Source: Microbacterium sp. SYP-A9085 (GTDB lineage: Bacteria > Actinomycetota > Actinomycetes > Actinomycetales > Microbacteriaceae). From it: DNA of 64,000 bases. The stretch's first letter is position 1. The number at the start of each line of letters is the position of its first letter. Below are positions 1 through 64,000 of this stretch, one piece after another. The position numbers were made by a program, and so were the translations under genes. The stretch covers positions 62,001-126,000 of the forward strand of contig NZ_WJII01000005.1 in assembly GCF_009649635.1 (NCBI RefSeq), read 5' to 3'. The notes under the pieces are model-generated. The model was not told where the DNA came from, ran no database searches, and worked only from the letters and a program-made list of their open reading frames with translations.

Positions 1-1251
1 GGATGCCTGCGCCTTGTCGTCACGCTTGGACGACGTCAATTGCGCGGTGAGCTGCTTGTTGACGACATGCGAGACAATCTGGCGCACCGCGGGCGTGCCG
101 AGGACCTCCTTGGTCTGACCCTCGAACTGGGGCTCGGGCAGACGCACCGTCAGCACGACGGTGAGCCCCGCCAGCATGTCGTCCTTCTCGAGCTTGTCGT
201 TGCCCACCTTGAGCTTGCGCGCGTTCTGGTCGACCTGCGCGCGGATCGCCTTCACGAGCCCCTGCTCGAAGCCCTGCTGGTGCGTGCCGCCCTTCGGCGT
301 CGCGATGATGTTGACGTACGAGTGCACGACCGTGTCGTACCCGGTCCCCCAGCGCACCGCGACGTCGACCTCGCAGCGTCGCTCGAGCTCGGTGGGGATC
401 ATCGTCCCGGACGGCTGCAGCACCGGCACGGTCTCCGTGAACGTGCCGGAGCCGGTCAGCCGCCAGGTGTCAGTGACCGGCGCGTCGGGTGCGAGGAACT
501 CGGCGAACTCGGAGATGCCGCCGTCGAAGCGGAACACCGACTCCACCGGCGGGAATCCCGCCGCCACCTCGCGCTCGTCGCGGATCACCATCTCCAGGCC
601 CGGGACGAGGAACGCCGTCTGGCGCACCCGCTGCTCGAGCTCGGTGAAGCCGAACGCGGCATCCCGCGTGAAGATCTGCGAGTCGGCCCAGTAGCGCACG
701 CGGGTCCCGGTCACGCCCTTCGCGACCTTGCCCACCGTCCGCAGCTTGCTGGCCTTGTCGAACGGCGTGAACGGGGCATCCGGCCCTTCGCCGTCGAACA
801 TCCCCGGCTCACCGCGGCGGAACGACATCGCCCATGTCTTCCCGTCGCGGTCCACCTCGACATCGAGCCGGCCCGACAGCGCGTTGACCACGGACGCGCC
901 GACGCCGTGCAGGCCGCCGGACGCGCTGTACGAGCCGGTGCCGAACTTGCCGCCGGCGTGCAGCTTCGTGAAGACCACTTCGACGCCGGTCAGTCCGGTG
1001 CGCGGTTCGATGTCGACGGGGATGCCCCGCGCGCGGTCGCGGACCTCGACGCTGCCGTCCGGGTACAGGATCGTCTCGATACGGGTGCCGTGGCCGGCCA
1101 GGGCCTCGTCGACGGAGTTGTCGATGATCTCCCACAGGCAGTGCATGAGCCCGCGCGAGTCCGTCGAGCCGATGTACATGCCCGGGCGCTTGCGGACCGC
1201 CTCCAGGCCCTCGAGCACCTGCAGATGATGGGCGGAATACTCGGGGGTCAC
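1..1251 (-). CDS. parE: DNA topoisomerase IV subunit B (ParE), C-terminus outside window
   Basis: Type IIA topoisomerase ATPase subunit; with ParA/ParC-type partner it decatenates or relaxes DNA. The GTG start at 1251 gives a protein opening with MTPEYSAHHLQVLEG, followed by the GHKL ATP-binding signatures: RKRPGMYIGST, the Asn/Asp-containing WEIIDNSVDEALAG near residues 42-55, and the glycine-rich lid YSASGGLHGVGASVVNALS. The transducer domain follows (QTAFLVPGLEM, IIATPKGGTHQQGF). 417 codons are present and the frame is open at base 1, so the TOPRIM and C-terminal parts lie outside. GyrB is the close alternative; proximity to DUF7455 and sigA is the usual actinobacterial neighbourhood of the second, ParE-type gene. 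It diverges from the small gene at 1442. Confidence 0.85.
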   Translation of the reverse strand, partial: MTPEYSAHHLQVLEGLEAVRKRPGMYIGSTDSRGLMHCLWEIIDNSVDEALAGHGTRIETILYPDGSVEVRDRARGIPVDIEPRTGLTGVEVVFTKLHAGGKFGTGSYSASGGLHGVGASVVNALSGRLDVEVDRDGKTWAMSFRRGEPGMFDGEGPDAPFTPFDKASKLRTVGKVAKGVTGTRVRYWADSQIFTRDAAFGFTELEQRVRQTAFLVPGLEMVIRDEREVAAGFPPVESVFRFDGGISEFAEFLAPDAPVTDTWRLTGSGTFTETVPVLQPSGTMIPTELERRCEVDVAVRWGTGYDTVVHSYVNIIATPKGGTHQQGFEQGLVKAIRAQVDQNARKLKVGNDKLEKDDMLAGLTVVLTVRLPEPQFEGQTKEVLGTPAVRQIVSHVVNKQLTAQLTSSKRDDKAQAS

Positions 1252-1441
1252 AATCCTCAAGGATATCGGGAGGCCCGGACACCGCCCGTGCCGACACTCG
1301 GTGGGCGGGCTCCGAGTGGCTCTGCGGCGCCCGTGGGGTACGCGGTCAGCGAAATGCCGACCGTTCACGGCATGACCCCAGGCCGCCCGTGGTTGTATGT
1401 CGTGAACGAACCGTCCATCACACGCACGAGGAGGCCAGACG

Positions 1442-1660
1442 ATGAGCACACTCACCACGCCCGAGGAGCAGAGCCTCCTCGAGTACCGCCTGACCGCGAT
1501 GGACCGGTGCGACGCGTGCGGAGCGCAGGCCTACATCGCCGTCGAGGTCGGTGGCAGCGAGCTGCTGTACTGCGCGCACCACGGACGCAAGTTCGAGCAG
1601 AAGCTGCGCAGCGTGGCCACGTCGTGGCACGACGAGACCGCCCGGCTGAACGAGGCCTGA
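1442..1660 (+). CDS. DUF7455 small zinc-ribbon-like protein
   Basis: 72-residue conserved actinobacterial protein of unknown function. Cys pairs suggest a small metal site: DRCDACGAQAY (CxxC) and LLYCAHHGRKF (CxHH). The ATG at 1442 follows a strong AGGAGG at 1430-1435. It diverges from parE across a 190-bp gap that contains a GTTCACG (1363-1369) / CGTGAAC (1401-1407) inverted pair, which might be regulatory. The parE - DUF7455 - sigA neighbourhood is typical of actinobacteria. No function can be assigned from sequence. Confidence 0.8.
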   Translation: MSTLTTPEEQSLLEYRLTAMDRCDACGAQAYIAVEVGGSELLYCAHHGRKFEQKLRSVATSWHDETARLNEA

Positions 1661-1667
1661 TCCCCCG

Positions 1668-2696
1668 TCAGCGGTAACGGCGCGGCAGCCGCGGCGAGAT
1701 CCGCAGCACGACCTGTTCGCCGATCGTGCCGAGAAGTTCCGCGACGTCGGTCGCCGACAGCGGTGCGCGGCCGCCGAACAGGGCGACGTCCTGGCCCGGG
1801 GCGGCGCCCGGCCACGCCTCCACGATGGTCGTCGTCTCGGCGACAGTGCGGACACGGCGCGGTCCCCCGGGCGTGCCCGCGTCCAGGTGCCCGGCCAGAC
1901 GCGAGTCCAGTCCGTCCAGGCTTCCGATCGCCAGCGTCACGGCGTCGCGGGTGACGTCCGCGACCGGCGCGACGAGGGTCGCGACAGGCAGGATCCCGAG
2001 TTCGGCGTCGGACGGGCCGCCGGAGGGACGGATGCCGTAGGCGTACGCCCCGATCCGGACCAGATCGAACCGGAACTCGGCGCGCGCGAACCCCGCCGCA
2101 CTGGCGGCCAGATGCCGCAGCAGAGGGCGATTTCCGAATGCCGCGGCCGCCTCGAGGAACTGGGCGCGCGACGCGTCATCCTCGGCATCCGAGGATTCGG
2201 CGATGTGGCTCCACACGCCCACGACGCGCAGGGACCCGGATGCCTCGGCGCGGCACGCCTCGGCGACGGCGTCGCTCCACTGCTCGGGACGGATGCCGTT
2301 GCGATGCAGCCCGGTGTCGACCTTGAGGTGCACCTGTGCGACCGTGCCCGCGGCGGCGGCGCGCTCGGCGACCATCGCCAGCAGCGGTCTCGTGCCCACG
2401 CCCAGGTCGATGTCGCCGGCGAGGGCCGCGTCGGCGTCGGCGGGGCCGTACACCGTCCACGCAATGACGCGGGCATCCGGTCCGGCCACCGCCCGCACGC
2501 GCAGGGCGGTCGCGACGTCGAATGTGCCGAACCAGTCCACGCCGGCGTCGACGGCGGCACGCACGACCGGCTCGAGTCCGTGGCCGTACGCGTCGTCCTT
2601 CACGACCAGCAGGTGGCGTGCGGGGGCGACCGTCTCGCGGATCCGGCGCAGATTCGCGGCGAACGCGCCCATGTCGACGTCGAGGCGGGCCGTCAT
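1668..2696 (-). CDS. Alanine racemase family protein, lysine-bearing half of a split pair
   Basis: 342-residue fold-type III PLP enzyme. The N-terminal TIM barrel is well preserved: VKDDAYGHG carries the PLP-binding Lys33 and Tyr37 (canonical VKADAYGHG), followed by VHLKVDTGLHRNG and VGVWSHIAESSD. The C-terminal domain is degenerate. It has no SYG-type catalytic tyrosine segment and no MDQ-like motif, and goes from LVAPVADVT to a short tail ending ATDVAELLGTIGEQVVLRI, which still resembles the end of Alr. The ATG at 2696 overlaps the stop of the upstream gene by four bases (ATGA). The upstream gene supplies exactly the missing region. It may racemise alanine or another amino acid (Lys, Orn, Ser); the substrate is not readable. 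See the finding on the split racemase. Confidence 0.8.
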   Translation of the reverse strand: MTARLDVDMGAFAANLRRIRETVAPARHLLVVKDDAYGHGLEPVVRAAVDAGVDWFGTFDVATALRVRAVAGPDARVIAWTVYGPADADAALAGDIDLGVGTRPLLAMVAERAAAAGTVAQVHLKVDTGLHRNGIRPEQWSDAVAEACRAEASGSLRVVGVWSHIAESSDAEDDASRAQFLEAAAAFGNRPLLRHLAASAAGFARAEFRFDLVRIGAYAYGIRPSGGPSDAELGILPVATLVAPVADVTRDAVTLAIGSLDGLDSRLAGHLDAGTPGGPRRVRTVAETTTIVEAWPGAAPGQDVALFGGRAPLSATDVAELLGTIGEQVVLRISPRLPRRYR

Positions 2697-3352
2697 CGGA
2701 CGTCCTCCCGGCTCGCGCGCGCGCCGGCGAGGCTCACCATCTCCGCCGCGCGCATCCCGGTGGCCGCCTCCCAGCCCGCGAGCGACGGCTCGCCGCGCCC
2801 GGGGTCGCCGAAGAACACGACGTCGGCGCCGGGTGCCGCGTGGGCATCCCCGAGCTCGATCACACACGCGTCCATCGCGACCCGGCCGACGATCGGCAGG
2901 CGGTGCGCGCCGACGCGCACCCACGCGCGGTTGCCGACCTCACGGACGACCCCCTGCGCGTACCCGCCGGCGACAAGACCGACCACCGTGTCGCGGGCGG
3001 CACGGAACGTGTACCCGTACGACACTCCCTCGCCGGCGCGCAGCGTCTTCGTGCTGAGCAGGCGCCCGACCAGCGACAGCACGGGACGCCCGTCGCCGCC
3101 GGGCAGCCCCCACAGCGTCCGCGGCTCGGCGATCTCCGCACCCGGAGCCAGCGTGACGGCGCCCGCTGACAGCGCCCCCGCGTCGACAAGCACCCGCAGT
3201 CCCGCCGCCGTCACAGTCTCCGCACAGGCCGCCAGCCCATGTCCCCACGCGTCGCGGCGCAGGTCCGCGTACACGGCGCCGGCCGCGCGCAGCCGGTCGG
3301 CGTTGGCGCGCAGCGCGGCGTGCGCGACGAGCGCGCGAACGGGCTCGGTCAT
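2693..3352 (-). CDS. Alanine racemase C-terminal-domain protein, tyrosine-bearing half
   Basis: 219 residues. The first ~95 residues are a shortened, degenerate TIM-barrel remnant in which the PLP lysine motif reads DLRRDAWGHG (Arg32 instead of Lys, Trp36 instead of Tyr). From about residue 96 it becomes a good alanine racemase C-terminal domain: GEGVSYGYTFRA contains the equivalent of the catalytic tyrosine (Tyr112), then VGLVAGGYAQGV and VGRVAMDACVIELGD (Met160-Asp161). Alone it cannot bind PLP through a lysine. It starts two bases after the stop of the ATP-grasp gene and overlaps the lysine-bearing racemase gene by ATGA, so the three should be co-translated. In Alr dimers the tyrosine acts in the partner's active site, so a heterodimer is plausible. 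Confidence 0.75.
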   Translation of the reverse strand: MTEPVRALVAHAALRANADRLRAAGAVYADLRRDAWGHGLAACAETVTAAGLRVLVDAGALSAGAVTLAPGAEIAEPRTLWGLPGGDGRPVLSLVGRLLSTKTLRAGEGVSYGYTFRAARDTVVGLVAGGYAQGVVREVGNRAWVRVGAHRLPIVGRVAMDACVIELGDAHAAPGADVVFFGDPGRGEPSLAGWEAATGMRAAEMVSLAGARASREDVR

Positions 3353-3354
3353 CG

Positions 3355-4371
3355 CTACCAGGTCATCACCGCTTCGTGCTCGGGCCGGGAACCGGTCCGG
3401 ATGCCGGTGGCTGTCACGCGCGTCTCGTAGAGGCCGGGGATCCAGTTGCCCTCGATCAGCAGCGGCCCGGTGGGGCCGACCGCGACATCCCATCCGACGT
3501 ATGGCACCTCGGGCACGACGCGGGCGGCCTTGTCGATGAGTGCGACGACCTCGTCCCACAGCGGGACCTGGAACTCGGTGATCGACGCGCCCGAGTCGGG
3601 ATGCACCGGGTAGAAGGTGTTGTTCTTGCCGGAGTGGCCCTGGCCGACCGAGCGCCCCTCGTGGTCGAGCATCGTGAAGAAGCCACCCCACGTGAACTGG
3701 TCGCTCACCGCGCCGCGCCCGAACTTCTGCACGCGCGACACTATGTGCACGTCGGTGCCGTCGAAGTAGGAAACCAGGCGCGTGGTGTTCACGGTTCCGG
3801 GGCAGTAGGAGGCCAGCACGGGATGCTGCACGATGGCCTCCTCGACCAGCAGCTGTCCCTTCGCGACCAGCTCCGCGTGGAACGCGGTCCAGTCCTGCAC
3901 GTCGGCGGCCTGGTAGCGGAACACGCCGTGGCCCTCGCGGCTGACCGGCTCCTTCGCGATGAGGACGGGATGCCGCGCCGCGAACCGCTCGAGCTCGGCG
4001 GGCCCCGCCTCCTCGAGGTCCAGCCACTCCCGGCCGGTGAGCTCCGCGAACCGCCTGTGGAAGCGGCGCTTGTCGGCGAACACCTCGGCGGCCGCCGGGT
4101 CGTTGAGCCTGTTCGCAATGTGGTGCTGGATCAGCGACGTCATGAACGTGCGGCGCTCACACCGCGACAGCGCAGCGAAGTCGGCCTCGTAGTAGTCGAT
4201 GAACGCGGTGTCGCAGAACGCGGCCGACCACAGCATGTCGACGGCCACGGCGGGCATCCACTTTCCCTGCTCGCGCGCTATCTGGCGGGCGAACGTCGTC
4301 ACGCGGGAGGGACGGAAGCGCCGCACCCGGCCGACGAAGTAGTTCACGCGCGCAGACAGGTCGATCTTCAT
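3355..4371 (-). CDS. ATP-grasp ligase, sugar-transfer-associated family (copy A)
   Basis: 338-residue ATP-grasp protein resembling the ATPgrasp_ST family, predicted to form amide/peptide bonds on envelope or capsule precursors. Visible landmarks: nucleotide-binding lysine region VLIAKEPVSREGHGV, QLLVEEAIVQHP, substrate/ATP segment PGTVNTTRLVSYFDG, glycine loop FTWGGFFTMLD, and metal-binding end VGPTGPLLIEGNW (Glu/Asn pair). I use the ATG at 4371 (MKIDLSARV); upstream in-frame codons are low-quality. It is the first gene of an operon with the two racemase halves and diverges from a paralogue of nearly equal length (339 aa) at 4545. The acceptor and amino acid substrates are unknown. Confidence 0.75.
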   Translation of the reverse strand: MKIDLSARVNYFVGRVRRFRPSRVTTFARQIAREQGKWMPAVAVDMLWSAAFCDTAFIDYYEADFAALSRCERRTFMTSLIQHHIANRLNDPAAAEVFADKRRFHRRFAELTGREWLDLEEAGPAELERFAARHPVLIAKEPVSREGHGVFRYQAADVQDWTAFHAELVAKGQLLVEEAIVQHPVLASYCPGTVNTTRLVSYFDGTDVHIVSRVQKFGRGAVSDQFTWGGFFTMLDHEGRSVGQGHSGKNNTFYPVHPDSGASITEFQVPLWDEVVALIDKAARVVPEVPYVGWDVAVGPTGPLLIEGNWIPGLYETRVTATGIRTGSRPEHEAVMTW

Positions 4372-4531
4372 CGGAAACGGGGTTGCCTTCCGTATCGGTG
4401 GGTCGGGATAGCAGCGTGCGGGCGTGGTGTCGGACGCCCGTCGACGTGGCCCGCGGGACCGATCCAGCATAGCCGCGGCGGCCTGCGCGGCCGCTGACAC
4501 GCGCCGCGGCGGACCCCCGAGATGTGCGTGC

Positions 4532-4537
4532 TAGCGT
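4532..4537 (+). promoter_or_regulatory. -10 box TAGCGT, predicted leaderless start
   Basis: TAGCGT ends 7 nt before the ATG at 4545, so transcription should begin at or next to the start codon. There is no convincing Shine-Dalgarno. Confidence 0.5.
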
Positions 4538-4544
4538 CGAGCGC

Positions 4545-5564
4545 ATGGGTCATTTCGCCATGCGGCTGCGCTATCTCGCGGACCGTGCCCGTCACCTCAG
4601 CCCGGCGAACCTGAGGGAGTTCACCGAGCAGGTGCACCGCGTCTCGAAGGCCCCGACCCCGGTCATCATCGCCGACATGCTGTGGTGCTCCGTGCGCTAC
4701 GACATGGGCTTCCGGGATTATGCCGTGTGGGACATCCGGCTGCTGAAGGGCCGCGAGCGGGCCACGTGGATGACCCACCCCAAGTCGTTCCGCATCACGA
4801 AGCTTCTGAACAGCCCCGATGCGAAGCAGCTCGTGGAGGACAAGCCTCGCTTCTACCGCGATTTCGCCGACGACATCCACCGCGACTGGATCGACCTCGC
4901 CGACGCGGACACCGACGCGGTGGACGCATTCCTGAAACGACATGAACGGGTGCTGGCGAAACCGTCGAACGGATTCGGCGGCGCCGGGATCGACGCGGTC
5001 GACACCGCCGGCATCACCGACGTCGCAGCGTGGCGCGACGCGCAGACCGAGCGCGGGCAGACGCTCCTGGAAGAGCTGCTGCCGCAGCATCCCGAGCTGT
5101 CGGCGCTGTATCCGGGCAGCGTCAACACGATCCGGCTGATCACGTTCCTGGACCGGGACGGCGGCTTCCACGTGCTCGCCTCGGTGCTGCGGATCGGCAA
5201 CGGCGGGGTCATCGACAACTTCGCCGGCGGCGGGATGTTCACGATGCTCGACGACGACGGCGTCGCCCTGTACGCGGGCGTCGACAAGCAGAGCCACGTG
5301 TTCCAGACGCACCCGGCGACGGGTGTGCGGATCGCGGGCTTCCGAGTGCCGATGTACGCGGAGGCCGTCGCGTTCGTGGAGCGGCTCGCACGTCGCCTGC
5401 CGCAAATCCCCTACATGGGCTGGGATATCGCCATCACCCCGACCGGCCCTGCCGTCATCGAGGCCAACCACAACTCGAGCGTGTTCCAGATGAAGCCGAC
5501 CGTCTCCGGGGTGCGGACCGGACTGCTCGCCCGCTACCGCGACGCGACCGGCCTGGACCTCTGA
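4545..5564 (+). CDS. ATP-grasp ligase, sugar-transfer-associated family (copy B)
   Basis: 339-residue paralogue of the divergent ATP-grasp protein at 3355-4371. Shared landmarks in the same order: VLAKPSNGFGGAGID (ATP-binding Lys and glycine loop, more canonical than copy A), TLLEELLPQHPEL, PGSVNTIRLITFLD, FAGGGMFTMLDDDG, and ITPTGPAVIEANHNSS with the Glu/Asn metal ligands. The start at 4545 (MGHFAMRL) sits right for a leaderless transcript from TAGCGT; an internal ATG at 4560 is possible. Its 3' end is 4 bp from the convergent CofE-like gene. The two paralogues probably act on related substrates, for example adding successive residues of one peptide. That is inference. Confidence 0.75.
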   Translation: MGHFAMRLRYLADRARHLSPANLREFTEQVHRVSKAPTPVIIADMLWCSVRYDMGFRDYAVWDIRLLKGRERATWMTHPKSFRITKLLNSPDAKQLVEDKPRFYRDFADDIHRDWIDLADADTDAVDAFLKRHERVLAKPSNGFGGAGIDAVDTAGITDVAAWRDAQTERGQTLLEELLPQHPELSALYPGSVNTIRLITFLDRDGGFHVLASVLRIGNGGVIDNFAGGGMFTMLDDDGVALYAGVDKQSHVFQTHPATGVRIAGFRVPMYAEAVAFVERLARRLPQIPYMGWDIAITPTGPAVIEANHNSSVFQMKPTVSGVRTGLLARYRDATGLDL

Positions 5565-5568
5565 CCGT

Positions 5569-6267
5569 TCAGGCGGCGCGCACGATCCCGAGCGGCGTGG
5601 ACTCGTGCCCCTGCCCGAGCGGATTGTCGCGGAGGATAGCGACCAGACGCTGCTCGCCGGCGCGGTCGAGCGTGGACCCGAGGATGTTGCCGCCGAGGTC
5701 GTTGATGTCGACCACGGCCACGTCGCAGTGGCCGCCCACAAGCGCCTTCAGGTGCGCGGCGACCTCCCGGGGCCGATCCGGGCCGAGCACGACCGCCTCG
5801 TTGTACGGCGGGATGGTGTGCTTCGTGGGTCCGTCGATCGCACGGGCCCGCTGCCCCGCGATGCGGTAGAAGTCGCCCTTGCGTCCGAACGCCTTGGTGA
5901 CGGCCGCGACGGCGGCGGCGAACAGGATCCGCGGCGTGCCGCACTCGCGCAGCGCCATCTCCATCGTCTCGGGCATGCCGAGTCCGATGCCGTACGGCGT
6001 CTTCGTGACGTACTTCGCGAGGAACGACGCGAGCCGGCGGGGCCGGATCTCGGCGACCGGGAACGACCGGCCCTGCGTGATGGCGACGATCTTCTCGGTG
6101 ACGAACAGCACGTCGCCGGGCCGCACCTGGTCAGCCGCGTACTCCGCGATGAAGCCGTCGAGGTCGTCGCCGGGCATTACGACCCGGGTCCGGATCGGGA
6201 TGCGCGCGTACGACGCCCCGCCGACGGTGACGGTCAGCGCCTTGCCGGCGTTCGCGCCGCCGCTCAC
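5569..6267 (-). CDS. F420-0:gamma-glutamyl ligase (CofE) family protein
   Basis: 232-residue protein of the CofE-like glutamyl ligase fold. CofE adds glutamate residues to coenzyme F420 with GTP; wider family members are amide ligases of unknown target. Family landmarks: [30 protein letters not shown] (resembling the VvtsKvvSkaeGR motif), [15 protein letters not shown], and [18 protein letters not shown] at 6267 is used because it matches the family N-terminus and overlaps the sigA stop as GTGA, implying translational coupling to sigA. No F420 biosynthesis or F420-dependent gene is visible in the window. Convergent, near-contiguous placement with ATP-grasp copy B suggests an envelope amide-ligase role instead. 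Confidence is for family, not substrate. Confidence 0.7.
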
Positions 6268-7661
6268 TCGAGGTAGTCCCGCAGCGACTGCGACCGCGAC
6301 GGGTGCCGCAGCTTCGCCATCGTCTTCGACTCGATCTGACGGATCCGCTCGCGCGTCACGCCGAACGTGTCGCCGATCTGGTCGAGGGTCTTGGGCTGGC
6401 CGTCGCCGAGTCCGAACCGCATCCGGATGACGCCCGCTTCGCGCTCGCTGAGCGAGTCGAGCAGCGCCTCCAGCTGCCGCTGCAGCATCGTGAAGCCCAC
6501 GGCGTCGGCGGGGACCACGGCCTCGGTATCCTCGATGAGATCGCCGAACTCGCTGTCGCCGTCCTCGCCGAGCGGGGTGTGCAGCGAGATGGGCTCGCGC
6601 CCGTACTTCTGCACCTCGACCACCTTCTCAGGGGTCATGTCGAGCTCCCGGGACAGCTCCTCCGGCGTGGGCTCGCGGCCCAGGTCCTGCAGCATCTGCC
6701 GCTGCACGCGGGCGAGCTTGTTGATGACCTCGACCATGTGGACGGGGATGCGGATGGTGCGCGCCTGGTCGGCCATGGCGCGGGTGATCGCCTGACGGAT
6801 CCACCACGTCGCGTACGTGGAAAACTTGAAGCCCTTCGTGTAGTCGAACTTCTCGACCGCACGGATGAGACCCAGGTTGCCCTCCTGGATGAGGTCCAGG
6901 AACTGCATCCCCCGGCCGGTGTAGCGCTTCGCGAGCGAGACCACCAGGCGCAGGTTCGCGCCCAGCAGGTGGCTCTTCGCGCGCTGGCCGTCGCGGGCGA
7001 CCCACTGCAGGTCGAGGCCGAGCTTGGCCGACTTCTCCGCGGCCGACATGTGCGACAGCTTCTCCTCGGCGAACAGTCCCGCCTCGATGCGCATCGCCAG
7101 TTCGACCTCTTCGGCCGCGTTCAGCAGCGGCACCTTGCCGATCTGCTTCAGGTAGTCCTTCACGGGGTCGGCCGTCGCGCCGGTGATCTGCGTGGAGTAG
7201 ACCGGAACGTCGTCCTCGTCCTTCGACGAGATCACAATCGCGCCGGAGGGCAGCGGCTCGGTGAACACCTTCTTCTGGCCGGCCGATTGCTCGTCGTCGT
7301 CCTCGTCGTCGGCATCCTCGTCGGCGGGCGCGGCGGCCTTCTTGTCCTTCTTCGCCTGTGGCTCGCCCTCGGCGGGCTCGTCCTCGGCGGCGTCCGCGTC
7401 CGACTCCTCATCGAGGTCGACATCCTGGTCCTCGAACTCCTCGTCGGAGGCCTTCTTGGCGGAGGACTTCTTCTTCGCGGGCGCCTTCTTCTTGGCGGCA
7501 GGCTCGGCCTTTGCCGCGGTCTTCTTCGCGGGCGCCTTCTTGGCCGGGGTCTTCTTCGCCGGTGCGGTGGTCGCCGTGGCCGCGGCCTCGGTCGCCGCGG
7601 CCTCGTCGACGTCGGTGTCCTTGGTGCGCGAGCGGGTGGTGGTCTTGGTGCCTGCGGTCAC
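6264..7661 (-). CDS. sigA: RNA polymerase principal sigma factor (SigA/HrdB type)
   Basis: 465-residue group 1 sigma-70. The first ~150 residues are a low-complexity Lys/Ala/Pro then Asp/Glu-rich tail typical of actinobacterial principal sigma factors. Then: region 1.2 ([16 protein letters not shown]), regions 2.1-2.4 ([53 protein letters not shown]), region 3, and the region 4 helix-turn-helix ([19 protein letters not shown]). GTG start at 7661 follows GAAAGG. A TTGACA reads on the minus strand at 7741-7736 in the 238-bp upstream gap, but a well-spaced -10 is unclear. The stop overlaps the start of the CofE-like gene. Confidence 0.97.
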
Positions 7662-7899
7662 GTTTCGCCTTTCACCGGAAGCGTGTCCCCCACTCCCGGC
7701 CTTCTGTGAGGTTGTTCGGACACTAGTAAGACCCTTGTCAAGTCCATCCGGCGGCGAGGGCCTCGGTGAGGAGGTTCTCCGCGCGGACGCTGACAACGGG
7801 TCGGTTCCCCATTGTCTCACATCCTGCGCATCACGCCGGACGCTCCGACATCGGGTTCCTTCGTGGAAACGTCCGGTCCGCGCGGGATATTCCGCGGGG

Positions 7900-8832
7900 T
7901 CAGCCGCGCGCGCCGCCCTTGTCGTCGTCCGGTGACGGACGGGTGGCCAGGAACCTCTCGAGCTCCGCCGCGAGCTCGTCGGCGCTGGGCAGATCGCCGG
8001 TGTGCACCATCGGCACCGCCTGCGTGGTCGACCCGGCCATGTACGCGTCGTAGCGGTCCTCGAGGCCGTGCAGCATCCGGGTGAGCTCCTCGTTCTCCTC
8101 CACCTGCTCCTGCACGCGCTGCAGGAACTCACGGTTGCGCTCGCGCAGGTCGTCGCCGGTGAACACAAGCCCGGTGGCGGCGGTGATGCTGTCCAGGGCA
8201 GCGAGTGTGGCAGCGGGATACTCGGTGTCGCCGAGATAGTGCGGCACCAGCAGCACGAACCCGGCCACCGGCACGTCCGCCCGCGCGAACCGGAGCTCGA
8301 GCAGGTGCCCGATGGTCCCCGGCACCTGCGTGTGCGGGCGCCACACCGAGTGCGCCTCGGTGAGATCGCTGCGCGTGCCGCTGACGGTGGTCCCGATCGG
8401 CCGGGTGTGCGGGACCGGCATCGGGATGGCCTGCACCCACGTCACCGTGGACACGCCGTACTCTTCGGCGAGCGCGAGCACGTCGCGCGCGAAACGCTCC
8501 CACACGAAGTCGGGCTCGTACCCGGCGAGCAGCAGGAACGGCTGACCCAGGGCATCCCGCACCAGCGAGAGCTCCAGACGCTGCGGCCGGTACTCCGTGA
8601 CGCGCTCGCCGTCGAATGTCACGAGCGGGCGCCGCGCCCGGTAGTCCAGGAGGATGTCGTTGTCGAACACGGCGAGCGGCAGCGCATCAAGATCGTCGCG
8701 CATGACGTCGATAAGCTGCGACACGGCATTGCCGGCGTCCGTGAATCCGGTCAGCGCGATGACCAGCGGAAGACCCCGCGGCACCGGCGGCGCGGATGCC
8801 GCACGCTCGAACAGCGGCGCATACTGGGGCAT
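7900..8832 (-). CDS. PAC2 family protein
   Basis: 310-residue PAC2 (proteasome assembly chaperone 2-like) protein, a conserved actinobacterial family of unclear role sometimes found near proteasome genes; none are visible here. Landmarks: [20 protein letters not shown] near the N-terminus, [16 protein letters not shown], and [11 protein letters not shown]-like [18 protein letters not shown]. The C-terminal ~60 residues are charged with a short predicted coiled coil ([17 protein letters not shown]). ATG at 8832 follows TAGAGT by 6 nt, predicting a leaderless mRNA. It diverges from pepA across 100 bp. Confidence 0.85.
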
Positions 8833-8838
8833 GCTCCC

Positions 8839-8844
8839 ACTCTA
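8839..8844 (-). promoter_or_regulatory. -10 box TAGAGT of the PAC2 gene
   Basis: On the minus strand TAGAGT is followed by six bases and then the ATG at 8832, matching leaderless spacing. Confidence 0.5.
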
Positions 8845-8919
8845 GGAGGCGGCGGGCGGAGCCGGGACCGATCCCGCTCACAGCGAACACGGCTGCATGG
8901 GCGCCGCGTATCCCGCTCT

Positions 8920-8925
8920 TAGGAT
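8920..8925 (+). promoter_or_regulatory. -10 box TAGGAT of pepA
   Basis: TAGGAT ends 7 nt before the ATG at 8933. AGGATGGAG also lies here and could act as a poor ribosome-binding site if transcription began further upstream. Confidence 0.5.
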
Positions 8926-8932
8926 GGAGCAC

Positions 8933-10408
8933 ATGCCGTTCCCGACCCTGGAGCACAGCAGCTCTTCCATCCGTGATTCCGATGCCGACGTCCTGATCCT
9001 CGCGCTCCCGCCCACGGACGATCCGCCGGCCGAGATCGACGGATTCCCGGGACTGGCCGCCGCGCTGACGGTGATCGGGTTCACCGGAACGGCCGGGTCG
9101 GTGCATCGCGTGTCGGTCGGGGACCTCCCCGGTCGCGCGATCGCCGTCGTCGGCACGGGGGCCGAGCCGACCGCGGATGCGGTCCGGGATGCCGTCGGGG
9201 CGGCGCTGCGCACGCTCACCGGATTCGCGCACGCGGCCGTGGCCGTCCCGGGTGCGGACGCCGCGACCCAGCGCGCCGCCGCCGAGGGCGCGATGCTGGG
9301 CGGCTACTGGTTCGACGACTACAAGACCGGCGAGGACCGCAAGCGCCCCGCGGGCGCGGTGACCGTCCACGGTGCGGACCTGACCGACGCCGACGTGGAG
9401 TGGATCACGCAGGCCGCGGCATCCGTCGCCCTCGTGAAGGACCTCACCACCACGCCCGCGCAGTGGCTGGGCCCGCAGGACCTCGCGCAGCGCGCGGTCG
9501 ACGCCGTCGCGGGTCTCCCTGTCGACGTCACGGTGCTCGACGAGACGCAGCTGGCCGAGGGCGGCTACGGCGGGATCATCGGCGTGGGCCAGGGCTCGGC
9601 GCGGCCGCCGCGGCTCGTGCGGCTCGAGTACGCCCCCGCCGCCGCGGACCGTCACGTGGCCCTCGTCGGCAAGGGCATCACGTTCGACACCGGCGGGCTG
9701 TCGCTGAAGCCGGCGGCATCCATGGTCGGGATGAAGGGCGACATGGCCGGTGCCGCGACGGTGCTCGCGGTGATCCGCGCGGCCGCCGCGCTGTCCCTGC
9801 CCGTGCGCGTCACGGCGTGGATGTGCATCGCCGACAACATGCCGTCGGGCTCCGCGATCCGCCCCGGTGACGTGCTGCGCACCCTCGGCGGGACGAGCGT
9901 GGAGGTCCTGAACACGGATGCCGAGGGCCGGCTGGTCCTCGCCGACGGCCTGGTTGCCGCGAGCCGGGAGAACCCCGACGTGATCATCGACGTCGCGACG
10001 CTCACCGGCGCCATCAGCGTGGCCCTGGGCACCCGGCACACCGGTGTGATGGGCGACGAGGAGGCCGTGTCGGAGTTCCTGGATGCCGCGCAGCGCACCG
10101 GCGAGCTCGCGTGGCCGCTGCCGCTCCCGGCGCACATGGAGAAGGAGCTGGACTCCTCCATCGCCGACGTCCAGAACGCGAAGATCGGCGACCGCTCCGG
10201 CGGGTCGCTGTTCGCGGGCCTGTTCCTGCAGCGCTTCGTCGGTCGCCGCGACGACCGCACCGACGCACCCCGTCTGCCGTGGGTGCACCTCGACATCGCC
10301 GGATCCGGCGAGAACCCGGGCGCCCCTTACGGATTCACGGACAAGGGCCCGACCGGCTCGACCGTGCGGGCGCTCATCACATTCCTGCAAGGAGCGGAAC
10401 AGCGATGA
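8933..10408 (+). CDS. pepA: Leucyl aminopeptidase (M17)
   Basis: 491-residue cytosolic metallo-aminopeptidase that removes N-terminal residues from peptides. The N-terminal macro-like domain covers about residues 1-165. The catalytic M17 domain shows the metal/catalytic lysine region VGKGITFDTGGLSLKP and GMKGDMAGAATV, and the signature NTDAEGRLVLADGL with the Asp/Glu metal ligands and catalytic Arg. Length is normal for the family. I start at ATG 8933 (MPFPTLEHS) because of the -10 spacing; an in-frame ATG at 8924 is possible. The stop overlaps lpd by ATGA, so peptide turnover and lpd are co-translated. Confidence 0.95.
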   Translation: MPFPTLEHSSSSIRDSDADVLILALPPTDDPPAEIDGFPGLAAALTVIGFTGTAGSVHRVSVGDLPGRAIAVVGTGAEPTADAVRDAVGAALRTLTGFAHAAVAVPGADAATQRAAAEGAMLGGYWFDDYKTGEDRKRPAGAVTVHGADLTDADVEWITQAAASVALVKDLTTTPAQWLGPQDLAQRAVDAVAGLPVDVTVLDETQLAEGGYGGIIGVGQGSARPPRLVRLEYAPAAADRHVALVGKGITFDTGGLSLKPAASMVGMKGDMAGAATVLAVIRAAAALSLPVRVTAWMCIADNMPSGSAIRPGDVLRTLGGTSVEVLNTDAEGRLVLADGLVAASRENPDVIIDVATLTGAISVALGTRHTGVMGDEEAVSEFLDAAQRTGELAWPLPLPAHMEKELDSSIADVQNAKIGDRSGGSLFAGLFLQRFVGRRDDRTDAPRLPWVHLDIAGSGENPGAPYGFTDKGPTGSTVRALITFLQGAEQR

Positions 10409-11778
10409 CAGAACACACCTACGACGTCGTGGTCCTCGGCGGCGGCAGCGGCGGCTACGCGGCCGCCCTGCGCGCGGCGGAACTGGGCAAGAGCGTTGCC
10501 CTCGTCGAGCGCGACAAAGTGGGCGGCACGTGCCTGCACCGCGGCTGCATCCCGACAAAGGCGCTCCTGCACGCCGCCGAGGTGGCCGACGCGGCCCGCG
10601 AGGCGGCGTCGTTCGGCGTGCGCGCGACGCTCGAGGGCATCGACGTCGCCGGCGTCCGCGCCTACCAGGAGGGCATCGTCGCCAAGAAGTACCGAGGGTT
10701 GGAGGGCCTGATCAAGGCGCGCGGCATCACGGTCGTCGCAGGCGACGGGATGCTGCAGCCCGACCGCACCATCACCGTAGGCGACGACGTGCTGCGCGGG
10801 ACCGATGTCGTGCTCGCCACGGGGTCGTACAGCCGGAGTCTTCCGGGGCTGGAGATCGGCGGCCGGATCATCACGAGCGAGCAGGCGCTGACGCTCGACG
10901 AGGTGCCGGCCACGGTCGCCATCCTCGGCGGCGGCGTGATCGGCGTCGAGTTCGCCAGCGTGTGGCGCTCGTTCGGCGCGGAGGTCACGATCATCGAGGC
11001 CCTGGACCACCTGGCGCCGAACGAGGACGTCGCGCTGAGCAAGGGGCTGGAGCGCGCGTTCCGCAAGCGCGGCATAGCGTTCTCGCTCGGAGTGCGGTTC
11101 GCCTCGGCGACGCAGACCGATGACGCGGTCACCGTCACGCTCGAGGACGGCAAGACGTTCGAGGCGGACCTGCTGCTGGTCGCCGTCGGACGCGGTCCCG
11201 CGACGTCGGGGATGGGCTTCGAGGAGGCCGGCGTGGTCCTCGAGCGCGGGTTCGTGCGCACGGACGAGCGCCTGCGCACCGACGTGCCGGGGGTGTGGGC
11301 CGTCGGCGACATTGTGCGCGGGCTGCAGCTGGCGCACCGCGGCTTCCAGCAGGGCGTGTTCGTGGCCGAGCAGATAGCGGGCCTCGACCCGCTGCCCGTC
11401 CCCGAGGCGCACATCCCCCGCGTCACGTACTGCAGCCCCGAGCTCGCATCGGTCGGGCTCACTCAGGCCCAGGCGGAGCAGGCCCACGGTGCGGACGGTG
11501 TCCGCGCGTATGAGTACAGCCTGGCGGGCAACGGGAAGAGCGAAATCATCGGCACGACCGGGCTCGTCAAGGTGGTCCGTCTGGTGGACGGGCCGGTCCT
11601 CGGCGTGCACCTGCTGGGCGACCGGGTCGGCGAGCTCATCACGGAGGGCCAGCTCGCCGTCGGGTGGGAGGCGAACCCCGAAGACATCGCCCCGCTGATC
11701 CATGCGCACCCCACGCAGAGTGAGGCGCTCGGCGAGGCGTTCCTCGCCCTGGCGGGCAAACCGCTGCACGCGCTCTGA
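10405..11778 (+). CDS. lpd: Dihydrolipoyl dehydrogenase (E3)
   Basis: 457-residue FAD/NAD flavoprotein that reoxidises the dihydrolipoyl groups of 2-oxoacid dehydrogenase complexes. Visible: N-terminal FAD dinucleotide fold VVVLGGGSGGYAAAL, redox-active disulfide GGTCLHRGCIPTK, NAD fold VAILGGGVIGVEFASV, second FAD motif VPGVWAVGDIV, and C-terminal catalytic HAHPTQSEALGEA with the His-Glu pair. Start is set by the ATGA overlap with pepA. The E2 gene follows 65 bp downstream; aceE lies 18 kb away and probably uses the same E3. Confidence 0.97.
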   Translation: MTEHTYDVVVLGGGSGGYAAALRAAELGKSVALVERDKVGGTCLHRGCIPTKALLHAAEVADAAREAASFGVRATLEGIDVAGVRAYQEGIVAKKYRGLEGLIKARGITVVAGDGMLQPDRTITVGDDVLRGTDVVLATGSYSRSLPGLEIGGRIITSEQALTLDEVPATVAILGGGVIGVEFASVWRSFGAEVTIIEALDHLAPNEDVALSKGLERAFRKRGIAFSLGVRFASATQTDDAVTVTLEDGKTFEADLLLVAVGRGPATSGMGFEEAGVVLERGFVRTDERLRTDVPGVWAVGDIVRGLQLAHRGFQQGVFVAEQIAGLDPLPVPEAHIPRVTYCSPELASVGLTQAQAEQAHGADGVRAYEYSLAGNGKSEIIGTTGLVKVVRLVDGPVLGVHLLGDRVGELITEGQLAVGWEANPEDIAPLIHAHPTQSEALGEAFLALAGKPLHAL

Positions 11779-11843
11779 CCGGCGTGCGCACGGGCGCATC
11801 ACTAAGCTAGGAATGACAGATGGCTTCTGAAGGAGACACACCC

Positions 11844-13619
11844 ATGAGCACTTCCGTGGTCCTCCCCGCGCTCGGCGAGAGCGTCACCGAGGGAACGGTC
11901 ACCCGCTGGCTCAAGAACGTCGGCGACACCGTGCAGGAGGACGAGGGTCTGCTCGAGATCTCCACAGACAAGGTGGACACGGAGATCCCCTCCCCGGTCA
12001 GCGGGGTGATCGAGGAGATCCTCGTGGCCGAGGACGAGACCGTCGAAGTCGGCGCCGTGCTGGCGAAGATCGGTGACGGGTCCGGCGCCGCGCAGGAGCC
12101 CGCCGCCGAGCAGCAGCCCGCCGCCGCTCGGGACGCCGCTCCCGCTGAGGAAGCCGCTCCCGCTGAGGCGCCCGCGCCGGCCGAGGAGCCCGCGCCGGTG
12201 ACCACGCCGTCCGCGGGCGGCGCCCACGACGTCGTGCTGCCGGAGCTCGGCGAGAGCGTCACGGAGGGCACCGTCACCCGCTGGCTCAAGCAGGTGGGCG
12301 ACAGCGTCCAGGTCGACGAGCCGCTGCTGGAGATCTCCACGGACAAGGTCGACACGGAGATCCCGTCGCCGTTCGCCGGCGTGATCCAGGAGATCCTCGT
12401 GGCCGAGGACGAGACCGTCGCCGTGGGCTCCCCGCTCGTCCGCATCGGCGACAGCGAGGGCGCTGCGACGGCCGAGCCCGCGCAGTCAGACGCCACCGCA
12501 CCGGCGGCATCCGCGCCGCCCGCGTCAGCATCCGCGCCCGAGGCGGCTGCTCCGGCTGCCCCTGCTGCTCCCGCACAGCCCGCTCCCGCCGCGCAGCCAA
12601 CCGCACCGGCCGCCCCGCAGCAGGCCGCACCCGCCGCACCGCGGCAGGCCGCGCCTGCTGCCCCGGCGCCCCAGCCCGCCGCGCCCGCCCGGCCGGCCCC
12701 GGCGGCGCCGGCCGGCGACGAGATCACGTACGTCACCCCGCTGGTGCGCCGACTGGCTCAGCAGCAGGGTGTGGACCTGTCCACGGTGACCGGCACCGGT
12801 GTCGGCGGACGCATCCGCAAGGAGGACGTCCTGAAGGCCGCCGAGGCGGCATCCGCCCCGGCTCCGGAGCCCGCCGCCGCACCCGCGCCACTGGAGGTCT
12901 CCCCGCTGCGCGGAACGCGGCAGCCGATGTCGCGGCTGCGCAAGGTCCTCGCCGAGCGTGCCGTGGCCTCGATGCAGCAGACCGCACAGCTGACGACAGT
13001 GGTCGAGGTCGACGTCACCCGGCTCGCCGCGCTGCGCGACCGCGTGAAGGCGGACTTCCTCGCCAAGACCGGGACGAAGCTGTCGTTCCTGCCGTTCTTC
13101 GCGATCGCCGCCACCGAGGCCCTGCAGGCCTACCCGGTGATCAACGCGACGGTGGACGGCGACGAGATCGTGTACCCACCCTCCGAGAACCTGTCGATAG
13201 CCGTCGACACCGAACGCGGGCTGCTCACGCCGGTGGTCCGGGATGCCGCGTCGAAGAACATCGCCCAGATAGCGCACGAGATCGCCGACCTGGCCGCTCG
13301 CACCCGCGACAACAAGCTCAAGCCCGACGAGCTGGGCGGCGGAACGTTCACGCTGACCAACACCGGGTCACGGGGGGCACTGTTCGACACGCCGGTCGTG
13401 TTCCTGCCGCAGTCCGCGATCCTCGGCACCGGCACTGTGGTCAAGCGCCCCGGAGTCGTGTCGGTCGACGGCCGGGACGCCATCTCCATCCGGTCCTCCG
13501 TCTACCTCGCGCTGTCGTACGACCACCGCGTCATCGACGGCGCCGACGCTGCACGCTTCCTGGCCGCAGTCAAGGCGCGCCTGGAAGCGGGCGCCTTCGA
13601 GGACGTCCTCGGCATCTGA
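11844..13619 (+). CDS. sucB: 2-oxoglutarate/pyruvate dehydrogenase E2, dihydrolipoamide acyltransferase
   Basis: 591-residue E2. Two lipoyl domains (about residues 3-78 and 125-200), each with the lipoylated lysine in [15 protein letters not shown] long Ala/Pro linker (about 205-300) leads to an E3-binding domain ([26 protein letters not shown]). The catalytic domain ends with the acyltransferase signature [16 protein letters not shown] (His and Asp). ATG at 11844 follows AAGGAG. Lying directly after lpd, it forms a core E3-E2 pair; in many actinobacteria this E2 (often annotated SucB) serves pyruvate dehydrogenase, so the substrate is not fixed by sequence. It converges with the next gene, 9 bp apart. 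Confidence 0.92.
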
Positions 13620-13628
13620 GAACCGCAC

Positions 13629-14912
13629 TCATGGCTGCGGCGTGACGTCTCGTACATCGCGCAGCAGCCATGAGCCGTCTTCGCGCACGACGACGATGAA
13701 CTGATCGGCTTCCGCGCCGTCGCGGGGGTGGACCCGCAGCACGGCCGCGCCACCGAAGTCGTCCAGCAGCGTGAGGGTCCGCGCCTCGTCCGGCAGCTCG
13801 ACCGCACCGCCCGCGAGCTCGGCTCGCGGGTCCTCCTGCGTCCTCGCCCGGCACGACCGGTCCGCGCACGCCCTCCGGGCGCGCAGCAGCGCCGCGGTCG
13901 CCGCGGTGACCTCGGCCCCGGCATCCGGGGGCGCCGTCGCCGTCGGCGTCACGCGCGGGGGCGTCCGCGTGGCGGAGGGCGTCGGGCTGGGGCCCTCCGC
14001 CGTCGCCGGCGGATCGTCGCCCGGCGCCCACAGCAGGCCCACGCAGAGGACGACCGCGCCGACGACGCCCGCAAGCAGCACGGGATGCCGGCGGCGGCCG
14101 GGACGGTCCGCGCGCACCCGGCGCCACAGCGCGGTGAGGGCCCCGGACGCGAGCTCGGCCAGCGACCGGTCCACGTGCGGGACCAGCGGCTGCCACCACG
14201 GCGTGCGCTCCCCCACCTGCGCCGCCTCCGGTTCCGCCGGCACGATGTTCGCCGTCCGGCGCGGGTGTTCCGACCGGAGCACCGTCGTGGCCAGCGGCTC
14301 CGGGGGCGCAACCGCGAACAGCCCGGCCTCGACGTCCTCGATCCCGGCCCGCACGGCGCGGGGATCGGCGACCCGTTCCCGTGCGGCATCCATCGCGTGT
14401 ACCAGCGCGGGCCCCGCCCCATCGCACAGGGCGAGCAGGATCGCATCCGCGGCCTCGCCGGCGGGCGGTCCCTCCCCGCCGACGAGAAGAGGACGCCCGT
14501 CCTCGGCGAGCCACCACTGCGCACCGCCCGTGTCGCCCGCGGACAGCGCCTCGGCCGTGCCGCGCAGCACGCTCACCGCGAGCGTGACAGCCTCCCCGTC
14601 CGACAGCGGGATGCCGGCCCCGGCCCGTCGCGCGAGGAAGCCGTCGACTCTCTCCGTGCACACGGGCAGCACCGCGAGGTGGCCCTCCGCGCAGCGGATC
14701 AGATCCCGAGGCGCGGCGATGTGCCCGTCGGAGGGCGCGCGCCACGTCCACATCCCGTCCAACTCGCGCACCTCCACGAGCATGCAGGTCGCACCGTCGA
14801 TCACGGCGAGCCACCCCGGCCACGGCGCACCCGGCGGCTCAAGCCGCCGGATCCGACGGCCACCCGTCGTCAGCGCGCCGCCGCGGTCCGGTGGGATGTC
14901 GGGATCCGTCAT
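13629..14912 (-). CDS. Single-pass membrane protein of unknown function
   Basis: 427 residues, not recognised. About 1-250 form a soluble, Ala/Leu/Glu-rich region with GWLAVIDGATCMLVEV and AVTLAVSVLRGTAEALSAG. One hydrophobic segment (VLLAGVVGAVVLCVGLLWAP, about 283-302) is followed by a Pro/Thr-rich extracytoplasmic stretch and a ~95-residue tail ending in FIVVVREDGSWLLRDVRDV. Two Cys (ACADRSCRAR) in the tail could form a disulfide. Topology resembles kinase-like membrane proteins with an outside sensor, but no kinase motif is present. ATG at 14912 follows GAGGGT. Divergent from the DUF4191 gene. Confidence 0.7.
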   Translation of the reverse strand: MTDPDIPPDRGGALTTGGRRIRRLEPPGAPWPGWLAVIDGATCMLVEVRELDGMWTWRAPSDGHIAAPRDLIRCAEGHLAVLPVCTERVDGFLARRAGAGIPLSDGEAVTLAVSVLRGTAEALSAGDTGGAQWWLAEDGRPLLVGGEGPPAGEAADAILLALCDGAGPALVHAMDAARERVADPRAVRAGIEDVEAGLFAVAPPEPLATTVLRSEHPRRTANIVPAEPEAAQVGERTPWWQPLVPHVDRSLAELASGALTALWRRVRADRPGRRRHPVLLAGVVGAVVLCVGLLWAPGDDPPATAEGPSPTPSATRTPPRVTPTATAPPDAGAEVTAATAALLRARRACADRSCRARTQEDPRAELAGGAVELPDEARTLTLLDDFGGAAVLRVHPRDGAEADQFIVVVREDGSWLLRDVRDVTPQP

Positions 14913-15014
14913 ACCCTCAGGGTCCCGGGAACGACGTCCGCTGCGAGCGCCTGGCGACCGATCTGGGGAGGGTTCAGCGGCAGCCCCCGGCTGGGGAGGA
15001 TCCGCCGCAAAAGG

Positions 15015-15020
15015 TAGGCT
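15015..15020 (+). promoter_or_regulatory. -10 box TAGGCT of the DUF4191 gene
   Basis: TAGGCT ends 7 nt before the ATG at 15028. The intervening GGAGGG would also serve as Shine-Dalgarno on a longer message, so leaderless status is less certain than elsewhere. Confidence 0.45.
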
Positions 15021-15027
15021 GGAGGGT

Positions 15028-15738
15028 ATGGCCGCTCGCAGTACCCCCGCCGAGAAGAAGCCGAACTTCTTCTCCCAGCTCAAGTCCCTCTTCGTGTTCA
15101 CGAAGGACGTCTTCCCATGGTTGCCGTGGGCTCTGGGCGGCATCCTGCTCGCCGGCATCTGGGTGGGCATCCTGATCGGCTTCCTGATCCCGCCGTTCGC
15201 GATCTGGAGCATAGTGCTGTGGGGCGTGACCGGCCTGCTGTTCGGCATCCTCGTCTGCCTGATGACGATGACGAGGCTGTCGACGCGGGCCATGTACCAG
15301 AAGATCGACGGCCGTCCCGGCGCCGTGGGCCACGTGCTGTCGACGTCGCTGGGCCGCGCGTGGCAGGCCGCCGAGACGCCCGTGGGCGTGAACCCGAAGA
15401 CGCAGGATGCCGTGTACCGCACGGTGGGTCGCGGCGGCATCGTCGTGGTCGGCGAGGGTGCGCGCGGGCGGCTGACGCGGCTCATCAACGAGGAGCGGTC
15501 CAAGGTGAAGCGCGTGGCCAGCGGCGTGCCGATCACGGTGCTGTACGTGGGCCACGGCGACGACGACGTCGCGATCGGCGACCTCGCGAAGACCATCAAG
15601 AAGCTCCCGAAGGCCATCAACCGGCCGACGCAGGCCGCGGTGATCAAGCGCATCGACTCGGTGTCGCAGTCGCTGGCGTCGCTGCCGATCCCGAAGGGCA
15701 TCGACCCGATGCGGGCGCGCGCGCCGCGTCCGCGCTGA
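15028..15738 (+). CDS. DUF4191 membrane protein
   Basis: 236 residues. Two adjacent transmembrane helices (about 30-55, LPWALGGILLAGIWVGILIGFL; and 58-82, IWSIVLWGVTGLLFGILVCLM) form a hairpin; both ends are cytoplasmic by the positive-inside rule, with a basic N-terminus. The soluble C-terminal part is rich in Lys/Arg and includes YRTVGRGGIVVVGEGARGRL. DUF4191 proteins are widespread in actinobacteria near glnA and lipoate/2-oxoacid dehydrogenase genes, as here. Function unknown. Confidence 0.85.
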   Translation: MAARSTPAEKKPNFFSQLKSLFVFTKDVFPWLPWALGGILLAGIWVGILIGFLIPPFAIWSIVLWGVTGLLFGILVCLMTMTRLSTRAMYQKIDGRPGAVGHVLSTSLGRAWQAAETPVGVNPKTQDAVYRTVGRGGIVVVGEGARGRLTRLINEERSKVKRVASGVPITVLYVGHGDDDVAIGDLAKTIKKLPKAINRPTQAAVIKRIDSVSQSLASLPIPKGIDPMRARAPRPR

Positions 15739-15744
15739 CCGGTC

Positions 15745-16173
15745 TCAGACTCGCAGCAGGACGGTGCCGGCGGCCTTGTCGTGCAGGCCGCGGTGATCGG
15801 CATCCCACACCAGCACGGGAATGATCAGGAACAGCAGCGCTGTGCGTACGACCGGGCGCCACACGCCCACCCAGCCGCCGCCGAGCCGGGCCAGGCGCAG
15901 ACCCATGATGCGGTGCCCCGGGCTGCCGCCGATCGTCGGGATGAACAGGATCTGCACGGCCGCGAACACGATGTTCGTCGCCCACGGGTCCGCGACGAGG
16001 ACGCCGGTGACCGGGTCGGTCGAGTGGAAGAACGCGTAGCCGATCAGGGCCGCCGTCGCGACGTCGATCGCCAGGGCCGCCAGGCGCCGACCGAACCGGG
16101 CGACGCTGTTCGGGCCGGAGGCGGGAAGGCCCAGACGTGCGCCGGGATGGGTGGGGGCTTTCGCGTCGGGCAC
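15745..16173 (-). CDS. RDD family membrane protein
   Basis: 142 residues with the RDD signature: FGRRLAALAIDVATAALIGY (Arg then Asp in TM1), WATNIVFAAVQILFIPTIGG, and SPGHRIMGLRLARLG, then a third hydrophobic segment LLFLIIPVLVW. RDD proteins are small integral membrane proteins, some of them transporters; no substrate can be named. GTG start at 16173 lies 6 nt after TAGGCT. Divergent from glnA, sharing the interval that holds the GlnR-type box. Confidence 0.85.
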   Translation of the reverse strand: MPDAKAPTHPGARLGLPASGPNSVARFGRRLAALAIDVATAALIGYAFFHSTDPVTGVLVADPWATNIVFAAVQILFIPTIGGSPGHRIMGLRLARLGGGWVGVWRPVVRTALLFLIIPVLVWDADHRGLHDKAAGTVLLRV

Positions 16174-16179
16174 CCGTCC

Positions 16180-16185
16180 AGCCTA
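16180..16185 (-). promoter_or_regulatory. -10 box TAGGCT of the RDD gene
   Basis: Minus-strand TAGGCT, six bases, then GTG at 16173. Predicted leaderless message. Confidence 0.5.
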
Positions 16186-16194
16186 GACGGCCGT

Positions 16195-16232
16195 GTAACA
16201 CGCCGGAAACATTCGGGACATGACCGGGCAAC
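16195..16232 (+). promoter_or_regulatory. GlnR-type operator upstream of glnA
   Basis: Four half-sites at exact 6-base intervals: GTAAC (16195-16199), GAAAC (16206-16210), GACAT (16217-16221), GCAAC (16228-16232). This fits the GlnR consensus gTnAC-n6-GaAAC repeated; the first pair is perfect and the second weaker. It ends about 70 bp before the glnA start. GlnR (OmpR-type) controls nitrogen genes in actinobacteria. Confidence 0.7.
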
Positions 16233-16300
16233 GCGGCCCCGGTAGCGTCGTAGCCATCCGCCCCCGCGGATTCCACCGCACCCGACACTGCTGGAGAGAC

Positions 16301-17725
16301 ATGTTCAAGGATCCCGCCGAGGTGCTGTCGTTCATCAAGGACGAGGACGTGAAATTCCTCGACATCCGGTTCACGGACATGCCTGGTGTGCAGCAGCACT
16401 TCAACATCCCCGCTTCGACCGTCGACGAGGAGTTCTTCAGCGTCGGCCAGCTGTTCGACGGGTCCTCCATCCGCGGGTTCGCCAGCATCCACGAGTCCGA
16501 CATGCAGCTCATCCCGGACGTGACGACGGCGTACGTCGACCCGTTCCGTGAGGCGAAGACGCTGATCATGGTGTTCGACATCTACAACCCGCGCACCGGC
16601 GAGATCTACCCGAAGGACCCGCGGCAGGTGGCCAAGAAGGCCGAGAAGTACCTCGCGTCCACGGGGATCGCGGACACTGCGTTCTTCGCCCCGGAGGCGG
16701 AGTTCTACATCTTCGACGACGTGCGCTACGAGGTGAAGCAGAACGCGAGCTTCTACGCGGTGGATTCCGAGGAGGGCGCGTGGAACACCGGCCGCGAGGA
16801 GGAGGGCGGCAACCTCGGCAACAAGACGCCCTTCAAGGGCGGCTACTTCCCGGTCGCGCCCGTCGACAAGCAGGCGGACCTGCGCGATGACATTAGCCTG
16901 AAGCTGATCGAGGCGGGCCTGGTGCTCGAGCGTGCGCACCACGAGGTCGGCAGCGGCGGGCAGGCCGAGATCAACTACCGGTTCGACACTCTCGTCGCCG
17001 CCGCCGACGACATCCTCAAGTTCAAGTACATCGTCAAGAACACGGCAGAGCAGTGGGGCAAGACCGCCACGTTCATGCCCAAGCCGCTGTACGGCGACAA
17101 CGGATCCGGGATGCACACGCACCAGTCGCTGTGGCTGAACGGGTCGCCGCTGTTCTACGACGAGAAGGGCTATGGCGGGCTCAGCGACGTCGCGCGGTGG
17201 TACATCGGCGGCATCCTCGCCCACGCGCCGGCCGTGCTTGCGTTCACGAACCCGACGCTGAACAGCTATCACCGGCTGGTGAAGGGCTTCGAGGCGCCCG
17301 TCAACCTCGTCTACTCCGCCGGCAACCGGTCCGCGGCGATCCGGATCCCGATCACCGGGTCGAACCCGAAGGCCAAGCGCATCGAGTTCCGCGCGCCGGA
17401 TGCCTCGGGCAACCCCTACCTCGCGTTCGCGGCGCAGCTGATGGCGGGCCTCGACGGCATCAAGAACCGCATCGAGCCGCACGAGCCGGTCGACAAGGAC
17501 CTGTACGAGCTGCCGCCCGAGGAGGCCAAGGACATCCCGCAGGTGCCGAACTCCCTGCAGGACTCGCTGGACGCGCTGGCCGCCGACCACGCGTTCCTGC
17601 TCGAGGGCGGTGTGTTCACGCCCGAACTTATCCAGACCTGGATCGAGTACAAGATCGAGAACGAGATAAAGCCGCTCGCGCAGCGCCCGCACCCGTTCGA
17701 GTACGAGCTGTACTACGGCGTGTAG
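16301..17725 (+). CDS. glnA: Glutamine synthetase type I
   Basis: 474-residue ATP-dependent ammonia-assimilating dodecamer. Signatures: beta-grasp N-terminus with [21 protein letters not shown] (metal Glu), [44 protein letters not shown], and [21 protein letters not shown]. The adenylylation site is recognisable as DLYELPPEE, the target Tyr of GlnE, whose gene is the next CDS (convergent). ATG at 16301 follows GGAGAG. The upstream GlnR box supports induction on nitrogen limitation. Confidence 0.97.
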
Positions 17726-17742
17726 GCGTCACGGCACACCGA

Positions 17743-17777
17743 GGAGCCCGCTCCGGCATCACGCCGCGGCGGGCTCC
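17743..17777 (+). terminator. Stem-loop after glnA
   Basis: GGAGCCCGC (17743-17751) pairs perfectly with GCGGGCTCC (17769-17777) around a 17-base loop, 18 bp after the glnA stop. An outer CACGGCAC/GTGCCGTG pair could extend it. No U-tract. Confidence 0.5.
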
Positions 17778-17808
17778 GTCGTGCGCGGCCCGTGCCGTGT
17801 GTCGGGTT

Positions 17809-17985
17809 CGTCTCGCACGACGTGCGGGATGGATGCCGCAGCATCCACATCTTCTGCGGCCGGCCGACGACGGTGTCGCACAAACCGCGAGATATGTGTT
17901 CCCGAACTCGCACCTTCTGCGACCGCATCGTGAGCGTGTCGCACAACGTGCGGGATGGATGCCCTGCATCCCACATCTACTGCGA
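17809..17985. repeat. Three ~50-bp imperfect repeats between convergent glnA and glnE
   Basis: Copies at about 17809-17858, 17873-17922 and 17936-17985, spaced 64 and 63 bp. Each starts GTSTCGCAC and ends CTTCTGCG or CTACTGCG, so the ends are inverted repeats (TCGCA/TGCGA). Copies A and C are close (CGTGCGGGATGGATGCC core with a GGATGC/GCATCC inner stem); copy B has a diverged core. A minimal 19-bp version occurs at 51344-51362. REP-like or miniature mobile element; no coding potential. Confidence 0.7.
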
Positions 17986-18019
17986 TACGTCCGCGGAGCA
18001 CACGGCGCGCAAGAACCGG

Positions 18020-21010
18020 TCACCCGTAGAACAGCTGCTCGAAGACGCGGCGGGCGCGGCGGGATGCGCGCATCCACGCCTCCTCCACAGCCGTCGCCGA
18101 GCGGGGCGGGTACCCCAGCAGCCGCCCGATGCCGTCGAGCTGACGGCGGTCGGTGGGAAGCACGTCGCTGGTCTGCCCGGTCAGCAGCGTGTTCGCCGAC
18201 CGCAGCCGGCTGGCCAGCCGCCACGCCTCGCGCAGCCGCTCCGCGGCCGGCTCCTGCACGAGACCCGCCCGCGTCGCGGCATCCAGCGCCTGCAGCGTCG
18301 CCGTCGTGCGCAGCTCCGGCAGCCGATGCGCGTGCTCCAGCTGCAGCAGCTGCACGAGCCACTCGACGTCGCTGAGGCCGCCGGGCCCGAGCTTCAGATG
18401 CCGCTCGGGGGCAACACCCTGAGGCAGTCGTTCCGCCTCCACACGCGCCTTGATCCGCCGGATCTCCCGCAGCGCCGCCTCCCCCACCTCGGCGGGGTAG
18501 CGGACCTCGTCGGCAAGGCCCATGAAGCGGGCGACGAGGTCCTCGTCGCCGGCGATGCCCCGCGCGCGCAGCAGCGCCTGCGCCTCCCACGACACCGACC
18601 AGCGCCGGTAGTACTCGCGGTAGGCGTCGAGGCTCCGCACGAGCGGGCCGTTGCGCCCCTCTGGCCGCAGATCGGCGTCCAGCTCCAGCGGGACACGGTG
18701 GTCGTCGGAGTGCGCGCGGAGCTCCGTGACCAGTCGCCGCGACAGCTCCTGCGCCCGCTGCGGCTCCAGCGGGCCGGCCTCCGAGACGAACAGCACGTCG
18801 GCATCCGACCCGAACCCGAGCTCCGCCCCACCGAACCGGCCCATCGCGATGATCGCGAACCGCAGCCCGGCGTCGTCGGCCGGCACCACATCCCGGTACA
18901 CGGCGCGCAGCATCGCCTGGATCGTCACCTCGGTGATCGCGGTCAGCGACCGGGCGAGCTCCTCCAACTCCAGCACGCCGAGCACCGTCGCCATCGCCGT
19001 GCGCAGCAGCTCCCGGCGGCGCAGGCCGCGCACCGCACGCGCGGCGACGGCGATGTCGGTGTGCCGGGTCCGGATCGCCCGTGCCTCCTGGTCCAGTACG
19101 TCCGCGGGCCGCGGCCGCAGCCGCTCGTCGTCGTCGAGCCACGCCACCGATTCGGGGATCCACTCCATCAGCTCGCCGATGTACCGCGAGCCCGACAGCA
19201 CCCGGGTCAGGCTCTCCGCCGCCCCCGACGAGTCACGCAGCATCCGCAGGAACCACGGGGTGTCCCCGAGCCGCTCGCTGATCCGCCGGAACGCCAGCAG
19301 GCCGTAGTCCGGATCCACCCCCTCCCCGAACCAGTGGATCATGATCGGCATCAGGTGCCGCTGGATCGTGGCCTTACGGCTCAGACCGCTCGTCAGCGCC
19401 GCTATGTGGCGCAGGGCCCCCGCGGTGTCCGCGAACCCGATGGCGGCCAGGCGGTCGCGCGCCTGCGCCGTGGACAGGCTCCGCTCCTGCTCCGGCAGCG
19501 CCGCCACCGCCGAAAGCAGCGGCCGGTAGAAGAGGCGGATGTGGATGTCGCGGACCTCGCGCTTGACCTGCTCCCACAGCGCCCACACGGCATCCCCGCC
19601 GTCCGCGAGCCCGCTTGCCCGCGCGAGCACCCGCAGCTCCTCGCGCCGCGACGGCATCAGGTGCGTGCGCCGCAGATCCCGCAGCTGCAGCCGGTGCTCG
19701 AGCACCCGCAGCGTCCGGTAGTCCCGGTCGAACGCGGCCGCGTCCGCACGCGAGATGTACCCCTCCTCGACCAGCGCCTGCAGCGCCGCCAGCGTCCCCG
19801 GCTGCCGGATCGCCGCGTCGGTGAGCCCGTGCACGAGCTGCAGCAGCTGCACCGTGAACTCGACGTCGCGGATGCCGCCCGGGCCCAGCTTCAGCTGGTA
19901 CGGGACGTCCTCGTCCGGGATGTTGTCGGTCACCCGCTCGCGCATCCGCTGCACGTTCTCCACGAAGTCCGCGCGCGCCGCGCTTCCCCACACGCGCTCG
20001 TGCACGGCCGTGACGTACTGGGCGCCGAGGCCGGCGTCCCCCGCGATCGGGCGGGCCTTCAGCAGCGCCTGGAACTCCCAGCTGTGCGCCCACCGGTCGT
20101 AGTACGACACGTGCGAGGCCAGCGTGCGCACAAGCGCCCCCTGCGCGCCCTCCGGCCTCAGATTCGCGTCGACCGGCCACAGCGGCGGCTCGACCTCCAT
20201 GCCGTCGATGCCGCGCATCGTCTGCACCGCGAGGCGCGTGGCGATGTCCACCGCACGCCCCTCGGCGAGATCGGCGCCGTCGCCGACACCCGCGACGAAG
20301 ATGACATCCACGTCGCTGACGTAGTTCAGCTCCCGGGCGCCGCACTTGCCCATCCCGATGATCGCGAGCTGCGTGGCGGCGACGTCCGCGCGGGGGTACA
20401 GGCCGAGCGCACCGCCGGCGGCGACCCGGGTCCGCGCGACGCACAGCGCCGCCTCCAGCGCGGCGCCGGCCGCGTCCGCGAGGGCCGCCGATACCGGTGC
20501 GATCGCCGCGATCGGGTCCTCGACGAGCAGGTCGTGCACGGCGATGCGCGCCAGCATCCGCCGGTACGCCACGCGCAGTGCGACCCAGGCGTCCTCGGAC
20601 CCGGCCGCGGCGAACCCGTCCTCCGCGCCGACGGCGGCGGTCAGCTCGGCAACGAGTTCCGCCGCGGTGGGCAGGCCGTCACGGGCGACGGTCAAGTCGG
20701 CAAGCTCCTCGGGATGCCGCAGATAGAAGTCCGCGAATCCGCGCGACGCGCCCAACAGTGCCCACGTCGCACGCGCGCCGTGCGGATCGCGCAGCGTCGC
20801 GGCCACCGGCGGGGCATCGCGACGAGCGACGCGCAGCATCCCCTCCAGCGCGGCATCCGGGTCCGCGGCCGCCGCGGCGCCCTCGGTGAGGGCTTCCCGG
20901 CGCACTCCGGTCGCCGCGCTCAGCTCCGCGAGAGCGCCGTCGGCGTCAGCGAGCCGGGTGAACCCGAGCCGTGCGAGCGCGGTGAGTCCGGATGCCCGAT
21001 CCGCCGCCAT
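18020..21010 (-). CDS. glnE: Bifunctional glutamine synthetase adenylyl-transferase/removase
   Basis: 996 residues; adenylylates and deadenylylates GlnA to match activity to nitrogen status. Two nucleotidyltransferase domains are visible. The N-terminal one has ELNYVSDVDVIFVAG (about residue 225); the C-terminal one has GFGSDADVLFVSEAG (about 740). Each is followed by a helical GlnE-type segment with DLRPEGxxGxLVR (NLRPEGAQGALVR and DLRPEGRNGPLVR) and LKLGPGGxxDVE (LKLGPGGIRDVEF and LKLGPGGLSDVEW). Length is typical. ATG at 21010 lies 7 bp after the glnA2 stop, so glnA2-glnE form an operon, as in mycobacteria. Convergent with glnA. Confidence 0.96.
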   Translation of the reverse strand: MAADRASGLTALARLGFTRLADADGALAELSAATGVRREALTEGAAAAADPDAALEGMLRVARRDAPPVAATLRDPHGARATWALLGASRGFADFYLRHPEELADLTVARDGLPTAAELVAELTAAVGAEDGFAAAGSEDAWVALRVAYRRMLARIAVHDLLVEDPIAAIAPVSAALADAAGAALEAALCVARTRVAAGGALGLYPRADVAATQLAIIGMGKCGARELNYVSDVDVIFVAGVGDGADLAEGRAVDIATRLAVQTMRGIDGMEVEPPLWPVDANLRPEGAQGALVRTLASHVSYYDRWAHSWEFQALLKARPIAGDAGLGAQYVTAVHERVWGSAARADFVENVQRMRERVTDNIPDEDVPYQLKLGPGGIRDVEFTVQLLQLVHGLTDAAIRQPGTLAALQALVEEGYISRADAAAFDRDYRTLRVLEHRLQLRDLRRTHLMPSRREELRVLARASGLADGGDAVWALWEQVKREVRDIHIRLFYRPLLSAVAALPEQERSLSTAQARDRLAAIGFADTAGALRHIAALTSGLSRKATIQRHLMPIMIHWFGEGVDPDYGLLAFRRISERLGDTPWFLRMLRDSSGAAESLTRVLSGSRYIGELMEWIPESVAWLDDDERLRPRPADVLDQEARAIRTRHTDIAVAARAVRGLRRRELLRTAMATVLGVLELEELARSLTAITEVTIQAMLRAVYRDVVPADDAGLRFAIIAMGRFGGAELGFGSDADVLFVSEAGPLEPQRAQELSRRLVTELRAHSDDHRVPLELDADLRPEGRNGPLVRSLDAYREYYRRWSVSWEAQALLRARGIAGDEDLVARFMGLADEVRYPAEVGEAALREIRRIKARVEAERLPQGVAPERHLKLGPGGLSDVEWLVQLLQLEHAHRLPELRTTATLQALDAATRAGLVQEPAAERLREAWRLASRLRSANTLLTGQTSDVLPTDRRQLDGIGRLLGYPPRSATAVEEAWMRASRRARRVFEQLFYG

Positions 21011-21017
21011 GCGCGTC

Positions 21018-22355
21018 CTACAGCATCTCGAGGTTGCGCTGCAGCTCGAACGGAGTGACCTGCGAGCGGTACTCCTCCCACTCGCGACGCTTGTTCAGCA
21101 GCACGTAGTTGAAGACCTGCTCGCCGAGCGTCTCTGCCACCAGTTCGGAGTCCTCCATGTAGTCCAGTGCGTGCTCCAGGCTCGACGGCAGCGGCGCGAA
21201 GCCCAGCGCGCGCCGCTCGCCGGCGCTCAGGGACCAGACGTTGTCCTCGGCCTCCGGGGGCAGCTCGTACCCCTCCTCGACGCCCTTCAGCCCCGCGGCG
21301 AGCATGAGCGCGTACGACAGGTAGGGGTTGGCGGCCGAGTCCAGTGCGCGGTACTCCACCCGCGACGACTGGCTTTTCGTGGGCTTGTACATCGGCACGC
21401 GCACGAGGGCCGACCGGTTGTTGTGCCCCCAGCAGATGAAGCTGGGCGCCTCGTCCCCGCCCCACAGCCGCTTGTAGGAGTTCACGAACTGGTTCGTGAC
21501 CGCGGCGATCTCATTCGCGTGCCGCAGCAGCCCGGCGATGAACTGCCGACCGACCTTGGAGAGCTGATACTGCGCGCCCTCCTCGTAGAACGCGTTGAAA
21601 TCGCCTTCGAACAGGGACATGTGCGTATGCATTCCGCTGCCGGGCTGGCCCGAGAGCGGCTTGGGCATGAACGTGGCGTACACGCCCTGCTCGATGGCGA
21701 CCTCCTTGACCACGGTGCGGAACGTCATGATGTTGTCGGCGGTGGTCAGCGCGTCCGCGTAGCGGAGGTCGATCTCGTTCTGACCCGGGCCGCCCTCGTG
21801 ATGGCTGAACTCCACCGAGATTCCGAGGTCCTCCAGCATCCGCACCGACCGGCGGCGGAAGTCGTGCGCGGTGCCGCCGGGCACGTTGTCGAAGTACCCC
21901 GCCGAGTCGACGGGGACCGGGCCCTTCGCGCCGAACTTGGACGACTTCAGCAGGTAGAACTCGATCTCCGGGTGGGTATAGAACGTGAACCCGGCGTCAG
22001 CCGCCTTCGCGAGCGTGCGCTTGAGCACATGCCGGGGGTCGGCGACCGCAGGCTGGCCGTCCGGCGTCGTGATGTCGCAGAACATACGCGCGGTGGGGTC
22101 GATCTCGCCGCGCCACGGCAGGATCTGGAACGTCGTGGGGTCGGGATTGGCGAGCAGGTCGGACTCATAGGAGCGGGTCAGCCCCTCAATCGCCGAGCCG
22201 TCGAACCCGATGCCCTCGGTGAAGGCCCCCTCCACCTCGGCGGGCGCTATCGCGACGGACTTCAGCGTGCCGACGACATCCGTGAACCACAGCCGGACGA
22301 ACTTGACGCCGCGTTCCTCGATCGTGCGCAGCACGAAGTCTCGCTGCTTGTCCAT
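21018..22355 (-). CDS. glnA2: Glutamine synthetase-like protein GlnA2
   Basis: 445-residue type I glutamine synthetase family member, shorter than GlnA. Motifs: FDGSAIEGL, EIEFYLLKSSKFG, EFSHHEGGPGQNEIDLRYADAL, KPLSGQPGSGMHTHMSLFEG, YRALDSAANPYLSYALMLAAG. The region equivalent to the adenylylation loop reads GYELPPEAEDN, different from GlnA. GlnA2-type proteins in actinobacteria are either true synthetases or gamma-glutamylation enzymes (polyamine/monoamine), so the reaction is not certain. ATG at 22355 follows GGGGAGAG. First gene of glnA2-glnE; a SPOR-like gene lies 38 bp upstream. Confidence 0.92.
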   Translation of the reverse strand: MDKQRDFVLRTIEERGVKFVRLWFTDVVGTLKSVAIAPAEVEGAFTEGIGFDGSAIEGLTRSYESDLLANPDPTTFQILPWRGEIDPTARMFCDITTPDGQPAVADPRHVLKRTLAKAADAGFTFYTHPEIEFYLLKSSKFGAKGPVPVDSAGYFDNVPGGTAHDFRRRSVRMLEDLGISVEFSHHEGGPGQNEIDLRYADALTTADNIMTFRTVVKEVAIEQGVYATFMPKPLSGQPGSGMHTHMSLFEGDFNAFYEEGAQYQLSKVGRQFIAGLLRHANEIAAVTNQFVNSYKRLWGGDEAPSFICWGHNNRSALVRVPMYKPTKSQSSRVEYRALDSAANPYLSYALMLAAGLKGVEEGYELPPEAEDNVWSLSAGERRALGFAPLPSSLEHALDYMEDSELVAETLGEQVFNYVLLNKRREWEEYRSQVTPFELQRNLEML

Positions 22356-22393
22356 GCTCTCCCCTTCGCCGGCGACGTGTGTCGTCGTGCCTG

Positions 22394-22615
22394 TCAGCGG
22401 TCGGTGCCGTCCTCGCCGGAGTGCTCGCCCCACGCGTCCTCGCGGCGCTCGTCCTCTTCCCATTGACGGGAGCGTTCGCGGATGATCTCGGGCGCCCGCG
22501 CGGCCTCCTCGGCCGTGTCGAACGGGCCGGCGCGGTCGGGGGCGGGCGTCTGCATTCCCCGCTCGACCTGCCCGGTGCGCAGGTTGTACCAGAACTTGTC
22601 GTCCTCGTCTGCCAT
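22394..22615 (-). CDS. Small SPOR-like acidic protein
   Basis: 73 residues, strongly acidic at the C-terminus. KFWYNLRTGQVERGMQTPAPDR and GPFDTAEEAARAPEIIRERS match a short actinobacterial family usually annotated as SPOR or methionine-aminopeptidase-adjacent protein. No signal peptide or membrane segment, so it is probably cytosolic. It reads toward glnA2 with a 38-bp gap and may share its transcript. Function unknown. Confidence 0.75.
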   Translation of the reverse strand: MADEDDKFWYNLRTGQVERGMQTPAPDRAGPFDTAEEAARAPEIIRERSRQWEEDERREDAWGEHSGEDGTDR

Positions 22616-22720
22616 GCTCGCTCCTGATATGCCGTGGGGGTCTCCCGCGCACGCGGGTCGCTCTCGATCCTACTGAGCGCGGACCCCGATTCACCGGCGT
22701 CATCTCGGACGACGTCTGGT

Positions 22721-22726
22721 TACGCT
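22721..22726 (+). promoter_or_regulatory. -10 box TACGCT of ppgK
   Basis: TACGCT is followed by six bases and the ATG at 22733. Predicted leaderless message; no Shine-Dalgarno is visible. Confidence 0.5.
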
Positions 22727-22732
22727 TGACGC

Positions 22733-23497
22733 ATGGCATCGAAGACGACACGTGCTGTCGGCGTGGACATCGGCGGCACCGGGATCAAGGGCGGCATCGT
22801 CGACCTTGCCAAGGGCGAACTGGTCTCCGAACGCATCAAGGTCGCGACCCCGAAGGGCGCCAAGCCGTCGGACGTCCTGTCCGCCGTGAAGGAGGTCGTC
22901 GGCACTCTCGAAGTCGGCGATGACGACGGGATGCCGCTGGGCGTGGCCTTCCCCGCGATCGTCAAGCGCGGCCGCACCCTGTCGGCGGCGAACGTGTCCG
23001 AGGAGTGGATCGACTTCGAGGCCGAGAAGTTCTTCGAGGACGGCCTGGGCCGCGCCATCCACTTCGCGAACGACGCGGATGTCGCCGGTGTGGCCGAGGT
23101 GCGGTACGGGGCCGCGCGCGGCAAGGACGGCCTGGTGATGCTGACCACCCTCGGCACCGGCATCGGCACCGCGATGATCTACGACGGGATGCTCGTCCCC
23201 AATTCCGAGCTCGGCCACCTGCAGCGGGCGGGCCACAAGCGGGACGCCGAGTGGTACGCCGCGTCCTCGGCGATGGAGCGCGAACAGCTCAGCTGGAAGA
23301 AGTGGGCCGTGCGGCTGCAGTGGTACTACGAGTATCTGGAGTTGCTGTTCAGCCCGGACCTGTTCGTGGTCGGCGGCGGCGTCTCCAAGAACGCCGACGA
23401 CTTCCTGCCGCTGCTCGATCTGCGAACACCCGTGATCCCGGCCGTGCACCGCAACAACGCCGGCATCATCGGCGCCGCGGCCCTCGCCGCCGACTGA
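22733..23497 (+). CDS. ppgK: Polyphosphate glucokinase
   Basis: 254-residue ROK-family kinase that phosphorylates glucose using polyphosphate or ATP. Phosphate-binding GVDIGGTGIKGGIVD at the N-terminus, FANDADVAGVAEVRYGA (catalytic Asp), and LTTLGTGIGTAMIYDG follow the family pattern. The C-terminal WAVRLQWYYEYLELLFSPDLFVVGGGVSKNADDFLP is characteristic of PPGK. The zinc cluster of other ROK kinases is absent, as is normal for PPGK. It stands alone, divergent from the SPOR-like gene. Confidence 0.95.
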   Translation: MASKTTRAVGVDIGGTGIKGGIVDLAKGELVSERIKVATPKGAKPSDVLSAVKEVVGTLEVGDDDGMPLGVAFPAIVKRGRTLSAANVSEEWIDFEAEKFFEDGLGRAIHFANDADVAGVAEVRYGAARGKDGLVMLTTLGTGIGTAMIYDGMLVPNSELGHLQRAGHKRDAEWYAASSAMEREQLSWKKWAVRLQWYYEYLELLFSPDLFVVGGGVSKNADDFLPLLDLRTPVIPAVHRNNAGIIGAAALAAD

Positions 23498-23611
23498 CCC
23501 CGCCGCCGCGCGGCGTGTTCACATCACAGGAGAATCGGCGCCGACGGGCGCGACACGCCGCGTGAGGCATCCCGGGCGCACGATCGTCCTGTGAGACGGA
23601 CCGGAGGGAGG

Positions 23612-23984
23612 GCGAATGGGCCGGCCTGTACGCCGGGTTCTGTCCGGGGGCCGTGTGGCCCCGTGGATGGTCATCTCTCTCGGCGGCACGTTGCCGTGAC
23701 GCTCCAGCAGCCTACCCGGGGACTCGGCGGGCCGCGTCATCATCCCCTGTCTGGCCTTGCTCCGGGCGAGGTTTGCCGTGCGGGTCGCGTCACCGCGACC
23801 CCGGTGGTCTCTTACACCACCCTTTCACCCTTACCGGCTCGCGCCGGCGGTCTGCTCTCTGTGGCACTGTCTCGCGGATCACTCCGGGTGGGTGTTGCCC
23901 ACCGCCCTGCCCTGCGGAGCCCGGACGTTCCTCGGCGCGCACCGAAACCGGCGCGCGACGCGACCATCCGGCCGACCCATTCGC
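23612..23984 (-). ncRNA. rnpB: RNase P RNA, bacterial type A
   Basis: About 373 nt on the minus strand. The 5' end (GCGAATGGGTCGGCC, near 23984) pairs with the 3' end (GGCCGGCCCATTCGC, near 23612) as P1. The universally conserved GAGGAACGTCCGGGCTCC occurs close to the 5' end, GGGTGAAAGGGTGGTGTAAG (CR-type joining segment) in the middle, and GACAGAACCCGGCGTACAGG, the CR V core, near the 3' end. It cuts 5' leaders from the tRNAs. Open frames across it on either strand are not coding. Confidence 0.96.
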
Positions 23985-23991
23985 GTCCCCG

Positions 23992-23997
23992 AGCCTA
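23992..23997 (-). promoter_or_regulatory. -10 box TAGGCT of rnpB
   Basis: Minus-strand TAGGCT lies 7 bases before the inferred RNA 5' end at about 23984, consistent with direct transcription from P1. Confidence 0.5.
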
Positions 23998-24062
23998 GCG
24001 CCTGATGCCGTGAGGACGCCCGGCACCCTACGTACCGCCCGCGCTTCTGCGATACGATCAGC

Positions 24063-24108
24063 GTGCACCCCGACTGGGGAGGGTGCGACCGACCATGGGG
24101 ATGGTCGG
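24063..24108 (+). promoter_or_regulatory. Two stem-loops in the leader of the LPXTG gene
   Basis: GCACCC (24065-24070) can pair with GGGTGC (24080-24085). It is followed by a perfect 8-bp stem CCGACCAT (24089-24096) / ATGGTCGG (24101-24108) with a GGGG loop. TACGAT at 24053-24058 fits a -10 box just before them. The element ends 26 bp before the ATG. Similar short blocks (ACTGGGGAGG) flank it, one being the ribosome-binding site. Confidence 0.45.
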
Positions 24109-24134
24109 ATTGATGCCTTACTGGGGAGGCAGAG

Positions 24135-24797
24135 ATGATCCGCAAGACCATGGCGGCCGTGGCGGTCGCCGGTGTTCTGATGCTCGGCGGTGCACCCGCG
24201 GCGTTCGCGCACGGTGCCGGCGCCGACGATTCCAACTACACGCCGCGCACGCCCACGCAGCCGGGCCTGGCCGGGTCCACAGCGACCAGCGAGTGCAACG
24301 GCGACGTGCCGTGGATCACGTTCCGGGTCGTGATGGCCGACCCCGATGGTGTGGCGCGCAGCCACGAGGCGAAGCTCGTGCTCACGGACGGTACGCACAC
24401 GTACACGCGCGACCTCGGTCCGCTCGTGAACAACACGCTGTCCGGGCGCACGCTGTGGCCGGGCGCGAAGGTCGACAGCCGCGGTGCCGGCATCGCCTGG
24501 CCCGGCTGGGAGGTCGTAGGCGGCGTGCAGACCCAGACCGGCGGCAACTTCGGCTGGACGCGCGGCCGCATCACGGCGACGCTCACCGTGAACCCGGAGC
24601 TCGTCGTACCGCTGTCCTACCCGGTGGCGACGTCGGGCTGCGCGGCGCCGAAGGCGGTCTCGTCCGCGGCGATCCTTCCCGGCATCCTCCCGGCGACGGG
24701 CCTGAACATGGCCCTCGTGCCGATCGCGATCGGCGGCGGGATAGTGCTCCTGGTGGGCACCGGTCTCCTGCTGGCACGTCGCCTGCGGCGCAGCTGA
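24135..24797 (+). CDS. Secreted LPXTG-type surface protein
   Basis: 220 residues. N-terminal signal peptide (MIRKTMAAVAVAGVLMLG, cleavage after AFA near residue 25). The mature ~155-residue domain has two Cys (TSECNGDVPW and VATSGCAAP) likely joined by a disulfide, and looks beta-rich. The C-terminus has the sortase signal LPATG, a hydrophobic helix (LVPIAIGGGIVLLVGTGLLL) and RRLRRS, so it should be covalently anchored to peptidoglycan. ATG at 24135 follows GGGGAGG. It is 3 bp upstream of the DUF4012 gene. No sortase gene is in the window. Binding target unknown. Confidence 0.85.
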   Translation: MIRKTMAAVAVAGVLMLGGAPAAFAHGAGADDSNYTPRTPTQPGLAGSTATSECNGDVPWITFRVVMADPDGVARSHEAKLVLTDGTHTYTRDLGPLVNNTLSGRTLWPGAKVDSRGAGIAWPGWEVVGGVQTQTGGNFGWTRGRITATLTVNPELVVPLSYPVATSGCAAPKAVSSAAILPGILPATGLNMALVPIAIGGGIVLLVGTGLLLARRLRRS

Positions 24798-24800
24798 CCG

Positions 24801-26561
24801 ATGGCGGGCACGGCTGCCGAGCGTCGCGGACGCCGGCTCCCCTGGCACGTCCTCGGGCTCGTCCTCGCGGTATGCGTGCTCGCGGCCGCGGCGGCGTGGG
24901 TGGGCGTGCGCGCCCTGATGGTGAAGAACGAGGTCGACGCCATCCAGTCCCTGACATCGCAGATGACGGATGCCGTCGCCGCGCGCAACCTCGGGCGGAT
25001 CGGCGCCGTCAACGCCGCCCTCGGCGCCCACACGCACAAGGCCGTGGCCTTGACCGGCGATCCGCTCTGGGCCGCCGCGGAGCGGCTCCCCGTGATCGGG
25101 CCGAATCTCGCCGCCGTGCGCACCGCCGCCGTGGCTCTGGACACCGTCAGCACCCGGGTCGTGTCGCCGGTCCTGCGCATCGCCAGCACACTCACCGACA
25201 GCGCGGATGCCACGCAGCTTCGCCGGACCCTGTCCCCCGGCGGTCCCCTGCAGGACGCGGCGAGCGCCCTGCACGGCGCCGCGCGGTCGCTGGCGGCGAT
25301 CCGGTCCACGGGGCTGATCCCGCCCGTCGCCTCCGGCGTCGACCGGCTCACCGCGGGTGTCCGGCACGCCGACGACATCCTCCGCCCCCTCGCCGCATCG
25401 GCGTCCGCCCTGCCCGGCCTGCTGGGCGCCGACGGGCCGCAGACGCTGCTCGTGATGATCCAGAACCCCGCCGAGCTGCGCACCGGCGGCGGGATCACCG
25501 GCGCCTTCGTGCAACTGCACGCCGACGCCGGAAGGATCACGCTGCAGATGATGCGCGACTCGACGGCTTTCACGCACCGCACGACGCCGATAGCGCCGGT
25601 CCCCGCGCCGCTGTCCGCACTGTACGGCGACGTCGTGGGCCGCTTCGTGCAGGATGCCTCGATCCCCGCCGACTTCGCCCTGACATCCCGGCTCGCGGCG
25701 GCGTGGTGGACCGCGCACGGCGGCGCGACGCCCGACGCGGTGATCTCCATCGACCCGATGGTCCTGCAGGCGCTGCTGGCCGCGACCGGCCCGGTCACGC
25801 TGCCCGACGGCACCGAGCTGAGCGCCGGCAATCTCGTGCAACGCGTGCTGGTCGACCCGTACCTGACGATGACCTCCGGGCAGCAGAGTGTGTTCTTCGC
25901 CCATGCGACGACCGCCGTGTTCGAGCGCCTGTTCGAGCGCGGGCTCTCCCCCGTGCAGTGGGCGCAGGCGCTCGTGCAGCCGATCCAGGACGGGCGGGTC
26001 TCGGCGTGGAGCGCCGACCCGCGTGTCCAGACCGAGCTCGCCACAAGCCCCCTCGGCGGGCCGCTGGTCCGGCAGCGGCTCGCCGGCGGCGGTGCGTACG
26101 CCGTCTACTTCAACGACAACACCGGCGGCAAGATGGCCGGCTACCTGTCGACCGCGATCAGCACCGCGCAAGGCGTGTGCCGCGCGGACGGCAAACGCAG
26201 CGTCGCGGTCTCGGTGTCGCTGACGAGCACCGCCCCCGCCGACGCGGGCACCATGCCGATCAGCATGACCGGCGGCGGCCTGTGGGGTGTGGGTGCCGGC
26301 GACATCGGCATGAACGTCACGGTGGCCGCCCCTGCAGGCGCGTACTACGACGGGGTCACTATCGACGGCGTTCTGGCCGCGTCGGTGAACGTGGATGCTG
26401 AGGGTCACCCGAGCAGCATCACCCACGTGAATCTGCAGCCCGGAGAGACGAACGTGCTGACATTCCGGTTCGTGGTCGACCACGGACAAGCGGTGCGGAT
26501 CGTGCACACGCCGATGCTCACCGCCCCCGCGGTGTCGACGACGACACTCGCCTGCGGGTGA
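24801..26561 (+). CDS. DUF4012 membrane-anchored extracellular protein
   Basis: 586 residues. One N-terminal transmembrane helix (about 13-38, WHVLGLVLAVCVLAAAAAWV) and a large outside part. The DUF4012 core is around LLGADGPQTLLVMIQNPAELRTGGGITGAFVQL (about 210-245), with WWTAHGGATPDAVISIDPMVLQALLAATGPV further on. Such proteins are found in actinobacterial and Firmicute envelope/polysaccharide loci; the biochemical role is unknown. It follows the LPXTG gene by 3 bp, so both probably act together at the cell surface. Convergent with the polymerase gene, 3 bp apart. Confidence 0.8.
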   Translation: MAGTAAERRGRRLPWHVLGLVLAVCVLAAAAAWVGVRALMVKNEVDAIQSLTSQMTDAVAARNLGRIGAVNAALGAHTHKAVALTGDPLWAAAERLPVIGPNLAAVRTAAVALDTVSTRVVSPVLRIASTLTDSADATQLRRTLSPGGPLQDAASALHGAARSLAAIRSTGLIPPVASGVDRLTAGVRHADDILRPLAASASALPGLLGADGPQTLLVMIQNPAELRTGGGITGAFVQLHADAGRITLQMMRDSTAFTHRTTPIAPVPAPLSALYGDVVGRFVQDASIPADFALTSRLAAAWWTAHGGATPDAVISIDPMVLQALLAATGPVTLPDGTELSAGNLVQRVLVDPYLTMTSGQQSVFFAHATTAVFERLFERGLSPVQWAQALVQPIQDGRVSAWSADPRVQTELATSPLGGPLVRQRLAGGGAYAVYFNDNTGGKMAGYLSTAISTAQGVCRADGKRSVAVSVSLTSTAPADAGTMPISMTGGGLWGVGAGDIGMNVTVAAPAGAYYDGVTIDGVLAASVNVDAEGHPSSITHVNLQPGETNVLTFRFVVDHGQAVRIVHTPMLTAPAVSTTTLACG

Positions 26562-26564
26562 CGC

Positions 26565-28289
26565 TCACGCCTTGTCGGCCATGGTGGTGACCTTCAGATC
26601 GAGCGGGAAATCGATCGGGAAGTCTCCGAACAGCAGGCGGCCCGCGGATGCCGCGCAGTCCCGGACTATCTGCGCCGCCGCATCGGCGTGCCGGGCCGGG
26701 GTGTGCACTATCAGCTCGTCGTGCAGGAAGAACGCGAGGTGCGGTCGGTCGCCGAGCGCCGCACCCGAGCGCGGCGCGGCCTCCTCCGCCGGCACCGGCG
26801 GCAGCGCATCCAGTCGCACCCGCACCTCCCCGAGCCAGGCCAGCGCCCACTCGGCGGCGGTGCCCTGCACGATGAAGTTGCGGGTGAACCGCCCGCGGTC
26901 CCCTGCCGCACGCCGGGCCTGATCGCGGTCGACGGCGCTGCCGGTCTCGCCGGCGGCCACGCGCTGCGCGCGCAGCCAGCGCTCCGACGCCCGCGGGGAG
27001 GTCCGGCCCAGCCACGTCGAGACCACGTCGCCCTCCTCGCCGACCCGCGCGGCGTCGTCCACGAGCCGCATCGCGCGCGGGTATGCGCGGCGCAGCCGCG
27101 GCACGAGCCGTCCGCTCTCGCCGGTCGTGGCACCGTACATCGCGCCCAGCATCGCGACCTTCGCCTCCGCCCGCGTCGCGACCGCCCCGCTGTCGACGAT
27201 CCCCGAGTAGAGGTCGTGCCCGCGGGCGGCACGGGCCAGCGCGGTGTCGCCGGACATCCCGGCGAGCACGCGCGGCTCGAGCTGCGCGACGTCGGCGACG
27301 ACGAACGTCCAGCCGGGATCCGCGCGCACCGCCGCGCGCAGCAGCCGCGGGATCTGCAGCGCACCGCCGCCCGAGGACGCCCATCGCCCGGTGACGACGC
27401 CCGCGGGGATGTACACCGGGCGGAAGCGGCCCTCGTGCACCCACTCGTCCAGCCACGCCCACCCGTTCGCGGACAGCAGCCGCGCCAGGCGCTTGTACTC
27501 CAGCAGCGGGGCGATCACGGGATGCTCGTACTGCCCGAGCTCCCACTTCGCCGTCGTGCGGGCCGGCACGCCGATGCGGTGCAGGCTGCGCACAAGTTTC
27601 GGCGGCGAGTCAAGGCTTGCCTGCGGGTCGCCCAGCAGGCCGCGGATCTCGGCGGCGAGGATCGCCATCCGCTCGGGCGGCCCGCCTCCCGCCGGCCGCG
27701 CGCCGAGCGCGTCCTCGAGGATCCGCTCGTGCACGGCAACGTCCCACGGCAGCCCGGCCGCGCGCATCTCCGCCGCCACGAGCGCCCCGGCGGACTCGGC
27801 CGCGCACAGCAGGTCGAGCCGCCCGTTCCCTCCCGCGGAGGCGGCGGCCGCCCGCTGCCGCGCGAACTCCGCCAGTGCGGACGCCGCGTCGTGCGGGGGC
27901 CCGGATGCCGCGGCATCCGTCGCCAGCGCGAACAGCGCGGGAGCCTCCGGTGCCGGCACCGTAGTGGCGTCGACATCCCACTCCCGGGCGGAGCGGATCG
28001 GGGCGGCATCGGCCACGAGCGCGCTGTCCCGGAGGATCGCGTGGCACAGCCGCAGGTCGCGGCAGCGTTCGACCCGCACGCCCTCGGCGAGGAGCCGCGG
28101 GTACCAGTGCGCGGTGTCGGACCAGACCCAGCGCACGCGCGTGCCGCGCGCCGCCTGCACCCGACCGGCGAACTCTCCGGTCGGGACCCGGACGCGGGAG
28201 ACCTCGGTGCCGTCGGCGGCCAACCGCACGAGGTCGATGTCGACGCCGGCGGCGCCGGCCACGACCCACGCGACGTCGTCGGGCGTCAC
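26565..28289 (-). CDS. PolA-like bifunctional 3'-5' exonuclease/DNA polymerase
   Basis: 574 residues, a shortened family A polymerase lacking the 5'-3' exonuclease domain. The N-terminal ~200 residues would be the exonuclease-like part, but its acidic motifs are weak. Polymerase motif A is DVAQLEPRVLAGMSGD, motif B EAKVAMLGAMYGATTG, motif C FFLHDELIVHTP (His-Asp-Glu). This class is common in actinobacteria beside full-length PolA and is presumed to work in repair. GTG start at 28289. It follows the zinc-ribbon gene by 22 bp and is probably co-transcribed with it. Confidence 0.85.
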   Translation of the reverse strand: MTPDDVAWVVAGAAGVDIDLVRLAADGTEVSRVRVPTGEFAGRVQAARGTRVRWVWSDTAHWYPRLLAEGVRVERCRDLRLCHAILRDSALVADAAPIRSAREWDVDATTVPAPEAPALFALATDAAASGPPHDAASALAEFARQRAAAASAGGNGRLDLLCAAESAGALVAAEMRAAGLPWDVAVHERILEDALGARPAGGGPPERMAILAAEIRGLLGDPQASLDSPPKLVRSLHRIGVPARTTAKWELGQYEHPVIAPLLEYKRLARLLSANGWAWLDEWVHEGRFRPVYIPAGVVTGRWASSGGGALQIPRLLRAAVRADPGWTFVVADVAQLEPRVLAGMSGDTALARAARGHDLYSGIVDSGAVATRAEAKVAMLGAMYGATTGESGRLVPRLRRAYPRAMRLVDDAARVGEEGDVVSTWLGRTSPRASERWLRAQRVAAGETGSAVDRDQARRAAGDRGRFTRNFIVQGTAAEWALAWLGEVRVRLDALPPVPAEEAAPRSGAALGDRPHLAFFLHDELIVHTPARHADAAAQIVRDCAASAGRLLFGDFPIDFPLDLKVTTMADKA

Positions 28290-28311
28290 CGCTCCCGCGG
28301 GTGGCGCGCGC

Positions 28312-29049
28312 TCACGCTCCCAGCCCCGACTCCTCGGTGCGCACGAGGATGCACCCGCACTCCGGGCAGAGCACGACGGCGTCGGGGGCGGCCTGGCGCA
28401 CCGCGTTCAGGTCGGTCCCGGACAGCACCATCCGGCATCCTTCGCAGGTCTGCCGGCGCAGCAGGGCCGCACCAGCGGAGCGCTGCGCGGCGCGGTCGTA
28501 GGCGGCCAGCAGGTCGGCGGGAAGCTCGGATGCCACGGCGGACCGGTCGCGGACAGCCTGCTCCTGCTGGGCGGTGGCATCCGCCACGGCGGACTTGGCC
28601 TCGCCGCTGAGCCGGGCACCCTCGGCGTTCACGTCGGCCAGCAGCTGCTCCTGCTCGGCGACGGCGGCTTCCGCGGCCTCGAGCTTCTCCATCGCCTCCA
28701 GCTGCGCGTCCTCGAGGTCGCTCTTGCGGCGGGCGAGCGACGCGAGCTCGCTCTCCAGGCCCTGCGCGTCCTTCGGGCTCGTGACGGCGTCCAGGCGCTG
28801 CTCGTCGCGCTCGCGGCGCGCGTCGACGACGGCGACATCCGACTCGATGCGTCCGAGCTCGGTTCGCAGGTCGTCGCACGCGCCCTGGCGCGCCGTGAGC
28901 TCGCGGCTCAACTCCTGACGCTGTGCTATCAGCGCCCGCACCCGCTCGGCCTGCGCGGGATTCCCCTTGGCGTGCTCGGCGCGACGGATCAGGGCGTCGA
29001 GTTCGGCGAGATCCAGGAGGCGGCGCTGCTGCGCGGGCTGTGCGTTCAC
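28312..29049 (-). CDS. Coiled-coil C4 zinc-ribbon protein
   Basis: 245 residues. About residues 10-170 are a long coiled coil rich in Glu/Ala/Arg. The C-terminal zinc ribbon has two Cys pairs, QTCEGCRMVLSG and VVLCPECGCILVR. The family (zf-RING_7/CT398-like) is conserved in bacteria; nucleic-acid binding or a scaffold role has been proposed without firm function. The GTG start matches the family N-terminus (QQRRLLDLAELDALI) and lies only one base after the 3' end of tRNA-Val, leaving no room for a ribosome-binding site of its own. It heads the transcript with the PolA-like gene. Confidence 0.85.
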   Translation of the reverse strand: MNAQPAQQRRLLDLAELDALIRRAEHAKGNPAQAERVRALIAQRQELSRELTARQGACDDLRTELGRIESDVAVVDARRERDEQRLDAVTSPKDAQGLESELASLARRKSDLEDAQLEAMEKLEAAEAAVAEQEQLLADVNAEGARLSGEAKSAVADATAQQEQAVRDRSAVASELPADLLAAYDRAAQRSAGAALLRRQTCEGCRMVLSGTDLNAVRQAAPDAVVLCPECGCILVRTEESGLGA

Positions 29050-29050
29050 G

Positions 29051-29123
29051 TGGGCCCTGCCGGGTTCGAACCGACGACCCCATCGGTGTAAACGATGTGC
29101 TCTACCAGCTGAGCTAAAGGCCC
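29051..29123 (-). tRNA. tRNA-Val (UAC anticodon)
   Basis: 73-nt cloverleaf on the minus strand. Acceptor GGGCCTT with AGGGCCC (one G-U pair) and discriminator A; D-arm AGCTCAGCTGGTAGAGC; anticodon loop TTTACAC giving UAC; T-arm with GGTTCGAACC. CCA is not encoded. Its 3' end is one base from the GTG start of the zinc-ribbon gene. Confidence 0.95.
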
Positions 29124-29143
29124 GTGACCGCCCAGTCTACGAG

Positions 29144-29158
29144 AGGTGTATTACACCT
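29144..29158. promoter_or_regulatory. 15-bp perfect palindrome between tRNA-Val and aceE
   Basis: AGGTGTA-T-TACACCT, perfect 7-bp arms. It lies 21 bp upstream of tRNA-Val and 145 bp upstream of aceE; a TAGGCT -10 for aceE occurs further down near 29212. Likely a repressor or activator site; the regulator is unknown. Confidence 0.5.
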
Positions 29159-29302
29159 GCGCATCGGCGGTGCGCGAGTGCCGCGTGGGCTCGCGGATCT
29201 GTGGATAGGCTGGAGCGCGGTGTGTCCCGCGCGCCCGACCCGGTGCGGCGCCCCACCCCGAGCTCCCGCTGACGCGACCCGTCAGACGACGAAAGGTGAT
29301 CC

Positions 29303-32029
29303 GTGACCGTCCACGATCAGGACCCGTACTCCCAGGGCCCCCTCGACAGCGATCCCGACGAGACCACCGAGTGGCAGGAATCCCTCGAGCAGCTCGTCCA
29401 GGCCAAGGGCGCCGGTCGCGGCCGCGAGATAATGCTCAGCCTGCTGAAGACGTCGAAGGAGCTGCGCCTGGGCGTGCCCATGGTGCCCACGACCGACTAC
29501 GTCAACACGATAGCGCCGGAGAACGAGGCGCCGTTCCCGGGCGACGAGGAGCTGGAGCGCCGCTACCGCTCCTGGATCCGCTGGAACGCCGCGATCACCG
29601 TGCACCGCGCGCAGCGGCCCGGCATCGGCGTCGGCGGGCACATCTCCACGTACGCATCCTCGGCATCCCTGTACGAGGTGGGCTTCAACCACTTCTTCCG
29701 CGGACAGGACCATCCCTCCGGCGGCGACCAGGTCTTCTTCCAGGGCCACGCCTCCCCCGGGATGTACGCCCGCGCGTTCCTCGAGGGTCGGCTCACGCAG
29801 GCACAGCTGGACGGCTTCCGCCAGGAGAAGTCGCACGCCCCGCACGGCATCCCCTCCTACCCGCACCCGCGGCTGATGCCGGAGTTCTGGCAGTTCCCGA
29901 CCGTCTCGATGGGCCTCGGTCCCATCAACGCCATCTACCAGGCGATGACGAACAGGTACCTCACGAACCGGGGCATCAAGGACCTCTCCGATGCGCACGT
30001 GTGGGCGTTCCTCGGCGACGGGGAGCTCGACGAGGTGGAGAGCCGCGGCCAGCTGCAGGTCGCCGCGAATGAGGGCCTGGACAACCTCACGTTCGTCGTG
30101 AACTGCAACCTGCAGCGTCTGGACGGCCCGGTGCGCGGCAACGGCAAGATCATCCAGGAGCTGGAGAGCTTCTTCCGCGGCGCGGGATGGAATGTCATCA
30201 AGGTCATCTGGGGCCGCGAATGGGACGACCTGCTGGCCCGGGACGTGGACGGCGCGCTGCTGAACGTCATGAACGTCACCCCGGACGGCGACTACCAGAC
30301 ATACAAGGCCGAGAACGGCGCCTACGTGCGCGAGCACTTCTTCGGCAAGGACGAGCGCGCGCTCGCCCTCGTGGAGGACTACACCGACGACCGGATCTGG
30401 AAGCTGCGCCGCGGCGGCCACGACTACCGGAAGGTGTACGCGGCGTTCGACGCCGCCGTGCGGCACAAGGGACAGCCCACCGTGATCCTTGCCAAGACGA
30501 TCAAGGGCTACGGTCTTGGGCCGTACTTCGAGGGCCGCAACGCGACCCACCAGATGAAGAAGATGACCCTCGAGAACCTCAAGACGTTCCGCGACGCGAT
30601 GCACATCCCGTTCACGGACGCGCAGCTCGAGGAGAACCCGTATCTGCCGCCGTACTACAACCCGGGACCGCAGGACGAGACGATCCAGTACATGCTGGAG
30701 CGCCGCCGCGAGCTGGGCGGGTACCTTCCCGAGCGCCGCAGCAGACACGTGGACCTCGCCCTGCCCGACGACGCCGCGTACGCGCTGCCGAAGAAGGGCT
30801 CGGGCACGCAGGAGGTCGCCACCACGATGGCGTTCGTCCGCCTGCTGAAGGACCTGCTGCGCGCGAAGGACTTCGGGCACCGGATAGTGCCGATCATCCC
30901 CGACGAGGCGCGCACCTTCGGCATCGACGCGTTCTTCCCGACCGCAAAGATCTACAACCCGCACGGGCAGAACTACACCTCCGTGGACCGCGACCTGCTG
31001 CTGGCGTACAAGGAGAGCCCGCAGGGGCAGATCATGCACGTCGGCATCAACGAGGCCGGCGCGATGGCCGCATTCACGGCGACCGGGACGTCGTACTCCA
31101 CGCACGGTGAGCCGCTGATCCCGATCTACATCTTCTACTCGATGTTCGGGTTCCAGCGCACCGGCGACGCGAACTGGGCCGCCGGCGACCAGATGACGCG
31201 CGGCTTCGTGATCGGCGCCACCGCGGGACGCACGACGCTCACCGGCGAGGGGCTCCAGCACGCCGACGGGCACTCCCCGCTGCTGGCCTCCACGAACCCC
31301 GCGACGGTGTCGTACGACCCCGCGTACGGCTACGAGATAGCGCACATCGTCCGCGCGGGCCTGGACCGGATGTACGGCGGGCAGCATCCCGACCCGAACG
31401 TGATGTACTACCTGACGGTCTACAACGAGCCCATGGTGCAGCCGGCCGAGCCCGAGGACGTCGACGTGGACGGCATCCTCCGCGGCATCCACCGCATCAG
31501 CGTCGGCGACGCCGACGGACCCCGGGCCCAGCTGATGGCGTCGGGCGTCGGCGTGCCGTGGGCCCTGGAGGCCCAGCAGCTGCTTCGCGAGCACTGGGGA
31601 GTGGCGGCGGATGTCTGGAGCGTGACGAGCTGGTCCGAGCTGCGCCGCGACGGCCTGGCGGCGGACGAGCACAACTTCCTGCATCCGGACGCCGAGCCGC
31701 AGACTGCCTACGTGACCCGCAAGCTGGCGGGCGCCGACGGGCCGGTGGTCGCGGTCAGCGACTTCATGCACGCCGTGCAGGATCAGATCCGGCCGTGGGT
31801 GCCGAACCGGTTCGCGACCCTGGGCGCCGACGGGTTCGGGTTCAGCGACACCCGCCCCGCCGCCCGCCGGTTCTTCAAGATCGACGGGCCGTCGATCGTG
31901 GTGCGAACGCTCCAGGCGCTCGCCGAGGACGGCGTCGTGGACAGGGCTCTGGCCGGGCAGGCGATCCAGAAGTACCGCCTGCACGACGTGAACGCCGGCA
32001 CCAGCGGCAACGCGGGCGGGGAGAGCTGA
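29303..32029 (+). CDS. aceE: Pyruvate dehydrogenase E1, homodimeric
   Basis: 908-residue thiamine diphosphate enzyme that decarboxylates pyruvate and passes the acetyl group to E2. N-terminal ThDP domain with the GDGE...N motif ([31 protein letters not shown]), active-site [13 protein letters not shown] and [19 protein letters not shown], then the transketolase-like pyrimidine domain ([17 protein letters not shown]). Normal length for AceE. GTG start at 29303 follows GAAAGG. fasR-fab genes begin 7 bp after its stop, joining acetyl-CoA production to fatty acid synthesis. Works with E2 at 11844 and E3 at 10405. Confidence 0.97.
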
Positions 32030-32036
32030 CGCGCCC

Positions 32037-33251
32037 ATGATCAGCGAGCACGCCCCGACGGACAAGGCCGAGACCCTCGTCTGGCTGCGCCGTATCTCGG
32101 GGGATCTCGCGACGGCCACGACGAACCGCCTCGAGGAGTCCCTGCCCTGGTACGCCGAGATGCCGCCCGCGCGCCGCTCCGCGGTGGGCCTCGTCGCGCA
32201 GGCCGGCATCACATCCTTCATCCAGTGGTATGAGGACCCGAACTCGACCCCGTGGATCGCGGCGGACATCTTCGCGGCCGCGCCCCGCGAGCTGCTGCGC
32301 AGCGTCAGCCTCACCCAGACGCTGCAGCTCATCCGCGTCACCGTCGAGGTCACCGAGGAGAAGGTCGCCGGCCGCGGCGAGCATCTGCGCGAGGCGATCC
32401 TGCTGTACTCGCGCGAGGTCGCTTTCGCGGCGGCGGATGTCTATGCTCGCGCCGCGGAGGCGCGCGGGCTCTGGGACGCGCGCCTGGAGGCGCTCGTGGT
32501 CGACTCGATCCTCACCGGTGAGGCCGACGAGGAGCTGCCCAGCCGGATCGCCGCGCTCGGCTGGCACGGCCACGGCGAGGTCGCGGTGCTCGTGGGCACC
32601 ACCCCGCCCCAGTTCGACGTCGACCAGCTGCGGCGCACCGCCCGCAAGCTCGGCGTGGACGTCCTGATCGGGGTGCAGGGCTCCCGACTCGTGCTCGTGA
32701 TCGGCCGGGCGCAGCTGCGCGGGCAGGACGACGCGGCCGCGCAGCTGCCGTTCCTCCAGATTGCCCGCCACCTCGAGCCGGGCTTCGGCTCCGGCCACCT
32801 CGTGCTGGGACCCGCCGTCCCCGCGCTCGTGGAGGCCAGCCAGAGCGCCCGTGCCGCGCTCGCCGGGTTTGCGGTCGCAAGCTCCTGGCGCCACGCCCCG
32901 CGCCCGGTCGAGGCGGACGACCTGCTGCCCGAGCGCGCCGTCGCCGGCGATCCGCTCGCGAAGAGCACGCTCGTGGAGCGGATCTACCGTCCGCTGCAGG
33001 CGCACAGCACCGACCTCGTCACGACGCTGTGGAGCTACCTCGACAACGGACGCTCGCTCGAGGCCACCGCCCGAGAGCTGTTCGTGCACCCGAACACGGT
33101 CCGGTACCGACTCAAGCGCGTCTCCGAGGTGATCGGCTGGGATGCCACCGGCCCCCGGGAGGCGCTCATCCTGCAGACGGCGCTGATCCTCGGCGCTATC
33201 GGCACGGACGCCACTCGCCGCCGCACCCCATCCGGCCGGCGCACGCGCTGA
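32037..33251 (+). CDS. fasR: Fatty acid biosynthesis transcriptional regulator, PucR/CdaR-like
   Basis: 404 residues. Long N-terminal effector part, and a C-terminal PucR-type helix-turn-helix (about 345-385: LWSYLDNGRSLEATARELFVHPNTVRYRLKRV). Position directly upstream of fabD-fabH-acpP-fabF matches Streptomyces FasR, an activator of the fab operon, hence the symbol; this rests on context and family. The ATG at 32037 lies 7 bp after aceE. An imperfect palindrome between fasR and fabD (33265-33289) is a candidate binding site. Confidence 0.85.
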   Translation: MISEHAPTDKAETLVWLRRISGDLATATTNRLEESLPWYAEMPPARRSAVGLVAQAGITSFIQWYEDPNSTPWIAADIFAAAPRELLRSVSLTQTLQLIRVTVEVTEEKVAGRGEHLREAILLYSREVAFAAADVYARAAEARGLWDARLEALVVDSILTGEADEELPSRIAALGWHGHGEVAVLVGTTPPQFDVDQLRRTARKLGVDVLIGVQGSRLVLVIGRAQLRGQDDAAAQLPFLQIARHLEPGFGSGHLVLGPAVPALVEASQSARAALAGFAVASSWRHAPRPVEADDLLPERAVAGDPLAKSTLVERIYRPLQAHSTDLVTTLWSYLDNGRSLEATARELFVHPNTVRYRLKRVSEVIGWDATGPREALILQTALILGAIGTDATRRRTPSGRRTR

Positions 33252-33264
33252 CCTGTGCGGCGCT

Positions 33265-33289
33265 CACAAACGAATCCGGCATTCTTGTG
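33265..33289. promoter_or_regulatory. Imperfect palindrome upstream of fabD, candidate FasR site
   Basis: CACAAACGAAT on the left pairs with ATTCTTGTG on the right around CCGGC, with two unpaired bases on the left. It sits in the 83-bp fasR-fabD gap, 45 bp before the fabD start. Assignment to FasR is by position only. Confidence 0.45.
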
Positions 33290-33334
33290 CGATCCCATCC
33301 AGTTGGACATCCTCCCGTTTGGCAGGATGGGAAG

Positions 33335-34252
33335 GTGATCATCGCCGTCTTCCCCGGCCAGGGCTCGCAGACGCCCGGCTTCCTCGCCCCGTGGCTCGAA
33401 CTCGACGGGGCGCGTGAGCGCCTCCAGGCGTACTCCACGGCCGCGGATGTCGACCTCATCGCCGCGGGCACGGAAGGCGACGCCGACCACATCCGCGACA
33501 CGAAGGTCGCCCAGCCGCTGATCGTCGCGGCGAGCCTGCTTTCCTACGCCGCCCTGACCGCCCGGGCCGGGCGACCCACGGGCGTCGCCGGACACTCGGT
33601 CGGCGAGCTCGCCGCGCTCGCCGCCGCCGGCGTGCTCAGCGACACCGACGCGCTACGGCTCGTCGGCATCCGCGGGCGGGCCATGGCGGAGGCCGCGGCC
33701 GTCGAGCGCACCGGCATGAGCGCCGTCGTCGGCGGCGACGAGGAGGACGTGCTGGCCGCGCTGAAGCGGCTGAACCTCACCCCCGCGAACCACAACGGCG
33801 CCGGGCAGATCGTCGCCGCCGGCACCCTCGGCGACCTCGCCGAGCTCGCCGCCCAGGCCCCGCGCGGCTCCCGTGTCATCCCGCTGCAGGTCGCCGGCGC
33901 GTTCCACACCGGCTACATGGCCCCCGCCGTGGACGTGCTGCGCACCGCGGCCGCCGGAACCGCGACATCCGACCCGAGCCTCACACTGTGGACCAACAAC
34001 GACGGCACGGTCGTCGACTCTGGCCGCGCGGCCGTCGACCGGATGGTCGCGCAGGTCGCCTCGCCGGTCCGCTGGGATCTGTGCATGGCCTCGTTCGCGG
34101 AGCACGGCGTGACCGGGATCATCGAGTTCGCCCCCGCCGGAACCCTCACCGGGCTCGCCAAACGGGCTCTGCGCGGGGTGCCGACCGTCGCCGTGAAGAC
34201 CCCTGACGACCTGGATGCGGCCGCCGCGCTGCTGACCGGAGAATCCGCATGA
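33335..34252 (+). CDS. fabD: Malonyl-CoA:ACP transacylase
   Basis: 305-residue transferase loading malonyl groups onto acyl carrier protein. N-terminal VFPGQGSQTPGFL, nucleophile elbow VAGHSVGELAAL (catalytic Ser), and VAGAFHTGYMAP (catalytic His) are in the expected order. GTG at 33335 follows GGGAAG. The stop overlaps fabH by ATGA. Second gene of the fab operon. Confidence 0.96.
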   Translation: MIIAVFPGQGSQTPGFLAPWLELDGARERLQAYSTAADVDLIAAGTEGDADHIRDTKVAQPLIVAASLLSYAALTARAGRPTGVAGHSVGELAALAAAGVLSDTDALRLVGIRGRAMAEAAAVERTGMSAVVGGDEEDVLAALKRLNLTPANHNGAGQIVAAGTLGDLAELAAQAPRGSRVIPLQVAGAFHTGYMAPAVDVLRTAAAGTATSDPSLTLWTNNDGTVVDSGRAAVDRMVAQVASPVRWDLCMASFAEHGVTGIIEFAPAGTLTGLAKRALRGVPTVAVKTPDDLDAAAALLTGESA

Positions 34253-35250
34253 GCATCATCCTGAACCAGCCCACCGGCCCCGCGCACACCCGCATCTACG
34301 CGTACGGCGCCGCCCGCGGAGAGAACCTCGTCCCCAACGACGACCTTGTCGGGCCGATCGATTCGAGCGACGAGTGGATCCGGCAGCGCACCGGCATCGT
34401 GACCCGCGCACGTGCCGTCGCCTCGACCACCGCGATCGACCTGGCATCGGACGCCGCCGCGGAGGCCGTCGCCCGCTCCGGCGTCGCACCGGAGAAGGTC
34501 GACGCCGTGATCGTCGCCACCATCAGCAACCCCAAGCAGACTCCGTCGGTGTCGGCGATCGTCGCCGACCGGATCGGCGCGAACCCGGCCGCCGCCTACG
34601 ACCTGAACGCCGCATGCGCGGGGTTCGCGTACGGCGTCGCGCAGGCCGACGCGCTGATCCGCGGCGGGATTGCGCACTACGCCGTCGTGGTGGGTGCCGA
34701 GAAGCTCAGCGACATCGTCGATCCCACCGACCGGAGCATCTCGTTCCTGCTCGGCGACGGCGCCGGCGCTGTCGTGGTCGGCCCCAGCGACACCCCCGGC
34801 ATCGGCCCCACCGTGTGGGGATCGGACGGCTCGAAGGCCGAGCTCGTCGGTATGAACGGCACCCTCACCGACTTCCGCGACGGCAAGGTGCCGTGGCCCA
34901 CCCTGCGCCAGGAGGGGCCGAGCGTGTTCCGCTGGGCCGTCTGGGAGATGGTCAAGGTCGCACGGCAGGCGCTGGATGCCGCAGGCGTGCGCCCCGAGGA
35001 CCTCGCGGCGTTCATCCCCCATCAGGCCAACCTGCGCATCGTCGACGAGTTCGCCAAGCAGCTCAAGCTCCCCGACACCGTGGCGATCGCCCACGACATC
35101 GAGACCACCGGCAACACGTCGGCGGCGTCGATCCCGCTCGCCGCGCATCGGCTGCTCGAGGAGCACCCGGAGCTGTCGGGCGGCCTGGCGCTGCAGATCG
35201 GCTTCGGCGCGGGCCTCGTGTTCGGCGCCCAGGTGGTCGTCCTCCCCTGA
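34249..35250 (+). CDS. fabH: 3-oxoacyl-ACP synthase III
   Basis: 333-residue KAS III that starts fatty acid chains by condensing acyl-CoA with malonyl-ACP; in actinobacteria it usually prefers branched acyl-CoA primers. Catalytic triad visible: Cys in DLNAACAGFAYG, His in FIPHQANLRIV, Asn in ETTGNTSAASIPL. Start fixed by ATGA overlap with fabD. acpP follows 72 bp downstream. Confidence 0.96.
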   Translation: MSIILNQPTGPAHTRIYAYGAARGENLVPNDDLVGPIDSSDEWIRQRTGIVTRARAVASTTAIDLASDAAAEAVARSGVAPEKVDAVIVATISNPKQTPSVSAIVADRIGANPAAAYDLNAACAGFAYGVAQADALIRGGIAHYAVVVGAEKLSDIVDPTDRSISFLLGDGAGAVVVGPSDTPGIGPTVWGSDGSKAELVGMNGTLTDFRDGKVPWPTLRQEGPSVFRWAVWEMVKVARQALDAAGVRPEDLAAFIPHQANLRIVDEFAKQLKLPDTVAIAHDIETTGNTSAASIPLAAHRLLEEHPELSGGLALQIGFGAGLVFGAQVVVLP

Positions 35251-35322
35251 CGCCCGTGCAGGCGACCTTAGACTTGTCCACGGCCCGCCGGGCCTCGACC
35301 CCGATCCACAGAAGGAGCAGAA

Positions 35323-35571
35323 ATGGCATTCACCAACGATGAGGTCCTCGCCGGCCTTGCCGAGCTGATCACCGACGAGACCGGCATCTCGGCCGACGAG
35401 GTCGCCCTCGAGAAGTCGTTCACGGACGACCTCGACATCGACTCGATCTCGATGATGACCATCGTGGTCAACGCCGAGGAGAAGTTCGGCGTGACGATCC
35501 CCGACGACGAGGTCAAGAACCTCAAGACCGTCGGTGACGCCGTCACCTTCATCACCTCCCACCAGGCGTGA
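35323..35571 (+). CDS. acpP: Acyl carrier protein
   Basis: 82 residues, acidic. The phosphopantetheine attachment serine is Ser41 in DDLDIDSISMM (DSI instead of the usual DSL). Good ribosome-binding site AGAAGGAG before the ATG. Located between fabH and fabF, with a strong hairpin right after the stop that may stabilise or shape expression of this abundant protein. Confidence 0.96.
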   Translation: MAFTNDEVLAGLAELITDETGISADEVALEKSFTDDLDIDSISMMTIVVNAEEKFGVTIPDDEVKNLKTVGDAVTFITSHQA

Positions 35572-35577
35572 CCGCTT

Positions 35578-35604
35578 CCGGTGGGGGCGTCCTGCCCCCA
35601 CCGG
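35578..35604 (+). promoter_or_regulatory. Strong intercistronic hairpin after acpP
   Basis: Perfect 11-bp stem CCGGTGGGGGC (35578-35588) / GCCCCCACCGG (35594-35604) with a 5-base loop, starting 7 bp after the acpP stop and ending 27 bp before fabF. There is no U-tract, so it is more likely a partial terminator or mRNA stabiliser than a full stop. Confidence 0.6.
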
Positions 35605-35630
35605 CACCGCACCACACGAGGAATTCGTAC

Positions 35631-36869
35631 ATGAGCACCCCCCGCATCGTCGTCACCGGCATCGGCGCCTCGTCTCCGCTGGGAGGCACCGCGCCAGAGA
35701 GCTGGTCCGCCCTGCTGAGCGGAGCCAGCGGCGCCCGCACTCTCGAGCACGACTGGGTCGAGCAGTACCAGCTGCCCGTCACGTTCGCCGCCGAGGGCCT
35801 GGTCCGCCCCGAGACCGTCCTGGAACGGCCCGTCGCCAAGCGGCTGGACCCGGCCTCGCAGTTCGCCCTCGTCGCGGCGATGGAGGCGTGGGCGGATGCC
35901 GGCAGCCCGGACGTGGACCCGGATCGCCTCGGCGTCGACTTCGCCACCGGCATCGGCGGTGTGTGGACGCTGCTGGACGCCTGGGACACGCTGCGCGAGA
36001 AGGGCCCCCGGCGCGTCATGCCGATGACGGTCCCGATGCTGATGCCCAACGCAGCGGCCGGCAACCTGTCGCTGCACTTCGGCGCCCGCGCGTACGCCCG
36101 GACCGTGGCCAGCGCGTGCGCGTCGAGCACCGAGTCGATAGTGAATGCGATGGAGCACCTGCGTGCCGGGCTCGCCGACATCGTGATCGCCGGCGGCACG
36201 GAATCCGCCATCCACCCGATCACGGTCGCCGCGTTCGCGTCGATGCAGGCCCTGTCGCGCCGCAACGACGACCCGGCGCATGCATCCCGGCCGGCCAGCG
36301 TGGACCGCGACGGGTTCGTGATGGGCGAGGGCGCCGCGGCGCTCATCCTCGAGACCGAGGAGCACGCCCGCGCGCGCGGCGCGAAGATCTACGCGGTCGT
36401 GGTCGGCGGGGGCGTCACCGCGGACTCGTACCACATCACCGCGAACGACCCGGAGGGGCACGGGGCCGCGCGCGCCGTGCGCCTCGCGCTGGAGTCGGCG
36501 GATGCCTCGCCCGACGACATCACGCACATCAACGCGCACGCCACCTCGACCCCGGTCGGCGACCCGAACGAGTATCAGGCGCTCAAGCAGGTGTTCGGCG
36601 ACCGGATCGACGAGATCCCGGTCTCGGCGACGAAGGCGTCCACGGGCCACCTGCTGGGCGGCACCGGCGCGCTGGAGGCCGTGTTTACGATCCTGGCGAT
36701 CCGCGCCCGCGTCGCCCCGCCGACGATCAACATCACGACGCAGGACCCGGAGGTCCCGTTCCGGATCTCGGGCTCGCCGATGCCCCTCGGCGACCGGGAG
36801 CAGCTGGCGATCAGCAACTCGTTCGGATTCGGCGGGCACAACGCTGTCGTCGCGTTCGCGACGGTCTGA
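35631..36869 (+). CDS. fabF: 3-oxoacyl-ACP synthase II
   Basis: 412-residue KAS II elongating acyl-ACP. Cys-His-His triad: VASACASSTESIVN, INAHATSTPVGDPN, KASTGHLLGGTGALE; C-terminal NSFGFGGHNAVVAF. ATG at 35631 is preceded by ACGAGGAA. Last gene of the fab operon, ending at a strong terminator. Confidence 0.96.
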   Translation: MSTPRIVVTGIGASSPLGGTAPESWSALLSGASGARTLEHDWVEQYQLPVTFAAEGLVRPETVLERPVAKRLDPASQFALVAAMEAWADAGSPDVDPDRLGVDFATGIGGVWTLLDAWDTLREKGPRRVMPMTVPMLMPNAAAGNLSLHFGARAYARTVASACASSTESIVNAMEHLRAGLADIVIAGGTESAIHPITVAAFASMQALSRRNDDPAHASRPASVDRDGFVMGEGAAALILETEEHARARGAKIYAVVVGGGVTADSYHITANDPEGHGAARAVRLALESADASPDDITHINAHATSTPVGDPNEYQALKQVFGDRIDEIPVSATKASTGHLLGGTGALEAVFTILAIRARVAPPTINITTQDPEVPFRISGSPMPLGDREQLAISNSFGFGGHNAVVAFATV

Positions 36870-36883
36870 TCCGGCACAAGCGA

Positions 36884-36917
36884 GGGGCGCTGCACTGAGT
36901 CTTCAGTGCAGCGCCCC
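36884..36917. terminator. Terminator hairpin of the fab operon
   Basis: Perfect 15-bp stem GGGGCGCTGCACTGA / TCAGTGCAGCGCCCC with a 4-base loop, 15 bp after the fabF stop. It could serve the convergent DUF3145 gene too. Confidence 0.8.
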
Positions 36918-37011
36918 GTCACCTGTCGGGTGGATGATTCGCGGTCTCAGCCCCCGGGGATGATGTCATCCGACGGCCGGTAGTGGCGCCTCGACCACCC
37001 GAATCCTCGGG

Positions 37012-37515
37012 CTATCCGACCTTGTGCAGCCACACCACCGGGGCGTCGTCGGACGCATGCCGGAACGGCTCCAGCTCCTCGTCCCATGCGGCGCCCAGGG
37101 CCACCTGCAACTCGCGCTCCAGCTCGAACGCGTCGCCCGCGGCCACCTCGATCGCGTACCGGAGCCGGTCCTCCCCGATCACGACGTTGCCGGCGGTGTC
37201 GGTCTGCGCGTAGTGGATGCCGAGTCCCGGCGTGTGCATCCAGCGGCCCCCGTCGCTGCGCGGCGTCGGGTCCTCGGTGACTTCGAAGCGCAGGTGTTCC
37301 CATCCGCGGATCGCGGTCGCCAGAGCCGCGCCGGTGCCGACCGGTCCCTCCCAGTACAGCTCCCCGCGCCGGCTGCCGACGAGCACTGGCTGGTCGGCCC
37401 ACTCGACGCTGACGGCGCGCCCGAGTGCGCGTCCGACCGCCCATTCGAGGTGCGGGCACAACGCCCGTGGCGCGGAGTGAATGAGGATCACTCCACGCGC
37501 CTGTGTCGTCGCCAT
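37012..37515 (-). CDS. DUF3145 protein
   Basis: 167 residues, conserved actinobacterial family commonly found next to the fab operon. No membrane segment. Recognisable stretches: GVILIHSAPRALCPHLEWAVG, GELYWEGPVGTGAALATAIRGW, LRFEVTEDPT, and IGEDRLRYAIEVAAGDAFELERELQVALG. ATG at 37515 follows CGGAGA. A promoter with a palindrome over its -35 lies ~80 bp upstream. Function unknown; the neighbourhood hints at lipid metabolism. Confidence 0.85.
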   Translation of the reverse strand: MATTQARGVILIHSAPRALCPHLEWAVGRALGRAVSVEWADQPVLVGSRRGELYWEGPVGTGAALATAIRGWEHLRFEVTEDPTPRSDGGRWMHTPGLGIHYAQTDTAGNVVIGEDRLRYAIEVAAGDAFELERELQVALGAAWDEELEPFRHASDDAPVVWLHKVG

Positions 37516-37595
37516 GCTGTCTCCGTTTCTTCAGGTACGTCTTCCCCTACGACCTGAACGGAGCCTGTGGCGGCGTGCTGTTCTGTTCTCCCGCC

Positions 37596-37634
37596 ATTAT
37601 CGCCCGAAGCATCCCGAATCACAAGCATGTGATT
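37596..37634 (-). promoter_or_regulatory. Promoter with operator palindrome over the -35 (DUF3145)
   Basis: Minus strand: TTGTGA (37624-37619), exactly 17 bases, then GATAAT (37601-37596). The -35 lies within an 18-bp perfect palindrome AATCACA-N4-TGTGATT (37617-37634), so a bound regulator would compete with RNA polymerase. Start codon is at 37515, giving a leader of ~75 nt. Confidence 0.55.
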
Positions 37635-37672
37635 CCATGTCGGGGCGGGTGCGCCGGCATCCCCGGAAACGA

Positions 37673-37703
37673 ACAGGGCCCCGATCGCGGATCGGAGCCC
37701 TGT
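37673..37703 (-). terminator. Terminator of the 2OG-oxygenase-like gene
   Basis: Stem ACAGGGC + CCGATC / GATCGG + GCCCTGT with one internal C-A mismatch and a 3-base loop, 18 bp past the stop at 37721. Confidence 0.7.
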
Positions 37704-37720
37704 CGGAGTTTAGCGGCGGA

Positions 37721-38494
37721 TCAGGCCTCGCTCATGGCCTTCACCTCGGCCTGGCCGCGCGCCGCGTAGTACGCCGCGCGGGCGGCGTCCTTGCGCGCCT
37801 GCTCGGCGTAGCCGGCGTCGAGGATCGCCTGGTCGACCGCCACGCTCTCGGTGTGGCTGCGGCCGTTGTGCTTCTCGATGTAGGCGTCCAGCTCCGGACC
37901 GCTCGTCCACGACGTGATCAGGTTGTACCGCGGCTCGGTGCCGACGTGGGTCGTGGCGTGCCACAGGCGCTGCGTGTCGATGATCAGCTGCGCGCCGGCC
38001 GGCAGCGCTATCCGCACCTCACCCTGTGGGTCGGTGCGGTTCTCCCGCAGGACGAAGAAGCTGTCCTTGTCGTCGGTGAGGTTGAAGAACCCGCGCACGA
38101 CCCAGCCGGTGCCGTCCGGGTTCAGCCGGTTGTTGTCGTCCTGGTGCAGGTTGTACAGGCAGTCGCCGTAGGGCGTCGGCTGCAGCTCGATGATGCGGCA
38201 GCGGCCCACGTTCGCGCCGGGCTCCTGGGCGCGGCGGGTGAGGTTCGGCGCCTTCGCGACCTGCGCGTCGATCCACACGCCGTCCTTGTCGGTGCGCGGC
38301 GGCTTGTGGTTCCAGAAGCCGTTGCACTCGATCTCGCCCTTCGCGCTGGCCAGCGGCGCGAAGCGGGTGTCGCCGGAGGACTTCCAGTCGACGTATTCGA
38401 CGTCGAGCCACTCCTTCGGGTCGAGCTCCTGGTTGTAGCTGTCCAGGACGACGTAACCCGTCTCCTCGAGAGCGGCGCACTTGATGTAACCCAT
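37721..38494 (-). CDS. Probable Fe(II)/2-oxoglutarate-dependent oxygenase
   Basis: 257 residues, not a named family I recognise. The sequence fits the double-stranded beta-helix oxygenase pattern: His117-x-Asp119 in YNLHQDDNN, a distal His179 in QRLWHATTH, and Arg189 in EPRYNLITSW ten residues later for 2-oxoglutarate. The segment between them (GWVVRGFFNLTDD, SFFVLRENR, IALPAGAQLIIDTQ) reads like beta strands. The C-terminal 45 residues are helical and Ala-rich. No signal peptide. ATG at 38494 follows AAAGGTGATG. Monocistronic with its own terminator; divergent from the DUF262 gene. Substrate unknown; function is inferred from motif spacing. Confidence 0.55.
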   Translation of the reverse strand: MGYIKCAALEETGYVVLDSYNQELDPKEWLDVEYVDWKSSGDTRFAPLASAKGEIECNGFWNHKPPRTDKDGVWIDAQVAKAPNLTRRAQEPGANVGRCRIIELQPTPYGDCLYNLHQDDNNRLNPDGTGWVVRGFFNLTDDKDSFFVLRENRTDPQGEVRIALPAGAQLIIDTQRLWHATTHVGTEPRYNLITSWTSGPELDAYIEKHNGRSHTESVAVDQAILDAGYAEQARKDAARAAYYAARGQAEVKAMSEA

Positions 38495-38692
38495 GGTGGT
38501 TTCATCACCTTTCGTAGGGGGCCAGCGAAGTTTTTACAGGCCCGACTCCCGCCAGCCTACCTCCGCGTTTCCGGGCATCCCCGGGATGCCGCCGTGAAGA
38601 TCCGCGGCCCGCGGAGGGTCCCTGGGCGCGGGGCGTCGCGCGCCTAGAGTAGAGCGGGCGCCTGTGCGCCGCGGGAGGAAGAGGATCTCAGC

Positions 38693-40690
38693 ATGGGCAG
38701 CGCCACCAACGTCGAGGCCACCGCCGTCAACACGATCGCCTGGCTCTCCCAGCCCGAGACCGCCATCGTCGTGCCGGTGTATCAGCGGCAGTACCGCTGG
38801 GACATCGGCGGGTGCGAGCAGCTGCTGGCGGACGTGCGCGCCGTCGCCGACACCGACGCGCGCACGATGCATTTCATCGGCTCGATCCTCTCCGCCCCGG
38901 CCTCCGACGCCGAAGCCTCCGACCTTATCCTCATCGACGGGCAGCAACGGATCACGACGCTCATGCTGCTGATCGCCGCCGTCCACCACACGGTGCGGGA
39001 TGCCGACCCCGAACTGGCCGCGCAGCTGCAGCGGGTGCTCGTGCGCGCCGAGGACACCGCGCGCACGAAGCTGCGGCCGCATAGGGAATGGGCCGACGTG
39101 TTCCAGGACGTCGTCCTGGACCGCGCGCAACGCCGGCCCGAGTCGCGCTTCGACGACAACTACGCGTTCTTCCGCAGCCAGGTGGGGCCCGAGGAGGCGC
39201 CGCGGATCTGGCACGGCATCCAGAAGCTCGAGCACGTGTCCATCACGCTCGGCGCCGGCGCGAACGCCCAGCAGATCTTCGAGAGCCTCAACTCGACCGG
39301 CGAGCCGCTGCGCGACCATGAGCTGATCCACAACTACATCCTGATGGGGCTCACGCACGAGCAGCAGACCCAGGTCGAGGACGAGTTCTGGATGCCCATC
39401 GAACGTGCCACCGGTGAGCAGATCGCCGGATTCTGGCGGCACTACTTGATCATGACCACGGGACGCGAGGTGACCGTCGCCGGCGAGCGCGGCGTGTACG
39501 ACGCTTTCCGCGCACAGGTCCCGCGCGTGGACGTGGACACACTGCGGACGCAGGCGGCTCGATGGGTCGAGTTCTCGCAGCTGTACGGCATCCTCCTCGA
39601 CCCCACGCAGGAGGCCGATTCCGAGATCTCGCGGCAGCTGTCGTACGTGAACACGTTCGGCCGCGGGATGTACCCCCTCGTGCTGCGGGCATACCACGAC
39701 CACCGCACGGGCGCGATCGACCGCGGCGCGTTCATCGACCTGCTTGAGAACGTGCAGGCCCTGCTGCTGCGACGCGAGATCGTCGGCCTCGGCAACGACC
39801 GCCTGGCGGCGCGGCTGTGCCGCGCGCGCCGACAGGGGCAGGATGCCCTCGTGCACGCCATTTCGCGGATCACGCCGTCGGACGAGCGGATCCGCGTCGC
39901 GGTGAAGTACGGCGATCTCCCGCATGCCGCGTATGTGCTCGGGCGGATCGCCGGCGTGCAGACACCTGCGGACCTCGACGTCGAGCACGTCTTCCCTCTT
40001 GCGCCGTCCGACGGCTGGAGCGGGGACGGCATCCGGGTCTGGAAGGAGCTCACCGACGACGAGCAGAACAGCCATCGGGCGCTCGCGCAGTCGCTCGGGA
40101 ACCTGACGGTGATCGAGCAGCCTCTCGCCGAGCGCGTTTTCGGCGCGTCGTTCCCCGCCAAGAGGCGGGTGTATGCCGCCAGCGGCATCCCGATCACCCG
40201 CGACCTCGCGGAACAGGACGGCTGGGGCACCGCCGCGATCGCCGCCAGGACCGCCGCCCTCACCGACCGTCTGCTGTCTATCTGGCGACGCCCGGCGACG
40301 ACACTGATCGACGATGACGGTCTCACCCCGGTCCTGGACGCCAAGCGGCGCCGCGGCTGGCCGCGCGGATGGGAGCGCGAGTTCGACTACGTCGAGTACC
40401 GTGGCGAGCACTGGGAGGTGCACGACGTCCGGCACCTGTTCAATCGCGTGTTCCGCCGGCTCTGGGCAGACGCCCGGGCCGACGTGGTGGCGTACAGCAC
40501 GCGTCGCGGGGGCCCGCTGTTCCCGGCGAAGGCGTGGAACGGCCAGTGGGACGAACTGGATGAGACGACGTTCCTCTACATGGGCTGGGACTCGAAGTAC
40601 ATGCTGACCGCCGTGCAGGGGGTGCTCGACGAAGCCGGCATCGCCCACGAGGTGTTCGTGAAGTACTCGTACATCGGCGCGGCGATGTAG
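38693..40690 (+). CDS. DUF262/DUF1524 (GmrSD-like) HNH nuclease
   Basis: 665-residue single-chain protein of the GmrSD type. The N-terminal DUF262 domain has the family pattern VPVYQRQYRW (27-36) and DGQQRITTLM with the ParB-like DGQQR at 82-86. The middle is helical. The DUF1524 HNH part is at about 420-475 (DLDVEHVFPLAP ... QSLGNLTVIEQ), with the catalytic His in VEHVFP. A further ~120-residue C-terminal domain (from about 545; VEYRGEHWEVHDVRHLF, AFPAKAWNGQWDEL-like region) is not recognised. Relatives include type IV restriction enzymes that attack glucosylated-hydroxymethyl DNA and other anti-phage nucleases. It stands alone with no methylase. Confidence 0.8.
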   Translation: MGSATNVEATAVNTIAWLSQPETAIVVPVYQRQYRWDIGGCEQLLADVRAVADTDARTMHFIGSILSAPASDAEASDLILIDGQQRITTLMLLIAAVHHTVRDADPELAAQLQRVLVRAEDTARTKLRPHREWADVFQDVVLDRAQRRPESRFDDNYAFFRSQVGPEEAPRIWHGIQKLEHVSITLGAGANAQQIFESLNSTGEPLRDHELIHNYILMGLTHEQQTQVEDEFWMPIERATGEQIAGFWRHYLIMTTGREVTVAGERGVYDAFRAQVPRVDVDTLRTQAARWVEFSQLYGILLDPTQEADSEISRQLSYVNTFGRGMYPLVLRAYHDHRTGAIDRGAFIDLLENVQALLLRREIVGLGNDRLAARLCRARRQGQDALVHAISRITPSDERIRVAVKYGDLPHAAYVLGRIAGVQTPADLDVEHVFPLAPSDGWSGDGIRVWKELTDDEQNSHRALAQSLGNLTVIEQPLAERVFGASFPAKRRVYAASGIPITRDLAEQDGWGTAAIAARTAALTDRLLSIWRRPATTLIDDDGLTPVLDAKRRRGWPRGWEREFDYVEYRGEHWEVHDVRHLFNRVFRRLWADARADVVAYSTRRGGPLFPAKAWNGQWDELDETTFLYMGWDSKYMLTAVQGVLDEAGIAHEVFVKYSYIGAAM

Positions 40691-40808
40691 CGCGGCATCG
40701 CGACGTGGCGCGGGCATCATACGGAGCCGCCCGCGCGAGGACAATCCCCTCGGCCCGGACCGCCCCGCACGCCTAGCGTGGCGGCGATACCGAGTCGAAG
40801 GAGTGGAC

Positions 40809-41264
40809 ATGGCCCAGGTCACCGCAAGCGTGGACGTCGACGTGCCCGTGGACGTCGCGTACAACCAGTGGACGCAGTTCGAAGACTTCCCGCGCTTCCT
40901 CAGCTTCGTCGAATCCATCCGGCAGATCGACGACACCCTCACCCGGTGGCGGGTGAAGATCGGCGGCGCCGAGCGCGAGTTCGACGCCCGCATCACCGAG
41001 CAGCATCCCGACGAGCGGGTCGCGTGGCACAGCGTGGGCGGCGACGAGGATCAGGGCGGCGTGGTGACGTTCCACCGCCTCTCCCCCGCGGCCACGCGGG
41101 TCACCGTACAGCTGGACTGGCAACCCGAGGGGTTCGTGGAGAGCGCGGGAGCGATGCTCGGCATCGACGACCACGCGATCAAGAAGGATCTCGACAACTT
41201 CAAGGACTTCATCGAGAGCCGCGGCGCCGAGACCGGGTCCTGGCGCGGCGACGTCGAGAACTGA
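40809..41264 (+). CDS. SRPBCC-family (polyketide cyclase-like) protein
   Basis: 151 residues, START/Bet v1-like helix-grip fold predicted from VTASVDVDVPVDVAYNQW, FEDFPRFLSFVESIRQID, and the C-terminal helix HAIKKDLDNFKDFIESRG. The closest pattern is the actinobacterial cyclase/dehydrase group that binds a hydrophobic ligand; the ligand is unknown. AAGGAG lies 5 bases before the ATG at 40809. A strong hairpin follows the stop. Confidence 0.8.
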   Translation: MAQVTASVDVDVPVDVAYNQWTQFEDFPRFLSFVESIRQIDDTLTRWRVKIGGAEREFDARITEQHPDERVAWHSVGGDEDQGGVVTFHRLSPAATRVTVQLDWQPEGFVESAGAMLGIDDHAIKKDLDNFKDFIESRGAETGSWRGDVEN

Positions 41265-41269
41265 CTGCC

Positions 41270-41305
41270 GTCACCGGCGCTGCGCGATAGTGTGGCGCCG
41301 GTGAC
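41270..41305 (+). terminator. Hairpin between SRPBCC gene and nnrE
   Basis: Perfect 11-bp stem GTCACCGGCGC (41270-41280) / GCGCCGGTGAC (41295-41305), 14-base loop, 6 bp after the stop. The loop contains TAGTGT (41288-41293), a possible -10 for nnrE, and the right arm holds the only Shine-Dalgarno-like GGTGA before the nnrE ATG at 41309. Confidence 0.6.
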
Positions 41306-41308
41306 GAC

Positions 41309-41974
41309 ATGAGGCACGGCTACACGGCACGGCAGGTGCGGGATGCCGAGGCGCCGCATCTGGCGGCGGGCGAGCCGCTGATGGCCCGTGCCGCCCTCGG
41401 CCTGGCCGCCGCGGTGCGGGATGTGCTGACCGGACGAACGCGGGTCCTCCTGCTGGTGGGCTCCGGGAACAACGGGGGCGACGCCCTGTTCGCCGGCGCG
41501 CATTTGGCGGCCTCCGGTTGCGACGTCCGGATCATCGAGGTCGGCTCGCGCGTGCACGAGGCGGCACTGGCCGACGCCGTCGCAGCCGGAGCTCGGGTGT
41601 CGCCCGCGGAGGATGCCGCGGAGCTGGCCGCCGCGTCCGACGTCGTCGTCGACGGCATCCTCGGTACCGGGGCCGCGGCGAGCCCGGCGCTGCGGGGACG
41701 CGGCCGCGAGGTGGTCGCGGCGATCCTGCCCATCCTCGAGCAGGCCGATCGTCCTAGGGTGGTGGCTGTCGACATCCCGAGCGGAATCCATCCCGACGAT
41801 GGCACCGTGCCCGACCCCGTCGTGCTGGCTGCCGACGTGACCGTCACGTTCGGCGCCTGCAAGGCTGGGCTCCTGCGCGGCCGCGCCGTGGCGCTGTCCG
41901 GGCAGGTGCGGGTGGTCCCGATCGGCATCGAGGACGATCTCGCCCGGCTGACGCCCGCGATCACTGTGCCCTGA
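41309..41974 (+). CDS. nnrE: NAD(P)H-hydrate epimerase (YjeF N-terminal domain)
   Basis: 221 residues; interconverts R and S forms of hydrated NAD(P)H for repair. Rossmann-like signature VLLLVGSGNNGGDALFAGAHL, then DVVVDGILGTGAAASP, VVAVDIPSGIHPDDG, and VTFGACKAGLL match the family. It lacks the C-terminal dehydratase (NnrD) domain, which must be encoded elsewhere. ATG at 41309 is the only sensible start; a GTG at 41301 runs into a stop after three codons. Confidence 0.88.
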   Translation: MRHGYTARQVRDAEAPHLAAGEPLMARAALGLAAAVRDVLTGRTRVLLLVGSGNNGGDALFAGAHLAASGCDVRIIEVGSRVHEAALADAVAAGARVSPAEDAAELAAASDVVVDGILGTGAAASPALRGRGREVVAAILPILEQADRPRVVAVDIPSGIHPDDGTVPDPVVLAADVTVTFGACKAGLLRGRAVALSGQVRVVPIGIEDDLARLTPAITVP

Positions 41975-42063
41975 GCTGCTGCGGGAAGCGCTGCCAGGGC
42001 GGTGTCGTGGTCAACGATGTCCGGGCTCTGCACATTACTGCCGAGCAGTGACGGCGCGTGCTG

Positions 42064-42375
42064 TCACGCCAAGCGGGCGCGGATGGCCTCTTCGATCGCC
42101 CCTTGGGTGGGCGCGCCCGCCAGCCCTTGCTCGGTGGCATAGGCGCGGCAGGCCAGATCGTGCGTGCTGCCCGCGGAGTCGAATGCGTCACGCCCGTCGA
42201 TAAGGATCGTGGGCGAGCCGGCGAACGCCACCGCCGCGGCCTCTTCAGTGTTCCGCACGAGCACGTACTCGACGGGGACGTCGGGATGTCCCAGGGCGTC
42301 GAGCGCGGAGCGAGTTCGCTCACCGGCGACCGTGCGATGCGGGCACGATTCGATGTGGACGATCTGCACCTTCAT
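42064..42375 (-). CDS. Thioredoxin-like small protein
   Basis: 103 residues with a thioredoxin-type fold inferred from VQIVHIESCPHR (single Cys where thioredoxins have CxxC), FAGSPTILIDGRDAF (cis-Pro loop) and LACRAYATEQGLAGAPT. It matches a common actinobacterial family of small thioredoxin-like proteins whose members often sit near mercury or redox genes. The second Cys of a CxxC is missing, so a glutaredoxin-like monothiol or non-redox role is likely. Two palindromes lie just upstream. Confidence 0.7.
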   Translation of the reverse strand: MKVQIVHIESCPHRTVAGERTRSALDALGHPDVPVEYVLVRNTEEAAAVAFAGSPTILIDGRDAFDSAGSTHDLACRAYATEQGLAGAPTQGAIEEAIRARLA

Positions 42376-42428
42376 TGCACCATTGTCCGCCCGCGACGCC
42401 GGGAGGTCAGTGGGTGGTGGACCGCCGA

Positions 42429-42477
42429 TGTGTACACACTGCGACGTCGTCCTAACACCTTTGCACAGAAGTGTTAG
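42429..42477. promoter_or_regulatory. Two palindromes upstream of the thioredoxin-like gene
   Basis: TGTGTACACA (42429-42438, perfect) and CTAACAC (42452-42458) / GTGTTAG (42471-42477), perfect 7-bp arms with a 12-base spacer that partly extends the match. Both lie 50-100 bp before the start at 42375. Probable operator region; regulator unknown. Confidence 0.45.
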
Positions 42478-42514
42478 TAGACAGGCTCGAGGTCATGCCG
42501 GCCGAGTGCGTTTG

Positions 42515-42588
42515 TGGGGCGGGTGGGACTTGAACCCACGATCGTCGGGTTATGAGCCCGCTGCCTTCACCAGCTTGGCCACCGCCCC
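42515..42588 (-). tRNA. tRNA with CAU anticodon (elongator Met, or Ile2)
   Basis: 74-nt cloverleaf on the minus strand: acceptor GGGGCGG with CCGCCCC and discriminator A, anticodon loop CTCATAA (CAU), T-arm GTGGGTTCAAGTCCCAC. The initiator-type three G-C pairs in the anticodon stem and C1-A72 mismatch are not present. Elongator Met is favoured; lysidine-modified Ile cannot be excluded. Confidence 0.92.
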
Positions 42589-42652
42589 TCGGCTACAGAG
42601 CCTACCGTGTCCGGCATCGCGCGATGATCGGATCTGGACGCCGTCGTCGAAC

Positions 42653-43651
42653 TCAGCGCTCGGGCTTGCCGGAGCCGGTGCCGTGGCTGCCGCGGCGGAT
42701 CTGCAGCTCCTGGCTCTCGCTGAGCACCTGCGGATGGTTGCGGGCCAGTGAGAACACGCCGTACACGGCGATGGCGCCCGCGATCCCGAAGCCGATGAAC
42801 GCCCACGCTCCGGCGGTCGCAGCCTCCCTCAGCACGGTCAGGCCGATGACCACCGCGACCATCGGGTCGACCACGGTGAGGCCGGCGATCACCAGGTCCG
42901 GCGGGCCGACCGAGTACGCGGTCTGCACGAAGTACGCGCCCAGCCCGGCTGCGGCGACCAGTCCGACCAGGCAGACCACCGTCATCCACTCGACGTCCCC
43001 GGCCTGCAGGCGCTTGATCACGATCTTCGCAAGCGTCGCGACGAAGCCGTAGAGGATGCCGGAGGCCACGATGTAGAACAGCGGGTGGGCGCGCTTGCGG
43101 ACGAGCACCCAGCTGCCGGAGAGCACGACCAGCACGATGCCGAGCATCACCAGCACCGTGAGCAGCTGCCCTTCGGTGAGCGGGGTCTCGGTGGCCACGA
43201 ACGCCGCGATCGTGACGAACACGAAGATCCCGCCGACGCACGCGATGATCGACCGCACCGACCGCCGGGTCGGGCGGTGGCCCGAGACGCGGGCGTTCAG
43301 CAGCGTCGTGAGCACGAGCGAGATAGCCCCCAGCGGCTGCACCAGGATCAGCGGCGCGAACGCGAGCGCCGTGAGCTGGCAGGCGATGGCGAGCAGCAGC
43401 ATGAACGTTCCGGCCACCCACGACGGTCGCCGCAGCAGGCCGAACAGCTGCCGGAAGCTCAGCCCCTCGCTGCCGCTGGTACCGGTGAGCCGCTCGACCT
43501 TCGTCACGCCGCGGTGCTGGTACTGGGCACCGAACGACATAAACACCGCGCCGAGCAGGGCCAGCGGGATGCCGATCAGGATGGCGGGGTCACGGAACAC
43601 CCCGACCAGCTGGTCGGTGACGTCAGCCAGCGGCAGGCCTGTCGCGGTCAC
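42653..43651 (-). CDS. DMT-superfamily membrane transporter
   Basis: 332 residues, about nine hydrophobic segments (for example AILIGIPLALLGAVFMSFGA, GTFMLLLAIACQLTALAFAPLILVQPLG, LLTVLVMLGIVLVVLSG). FAPLILVQPLGAISLVLTTLLNA and VGPPDLVIAGLTVVDPMVAVVIGLTVLRE mark the two EamA/NIPA-like halves. Annotated in actinobacteria as DMT family transporter or multidrug-type exporter; the substrate is unknown. GTG at 43651 lies 6 nt after TAATGT. Start codons of this gene and def are only 42 bp apart, in divergent orientation. Confidence 0.85.
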   Translation of the reverse strand: MTATGLPLADVTDQLVGVFRDPAILIGIPLALLGAVFMSFGAQYQHRGVTKVERLTGTSGSEGLSFRQLFGLLRRPSWVAGTFMLLLAIACQLTALAFAPLILVQPLGAISLVLTTLLNARVSGHRPTRRSVRSIIACVGGIFVFVTIAAFVATETPLTEGQLLTVLVMLGIVLVVLSGSWVLVRKRAHPLFYIVASGILYGFVATLAKIVIKRLQAGDVEWMTVVCLVGLVAAAGLGAYFVQTAYSVGPPDLVIAGLTVVDPMVAVVIGLTVLREAATAGAWAFIGFGIAGAIAVYGVFSLARNHPQVLSESQELQIRRGSHGTGSGKPER

Positions 43652-43657
43652 GCTTCG

Positions 43658-43687
43658 ACATTACCGGCGGCGACCCGTCGCTAGGCT
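43658..43687. promoter_or_regulatory. Back-to-back -10 boxes of the DMT gene and def
   Basis: Minus-strand TAATGT (43658-43663) lies 6 nt before GTG 43651; plus-strand TAGGCT (43682-43687) lies 6 nt before GTG 43694. Each promoter's -35 region must overlap the other's core, so firing should be mutually exclusive or coordinated. Confidence 0.5.
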
Positions 43688-43693
43688 GAAGAC

Positions 43694-44260
43694 GTGGCCA
43701 TTCTCCCGATCCGCATCATGGGTGATCCCGTCCTGCACTCCCCCGCCGGGGAGATCGACGAGATCACCGACGAGATCCGCCAACTCGTTGCCGACATGTT
43801 CGAGACGATGGATGCCGCGCCCGGCGTGGGTCTGGCGGCCCCGCAGGTCGGCGTGCCGCTGCGGGTGTACGTGTACTCCTACTCCGACGACGACGGCGTG
43901 CCGTGGCGAGGCGTGGTCATCAACCCGGTGCTGTGGATGCGTCCCCTGGTGCCGGGGGCCCCGGACCCCGACGACGAGTCCGAGGGATGCCTGTCCTTCC
44001 CCGGGGAGCGGTTCCCGCTGCGGCGGTCAGATGAGGTCCTGGTCACGGGCACCGACCTGGAGGGTGCGCCCGTGCGCATCGAGGCGGACGGATGGCGCGC
44101 ACGGATCATGCAGCACGAGTTCGACCACCTCGACGGCATTCTCTACATCGACCGGCTCTCCGACGCGGACTGGAAGACGACGCAGAAGATCGCCCGCAAG
44201 CGCGGGTGGGGCGGCCCCGGTCAGGCCTGGACGCCCGGGGTCGACGACCTCGACGCCTGA
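43694..44260 (+). CDS. def: Peptide deformylase
   Basis: 188-residue metalloenzyme that removes the N-formyl group from new proteins. All three family motifs: GVGLAAPQVGV, EGCLSFPGE (metal Cys) and QHEFDHLDG (two metal His and catalytic Glu). GTG start, predicted leaderless. Convergent with rnhA, 4 bp apart. Confidence 0.95.
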   Translation: MAILPIRIMGDPVLHSPAGEIDEITDEIRQLVADMFETMDAAPGVGLAAPQVGVPLRVYVYSYSDDDGVPWRGVVINPVLWMRPLVPGAPDPDDESEGCLSFPGERFPLRRSDEVLVTGTDLEGAPVRIEADGWRARIMQHEFDHLDGILYIDRLSDADWKTTQKIARKRGWGGPGQAWTPGVDDLDA

Positions 44261-44264
44261 GCTC

Positions 44265-44810
44265 TCACCGGCGCCCGACCTTGTCCTGTGCGGAGCGCGG
44301 CGGGGCGACATCCACGTCGATCGGATCTTGGCCGTCCAGCGACGACCACCGGCCCTCGGTGCCCTTGGCGGCGTGCGCGGCGGCCCGGACGGCGCGCTCG
44401 TCGGCCCAGCTGTTGAGCCGGTGACCCGCGTGGCCGCGGACGTGCTCGAGGATGACATCCGGCAGCCCGTGCGCGCGCCGGGCGTCGCGCTCCGCGATGA
44501 GATCCTTCAGGATGTCGACGTTCTTCGTCGGAGCGCCCGCGCTGGTCTTCCAGCCGCGCCGCGCATGCCCGTCCATCCAGGAGCGATACGTGTCGATGGC
44601 GTACTTCGAGTCGGCCTGCACGGTGAGCTCGCGCACCGCCCGGTGATCGCGAATGGCGTTCAGCAGGGCGAGCAGTTCGCCGATGTTGTTCGTGCCCTGC
44701 GGGAGCGAGCCCGCAGCCCACTGTCCGTCCTCGCCGATCCAGGCCCAGCCGGTGGGGCCGGGGTTGCCTGAGCACGCGCCGTCCGTCGCGACCGTGTACC
44801 TGTCGATGAT
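44265..44810 (-). CDS. rnhA: Ribonuclease HI, with probable AUC start codon
   Basis: 181 residues if translation starts at ATC 44810. It cleaves RNA in RNA-DNA hybrids. Catalytic carboxylates: Asp10 (VATDGACSGNPG), Glu45 (TNNIGELLAL), Asp67 (VQADSKYAID) and the Asp in SWADERA. No ATG, GTG or TTG occurs in frame between the upstream TAG near 44866 and the GTG at 44636; that GTG would remove Asp10 and Glu45. ATC at 44810 lies 3 bases after a clear GGGAGGA (ATC 44807 is the alternative) and puts the first catalytic residue at position 10, as in E. coli. The ~45-residue tail after the core is poorly conserved. A sequencing error at the start codon is the main alternative. Confidence 0.8.
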   Translation of the reverse strand: MIDRYTVATDGACSGNPGPTGWAWIGEDGQWAAGSLPQGTNNIGELLALLNAIRDHRAVRELTVQADSKYAIDTYRSWMDGHARRGWKTSAGAPTKNVDILKDLIAERDARRAHGLPDVILEHVRGHAGHRLNSWADERAVRAAAHAAKGTEGRWSSLDGQDPIDVDVAPPRSAQDKVGRR

Positions 44811-44904
44811 CCGTCCTCCCAGCCGTGGGCCGGGAACGGGACCGCGACCCGACCGATCAGCCTACCGGGTCGGCGAAGTCAACCGTGACGCGAAGGGCTT
44901 GTGG

Positions 44905-45108
44905 TCAGAGGCCGGACACCCGGGGCAGCTCCGCCGCCATCTCCTGCCGTCGGCGCCCGAGTTCGGCCCGCAGTGCCCGCTCGCGCGAGCGCAGCGGAAA
45001 GCGGTCCTCCTGCTGGCGTGCCTTCTCCACCTGCTCGAGTTCCACGAGCAGTTCGCGAATTGTGGCCTGGCAAAGATCCGATATTCGCGATTTCGCCCAC
45101 TCATCCAT
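44905..45108 (-). CDS. Small charged protein, unknown
   Basis: 67 residues, rich in Arg/Glu/Leu and largely helical: MDEWAKSRISDLCQATIREL, VEKARQQEDRFPLRSRERAL, GRRRQEMAAEL. One helical pair or short coiled coil is likely. ATG at 45108 is preceded by GAGAGGG at ~8 bases. A longer in-frame extension upstream is Gly/Arg-rich and looks non-coding. No family recognised; possibly a genuine small protein. Confidence 0.4.
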   Translation of the reverse strand: MDEWAKSRISDLCQATIRELLVELEQVEKARQQEDRFPLRSRERALRAELGRRRQEMAAELPRVSGL

Positions 45109-45414
45109 GCGCACACGCCCTCTCCGACTCGAAGCGCCTGCTCCGTGACCGTAAAGCCCGGTCCCGCGGACGAACCCCCGTGCGACCGCGGGACCGCAGC
45201 CCCTCACGAAGAGCATGACACTTCGAAGGATCCTGCGCACCGGGTTGACCTCGGTCGCGACAAGATGATAGGGCGACTCACAGACTCTGGGCGCTCGCGC
45301 CGCGGGGAACTGATCGCCGTCTGGCAGCGCGTTCGCCGGCGGCGACCATGGTGTCAGCCCCAACCTCGTCCAGGTCTCGGCATCACCCGGACCTCATCGA
45401 GATTCCGGGGCTTG
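45109..45414. other. Region without a recognised gene
   Basis: About 306 bp between the small charged protein gene and tRNA-Asn. It presumably holds the promoter of the small gene (minus-strand TATCAT near 45265 is a weak -10 candidate). I see no convincing ORF, repeat or RNA. Confidence 0.4.
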
Positions 45415-45490
45415 TGGCTCCCCCACTTGGACTCGAACCAAGAACCTATCGGTTAACAGCCGATTGCTCTGCCAATTGAGCTATGGAGGA
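45415..45490 (-). tRNA. tRNA-Asn (GUU anticodon), CCA encoded
   Basis: Minus-strand cloverleaf: acceptor TCCTCCA with TGGGGGA (U-G pair in the stem), discriminator G, D-arm AGCTCAATTGGCAGAGC, anticodon loop CTGTTAA (GUU), T-arm TTGGTTCGAGTCCAA, and genomic CCA at 45415-45417. Confidence 0.95.
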
Positions 45491-45546
45491 ATACGTTCCG
45501 CGTTCCCGCGGACAGCCTGACCATCGTAGCAAACTTCGCGCGCGGC

Positions 45547-46338
45547 TCAGGACGCCATGATCCGAGGATCGGCCTGCGCACTCGGCGTCCAGAGCACGTC
45601 GTCGACGCTCCGCCCGTAGGCCACGACGTGCCCGCCGCGGAGCACCAGCACCTCCGCCTCGAGGGCTGCGATGCCGCCCCGGTCGTTGCCGATCAGCAGC
45701 GTCGACATCCCGTATCCCCTGCGGCGACGGATGACCGCATCTGCCACCGCCGCCCGCGCCTGCACGTCGAGATTGGCGAAAAGGTCGTCGGCGATGAGCA
45801 CCCGCGGATCGAGCATGAGCGCCCTCGCGAACGCGACCCGCTGGCGCATGCCGGCACTCAGCTCATACGGGTACTTGACGCTGACCCCGAGCGGCAGTGC
45901 GAGCTCGTCGAGCAGCGCGGCGACCCGAATCGCCAGCGCGCGCGGATTCACCCTCCGGTCCCGACTGGTCACCGGCGACGCGATGATCTCCTCCACCGTC
46001 AGCCGCGACGGCAGCCGCGCCGCCTCGCCCTGGGCGACATGCCCGACGAGATACGTCAGCGCGCGCCGTGACCGGCCGGGCCGGCGCACCGAGATCCCCT
46101 CCACCCACGCGTCGCCGCCGGCGACGCTCAGCCCCTCACCGGGCGCACCCGCCAGTACCGCCGCGAGACTGGACTTGCCCGCCCCGGTCGGACCGAGCAC
46201 CGCCAGCGCGCCACCGTGCGTGAGGCTGAGGTCCACGCCGTCCACGACGCGCACGGATGCCGCGCCTCGGCCGGGTCCCCGGCCGATCGACAGATCTGTG
46301 CAGCGAATGGCGACATCCGCGTCGCGATGGCGGGCCAT
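45547..46338 (-). CDS. ABC transporter ATP-binding protein (orphan)
   Basis: 263 residues. Walker A VLGPTGAGKSS, signature LSAGMRQRVAFARAL (SAGM in place of SGGQ), Walker B RVLIADDLFANLD, His-loop replaced by LIGNDRGGIAAL (the switch His is Asn). Resembles DppD/OppD-type peptide-transporter ATPases but is short and has no permease or binding protein next to it. The Asn in the switch position and the Asp-for-Glu after Walker B (ADDLFAN) suggest weak or no hydrolysis. It could partner a remote permease or act in regulation. Confidence 0.75.
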   Translation of the reverse strand: MARHRDADVAIRCTDLSIGRGPGRGAASVRVVDGVDLSLTHGGALAVLGPTGAGKSSLAAVLAGAPGEGLSVAGGDAWVEGISVRRPGRSRRALTYLVGHVAQGEAARLPSRLTVEEIIASPVTSRDRRVNPRALAIRVAALLDELALPLGVSVKYPYELSAGMRQRVAFARALMLDPRVLIADDLFANLDVQARAAVADAVIRRRRGYGMSTLLIGNDRGGIAALEAEVLVLRGGHVVAYGRSVDDVLWTPSAQADPRIMAS

Positions 46339-46379
46339 GCCCTCATCCTGCCCTGCCGCGGGCCGTGCCGCCACCGGAG

Positions 46380-48230
46380 TCACTCGGCCACGAGACGCTG
46401 ACGCTCCGCATCCAGCTCCCTCAGCTGCAGCCGCACCGTGCGCCCCTGCTCGGACTCCGCCGGCACCCGCTGGATCTCGCCGAGCAGTTCGCGCTTGCGC
46501 GCGTCGAGCTCGCGCGTGATGAGCCGGCGCGCGAGGTCCTGCGTAGACGCGGCCGCGTGGTCGTCGTCTCGGGCGGGGAATTCCCCCGTGAGCAGCTCCG
46601 CCGCCAGGCCCCGGTACGGCTCGCGCACCGCCGACACCGCCCCGACGGCCCAGCCGTGCCGCGACATGTCCGGGACCGCGGCGATGCTCTGCCGCACGGC
46701 ATCCAGACCGGGATGCCGCAGCGGCAGCCCGATCGCCCGTCGCAGCAGATCGGCGTCCACCCGGTGCCCGAACTGCAGGAAGCCCATCAGCGCATCGCGT
46801 TCGAGCACGACGTCGGCGGTGCGCGGCAGGCTCGCGACGGTCACCCGCAACTGCGCCTCCACCGGCGTCTCCGGCCCGGCGGGATGCCGCGGCGCGGCGG
46901 GCTCCGTCTTCTCGGCGCGCCCCGCCCGATCCACCTCGCGGTGGACTTCGCCCGGGTCCATGCCCAGCCGCCGCGCCAGCACCCGCTCGTACTCCCTCCG
47001 CACGATCGGGTCGCGCAGCTCCGCGACGACCGGGCCCGCCGATCGCAGCGCACCGATGCGCCCTTCGACCGTGCGCAGGTCGAACCCCGCGAGGCGCTGA
47101 TCGATCACGAACTCGAACATCGGCACCTTCGTGTCCATGAGCGACCGGACCGCGGCATCCCCCCGTTGCAGCCGCAGGTCGCACGGGTCAAGCCCCTCCG
47201 GGCCGACGGCCACGAAGCTCTGCGCCTGCAGGCCCTTCGTCGAGGCGAACGCGCGCACGGCGGCCTTCTGCCCGGCGGCGTCGGGGTCGAACGTGAAAAC
47301 CACCTCGGCGGCCGCGTCGTCGCCGATCACGCGGCGCAGGATGCCCATGTGGTCGACCCCGAACGCCGTTCCGCACGTGGCCACCGCGGTGGTCACCCCC
47401 GCCAGGTGGCACGCCATCACATCGGTGTACCCCTCCACCACGACCACGCGCCGCGGATCGCCGCGGGAGATGTCGCGCTTGGCGAGGTCCAGGCCGTACA
47501 GCACCTGCGTCTTGCGGTACAGCACGGTCTCCGGGGTGTTCAGGTACTTCGGCCCGTTGTCGTCGTCGAAAAGGCGCCGCGCCCCGAACCCGAGGGTCTG
47601 CCCGGCGATGTCGCGGATCGGCCAGATCACGCGCCCGCGGAACCGGTCGTACACGCCGCGCGGTCCCTGCGAGACCAGTCCGGCGGCCAGCAGCTCATCG
47701 CGCGTGAACCCCTGCGCGGTGAGCGCGTCCAGCAGGCCCGACCACCCCTTCGGCGCGTAGCCGACGCCGAAGTGCGCGGCCGCACCGGCGTCGAAGCCCC
47801 GCTCGCCGAGGAAGCGCCGGCCCGCGTCGGCCTCCGGCGTCATCAGCCGCCCGCGGAACCATTCCGCCGCCGCGGCGTTCGCCGCGTACAGCCGCGACCG
47901 TCCCGACGTCTCGGGGGCGGCCCCGCCGTCCTCGTAGTGCAGCGTGAAGCCGATCCGCGCCGCGAGCCGCTCGACGGCCTCGGTGAACGTCAGATGGTCC
48001 ATCTGCCGCAGGAACGTGAACACGTCCCCCGACTCGCCGCACCCGAAGCAGTGGTAGAAGCCGACCTGCGGCCGCACGTTGAAGCTGGGGCTCTTCTCGT
48101 CGTGGAACGGGCACAGCCCCTTCAGCGAACCGATGCCCGCCGACTTGAGGGCGACCCGCTCGCCGATGATGTCGGCGATGCTGATCCGCGCCTTGACCTC
48201 GTCGATGTCGGCCTGTGCGATCCGCGGCAT
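46380..48230 (-). CDS. dnaG: DNA primase
   Basis: 616 residues. Zinc-binding domain CPFHDEKSPSF ... YHCFGCGESGD (CHC2 type), then the RNA polymerase domain (GRVIWPIRDIAGQTLGFGARRL) and TOPRIM (VVVVEGYTDVMACH, then VFTFDPDAAGQKAA). The C-terminal helicase-binding region is divergent, as usual. The ATG shares its A with the TGA of dgt (TGATG), so the two are translationally coupled. It ends the dus-dgt-dnaG run. Confidence 0.97.
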   Translation of the reverse strand: MPRIAQADIDEVKARISIADIIGERVALKSAGIGSLKGLCPFHDEKSPSFNVRPQVGFYHCFGCGESGDVFTFLRQMDHLTFTEAVERLAARIGFTLHYEDGGAAPETSGRSRLYAANAAAAEWFRGRLMTPEADAGRRFLGERGFDAGAAAHFGVGYAPKGWSGLLDALTAQGFTRDELLAAGLVSQGPRGVYDRFRGRVIWPIRDIAGQTLGFGARRLFDDDNGPKYLNTPETVLYRKTQVLYGLDLAKRDISRGDPRRVVVVEGYTDVMACHLAGVTTAVATCGTAFGVDHMGILRRVIGDDAAAEVVFTFDPDAAGQKAAVRAFASTKGLQAQSFVAVGPEGLDPCDLRLQRGDAAVRSLMDTKVPMFEFVIDQRLAGFDLRTVEGRIGALRSAGPVVAELRDPIVRREYERVLARRLGMDPGEVHREVDRAGRAEKTEPAAPRHPAGPETPVEAQLRVTVASLPRTADVVLERDALMGFLQFGHRVDADLLRRAIGLPLRHPGLDAVRQSIAAVPDMSRHGWAVGAVSAVREPYRGLAAELLTGEFPARDDDHAAASTQDLARRLITRELDARKRELLGEIQRVPAESEQGRTVRLQLRELDAERQRLVAE

Positions 48231-49612
48231 CAGTGCGCCCCCCGCAGGTGCGACGGTTCCGGCGCCCCGCCGGGCCGAGGGTGCCCGCCGACCCGCAGCG
48301 GAGGCACCCAGACGCCCAGCGAGGGCGCATCCACCGGCCCGACCAGGTGGTCGTGCCAGGCGAGCGCCAGCTGGTCGGTCAGGCTCGCGACCTGGTCGAC
48401 GACCACGCGCCGGGCCTCGGCATCCGTCCGCGCCGCGGCGAAATCGCCGGCGAACACCGAATCTAGCTGTTCGGGATGCCGCCACAGCGCGTCCGCGAGC
48501 CGCGCCAGCACGCGCCGCTGCTCCTTGTACAGCGCCTTGCGGCCCTCGATCGAGACGACGAAGGCGCCGATGATGCCCTTGAGCACCGCCATCTCCACCT
48601 CGATCACCCGCGGCACCACGACATGCGCGCGGTACCGGGTCAGCACCGGCGTGTCGTACGCCTCGCGCGTGGCCGTGGTCGCGGCCCGCGCGAACCGGCC
48701 GATGAGGTCGCTCGTGAGGTTCTTCAGCCGCGCCAGCGCCGGCCGCGACCCGTCGAAGGCGGTGAGCCACTCCCCCAGCGCCGTGAGCCGGAACAGGGCG
48801 TCCTCGAGCTCGTCGCGGTGGAAGTCGTATCCCACCCAGGACTGGATGGCGTCCAGCAGCCCCGCGTGCTCGCCGGGCGCGGTGAGCCGGGCCGGGTCCA
48901 GGTAGCCGTTCACGACGGCGTCCTCGAAGTCGTGCACGGAGTATGCGATGTCGTCGGACAGGTCCATGACCTCCGCCTCGATGCAGCGCACCCGCCCGGG
49001 CGCGTCCGCGCGCATCCAGTGGAAGATCTCCTCGTCCTGCGCGTACACGCCGAACTTCAGCCGGCCCCCGGCGTCCGGCAGAGGCCGGTCGGCCGTCCAC
49101 GGGTACTTGCACGTGGCATCCAGGCTCGCGCGGGTCAGGTTCAGCCCGTAGCTGGTGCCGTCCGGCCCGAGCACCTTCGGCTCGAGGCGCGTGACGATGC
49201 GCAGGGTCTGCGCGTTGCCCTCGAACCCGCCGATGTCCTGCGCCCAGTCGTTCAGTGCGCGCTCCCCGTTGTGCCCGAACGGCGGGTGCCCGAGATCGTG
49301 ATTCAGACACGCGGTGTCCACCACGTCCGGCGACAGGCGCAGAGCCGTGGCCAGTTCGCGGCCGACCTGCGCGACCTCCAGCGAGTGCGTGAGCCGGTTC
49401 CGGGCGAAGTCGGCCGGCGACGCGGGGCTCAGCACCTGCGTCTTGGCGGCGAGGCGCCGCAGGGCGGCGGAGTGCAGGACGCGGGCGCGGTCGCGGGCGA
49501 AGTCGTCGCGCTGGGAGCGATGCCGCTCGCCGAAGAACCGCGCGGCGTCCGCGTCGTCATATCCGCTCGGCCGCCCCGGGGCGACCTCGACCGCGGACCC
49601 GCCCTCAGCCAC
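48230..49612 (-). CDS. dgt: Deoxyguanosinetriphosphate triphosphohydrolase-like protein
   Basis: 460-residue HD-domain enzyme. HD signature: RLTHSLEVAQVGREL, CLNHDLGHPPFGHNGERAL (HD), and MDLSDDIAYSVHDFED (third metal ligand). N-terminal FARDRARVLHSAALRRLAAKTQV is typical. GTG at 49612 overlaps the 3' end of dus by 8 bp. Members cleave dNTPs to nucleosides and triphosphate; preferred dNTP not readable. Confidence 0.93.
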   Translation of the reverse strand: MAEGGSAVEVAPGRPSGYDDADAARFFGERHRSQRDDFARDRARVLHSAALRRLAAKTQVLSPASPADFARNRLTHSLEVAQVGRELATALRLSPDVVDTACLNHDLGHPPFGHNGERALNDWAQDIGGFEGNAQTLRIVTRLEPKVLGPDGTSYGLNLTRASLDATCKYPWTADRPLPDAGGRLKFGVYAQDEEIFHWMRADAPGRVRCIEAEVMDLSDDIAYSVHDFEDAVVNGYLDPARLTAPGEHAGLLDAIQSWVGYDFHRDELEDALFRLTALGEWLTAFDGSRPALARLKNLTSDLIGRFARAATTATREAYDTPVLTRYRAHVVVPRVIEVEMAVLKGIIGAFVVSIEGRKALYKEQRRVLARLADALWRHPEQLDSVFAGDFAAARTDAEARRVVVDQVASLTDQLALAWHDHLVGPVDAPSLGVWVPPLRVGGHPRPGGAPEPSHLRGAH

Positions 49613-50768
49613 CACTCGTGTCGGCCTCCGATTCGGTGAGGGATGCCGCGTGGGCGCCGATCTCGCGGGAATCGAGCCAGCCCTCCGGCAGCACGGTCCG
49701 CTTCGGCGTGCCCGCGCGGCCGCGCTGCCCTTCGGCGGGCGCGCCCGGATACGGGGCATCCAGGTCCAGCTCGCCGAGCAGATCGTCGATCTCGGCGAGG
49801 CTGGATGCTGTGGCCAGCCGTGCACGCAGATCGCCGCCCACGGGGTAGCCCTTGAAGTACCAGGCCACGTGCTTGCGGATGTCGCGGCATCCACGGTCCT
49901 CGTCCTCGAAGAACTCCACCAGCAACTCGGCGTGGCGGCGGAACGCCCGGGCCACGAACCGCAGCGTCGCGTCCACCGGCGCGCCTCCCGCGGCATCCGG
50001 CCTCCCGAGAGCGCGCGCGAGGTCGCCGAACAGCCACGGACGGCCAAGGCAGCCGCGGCCGACCACCACGCCGTCGCACCCGGTCTTCGTCATCATCCGC
50101 TGCGCGTCGGCGGCATCCCAGATGTCGCCGTTCCCGAGCACCGGGACGGAGGTGATGGTGTCCTTCAGCGTCGCGATCGCGTCCCAGTCGGCGTTGCCGG
50201 AGTAGAACTGACTCGCGGTGCGCGCGTGCAGGGCTATCGCCGAGACGCCGGCGTCCTCCGCGATGCGGGCGGCGTCCAAGTACGTGAGGTGGTCGTCGTC
50301 GATGCCCTTGCGCATCTTCACGGTGACCGGCACGGGACCGGCGGCCCTCACGGCAGCGGTGACGATGTCGCGGAAAAGGTCAAGCTTCCACGGTAGCGCC
50401 GATCCGCCGCCCTTGCGGGTGACCTTCGGGACCGGGCAGCCGAAGTTCATGTCGATGTGGTCGGCGCGATCCTCGGCGACGAGCATACGGGCGGCTTCGC
50501 CGACCGTACGCGGGTCGACGCCGTACAGCTGGATCGAGCGCAGCGACTCGGACTCGTGGTGGCGGATCAGGCGCATCGTGGTGGCGTTGCGCTCGACGAG
50601 CGCCCGCGTCGTGATCATCTCGCTGACGTAGAGTCCCGCCCCGTACTCGCGGCACAGCCGCCGGAACGCGGTGTTCGTGATCCCCGCCATCGGCGCGAGC
50701 ACGACCGGCGCGTCGAGCTCGATGGGCCCGATGCGCAGCGTGCGCGCGGGCGCGGCGGTGACAGTCAC
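49605..50768 (-). CDS. dus: tRNA-dihydrouridine synthase
   Basis: 387-residue FMN/NADPH TIM-barrel enzyme reducing uridine in tRNA D-loops. VVLAPMAGITNTAFRRLCREYG, HIDMNFGCPVPKVTRKGGGSAL (catalytic Cys), VPVLGNGDIWDAADAQRMM and DGVVVGRGCLGRPWLF mark the DusB-like family. GTG at 50768 (MTVTAAPARTL). Divergent from the gpx gene across 57 bp. Confidence 0.93.
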   Translation of the reverse strand: MTVTAAPARTLRIGPIELDAPVVLAPMAGITNTAFRRLCREYGAGLYVSEMITTRALVERNATTMRLIRHHESESLRSIQLYGVDPRTVGEAARMLVAEDRADHIDMNFGCPVPKVTRKGGGSALPWKLDLFRDIVTAAVRAAGPVPVTVKMRKGIDDDHLTYLDAARIAEDAGVSAIALHARTASQFYSGNADWDAIATLKDTITSVPVLGNGDIWDAADAQRMMTKTGCDGVVVGRGCLGRPWLFGDLARALGRPDAAGGAPVDATLRFVARAFRRHAELLVEFFEDEDRGCRDIRKHVAWYFKGYPVGGDLRARLATASSLAEIDDLLGELDLDAPYPGAPAEGQRGRAGTPKRTVLPEGWLDSREIGAHAASLTESEADTSGG

Positions 50769-50812
50769 CTGACCATTGTTCCAGACCCCGCGCCGCGTGG
50801 CCGCGAGGCGCT

Positions 50813-50818
50813 TAGGCT
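50813..50818 (+). promoter_or_regulatory. -10 box TAGGCT of the gpx gene
   Basis: TAGGCT ends 7 nt before ATG 50826; predicted leaderless. Confidence 0.5.
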
Positions 50819-50825
50819 GTGGAAC

Positions 50826-51332
50826 ATGGGCGACACCACGACGACCACGGCACTGCGCGACATCCCGTTCACGACCGCCGACGGGAGTACCCGCACCCTC
50901 GCGGCGGATGCCGACAAGGTGCTGCTCATCGTCAACGTCGCGTCCAAGTGCGGGCTGACCCCGCAGTACGAGCAGCTGGAGCATCTGCAGCGCACGTACG
51001 GAGAGCGCGGATTCTCGGTGCTCGGATTCCCGTGCAACCAGTTCATGGGGCAGGAGCCCGGGTCGATGGAGGACATCCTCGACTTCTGCTCGTCGACGTA
51101 CGGGGTGACGTTCCCGGTGTTCGAGAAGATCAAGGTCAATGGCCGGGACGCCGCGCCGCTGTACAAGGCGCTGAAGGAGGCTCCGGATCCCGAGGGCATG
51201 CGCGGGCGCATCCACTGGAACTTCGAGAAGTTCATCCTGACGCCCGACGGCACCGTGCACCGCTTCCGGCCGCAGACCAAGCCAGACGACCCGGCCATCG
51301 TGGCCGTGATCGAGCAGAACCTGCCCGGCTGA
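50826..51332 (+). CDS. Glutathione peroxidase family (thiol) peroxidase
   Basis: 168 residues. Peroxidatic Cys in NVASKCGLTPQYEQL (Cys, not selenocysteine), then VLGFPCNQFMGQEPGS and the active-site Trp-Asn in IHWNFEKFIL. Bacteria of this type lack glutathione, so thioredoxin or mycothiol/mycoredoxin is the likely reductant; the Cys in FPCNQF may be the resolving residue. Predicted leaderless. Convergent with the DsbA-like gene. Confidence 0.9.
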   Translation: MGDTTTTTALRDIPFTTADGSTRTLAADADKVLLIVNVASKCGLTPQYEQLEHLQRTYGERGFSVLGFPCNQFMGQEPGSMEDILDFCSSTYGVTFPVFEKIKVNGRDAAPLYKALKEAPDPEGMRGRIHWNFEKFILTPDGTVHRFRPQTKPDDPAIVAVIEQNLPG

Positions 51333-51343
51333 GCAGAACGGGA

Positions 51344-51362
51344 TGTCGCATCTTCTGCGACA
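51344..51362. repeat. Minimal hairpin related to the glnA-glnE repeats
   Basis: TGTCGCA-TCTTC-TGCGACA, perfect 7-bp stem with 5-base loop, between the convergent gpx and DsbA-like genes. Stem and loop match the two ends of the 50-bp repeats at 17809-17985 (GTGTCGCAC ... CTTCTGCGA). It may act as a bidirectional terminator here. Confidence 0.6.
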
Positions 51363-51401
51363 CCAACGGCGCCGCGGCGCAGCCCACCCGCGGCGCGATG
51401 C

Positions 51402-52076
51402 CTACTCGGCGGCCGCCGCGCGGTGCTCGTCCCACACCTGGCGGGTGATCTGCGTGAACGCCTCGGGCGGCTGCGCCCCGCTCACGCCGTACTTGCCGTC
51501 GATCACGAAGAACGGCACGCCGTTGATGCCGTACGCGGCGGCCTGCGCCTGGTCGGCACGGACGTCGTCGAGGTGACGACCGGATTCCAGCGCATCGCGG
51601 GCGGACGCGGCATCCAGCCCCACCTGATCCGCGAGCTCGACGAGGTCATCGACCCGGCCGACGTGGCGCCCCTCCGTGAAATACGCCGACATCAGCCGCT
51701 CGGCCATCTCGTGCTGGCGGCCCTGCTCCTTCGCGAAGTGCAGCAGCTCGTGCGCCTTCACCGTGTTCGTGTGCTGGAGGATGTCGAACCGGTACTCCAG
51801 GCCGGCATCGGCGGCCACGCCGGTGACCCGGTCGAGCATCTGCCGCACCTGCTCGCGCGGCATGCCCTTGTGCCCGGCGAGGAAGTCCAGCTCATCGCCG
51901 TCGAAGTCGACGGGTGTATCTGGCGATAGCTCGAAGGAGTGGAACACCACCTCGACCTGCGGGGCGTCCTCGGCAGTGGATGCCGCCGCCAGCCCCTTCT
52001 CCAGGTTCCGCTTGCCGATGTAGCACCATGGGCAGGCGATGTCGGACCAGACGTCGATGGTGATGGGTTCAGTCAC
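51402..52076 (-). CDS. DsbA-family (FrnE-like) thiol oxidoreductase
   Basis: 224 residues. IDVWSDIACPWCYIGKRNL holds the CPWC active site; GINGVPFFVIDGKYGVSGAQ is the cis-Pro loop of the DsbA/FrnE group. The intervening helical domain (QHTNTVKAHELLHFAKEQG) is typical. No signal peptide, so it acts in the cytosol. GTG start at 52076. uppS lies 46 bp upstream on the same strand. Confidence 0.9.
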   Translation of the reverse strand: MTEPITIDVWSDIACPWCYIGKRNLEKGLAAASTAEDAPQVEVVFHSFELSPDTPVDFDGDELDFLAGHKGMPREQVRQMLDRVTGVAADAGLEYRFDILQHTNTVKAHELLHFAKEQGRQHEMAERLMSAYFTEGRHVGRVDDLVELADQVGLDAASARDALESGRHLDDVRADQAQAAAYGINGVPFFVIDGKYGVSGAQPPEAFTQITRQVWDEHRAAAAE

Positions 52077-52122
52077 GACGGGTGCAACCTCGCCGGGCGC
52101 CGCGTGTATTCCCGCGCATGCG

Positions 52123-52932
52123 TTAGAGAGCGGTGTCCGGTGCGTCGACGGCTCCGCCGAACCGGCGGTCGCGGTCGAGGTACACGTCGATAGCGCGCCA
52201 TAGGTGCTCACGGGTGAAGTCCGGCCACAGCGTATCCAGGAACACGAACTCGGCGTACGCGGACTCCCACAGCAGGAAGTTCGACGTGCGCTGCTCGCCC
52301 GACGAACGCACGAAGAGGTCGACATCCGGCATGTCCGGCACGTACAGGCGGCGCTGCACGAGCTTCTCGCTCACCGCCGAGGGCTTCAGCCGGCCCGCGG
52401 CGACGTCCTCGGCGATCGACCGCATGGCGTCGATGAGCTCGACGCGGCCGCCATAGTTCACGCACATCGTCAGGGTCAGCACGTCGTTGCCGGCGGTGAG
52501 GCGCTGCGCGTACTCCAGCTCGCGGACCACCGAACCCCACAGCCGCGGCCGGCGGCCCGCCCACCGCACCTGCACGCCCCACTCGTTGAGCTGGTCGCGG
52601 CGGCGGTGCAGCACCTCGCGGTTGAACCCCATCAGGAACCGCACCTCGTCAGGAGAGCGGGCCCAGTTCTCCGTCGAGAACGCGTACACCGACAGATGCC
52701 GCACGCCGGCCTGGATCGCGCCGGCCACCACATCCAGGAGCGTCGACTCCCCCGCGCGGTGCCCCTCGATGCGGGTCAGGCCCCGGCGGTTGGCCCACCG
52801 CCCGTTGCCGTCCATCACGAGCGCCACGTGGTTCGGCACCGCGCCCTTCGGATACGCGGGCGGGTACAGCCCGGTCCAGTCCAGGGGGCGGTACGGTACT
52901 GCGTCCTTGTGCGTGTAGGGCTTCGGCGTCAC
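52123..52932 (-). CDS. uppS: Isoprenyl transferase (undecaprenyl/decaprenyl diphosphate synthase)
   Basis: 269-residue cis-prenyltransferase building the polyprenyl lipid carrier for cell wall synthesis. [18 protein letters not shown] (catalytic Asp and phosphate site), [17 protein letters not shown], and [28 protein letters not shown]-type C-terminal signature (RSSGEQR) are complete. GTG at 52932 overlaps the recO stop (GTGA). Confidence 0.95.
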
Positions 52933-53678
52933 CGGCGGGCCTCCTGCGGCCCGGGGTCGTTCAGGACGTGCTCGAGCGCCCGGATGCCGCGCTCGAGGTG
53001 CCACTGCGCATACGCTGCCACGAGCCCGGACGCCGCCGCCGTCGCGGCCGCGGGGGCGGCATCCACCGTCTCCCACTCGCCGGCGATCAGCGCCTGCAAG
53101 AGGTCCGTCGTGGTCAGATCGACGTGCACGGAGCCGGCGGGCGCGCAGTCGGTGCAGACGATGCCGCCCAGCTGTGCGACGAACGCACCGTGGGGTCCGG
53201 GCAGCCCGCAGCGGGCGCAGTCGCCGAGCCCCGGCGCCCAGCCCGACATCGCCATCGCGCGCAGCAGGTACGAGTCCAGGATGCTGCGCGCGGCGTGGTC
53301 GCCGCGGGACAGGGCCCGCAGCCCGCCGACCAGCAGCAGGTACTGCTGCGGGGTGGCCTCGGCCTCGTTGAGCCGGTCGGCGGTCTCCACCATCGCGCTG
53401 GCGGCCGTGTACCGGTCGTAGTGCACCGCGATCTCGGCGCCGTACGCGCCGAGGGACTCCGCCTGCTGGACGATGTCGAGGCTGCGTCCCCGGTACAGCT
53501 GCACGTCGGCGACCATGAACGGCTCCAGGCGCGCCCCGAACCGCGACGACGTGCGCCGCACCCCCTTCGCGACCGCGCGGATCTTGCCGTTGCGGCGGCT
53601 CAGGCACGTGACGATGCGATCCGCCTCCCCCAGTTTGTGGGTGCGCAGGACCACGACTTCGTCACGGTAGGTGGGCAC
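52929..53678 (-). CDS. recO: DNA repair protein RecO
   Basis: 249 residues. N-terminal OB fold ([51 protein letters not shown]), helical middle ([11 protein letters not shown]), and a zinc site [13 protein letters not shown] ... [10 protein letters not shown]. Mediates RecA loading with RecR. GTG at 53678. recO-uppS coupling is standard in actinobacteria. Divergent from the TRIC gene with only 36 bp between start codons. Confidence 0.94.
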
Positions 53679-53702
53679 CCCTCGATTATCCCGGCAAGCG
53701 GC

Positions 53703-53708
53703 CAGAAT
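53703..53708 (+). promoter_or_regulatory. Weak -10 (CAGAAT) of the TRIC gene
   Basis: CAGAAT followed by six bases and GTG 53715. The spacing fits leaderless starts elsewhere in the window, though the first base departs from TANNNT. Confidence 0.3.
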
Positions 53709-53714
53709 GGATGC

Positions 53715-54407
53715 GTGACCGACGCCGTCTTCGTGATTCCGCTGTGGGCGGACCTCATCGCCGTCGCCCTGGGCGGCCTACAGGGCGCGCTGTTCGCCGC
53801 CGGATTCCGCGGGCAGCGCCGCCTGGACTTCCTCGGAGTGGCGATCATCGGGATCATGGTCGGGATGGGCGGCGGCCTCATCCGCGACCTGCTGCTGAAT
53901 GTGACGCCGACCACACTGCAGAGCAACTGGTATCTGCTGACCGCGACGGCCGCGTCCCTCGTCGGGATGCTGCTGGCCGGGCCGCTGGCCCGCGTGAACG
54001 GGGTGATCGTCGGGCTGGACGCTGTCGTGATCGCCCTGTTCGGCGCGTTCGGGACCAGCAAGGCGCTGACCCTCGGACTGCCGGCCGTGCCCGCCGTGTT
54101 CGTCGGCGTGTGCGCGGCCGTCGGCGGCGGCGTCCTGCGCGACATCCTCGTGGGACTTCCCGTCGCGATCATGCACGTCGGGTCGCTGTACGCCGTCGCC
54201 GCCGGGGCGGGATGCGTCCTGCTGGCGACGATGCACGCCTTCGGCGTGCCGATCGTCGTGGCCGCGGTCGCCGGCATCGTGCTGACGGCCGTCATCCGGC
54301 TGTTGGCCGTGGTCTTCGACGTGTCGCTGCCCGAGCAGCGGATGCTGCACCGCCGCAAGGTGGCGGTCGAGACCAGCGCCATCCCGATCGTCAGGCCGGA
54401 GAAGTGA
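53715..54407 (+). CDS. TRIC-type (UPF0126) cation channel family protein
   Basis: 230 residues, seven hydrophobic segments arranged as two inverted repeats of three plus one. GxGGGxxRD-type signatures appear in both halves: [16 protein letters not shown] and [16 protein letters not shown]. Bacterial TRIC homologues are trimeric K+/Na+ channels; older databases call them UPF0126. GTG 53715 is chosen by hydropathy and by the [11 protein letters not shown] start. Convergent with leuA. Confidence 0.88.
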
Positions 54408-54417
54408 TCCGCAGGGC

Positions 54418-57225
<2,808 letters not shown>

Positions 57226-57229
<4 letters not shown>

Positions 57230-58503
57230 CGGTCCTTCGCCTCCTCCTGCGCCGCCCGCTCCACGAACACCGTGGCGATGCCGCGGCCGCGGCCGCGCGA
57301 CGCGCCGCCGGTGAGCCGCAGCCCGTCGTACACCGCGGTGGCGCCCGGCTGCGGGACGCGCCCCAGCGCCTTGCCGAGCAGCCCGCCGATCGAGTCGACG
57401 TCCTCGTCGTCCAGTTCGAGTCCGAACAGCTCGCCCACGTCGTCCACCGCGAGCCGGGAGCTCACCCGGTACCGTCCCGGCTCCAGCTCGACCACCTCGG
57501 CGGCGCGCGGGTCGTATTCGTCGGCGATCTCCCCCACCAGCTCCTCGATGAGGTCCTCCAGGGTGACCAGGCCCGACACCGCCCCGTATTCGTCGACGAC
57601 CATGCAGACGTGGACGGCGTCGCGCTTCATCTGCTGCAGCAGCGTCTCGGCGCGCATCGACTCGGGCACGAACACGGGCGGCCGGGCGATCCGGCTGACC
57701 GGGGCATCCCCCCACCCGGTCTCGTCGCGGAAGCTGACCAGGACCAGGTCCTTCAGGTAAAGCACGCCGACGACGTCGTCGGCCTCGTCGTCCACCACCG
57801 GGACCCGGGAGATCCCACTTTCCAGGAACACGCTCATGGCCTCGCGGGCGGTGCTGTCGGCGTGCACCGTCACCATGTCGGTGCGTGGCACGGCGACCTG
57901 CCGCACGTACGTGTCGGTGAAGTCGAACACCGAGTGGATGAGGTCGCGGTCGTCCTCCTCGATGAGGTCCTGCGAGGCGGCCTCGTCCACCATGCTCAGC
58001 AGCTGCTCCTCGTTCGCGAACGACGCGCCGCGCACACCACCGGGGGTCACCCGGTCGCCGAGCGCCCTCAGGCCGTGCACTATCGGGCCGAGGATGATGC
58101 GCAGCGCGCGGACGATGTGCGCGGTCCTGGCCAGCAGGCGCTCGGCATGCCGGCGGCCGACCGAGCGGGGGCTCGCGCCGACAAGGGCGAACGAGATGCC
58201 GGTCATCAGGATCGCCGCCGCCAGCATCGCCCACCAGATGTTCGCGAACAGGATGGTGAAGGCGACCGTCACCAGCACCGCGGCGGTGGTCTCGGCGAGC
58301 ACCCGGATGAACACCATCGCCTCCAGGTGCCCGTCGGGGTCGTCGGCGATCCGGCGCAGCTGCGGAGCGCGCCGCTCGTCCTGATCGGCCATCTCGAGCA
58401 GATCCTGTCGGCTGGTGACGCCCATCGCAGCATCCAGCGCCGCCATCAGACCGCCGAACGCGACCAGCAGCAGGGCGGCGATCAGGAGGAGGGCCGGCGT
58501 CAT
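57226..58503 (-). CDS. CNNM/CorC-type hemolysin-family membrane protein with CBS pair
   Basis: 425 residues. N-terminal DUF21 membrane domain (three or four helices in the first ~140 residues), tandem CBS domains (about 200-325: VPRTDMVTVHADSTAREAMSVFLESGISRVPV; MKRDAVHVCMVVDEYGAVSGLVTLEDLIEELVGEI), and a CorC_HlyC C-terminal domain (VSSRLAVDDVGELFGLELD). Such proteins handle Mg2+/Co2+ efflux or sensing. Overlaps ybeY by ATGA. Confidence 0.92.
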
Positions 58504-58970
58504 GCGTGCGGTCGTCGTCGCTCGGCGGTGTGGAAGCCGAGGAGCAGGTCGCGCTGGAGCCCGAACATCTCGCGCTCCTCATCCGGTTCGGCGTGGTCGA
58601 AGCCGAGCAGGTGCAGGAGGCCGTGGGTGGTCAGCAGCAGCAGCTCGTCCAATGTCGAGTGCTTCGCGGCGACGGCCTGCGACTCGGCGACCTGGGGGCA
58701 CAGCACTATGTCCCCGAGCAGTCCCGGCGGGGTCGGGACATCCGCGGTCCCCGGGCGCAGCTCGTCCATCGGGAAGCTGAGCACATCGGTGGGGCCGGGC
58801 TCGTCCATCCACTGCACGTGCAGGGCTTCCATGGCGCCCTCGTCCACGAGCAGGACCGCCACGTCGGCGTCGGGGCTGACGTGCAGTTCGGCGAGGTTGT
58901 GCTCCATGAGCCGCAGCAGGACGGCCTCGTCGACCGCGACGCCGGATTCGTTCGTGATCTCGACCGTCAT
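58500..58970 (-). CDS. ybeY: Endoribonuclease YbeY
   Basis: 156 residues; single-strand RNase for 16S rRNA 3' maturation and ribosome quality control. Zn site HGLLHLLGFDH near residues 116-126 and PTDVLSFPMDE match the family. Overlaps phoH and the CNNM gene by four bases each. Confidence 0.95.
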   Translation of the reverse strand: MTVEITNESGVAVDEAVLLRLMEHNLAELHVSPDADVAVLLVDEGAMEALHVQWMDEPGPTDVLSFPMDELRPGTADVPTPPGLLGDIVLCPQVAESQAVAAKHSTLDELLLLTTHGLLHLLGFDHAEPDEEREMFGLQRDLLLGFHTAERRRPHA

Positions 58971-60046
58971 GATCGTCCTCGTTTCGGCATGTGGTCGCGC
59001 GCGCCGTGCACGCGCGCGACGGAGCGCCGTTCGGCGCGGTTCGCGAACTCCTCGGCCTCGTCGCGTTCGCGCCGCGCCGCGAAGCGCCGCTCGTCGTACT
59101 CGGTGTACGCGTCCACGATCCTGCCCACGAGCGTGTGCCGGACGACGTCGTCACTGGTCAGGTAGGTGAAGTGGATGTCGTCGATCTCCTTCAGGACCCG
59201 GGTCACCAGCCGCAGCCCGGAGGCCGCCTGCGGCAGGTCGACCTGCGTGATGTCGCCGGTGACGACCATCCGGGTGCCGAACCCGAGCCGGGTGAGGAAC
59301 ATCTTCATCTGCTCGGGCGTGGTGTTCTGCGCCTCGTCGAGCACGACGAACGAGTCGTTGAGCGTCCTGCCACGCATATACGCCAGCGGCGCCACCTCGA
59401 TGGTGCCGGTGGCCAGGAGCTTGGGCACAAGCTCGGGGTCCATCATCTCGTTCAGCGCGTCGTACAGCGGGCGCAGATACGGGTCGATCTTGTCCGTGAG
59501 CGTGCCGGGCAGGAAGCCGAGCCGCTCGCCCGCCTCGATCGCAGGACGGCTGAGGATGATGCGGCTCACCTCCTTGCGCTGCAGCGCCTGCACGGCCTTC
59601 GCCATCGCAAGATACGTCTTCCCGGTGCCGGCCGGACCGATCCCGAACACTATGGTGTTCTCGTCGATGGCGTCGACATACGCCTTCTGACCGACGGTCT
59701 TCGGGCGGATGACCTTGCCGCGGGAGGTGAGGATGGCCTCGCCGAGAACCTCGGAGGGGCGCAGGCCGCCGTCGCTTTGCAGCATCCGGTTCGAGGAGAC
59801 GACATCCACGGGATCCAGTCCCTGCCCGGCGCGGGTCATCTGCAGCAGCTCCTCGACAAGGGCGCGGGCGGCGGAGACGGCGGCCGCGGCCCCGGTGATA
59901 GTGATCTCGTTGCCGCGCACGTGGACGTCGACATCGGGGTGCTCGCGCTCCACGACCCGCAGGAGGCGGTCCTGCGGCCCCAGCAGCTGCACCATCGCGA
60001 CACCGTCGGCGTAGATCCGCTCGACGGCGGGTGCGTCATCCGGCAT
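58967..60046 (-). CDS. phoH: PhoH-family ATPase
   Basis: 359 residues. N-terminal KH-like part (VDVHVRGNEITITGAAAAVSAAR), then the PhoH ATPase core: Walker A IGPAGTGKTYLAMA, Walker B SFVVLDEAQNTTPEQMKMF, and VVTGDITQVDLP. Predicted RNA-related ATPase/helicase; the PhoH-YbeY pairing fits rRNA processing. C-terminal ~35 residues are charged and Arg-rich. Confidence 0.94.
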   Translation of the reverse strand: MPDDAPAVERIYADGVAMVQLLGPQDRLLRVVEREHPDVDVHVRGNEITITGAAAAVSAARALVEELLQMTRAGQGLDPVDVVSSNRMLQSDGGLRPSEVLGEAILTSRGKVIRPKTVGQKAYVDAIDENTIVFGIGPAGTGKTYLAMAKAVQALQRKEVSRIILSRPAIEAGERLGFLPGTLTDKIDPYLRPLYDALNEMMDPELVPKLLATGTIEVAPLAYMRGRTLNDSFVVLDEAQNTTPEQMKMFLTRLGFGTRMVVTGDITQVDLPQAASGLRLVTRVLKEIDDIHFTYLTSDDVVRHTLVGRIVDAYTEYDERRFAARRERDEAEEFANRAERRSVARVHGARDHMPKRGRS

Positions 60047-60386
60047 TCATGCTCTTCTCGTCCAGTCCCCCGGCCATCACGTGCGCGTGCACGTGGAACA
60101 CCGTCTGGCCGGCGTTCGCGCCGGTGTTGAACACGAGCCGGAAGTCGCCGTCGGAGTGCTCCGCCGCGAGCGTGTTCGCGAGCTCGACGATCTCCGCGAG
60201 AAGCCCCGGGTCGCCGGCGGCGAGCTCGGTGACATCCCGGTACTGCGCGGTCTTCGGGATCACGAGCAGGTGCACGGGGGCCTTCGGCGCTATGTCGCGG
60301 ATCGCGAACAGCGTGGGGGTCTCCGCGATGATGTCCGACGGGATCTCGCCGTCCAGGATGCGCGTGAAGATCGAAGGCTCGCTCAT
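60036..60386 (-). CDS. HIT-family nucleotide-binding protein
   Basis: 116 residues with the HIT triad HVHAHVMAG at the C-terminus and IFTRILDGEIPSDII at the N-terminus (HINT/PKCI-like branch). Hydrolyses or binds purine nucleoside phosphoramidates/AMP conjugates. Overlaps phoH by 11 bp. Confidence 0.93.
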   Translation of the reverse strand: MSEPSIFTRILDGEIPSDIIAETPTLFAIRDIAPKAPVHLLVIPKTAQYRDVTELAAGDPGLLAEIVELANTLAAEHSDGDFRLVFNTGANAGQTVFHVHAHVMAGGLDEKSMNAG

Positions 60387-60443
60387 TGCTCCAGTCTATG
60401 TTTCACGTCGCTGGCTGTGCGTGGGGACGGGACCGCGCGGTGT

Positions 60444-61181
60444 TCACCAGCGGCCGAGGAGCGTGCTGACGACGGCGAGGGCGGCGGGCCCGGCGGTCGA
60501 GGTGCGCAGCACGGTGTCGCCGAGGGCGACCACGGTGGCACCGGCATCCGTCAGCGCCGTCAGCTCCTCGGGCGCGATGCCGCCCTCCGGGCCGACCACG
60601 AGCACGACATCCCGTCCGTCCGACGCGTCGAACTCGACCGCGGTCAGTCGCACCGTCCCGGTCGGCTCGAGCACGAGGACCCGGGATGCCGCGGCCCGCG
60701 CCGCGATCCCGCTCGTCGGGACGACCTCGGCCACGCGCGGCACCCACGCGCGGTGCGCCTGCTTGGCCGCCTCGCGCACGATCGTCTGCCAGCGCGCGCG
60801 GCCCTTGTCCGCCTTGCCGGGGAGCCACCGCGAGACGCTGCGGGAGGCCTGCCACGGCACTATCTCGTCGGCGCCGAGCTCGGTGGCCGCCTGCACGGCG
60901 AGCTCGTCGCGGTCGCCCTTGGCCAAAGCCTGCACGAGCACTATCCGCGGGGTCGGGGCGGGGATCTGCTCGCGCGCGGTGATCCGCACCTCGACCCGCT
61001 TCGGCTCGACGAGCGTGCACTCCCCGGTCAGCCACACGCCGGCGCCGTCGCCGAGCGTGACCTGCTCCTGTGGGCGGACCCGGCGGACCATGGCCGCGTG
61101 ATGCGCCTCGGAGCCCGTGAGCGTGACGAGCGCGCCCACGGCCGCCGTCGCGGCGTCCTCCGTCAGGAAGTGCAGGGCCAC
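60444..61181 (-). CDS. rsmE: 16S rRNA (uracil1498-N3)-methyltransferase
   Basis: 245-residue SPOUT methyltransferase. Knot signature: VLVVGPEGGIAPEELTAL and VALGDTVLRTSTAGPAALAVVS, preceded by the PUA-like N-terminal domain (SEAHHAAMVRRVRPQEQVTLGDG) and KGDRDELAVQAATELGADEIVPW. GTG at 61181, 5 bp after dnaJ. Confidence 0.94.
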   Translation of the reverse strand: MALHFLTEDAATAAVGALVTLTGSEAHHAAMVRRVRPQEQVTLGDGAGVWLTGECTLVEPKRVEVRITAREQIPAPTPRIVLVQALAKGDRDELAVQAATELGADEIVPWQASRSVSRWLPGKADKGRARWQTIVREAAKQAHRAWVPRVAEVVPTSGIAARAAASRVLVLEPTGTVRLTAVEFDASDGRDVVLVVGPEGGIAPEELTALTDAGATVVALGDTVLRTSTAGPAALAVVSTLLGRW

Positions 61182-61186
61182 CCCGC

Positions 61187-62305
61187 TCAGCCGTTCCGGA
61201 AGCGGTCGCGCAGCCGCGCAAACAGCCCTTGCTGGAACTCCGCGAGCTTGGGCGCGGGCGCTTTCGTGCGCTTCTTGAAGTCCTCGATGAGCGCGCGCTC
61301 CTTCGCGTCCAGACGGGTCGGAGTGACCACGTGCACGCCGACGCGCAGGTCGCCGCGCTGCGAGCCGCGCAGCGGCGTGATGCCGCGCCCGTGGATCGTC
61401 AGCACGTCGCCGCTCTGCACGCCGGGGCGGATCTCGAGGTCGACGGTGCCGTCCAGCGAGTCGATCGTGGTCGTGGTGCCGAGCACCGCGTCGGGCATCG
61501 ACACGTCCAGCGTGGCGATGAGGTCGTCGCCCTCGCGGCTGAACACGTCGTGCGGGGCGACGGTGACCTCCAGGTACAGGTCTCCGTTGGGGCCACCGGC
61601 GGGGCCGACCTCGCCGGAGCCGGGCAGCTGCAGCCGCAGCCCGGACTCGACGCCGGCGGGGATGTCGATGCCCACGGTGCGCCGCGACCGCACCCGGCCC
61701 TGGCCCTGGCACGTCGCGCACGGGTACGGGATCGTCGTGCCGTAGCCGTGGCAGACCGTGCACGGCGCGCTCGTCACGACGTTGCCGAGCAGGCTCCGCA
61801 CGGTGCGCTGGACGTGTCCGGTGCCGTGGCAGATCTCGCACGTGACCGGCGAGGTGCCGGGCTGGCAGCACGAGCCGTCGCACGTCTCGCACAGCACGGC
61901 GGTGTCGACCTCGATGTCGCGGTGGACGCCGAACACGACGTCGCCGAGCTCGAGATCCACGCGGACCAAGGCATCCTGACCCCGCTCGCGCCGCGACCGC
62001 GGACGGGCTCCGCGACCCGAGCCGGCCGCCCCGAAGAACGTCTCGAAGATGTCGCTGAAGCCGCCGAAGCCGGCCGCGCCACCGCCGAACGGCGAGTCGC
62101 CGCCCATGTCATACCGGCGCCGCTGCTCGGGGTCGCTGAGCACGTCGTAGGCGTGCGTCACGTGCTTGAAGCGCTCCTCCGCGTCGGCACCGGGGTTCAC
62201 GTCCGGGTGCAGTTCGCGCGCGAGCCGCCGGTACGCCTTCTTGATGTCCTCCGGCGCCGCGTCCCGCGACACCCCGAGGACCTGGTAGTGGTCCTGATCC
62301 GCCAC
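61187..62305 (-). CDS. dnaJ: Chaperone DnaJ (DnaJ2 type)
   Basis: 372 residues. J domain (DHYQVLGVSRDAAPEDIKKAYRRLARELHPDV with HPD), Gly/Phe linker (GDSPFGGGAAGFGGF), zinc domain with four Cys motifs (CETCDGSC, CEICHGTG, CTVCHGYG, CATCQGQG), then the client domain. The first zinc motif has Cys for the last Gly (CxxCxGxC). GTG start. Second gene of the hrcA operon, as in actinobacterial dnaJ2. Confidence 0.95.
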   Translation of the reverse strand: MADQDHYQVLGVSRDAAPEDIKKAYRRLARELHPDVNPGADAEERFKHVTHAYDVLSDPEQRRRYDMGGDSPFGGGAAGFGGFSDIFETFFGAAGSGRGARPRSRRERGQDALVRVDLELGDVVFGVHRDIEVDTAVLCETCDGSCCQPGTSPVTCEICHGTGHVQRTVRSLLGNVVTSAPCTVCHGYGTTIPYPCATCQGQGRVRSRRTVGIDIPAGVESGLRLQLPGSGEVGPAGGPNGDLYLEVTVAPHDVFSREGDDLIATLDVSMPDAVLGTTTTIDSLDGTVDLEIRPGVQSGDVLTIHGRGITPLRGSQRGDLRVGVHVVTPTRLDAKERALIEDFKKRTKAPAPKLAEFQQGLFARLRDRFRNG

Positions 62306-62350
62306 AATAGCCTTCCTGCCCCTGCGCGGGGTCGTGTGTGCTCCGGTCGC

Positions 62351-63385
62351 TCAGCGCGACGTGTCGTCGTCCTCGAGCAGCCGGCTCAGGTAGTGCGCGA
62401 CCGCGCGCACGGCCGCGAGGTTGGTCGGGTAGTCCATCCGCGTGGGGCCCAGGACGCCGACGCGGGCGCGGGCGCCGGTGACGTCGTAGTCTCCCGTGAC
62501 GATGGATGCCTCGCTCAGGCCGAACGCCTCGTTCTCGCGTCCGATCGAGGCGGCCAGGCCCTCCTGGTCGGCGACCATGTCGCTCATCAGGCGCAGCAGC
62601 GTCACCTGCTCCTCGATGGCCTCCAGGAGGGGATAGATGCTGCCGCGGAAGTCGGCTTCGCTCTTGGCGAGGTTCGCGGCGCCCGCCATCAGCAGCCGGT
62701 CCTGGCGGAACTCCTCCAGCTCCTCGCCGACCACGTACAGCACGGTGCGCAGGCCCGCCTCGAGCCGGCTGGGCGTGGCATCCGCCGCCAGGGCCTCGGT
62801 GACGGCCTGGGCGCCGTCGCGGACGCTGCGTCCGGTGATCATGACCGACACGCGGGCGCGCAGCTGCGCGACATCCGTCTCGTCCAACTCGTCGGGCAGC
62901 ATCACGATGCGCTGCGAGACCCGGCCGGTGTCGGTCACGAGGATCACGAGCATCCGCCCGCCGAGGTCGACGAGCTCGACGTGGGAGACGTTGGCGCGCG
63001 AGAACGACGGGTACTGCACTATCGCGACCTGTCCGGTGAGCCGGGTCAGGGCGCGCACCGTGCGGGTGAGGACGTCGTCGAGATCGCCGGATCCCTCCAG
63101 GAACGTCGCGACGGCGGCGCGCTGGGCGGACGAGAGCGGGCGGATCCGCGCGAGGTGGTCGACGAACACGCGGTAGCCCTTGTCGGTGGGCACGCGTCCG
63201 GACGAGGTGTGCGGGGCGACGATGAGGTCCTCGTCCTCGAGGAGGGCCATGTCGTTGCGGATCGTGGCGGCCGACACGCCGAACGCGTGCCGGTCGACGA
63301 TGGACTTGCTGCCGACCGGTTCCCGCGTCTCCACGTAGTCCTGCACGATGGCTTGGAGAACCTGCAGCCCACGCTCCGTGACCAT
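62351..63385 (-). CDS. hrcA: Heat-inducible transcription repressor HrcA
   Basis: 344 residues. N-terminal winged helix (VLQAIVQDYVETREPVGSKSIVDRH, FGVSAATIRNDMALLEDEDLI), then the GAF-like HrcA domain and the C-terminal tail. Binds CIRCE, here located 20 bases upstream of the start at 63405-63429, so it autoregulates. ATG at 63385 follows GGAAGGAG. Confidence 0.96.
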   Translation of the reverse strand: MVTERGLQVLQAIVQDYVETREPVGSKSIVDRHAFGVSAATIRNDMALLEDEDLIVAPHTSSGRVPTDKGYRVFVDHLARIRPLSSAQRAAVATFLEGSGDLDDVLTRTVRALTRLTGQVAIVQYPSFSRANVSHVELVDLGGRMLVILVTDTGRVSQRIVMLPDELDETDVAQLRARVSVMITGRSVRDGAQAVTEALAADATPSRLEAGLRTVLYVVGEELEEFRQDRLLMAGAANLAKSEADFRGSIYPLLEAIEEQVTLLRLMSDMVADQEGLAASIGRENEAFGLSEASIVTGDYDVTGARARVGVLGPTRMDYPTNLAAVRAVAHYLSRLLEDDDTSR

Positions 63386-63404
63386 TCGTGCTCCTTCCCT
63401 CGGC

Positions 63405-63429
63405 TGGCACTCGAGTGTACCGAGTGCCA
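63405..63429. promoter_or_regulatory. CIRCE operator
   Basis: TGGCACTC-N9-GAGTGCCA, perfect arms with the standard 9-base spacer (consensus TTAGCACTC-N9-GAGTGCTAA). It lies just before hrcA-dnaJ. Confidence 0.9.
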
Positions 63430-64000
63430 ATTCTACCGATTGCGGCTGGGGACGCGCTCGGGCGCGCGGGGCGCGGGCGCGCACCGAGCGCGGGGGCGGG
63501 TGCGCGCGGGGCTTGGCAAAGTGCGGCATCCGTTCGCGCTACACGAATCCGCGATCGCGCCAGCGATTCCGTGACGCGGATGTTGAAGAGTGCAGCGGGA
63601 GCGCGGAGGCCGCGCCGCAGCATCCCGTCGCGCGACACGAATCGACGAACGCTCCACGATTCCGCACGCGCTGCACCGATCCGCGTCCGCGCCACGCGCG
63701 GCGAGCGCTCGGAGGTTCGCGCTACACGACCCCGCGAACGCGCCAGCGAATCCATGGCGCGGATGTCGAAGAGTGCAGCGGGAGCGCGGAGCCCGCGCCG
63801 CAGCATCCCGTCGCGCGACACGAATCGGCGAACGCGGCACGATTCCGCACGCGCTGCACCGATCCGCGTGCGCAGTCGCCGCCATCGCTGGCGCTGCACG
63901 AACCCGCAAACGCGCCAGGCAGTCCGTAACGCGAATGCCGAGAAGTGCAGCGCGAGCGCACCGGCTATCCCGCGGCATCCTGCTGCGCGCCACGACCCCC
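63430..64000. repeat. Tandem long repeats to the window end, no gene
   Basis: 570 bp with no recognised gene. From 63533 a unit of ~183 bp is repeated (63533, 63716) with a third, diverged copy from about 63888 (period ~172) running off the window. Recognisable blocks recur: TTCGCGCTACACGA, GAAGAGTGCAGCGGGAGCGC, GCAGCATCCCGTCGCGCGAC, and GATTCCGCACGCGCTGCACC. Within each unit a ~20-bp motif like CACGAATCCGCGAACGCGCC recurs with changes. Open frames across it are by-products of high GC. Confidence 0.8.

Follow-up and report, generated by a model that had tools for sequence, protein, structure and literature searches.

The window analysed here is a stretch of 64,000 nucleotides of Microbacterium DNA, in which two genes, A and B, each encode one half of an alanine racemase (Alr). 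Both lie on the minus strand, in the order B then A. A (1668..2696, 342 residues) has a complete pyridoxal phosphate (PLP) barrel with Lys33 in the motif VVKDDAYGHG, and B (2693..3352, 219 residues) has a complete C-domain with Tyr112 and Met160-Asp161. The two frames share 4 bases in an ATGA stop/start overlap, as described in the first-pass annotation. Directly upstream of B is a minus-strand gene for an ATP-grasp protein (PF14397; 3355..4371, with a chosen start codon), followed by a divergent plus-strand gene for a second ATP-grasp protein (PF14397; 4524..5564) and a minus-strand gene for a CofE-like protein (PF01996, 45 bits; 5569..6267) that is kept where the pair is missing. The CofE-like gene sits beside the convergent ATP-grasp gene and abuts rpoD, the gene of the principal sigma factor (6264..8168, minus strand), which forms the conserved flank on this side. 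On the other side, a plus-strand DUF7455 gene of 72 codons (1442..1660) borders the site that is empty in other genomes, and the conserved flank is the gene of a GyrB/ParE-type topoisomerase B subunit (1..1458, minus strand), which is cut by the window edge and whose true start may be inside this interval. A second, intact racemase gene, for which the first-pass annotation had proposed a search, is present elsewhere in the genome (2.92 Mb, 99.99% complete) as a single alr at G000:C5:574512-575609. Among the best 80 matches listed for this Alr in a set of named genomes, most are from Microbacterium, and genomes identified through named loci, for example G612 (M. jejuense) and G329, agree in every match with members of the window's genus.

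Both proteins are related to Alr, and each has its own pattern of retention. In A, the PLP-barrel residues Lys33, Tyr37, Lys125, Arg132, His164 and Arg214 are present, the C-domain is without the catalytic Tyr and Met motifs, the segment that would contain Tyr265 is deleted, and an acidic residue, Glu327, occupies the position of Tyr354 in BsAlr. The barrel profile PF01168 matches A across the entire model (E = 2.4e-49), and the match to PF00842 is weak (E = 4.9e-06, profile positions 32-127, 26.6 bits against a cut-off of 25 bits). In B, the corresponding motifs are LRRDAWGHG, with Arg32 instead of the PLP lysine in a barrel remnant of about 90 residues, GVSYGYTF, which contains Tyr112, and VGRVAMD. 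Here PF00842 is nearly complete (E = 1.4e-28, positions 1-125 of 127, 99.5 bits), and PF01168 gives no match at E <= 0.1. Both proteins score below the curated TIGR00492 cut-off of 168 bits (A, 134.4 bits; B, 98.3 bits). Monomer models were calculated from alignments of 40 rows, consisting of A or B and 39 canonical Alr sequences. The model of A (pLDDT 84.4) has a predicted full Alr fold that includes even the degenerate C-domain (pLDDT 63-92 by block from residue 241 onward), and its best match in a structure comparison is 5fag (Z 40.2, rmsd 1.9, 342 aligned residues, 36-37% identity). In the model of B (pLDDT 71.8), the C-domain is predicted well and compares with the Alr fold, while the remnant barrel is predicted poorly; residues 57-90 fall below 50, but low values in the N-terminal 90 residues say little, since the alignment set them against a later part of the barrel. 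The first-pass annotation had described A as keeping the barrel and Lys33 without the C-terminal Tyr, and B as keeping the C-domain with the PLP lysine lost to Arg32, and the sequences and profile matches bear out both descriptions. Its further statement that B has lost most of the barrel is correct for the window but not for all homologues, because a nearly full-length degenerate barrel is found in the B proteins of, for example, L046, L055, L062, L078, L084, L091 and L093.

The arrangement is not confined to one genome. When 249 Microbacteriaceae genomes were searched with A and with B, a search that also matched canonical Alr, 80 regions around high-scoring matches were fetched, all from within this family. 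Ten of them (L103, L108-L112 and L115-L118) have ordinary or tandem full-length racemases only. The other 70 and the window yield 72 A homologues, two of which are in L100, and 71 B homologues; the missing 72nd B would fall past the contig end in L106. Since the arrangement recurs in all these homologues, the window's included, it is not a product of chance. A genus tally over the match table places the pair in at least 27 of the 85 sampled genera, and the pair is old. Because each half is without part of the enzyme, the two genes could be taken for pseudogene remnants or for a single alr broken by a frameshift in the assembly. However, both domains occur in each of the two proteins, as a copy or as a remnant, and the losses are complementary; together with the open frames, the purifying selection described below and the recurrence in so many genera, these features rule the idea out, and it retains a negligible probability. 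In one genome (G225, L100), two B-A pairs are located about 5 kb apart on one contig, and two ATP-grasp genes lie directly before one of them.

The regions before L085 were chosen for adjacent B and A matches and are not counted as a test of whether B accompanies A. Those from L085 onward were chosen by the A match alone, and 24 of them have A (L085-L102, L104-L107, L113 and L114). B is found in 23 of these 24 regions, and the remaining one stops at a contig end. A gene B that is absent or decayed in relatives keeping A, which the first-pass annotation had named as evidence against its reading, is therefore not observed.

The two sets of sequences are complementary residue by residue. In BsAlr numbering, the active-site residues provided by the barrel subunit are taken here to be Lys39, Tyr43, Arg136, His166 and Arg219, and those provided by the C-domain of the partner to be Tyr265, Met312, Tyr284 and Asp313. 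Some of these roles are given in the part of PMC3485190 that was available. In the alignment of the 72 A and 71 B sequences, Lys39 is present in every A and in no B, where the column has Arg (37), Ser (7), Thr (5), Asp (4), Ala (4), Gly (4), Asn (1), Pro (1) or a gap (8). Tyr43 and Arg136 are likewise found in 72/72 A sequences, and in 39/71 and 15/71 B sequences, respectively. His166 and Arg219 are each conserved in 71/72 A sequences, with one gap, and remain in 4/71 and 17/71 B sequences. The C-domain residues have the opposite distribution. Tyr265 is absent from all 72 A sequences, its segment being deleted, and is present in 69/71 B sequences by alignment and in 71/71 once the SYG motif is read in two gapped rows. 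Met312 is found in 0/72 A and 71/71 B sequences, and Tyr or Phe at position 284 in 38/72 and 71/71. Position 313 is Asp in 62 and Asn in 9 of the B sequences, and Asp in 49/72 of A. Wherever it can be read, the mixed site formed by the barrel of A and the C-domain of B is intact; the opposite site has neither the lysine nor the tyrosine in any case. In the window itself, no single chain holds both catalytic bases, as the Lys is in A only and the Tyr in B only. The dead site is incompletely erased, since A still has Asp313 and Tyr/Phe284 in the numbers given, which counts against complete drift. Such reciprocal loss is expected for an obligate heterodimer with one live site, not for two separately employed enzymes; since each gene keeps the half of the racemase that the other has lost, the sequences make it very probable that A and B function only in combination.

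The two genes are also constantly adjacent. In the separate-gene pairs measured, B always precedes A. Start codons were chosen automatically and roughly, and on that basis the two genes overlap in 41 of 67 pairs and are no more than 30 bases apart in 62 (from a table of 68 rows without L111, a canonical gene; for the window itself, where the ATG overlaps, the script reports +20). A single open frame of 766 codons covers B and A in L078. L114 has them the other way round, an A-like half and then a B-like half in a frame of 671 codons; its A half has Tyr354 and groups in the tree among ordinary Alr, outside the acid-354 group, so that this fusion looks like a separate invention. Rough dN/dS ratios, for which dS is high in several comparisons, are 0.07-0.32 for A (12 close comparisons), 0.08-0.27 for the C-domain of B (11 close comparisons) and 0.09-0.59 for the remnant barrel of B, which exceeds its own C-domain in 9 of the 11. 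The parts of A and B that were tested are under purifying selection.

Could A work alone, as a homodimer that catalyses a one-base or some other PLP reaction, with B as a regulator or a decaying copy? The retention of all the PLP-barrel residues tested, the predicted folding of the degenerate C-domain and the faster change of the remnant barrel in B would fit, but this reading is quite improbable, since B accompanies A in all regions picked by A except the one that ends with its contig, keeps Tyr265 and Met312 without exception in a C-domain of low dN/dS, and is joined to A in one frame in L078 and, in another lineage, in L114. Still less probable is an action of A and B through canonical Alr, as A/Alr and B/Alr hetero-oligomers that might, for example, modulate the D-Ala supply. 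The three proteins have a fold and a genome in common, but the kept residues make up a single site from the barrel of A and the C-domain of B, and it is with B, not with Alr, that A is arranged in tandem and fused. The proposal first made, of an A/B heterodimer that has a complete site and a dead one and arose by duplication and reciprocal loss, is thus favoured by the reciprocal loss of the bases in 72 A and 71 B sequences, the constant adjacency, the fusions in both orders and purifying selection, and it probably describes the pair correctly.

Position 354 offers a clue to the substrate. In alanine racemases, this position is that of the gate Tyr, which sits on the C-terminal helix of the barrel subunit itself and faces that subunit's own site. 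In A it is Asp in 36, Glu in 33 and Tyr in 1 (L114) of the sequences, with 2 gaps, and is therefore acidic in 69 of the 70 readable cases; in B, eleven different residues are found there. According to the available part of PMC3485190, the gap between the gate tyrosine and Tyr265′ is small and defines the strict specificity of alanine racemases, residue 354 is Thr in Lyr and Ala in Bar, both Lys racemases, and in a docked model Thr391 of Lyr contacts the side-chain amino group of D-Lys, even though another helix residue, Ser394, may weigh more in Lyr. Ala racemisation by AlrTt is lowered when the corresponding residue is Asp or Glu, as stated in the portion of PMC4517790 consulted. By analogy, we infer that an acid at position 354 would open the site and offer the side-chain amino group of a dibasic substrate a negatively charged partner. 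In the A proteins read, the acid is Glu in 11 from Microbacterium (L236 being left out) and Asp in that from Leifsonia poae (L230); the choice of Glu or Asp may depend on how long the side chain of the substrate is.

Acidic residues at this position are also found in full-length enzymes of the family. In 23 tandem pairs of full-length racemases (L231-L233, which are also L109, L115 and L118, and L261-L280), picked for adjacent matches and in several cases from one genus, each pair combines one enzyme having Tyr or Trp at position 354 with one having Asp or Glu. The "canonical" partner has Trp rather than Tyr in L262, L271, L274 and L275. A tree of the barrel only, which leaves position 354 outside, was calculated from 35 A sequences (about every second of the 72, without L048, L080, L097 and L114), 23 acid-354 and 19 canonical enzymes. 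A and the full-length acid-354 enzymes fall on one side of a branch with an SH-aLRT support of 100. The split thus arose inside an acid-354 racemase family. On the same tree and with the same 35 A sequences, A as a single clade is rejected (p-AU 0.00065), and on the short C-domain tree, which includes 37 of the 71 B sequences and leaves out L105, B occupies one side of a branch (support 87, not starred). The origin may thus have involved either several splits or one split with later re-joining.

The pair occupies a characteristic chromosomal site. Near the pair in 73 loci, a GyrB/ParE-like gene is found in 70 and rpoD in 66, and these flanks indicate that the pair is mostly at one inherited place. 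By clusters across the 73 pair loci, the CofE-like gene reaches 23 and the ATP-grasp gene 19. Among 366 Microbacterium genomes, 300 have an A-type match (E <= 1.4e-49), 65 have weaker matches only (E >= 3.5e-46) and 1 has none, counts that were made by eye and in which the matchless genome is 59% complete and a few of the 65 are incomplete. When the Alr of the window's genome was used as a query, 21 of 22 weak-match genomes gave a single racemase match, and G304 gave in addition a fragment of 68 residues (G304:C2:181167-181370). G304 does not have the pair, and the fragment, which shares 60% identity with Alr, is perhaps a relic. The same query detected A and B in 8/8 pair genomes, the window's included, 3 of which have a further full-length relative. 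These further racemases are 41-43% identical to the Alr of their own genome (G264:C1:1329799-1330839, G382:C1:459125-460186 and G378:C1:911030-912085), and up to 5 racemase matches occur in some pair-bearing genomes in the named-genome search; the further full-length relatives could make D-Orn in place of the pair.

The site itself is preserved in genomes without the pair. In all 20 that were read, of 28 located pair-lacking Microbacterium genomes, the order rpoD, CofE-like gene, one or more ATP-grasp genes, DUF7455 gene and topoisomerase gene is intact, no A or B match is found in the rpoD-topoisomerase interval, and 19-215 bases separate the ATP-grasp and DUF7455 matches. The pair is all that these intervals lack, and it thus behaves as a removable module. 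Two layouts are seen in these genomes (L241-L260): 12/20 have the CofE-like gene and one g3-like divergent ATP-grasp gene, and 8/20 have it with two g4-like tandem ATP-grasp genes. The layout with two tandem ATP-grasp genes is common to M. saccharophilum, M. oleivorans P10 and M. thalli. The persistence of the CofE-like and ATP-grasp genes in all 20 genomes does not support them as obligate partners of the pair, and since their distribution does not track it, a role of these neighbours in ligation is only a guess. With one genome per genus, the CofE-like gene is found in 13 of 85 family genomes (E <= 1e-25), and five CofE-bearing genomes (G020, G023, G074, G075 and G082) have a single P0001 match each.

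In 49 named genomes, the pair is present in 32, one of which is Leifsonia poae, and absent in 17. A single change on the Alr tree (support 74) accounts for these 17 absences, so that several independent losses in Microbacterium are unsupported. One contig filed as Stenotrophomonas maltophilia P13 (L150, JACEFY010000081.1) has an alr that is 92% identical to the Microbacterium query and groups within Microbacterium in the Alr tree; the contig belongs to a mixed or mislabelled assembly.

Ornithine of the D-configuration in B-type peptidoglycan is a chemotaxonomic character of the Microbacteriaceae. The M. lacticum clade is assumed here to have L-Lys, and the former Aureobacterium species with the pair (barkeri, esteraromaticum and arabinogalactanolyticum) presumably have D-Orn. 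M. paulum, in which the pair is absent, is assigned to the Lys type only by its place in the M. lacticum clade. As stated in the available part of PMC10757982, the wall diamino acid of Microbacterium is D-ornithine, L-lysine or diaminobutyrate. The pair is present in 7/7 species for which an Orn or D-Orn type was read: M. schleiferi (Orn, from a table in PMC10978784), M. testaceum, M. proteolyticum, M. sufflavum and M. galbinum (Orn/D-Orn, from the sections of PMC10757982 consulted), and M. oxydans and M. algeriense, whose type strains have a pattern like that of the D-Orn study strains in the same sections. It is absent in M. saccharophilum, which has Lys (PMC10978784). The exception is M. 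gubbeenense, which the portion of PMC10757982 consulted reports as L-Lys inside the D-Orn clade and which carries the pair intact. For the pair-lacking oleivorans P10, telephonicum, thalli and oral taxon 186, no diamino acid was found in the literature searched. A one-sided Fisher test over the 10 species of known or clade-inferred type, 7 Orn with the pair, 1 Lys with it and 2 Lys without it, gives 3/45 = 0.07; the species are too few. Since the 17 absences amount to one change, the association with wall type, which may rest on a single loss, is suggestive rather than independently replicated.

The first-pass annotation had left the substrate open, and the reading added here favours ornithine or some other dibasic amino acid. 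It is unlikely, though not as improbable as the alternatives above, that the heterodimer is real and its substrate is not dibasic, so that the pair would be a second alanine (or serine or homoserine) racemase. This would agree with the overall fold and best matches, which are those of alanine racemases, with the intact pair in the reportedly L-Lys M. gubbeenense and with Tyr354 in the A part of L114. Opposed to it are the acid at position 354 in 69 of 70 readable A sequences, with its effect on Ala racemisation in AlrTt (PMC4517790, in the portion cited above), the presence of an intact alr as well, and the absence of the pair from the Lys-type M. saccharophilum and from M. paulum, which need D-Ala too.

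The reading preferred here, which is probably correct, is that A and B are degenerate copies of one fold-type III racemase that form an obligate heterodimer and act in Microbacterium as a D-Orn racemase for B-type peptidoglycan. It takes the dimer, its activity and its substrate from the observed sequences, conservation, location and presence or absence of the genes. The dimer would be head-to-tail as in Alr, with A supplying the PLP barrel, in which Lys33 would hold PLP, and B supplying across the subunit interface Tyr112, as the second base, and the Met-Asp motif. One site, of A barrel and B C-domain, would be live and the other dead. Glu327 of A would bind the side-chain amino group of ornithine, and the pair would convert L-ornithine to D-ornithine for the peptidoglycan bridge in Microbacterium and outside this genus might act on a different dibasic amino acid; D-alanine would come from the intact alr.

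Alanine racemase is a homodimer with two identical shared sites and is a drug target. Compared with Alr (EC 5.1.1.1; Streptomyces coelicolor, PDB 5fac/5fag), the fold is the same over the full A model and the C-domain of B, and the catalytic residues are the same once A and B are added together. However, Alr is the product of one gene, with two live sites and the gate Tyr354, whereas the pair has two genes, one predicted live site and Asp or Glu at position 354. Lyr and Bar (PDB 4dza and 4dyj) have the same fold and, as in A, the gate Tyr354 is replaced (PMC3485190, in its available part), but they are homodimers with Thr or Ala at this position, so that the acid-354 argument is one of analogy; their match to A (Z 34.4 and 33.8) is also lower than that of actinobacterial Alr. 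The full-length acid-354 racemases (L231-L233 and L261-L280) have the acid and the branch side in common with A, and are presumably homodimers since, unlike A and B, they have Lys39 and Tyr265 in one chain. The deoxyhypusine synthase of trypanosomes and their AdoMetDC with prozyme are heterodimers of paralogues, one catalytic and one degenerate. As in the proposed pair, the degenerate paralogue is needed for activity; the fold and reaction are different, and in the racemase pair both partners are degenerate, each without the part that the other keeps. Among the papers listed in searches of the open-access literature, no split or heterodimeric alanine-type racemase is described, a weak negative because subscription journals are mostly outside it; with the same limit of coverage, no ornithine racemase in Microbacteriaceae and no gene for B-type D-Orn is found among them.

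What is new is the quaternary and genetic form; the fold and the chemistry are known. Beyond the first-pass annotation, the analysis adds the acid at position 354 in A, its clade with full-length acid-354 racemases and the empty site in pair-lacking genomes. A more extensive proposal, for and against which the chances are about even, is that a racemase for D-Orn, and elsewhere perhaps for D-diaminobutyrate or D-lysine, became an obligate heterodimer from two homodimeric acid-354 genes, possibly more than once, was re-fused in at least one lineage, and by its presence at one fixed site sets a D-Orn rather than an L-Lys wall. If the heterodimer is real, it would be a natural and ancient case of two paralogues locked together by complementation, testable residue by residue. 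It would also name the racemase behind the D-Orn of B-type peptidoglycan, and wall type would become predictable from genomes.
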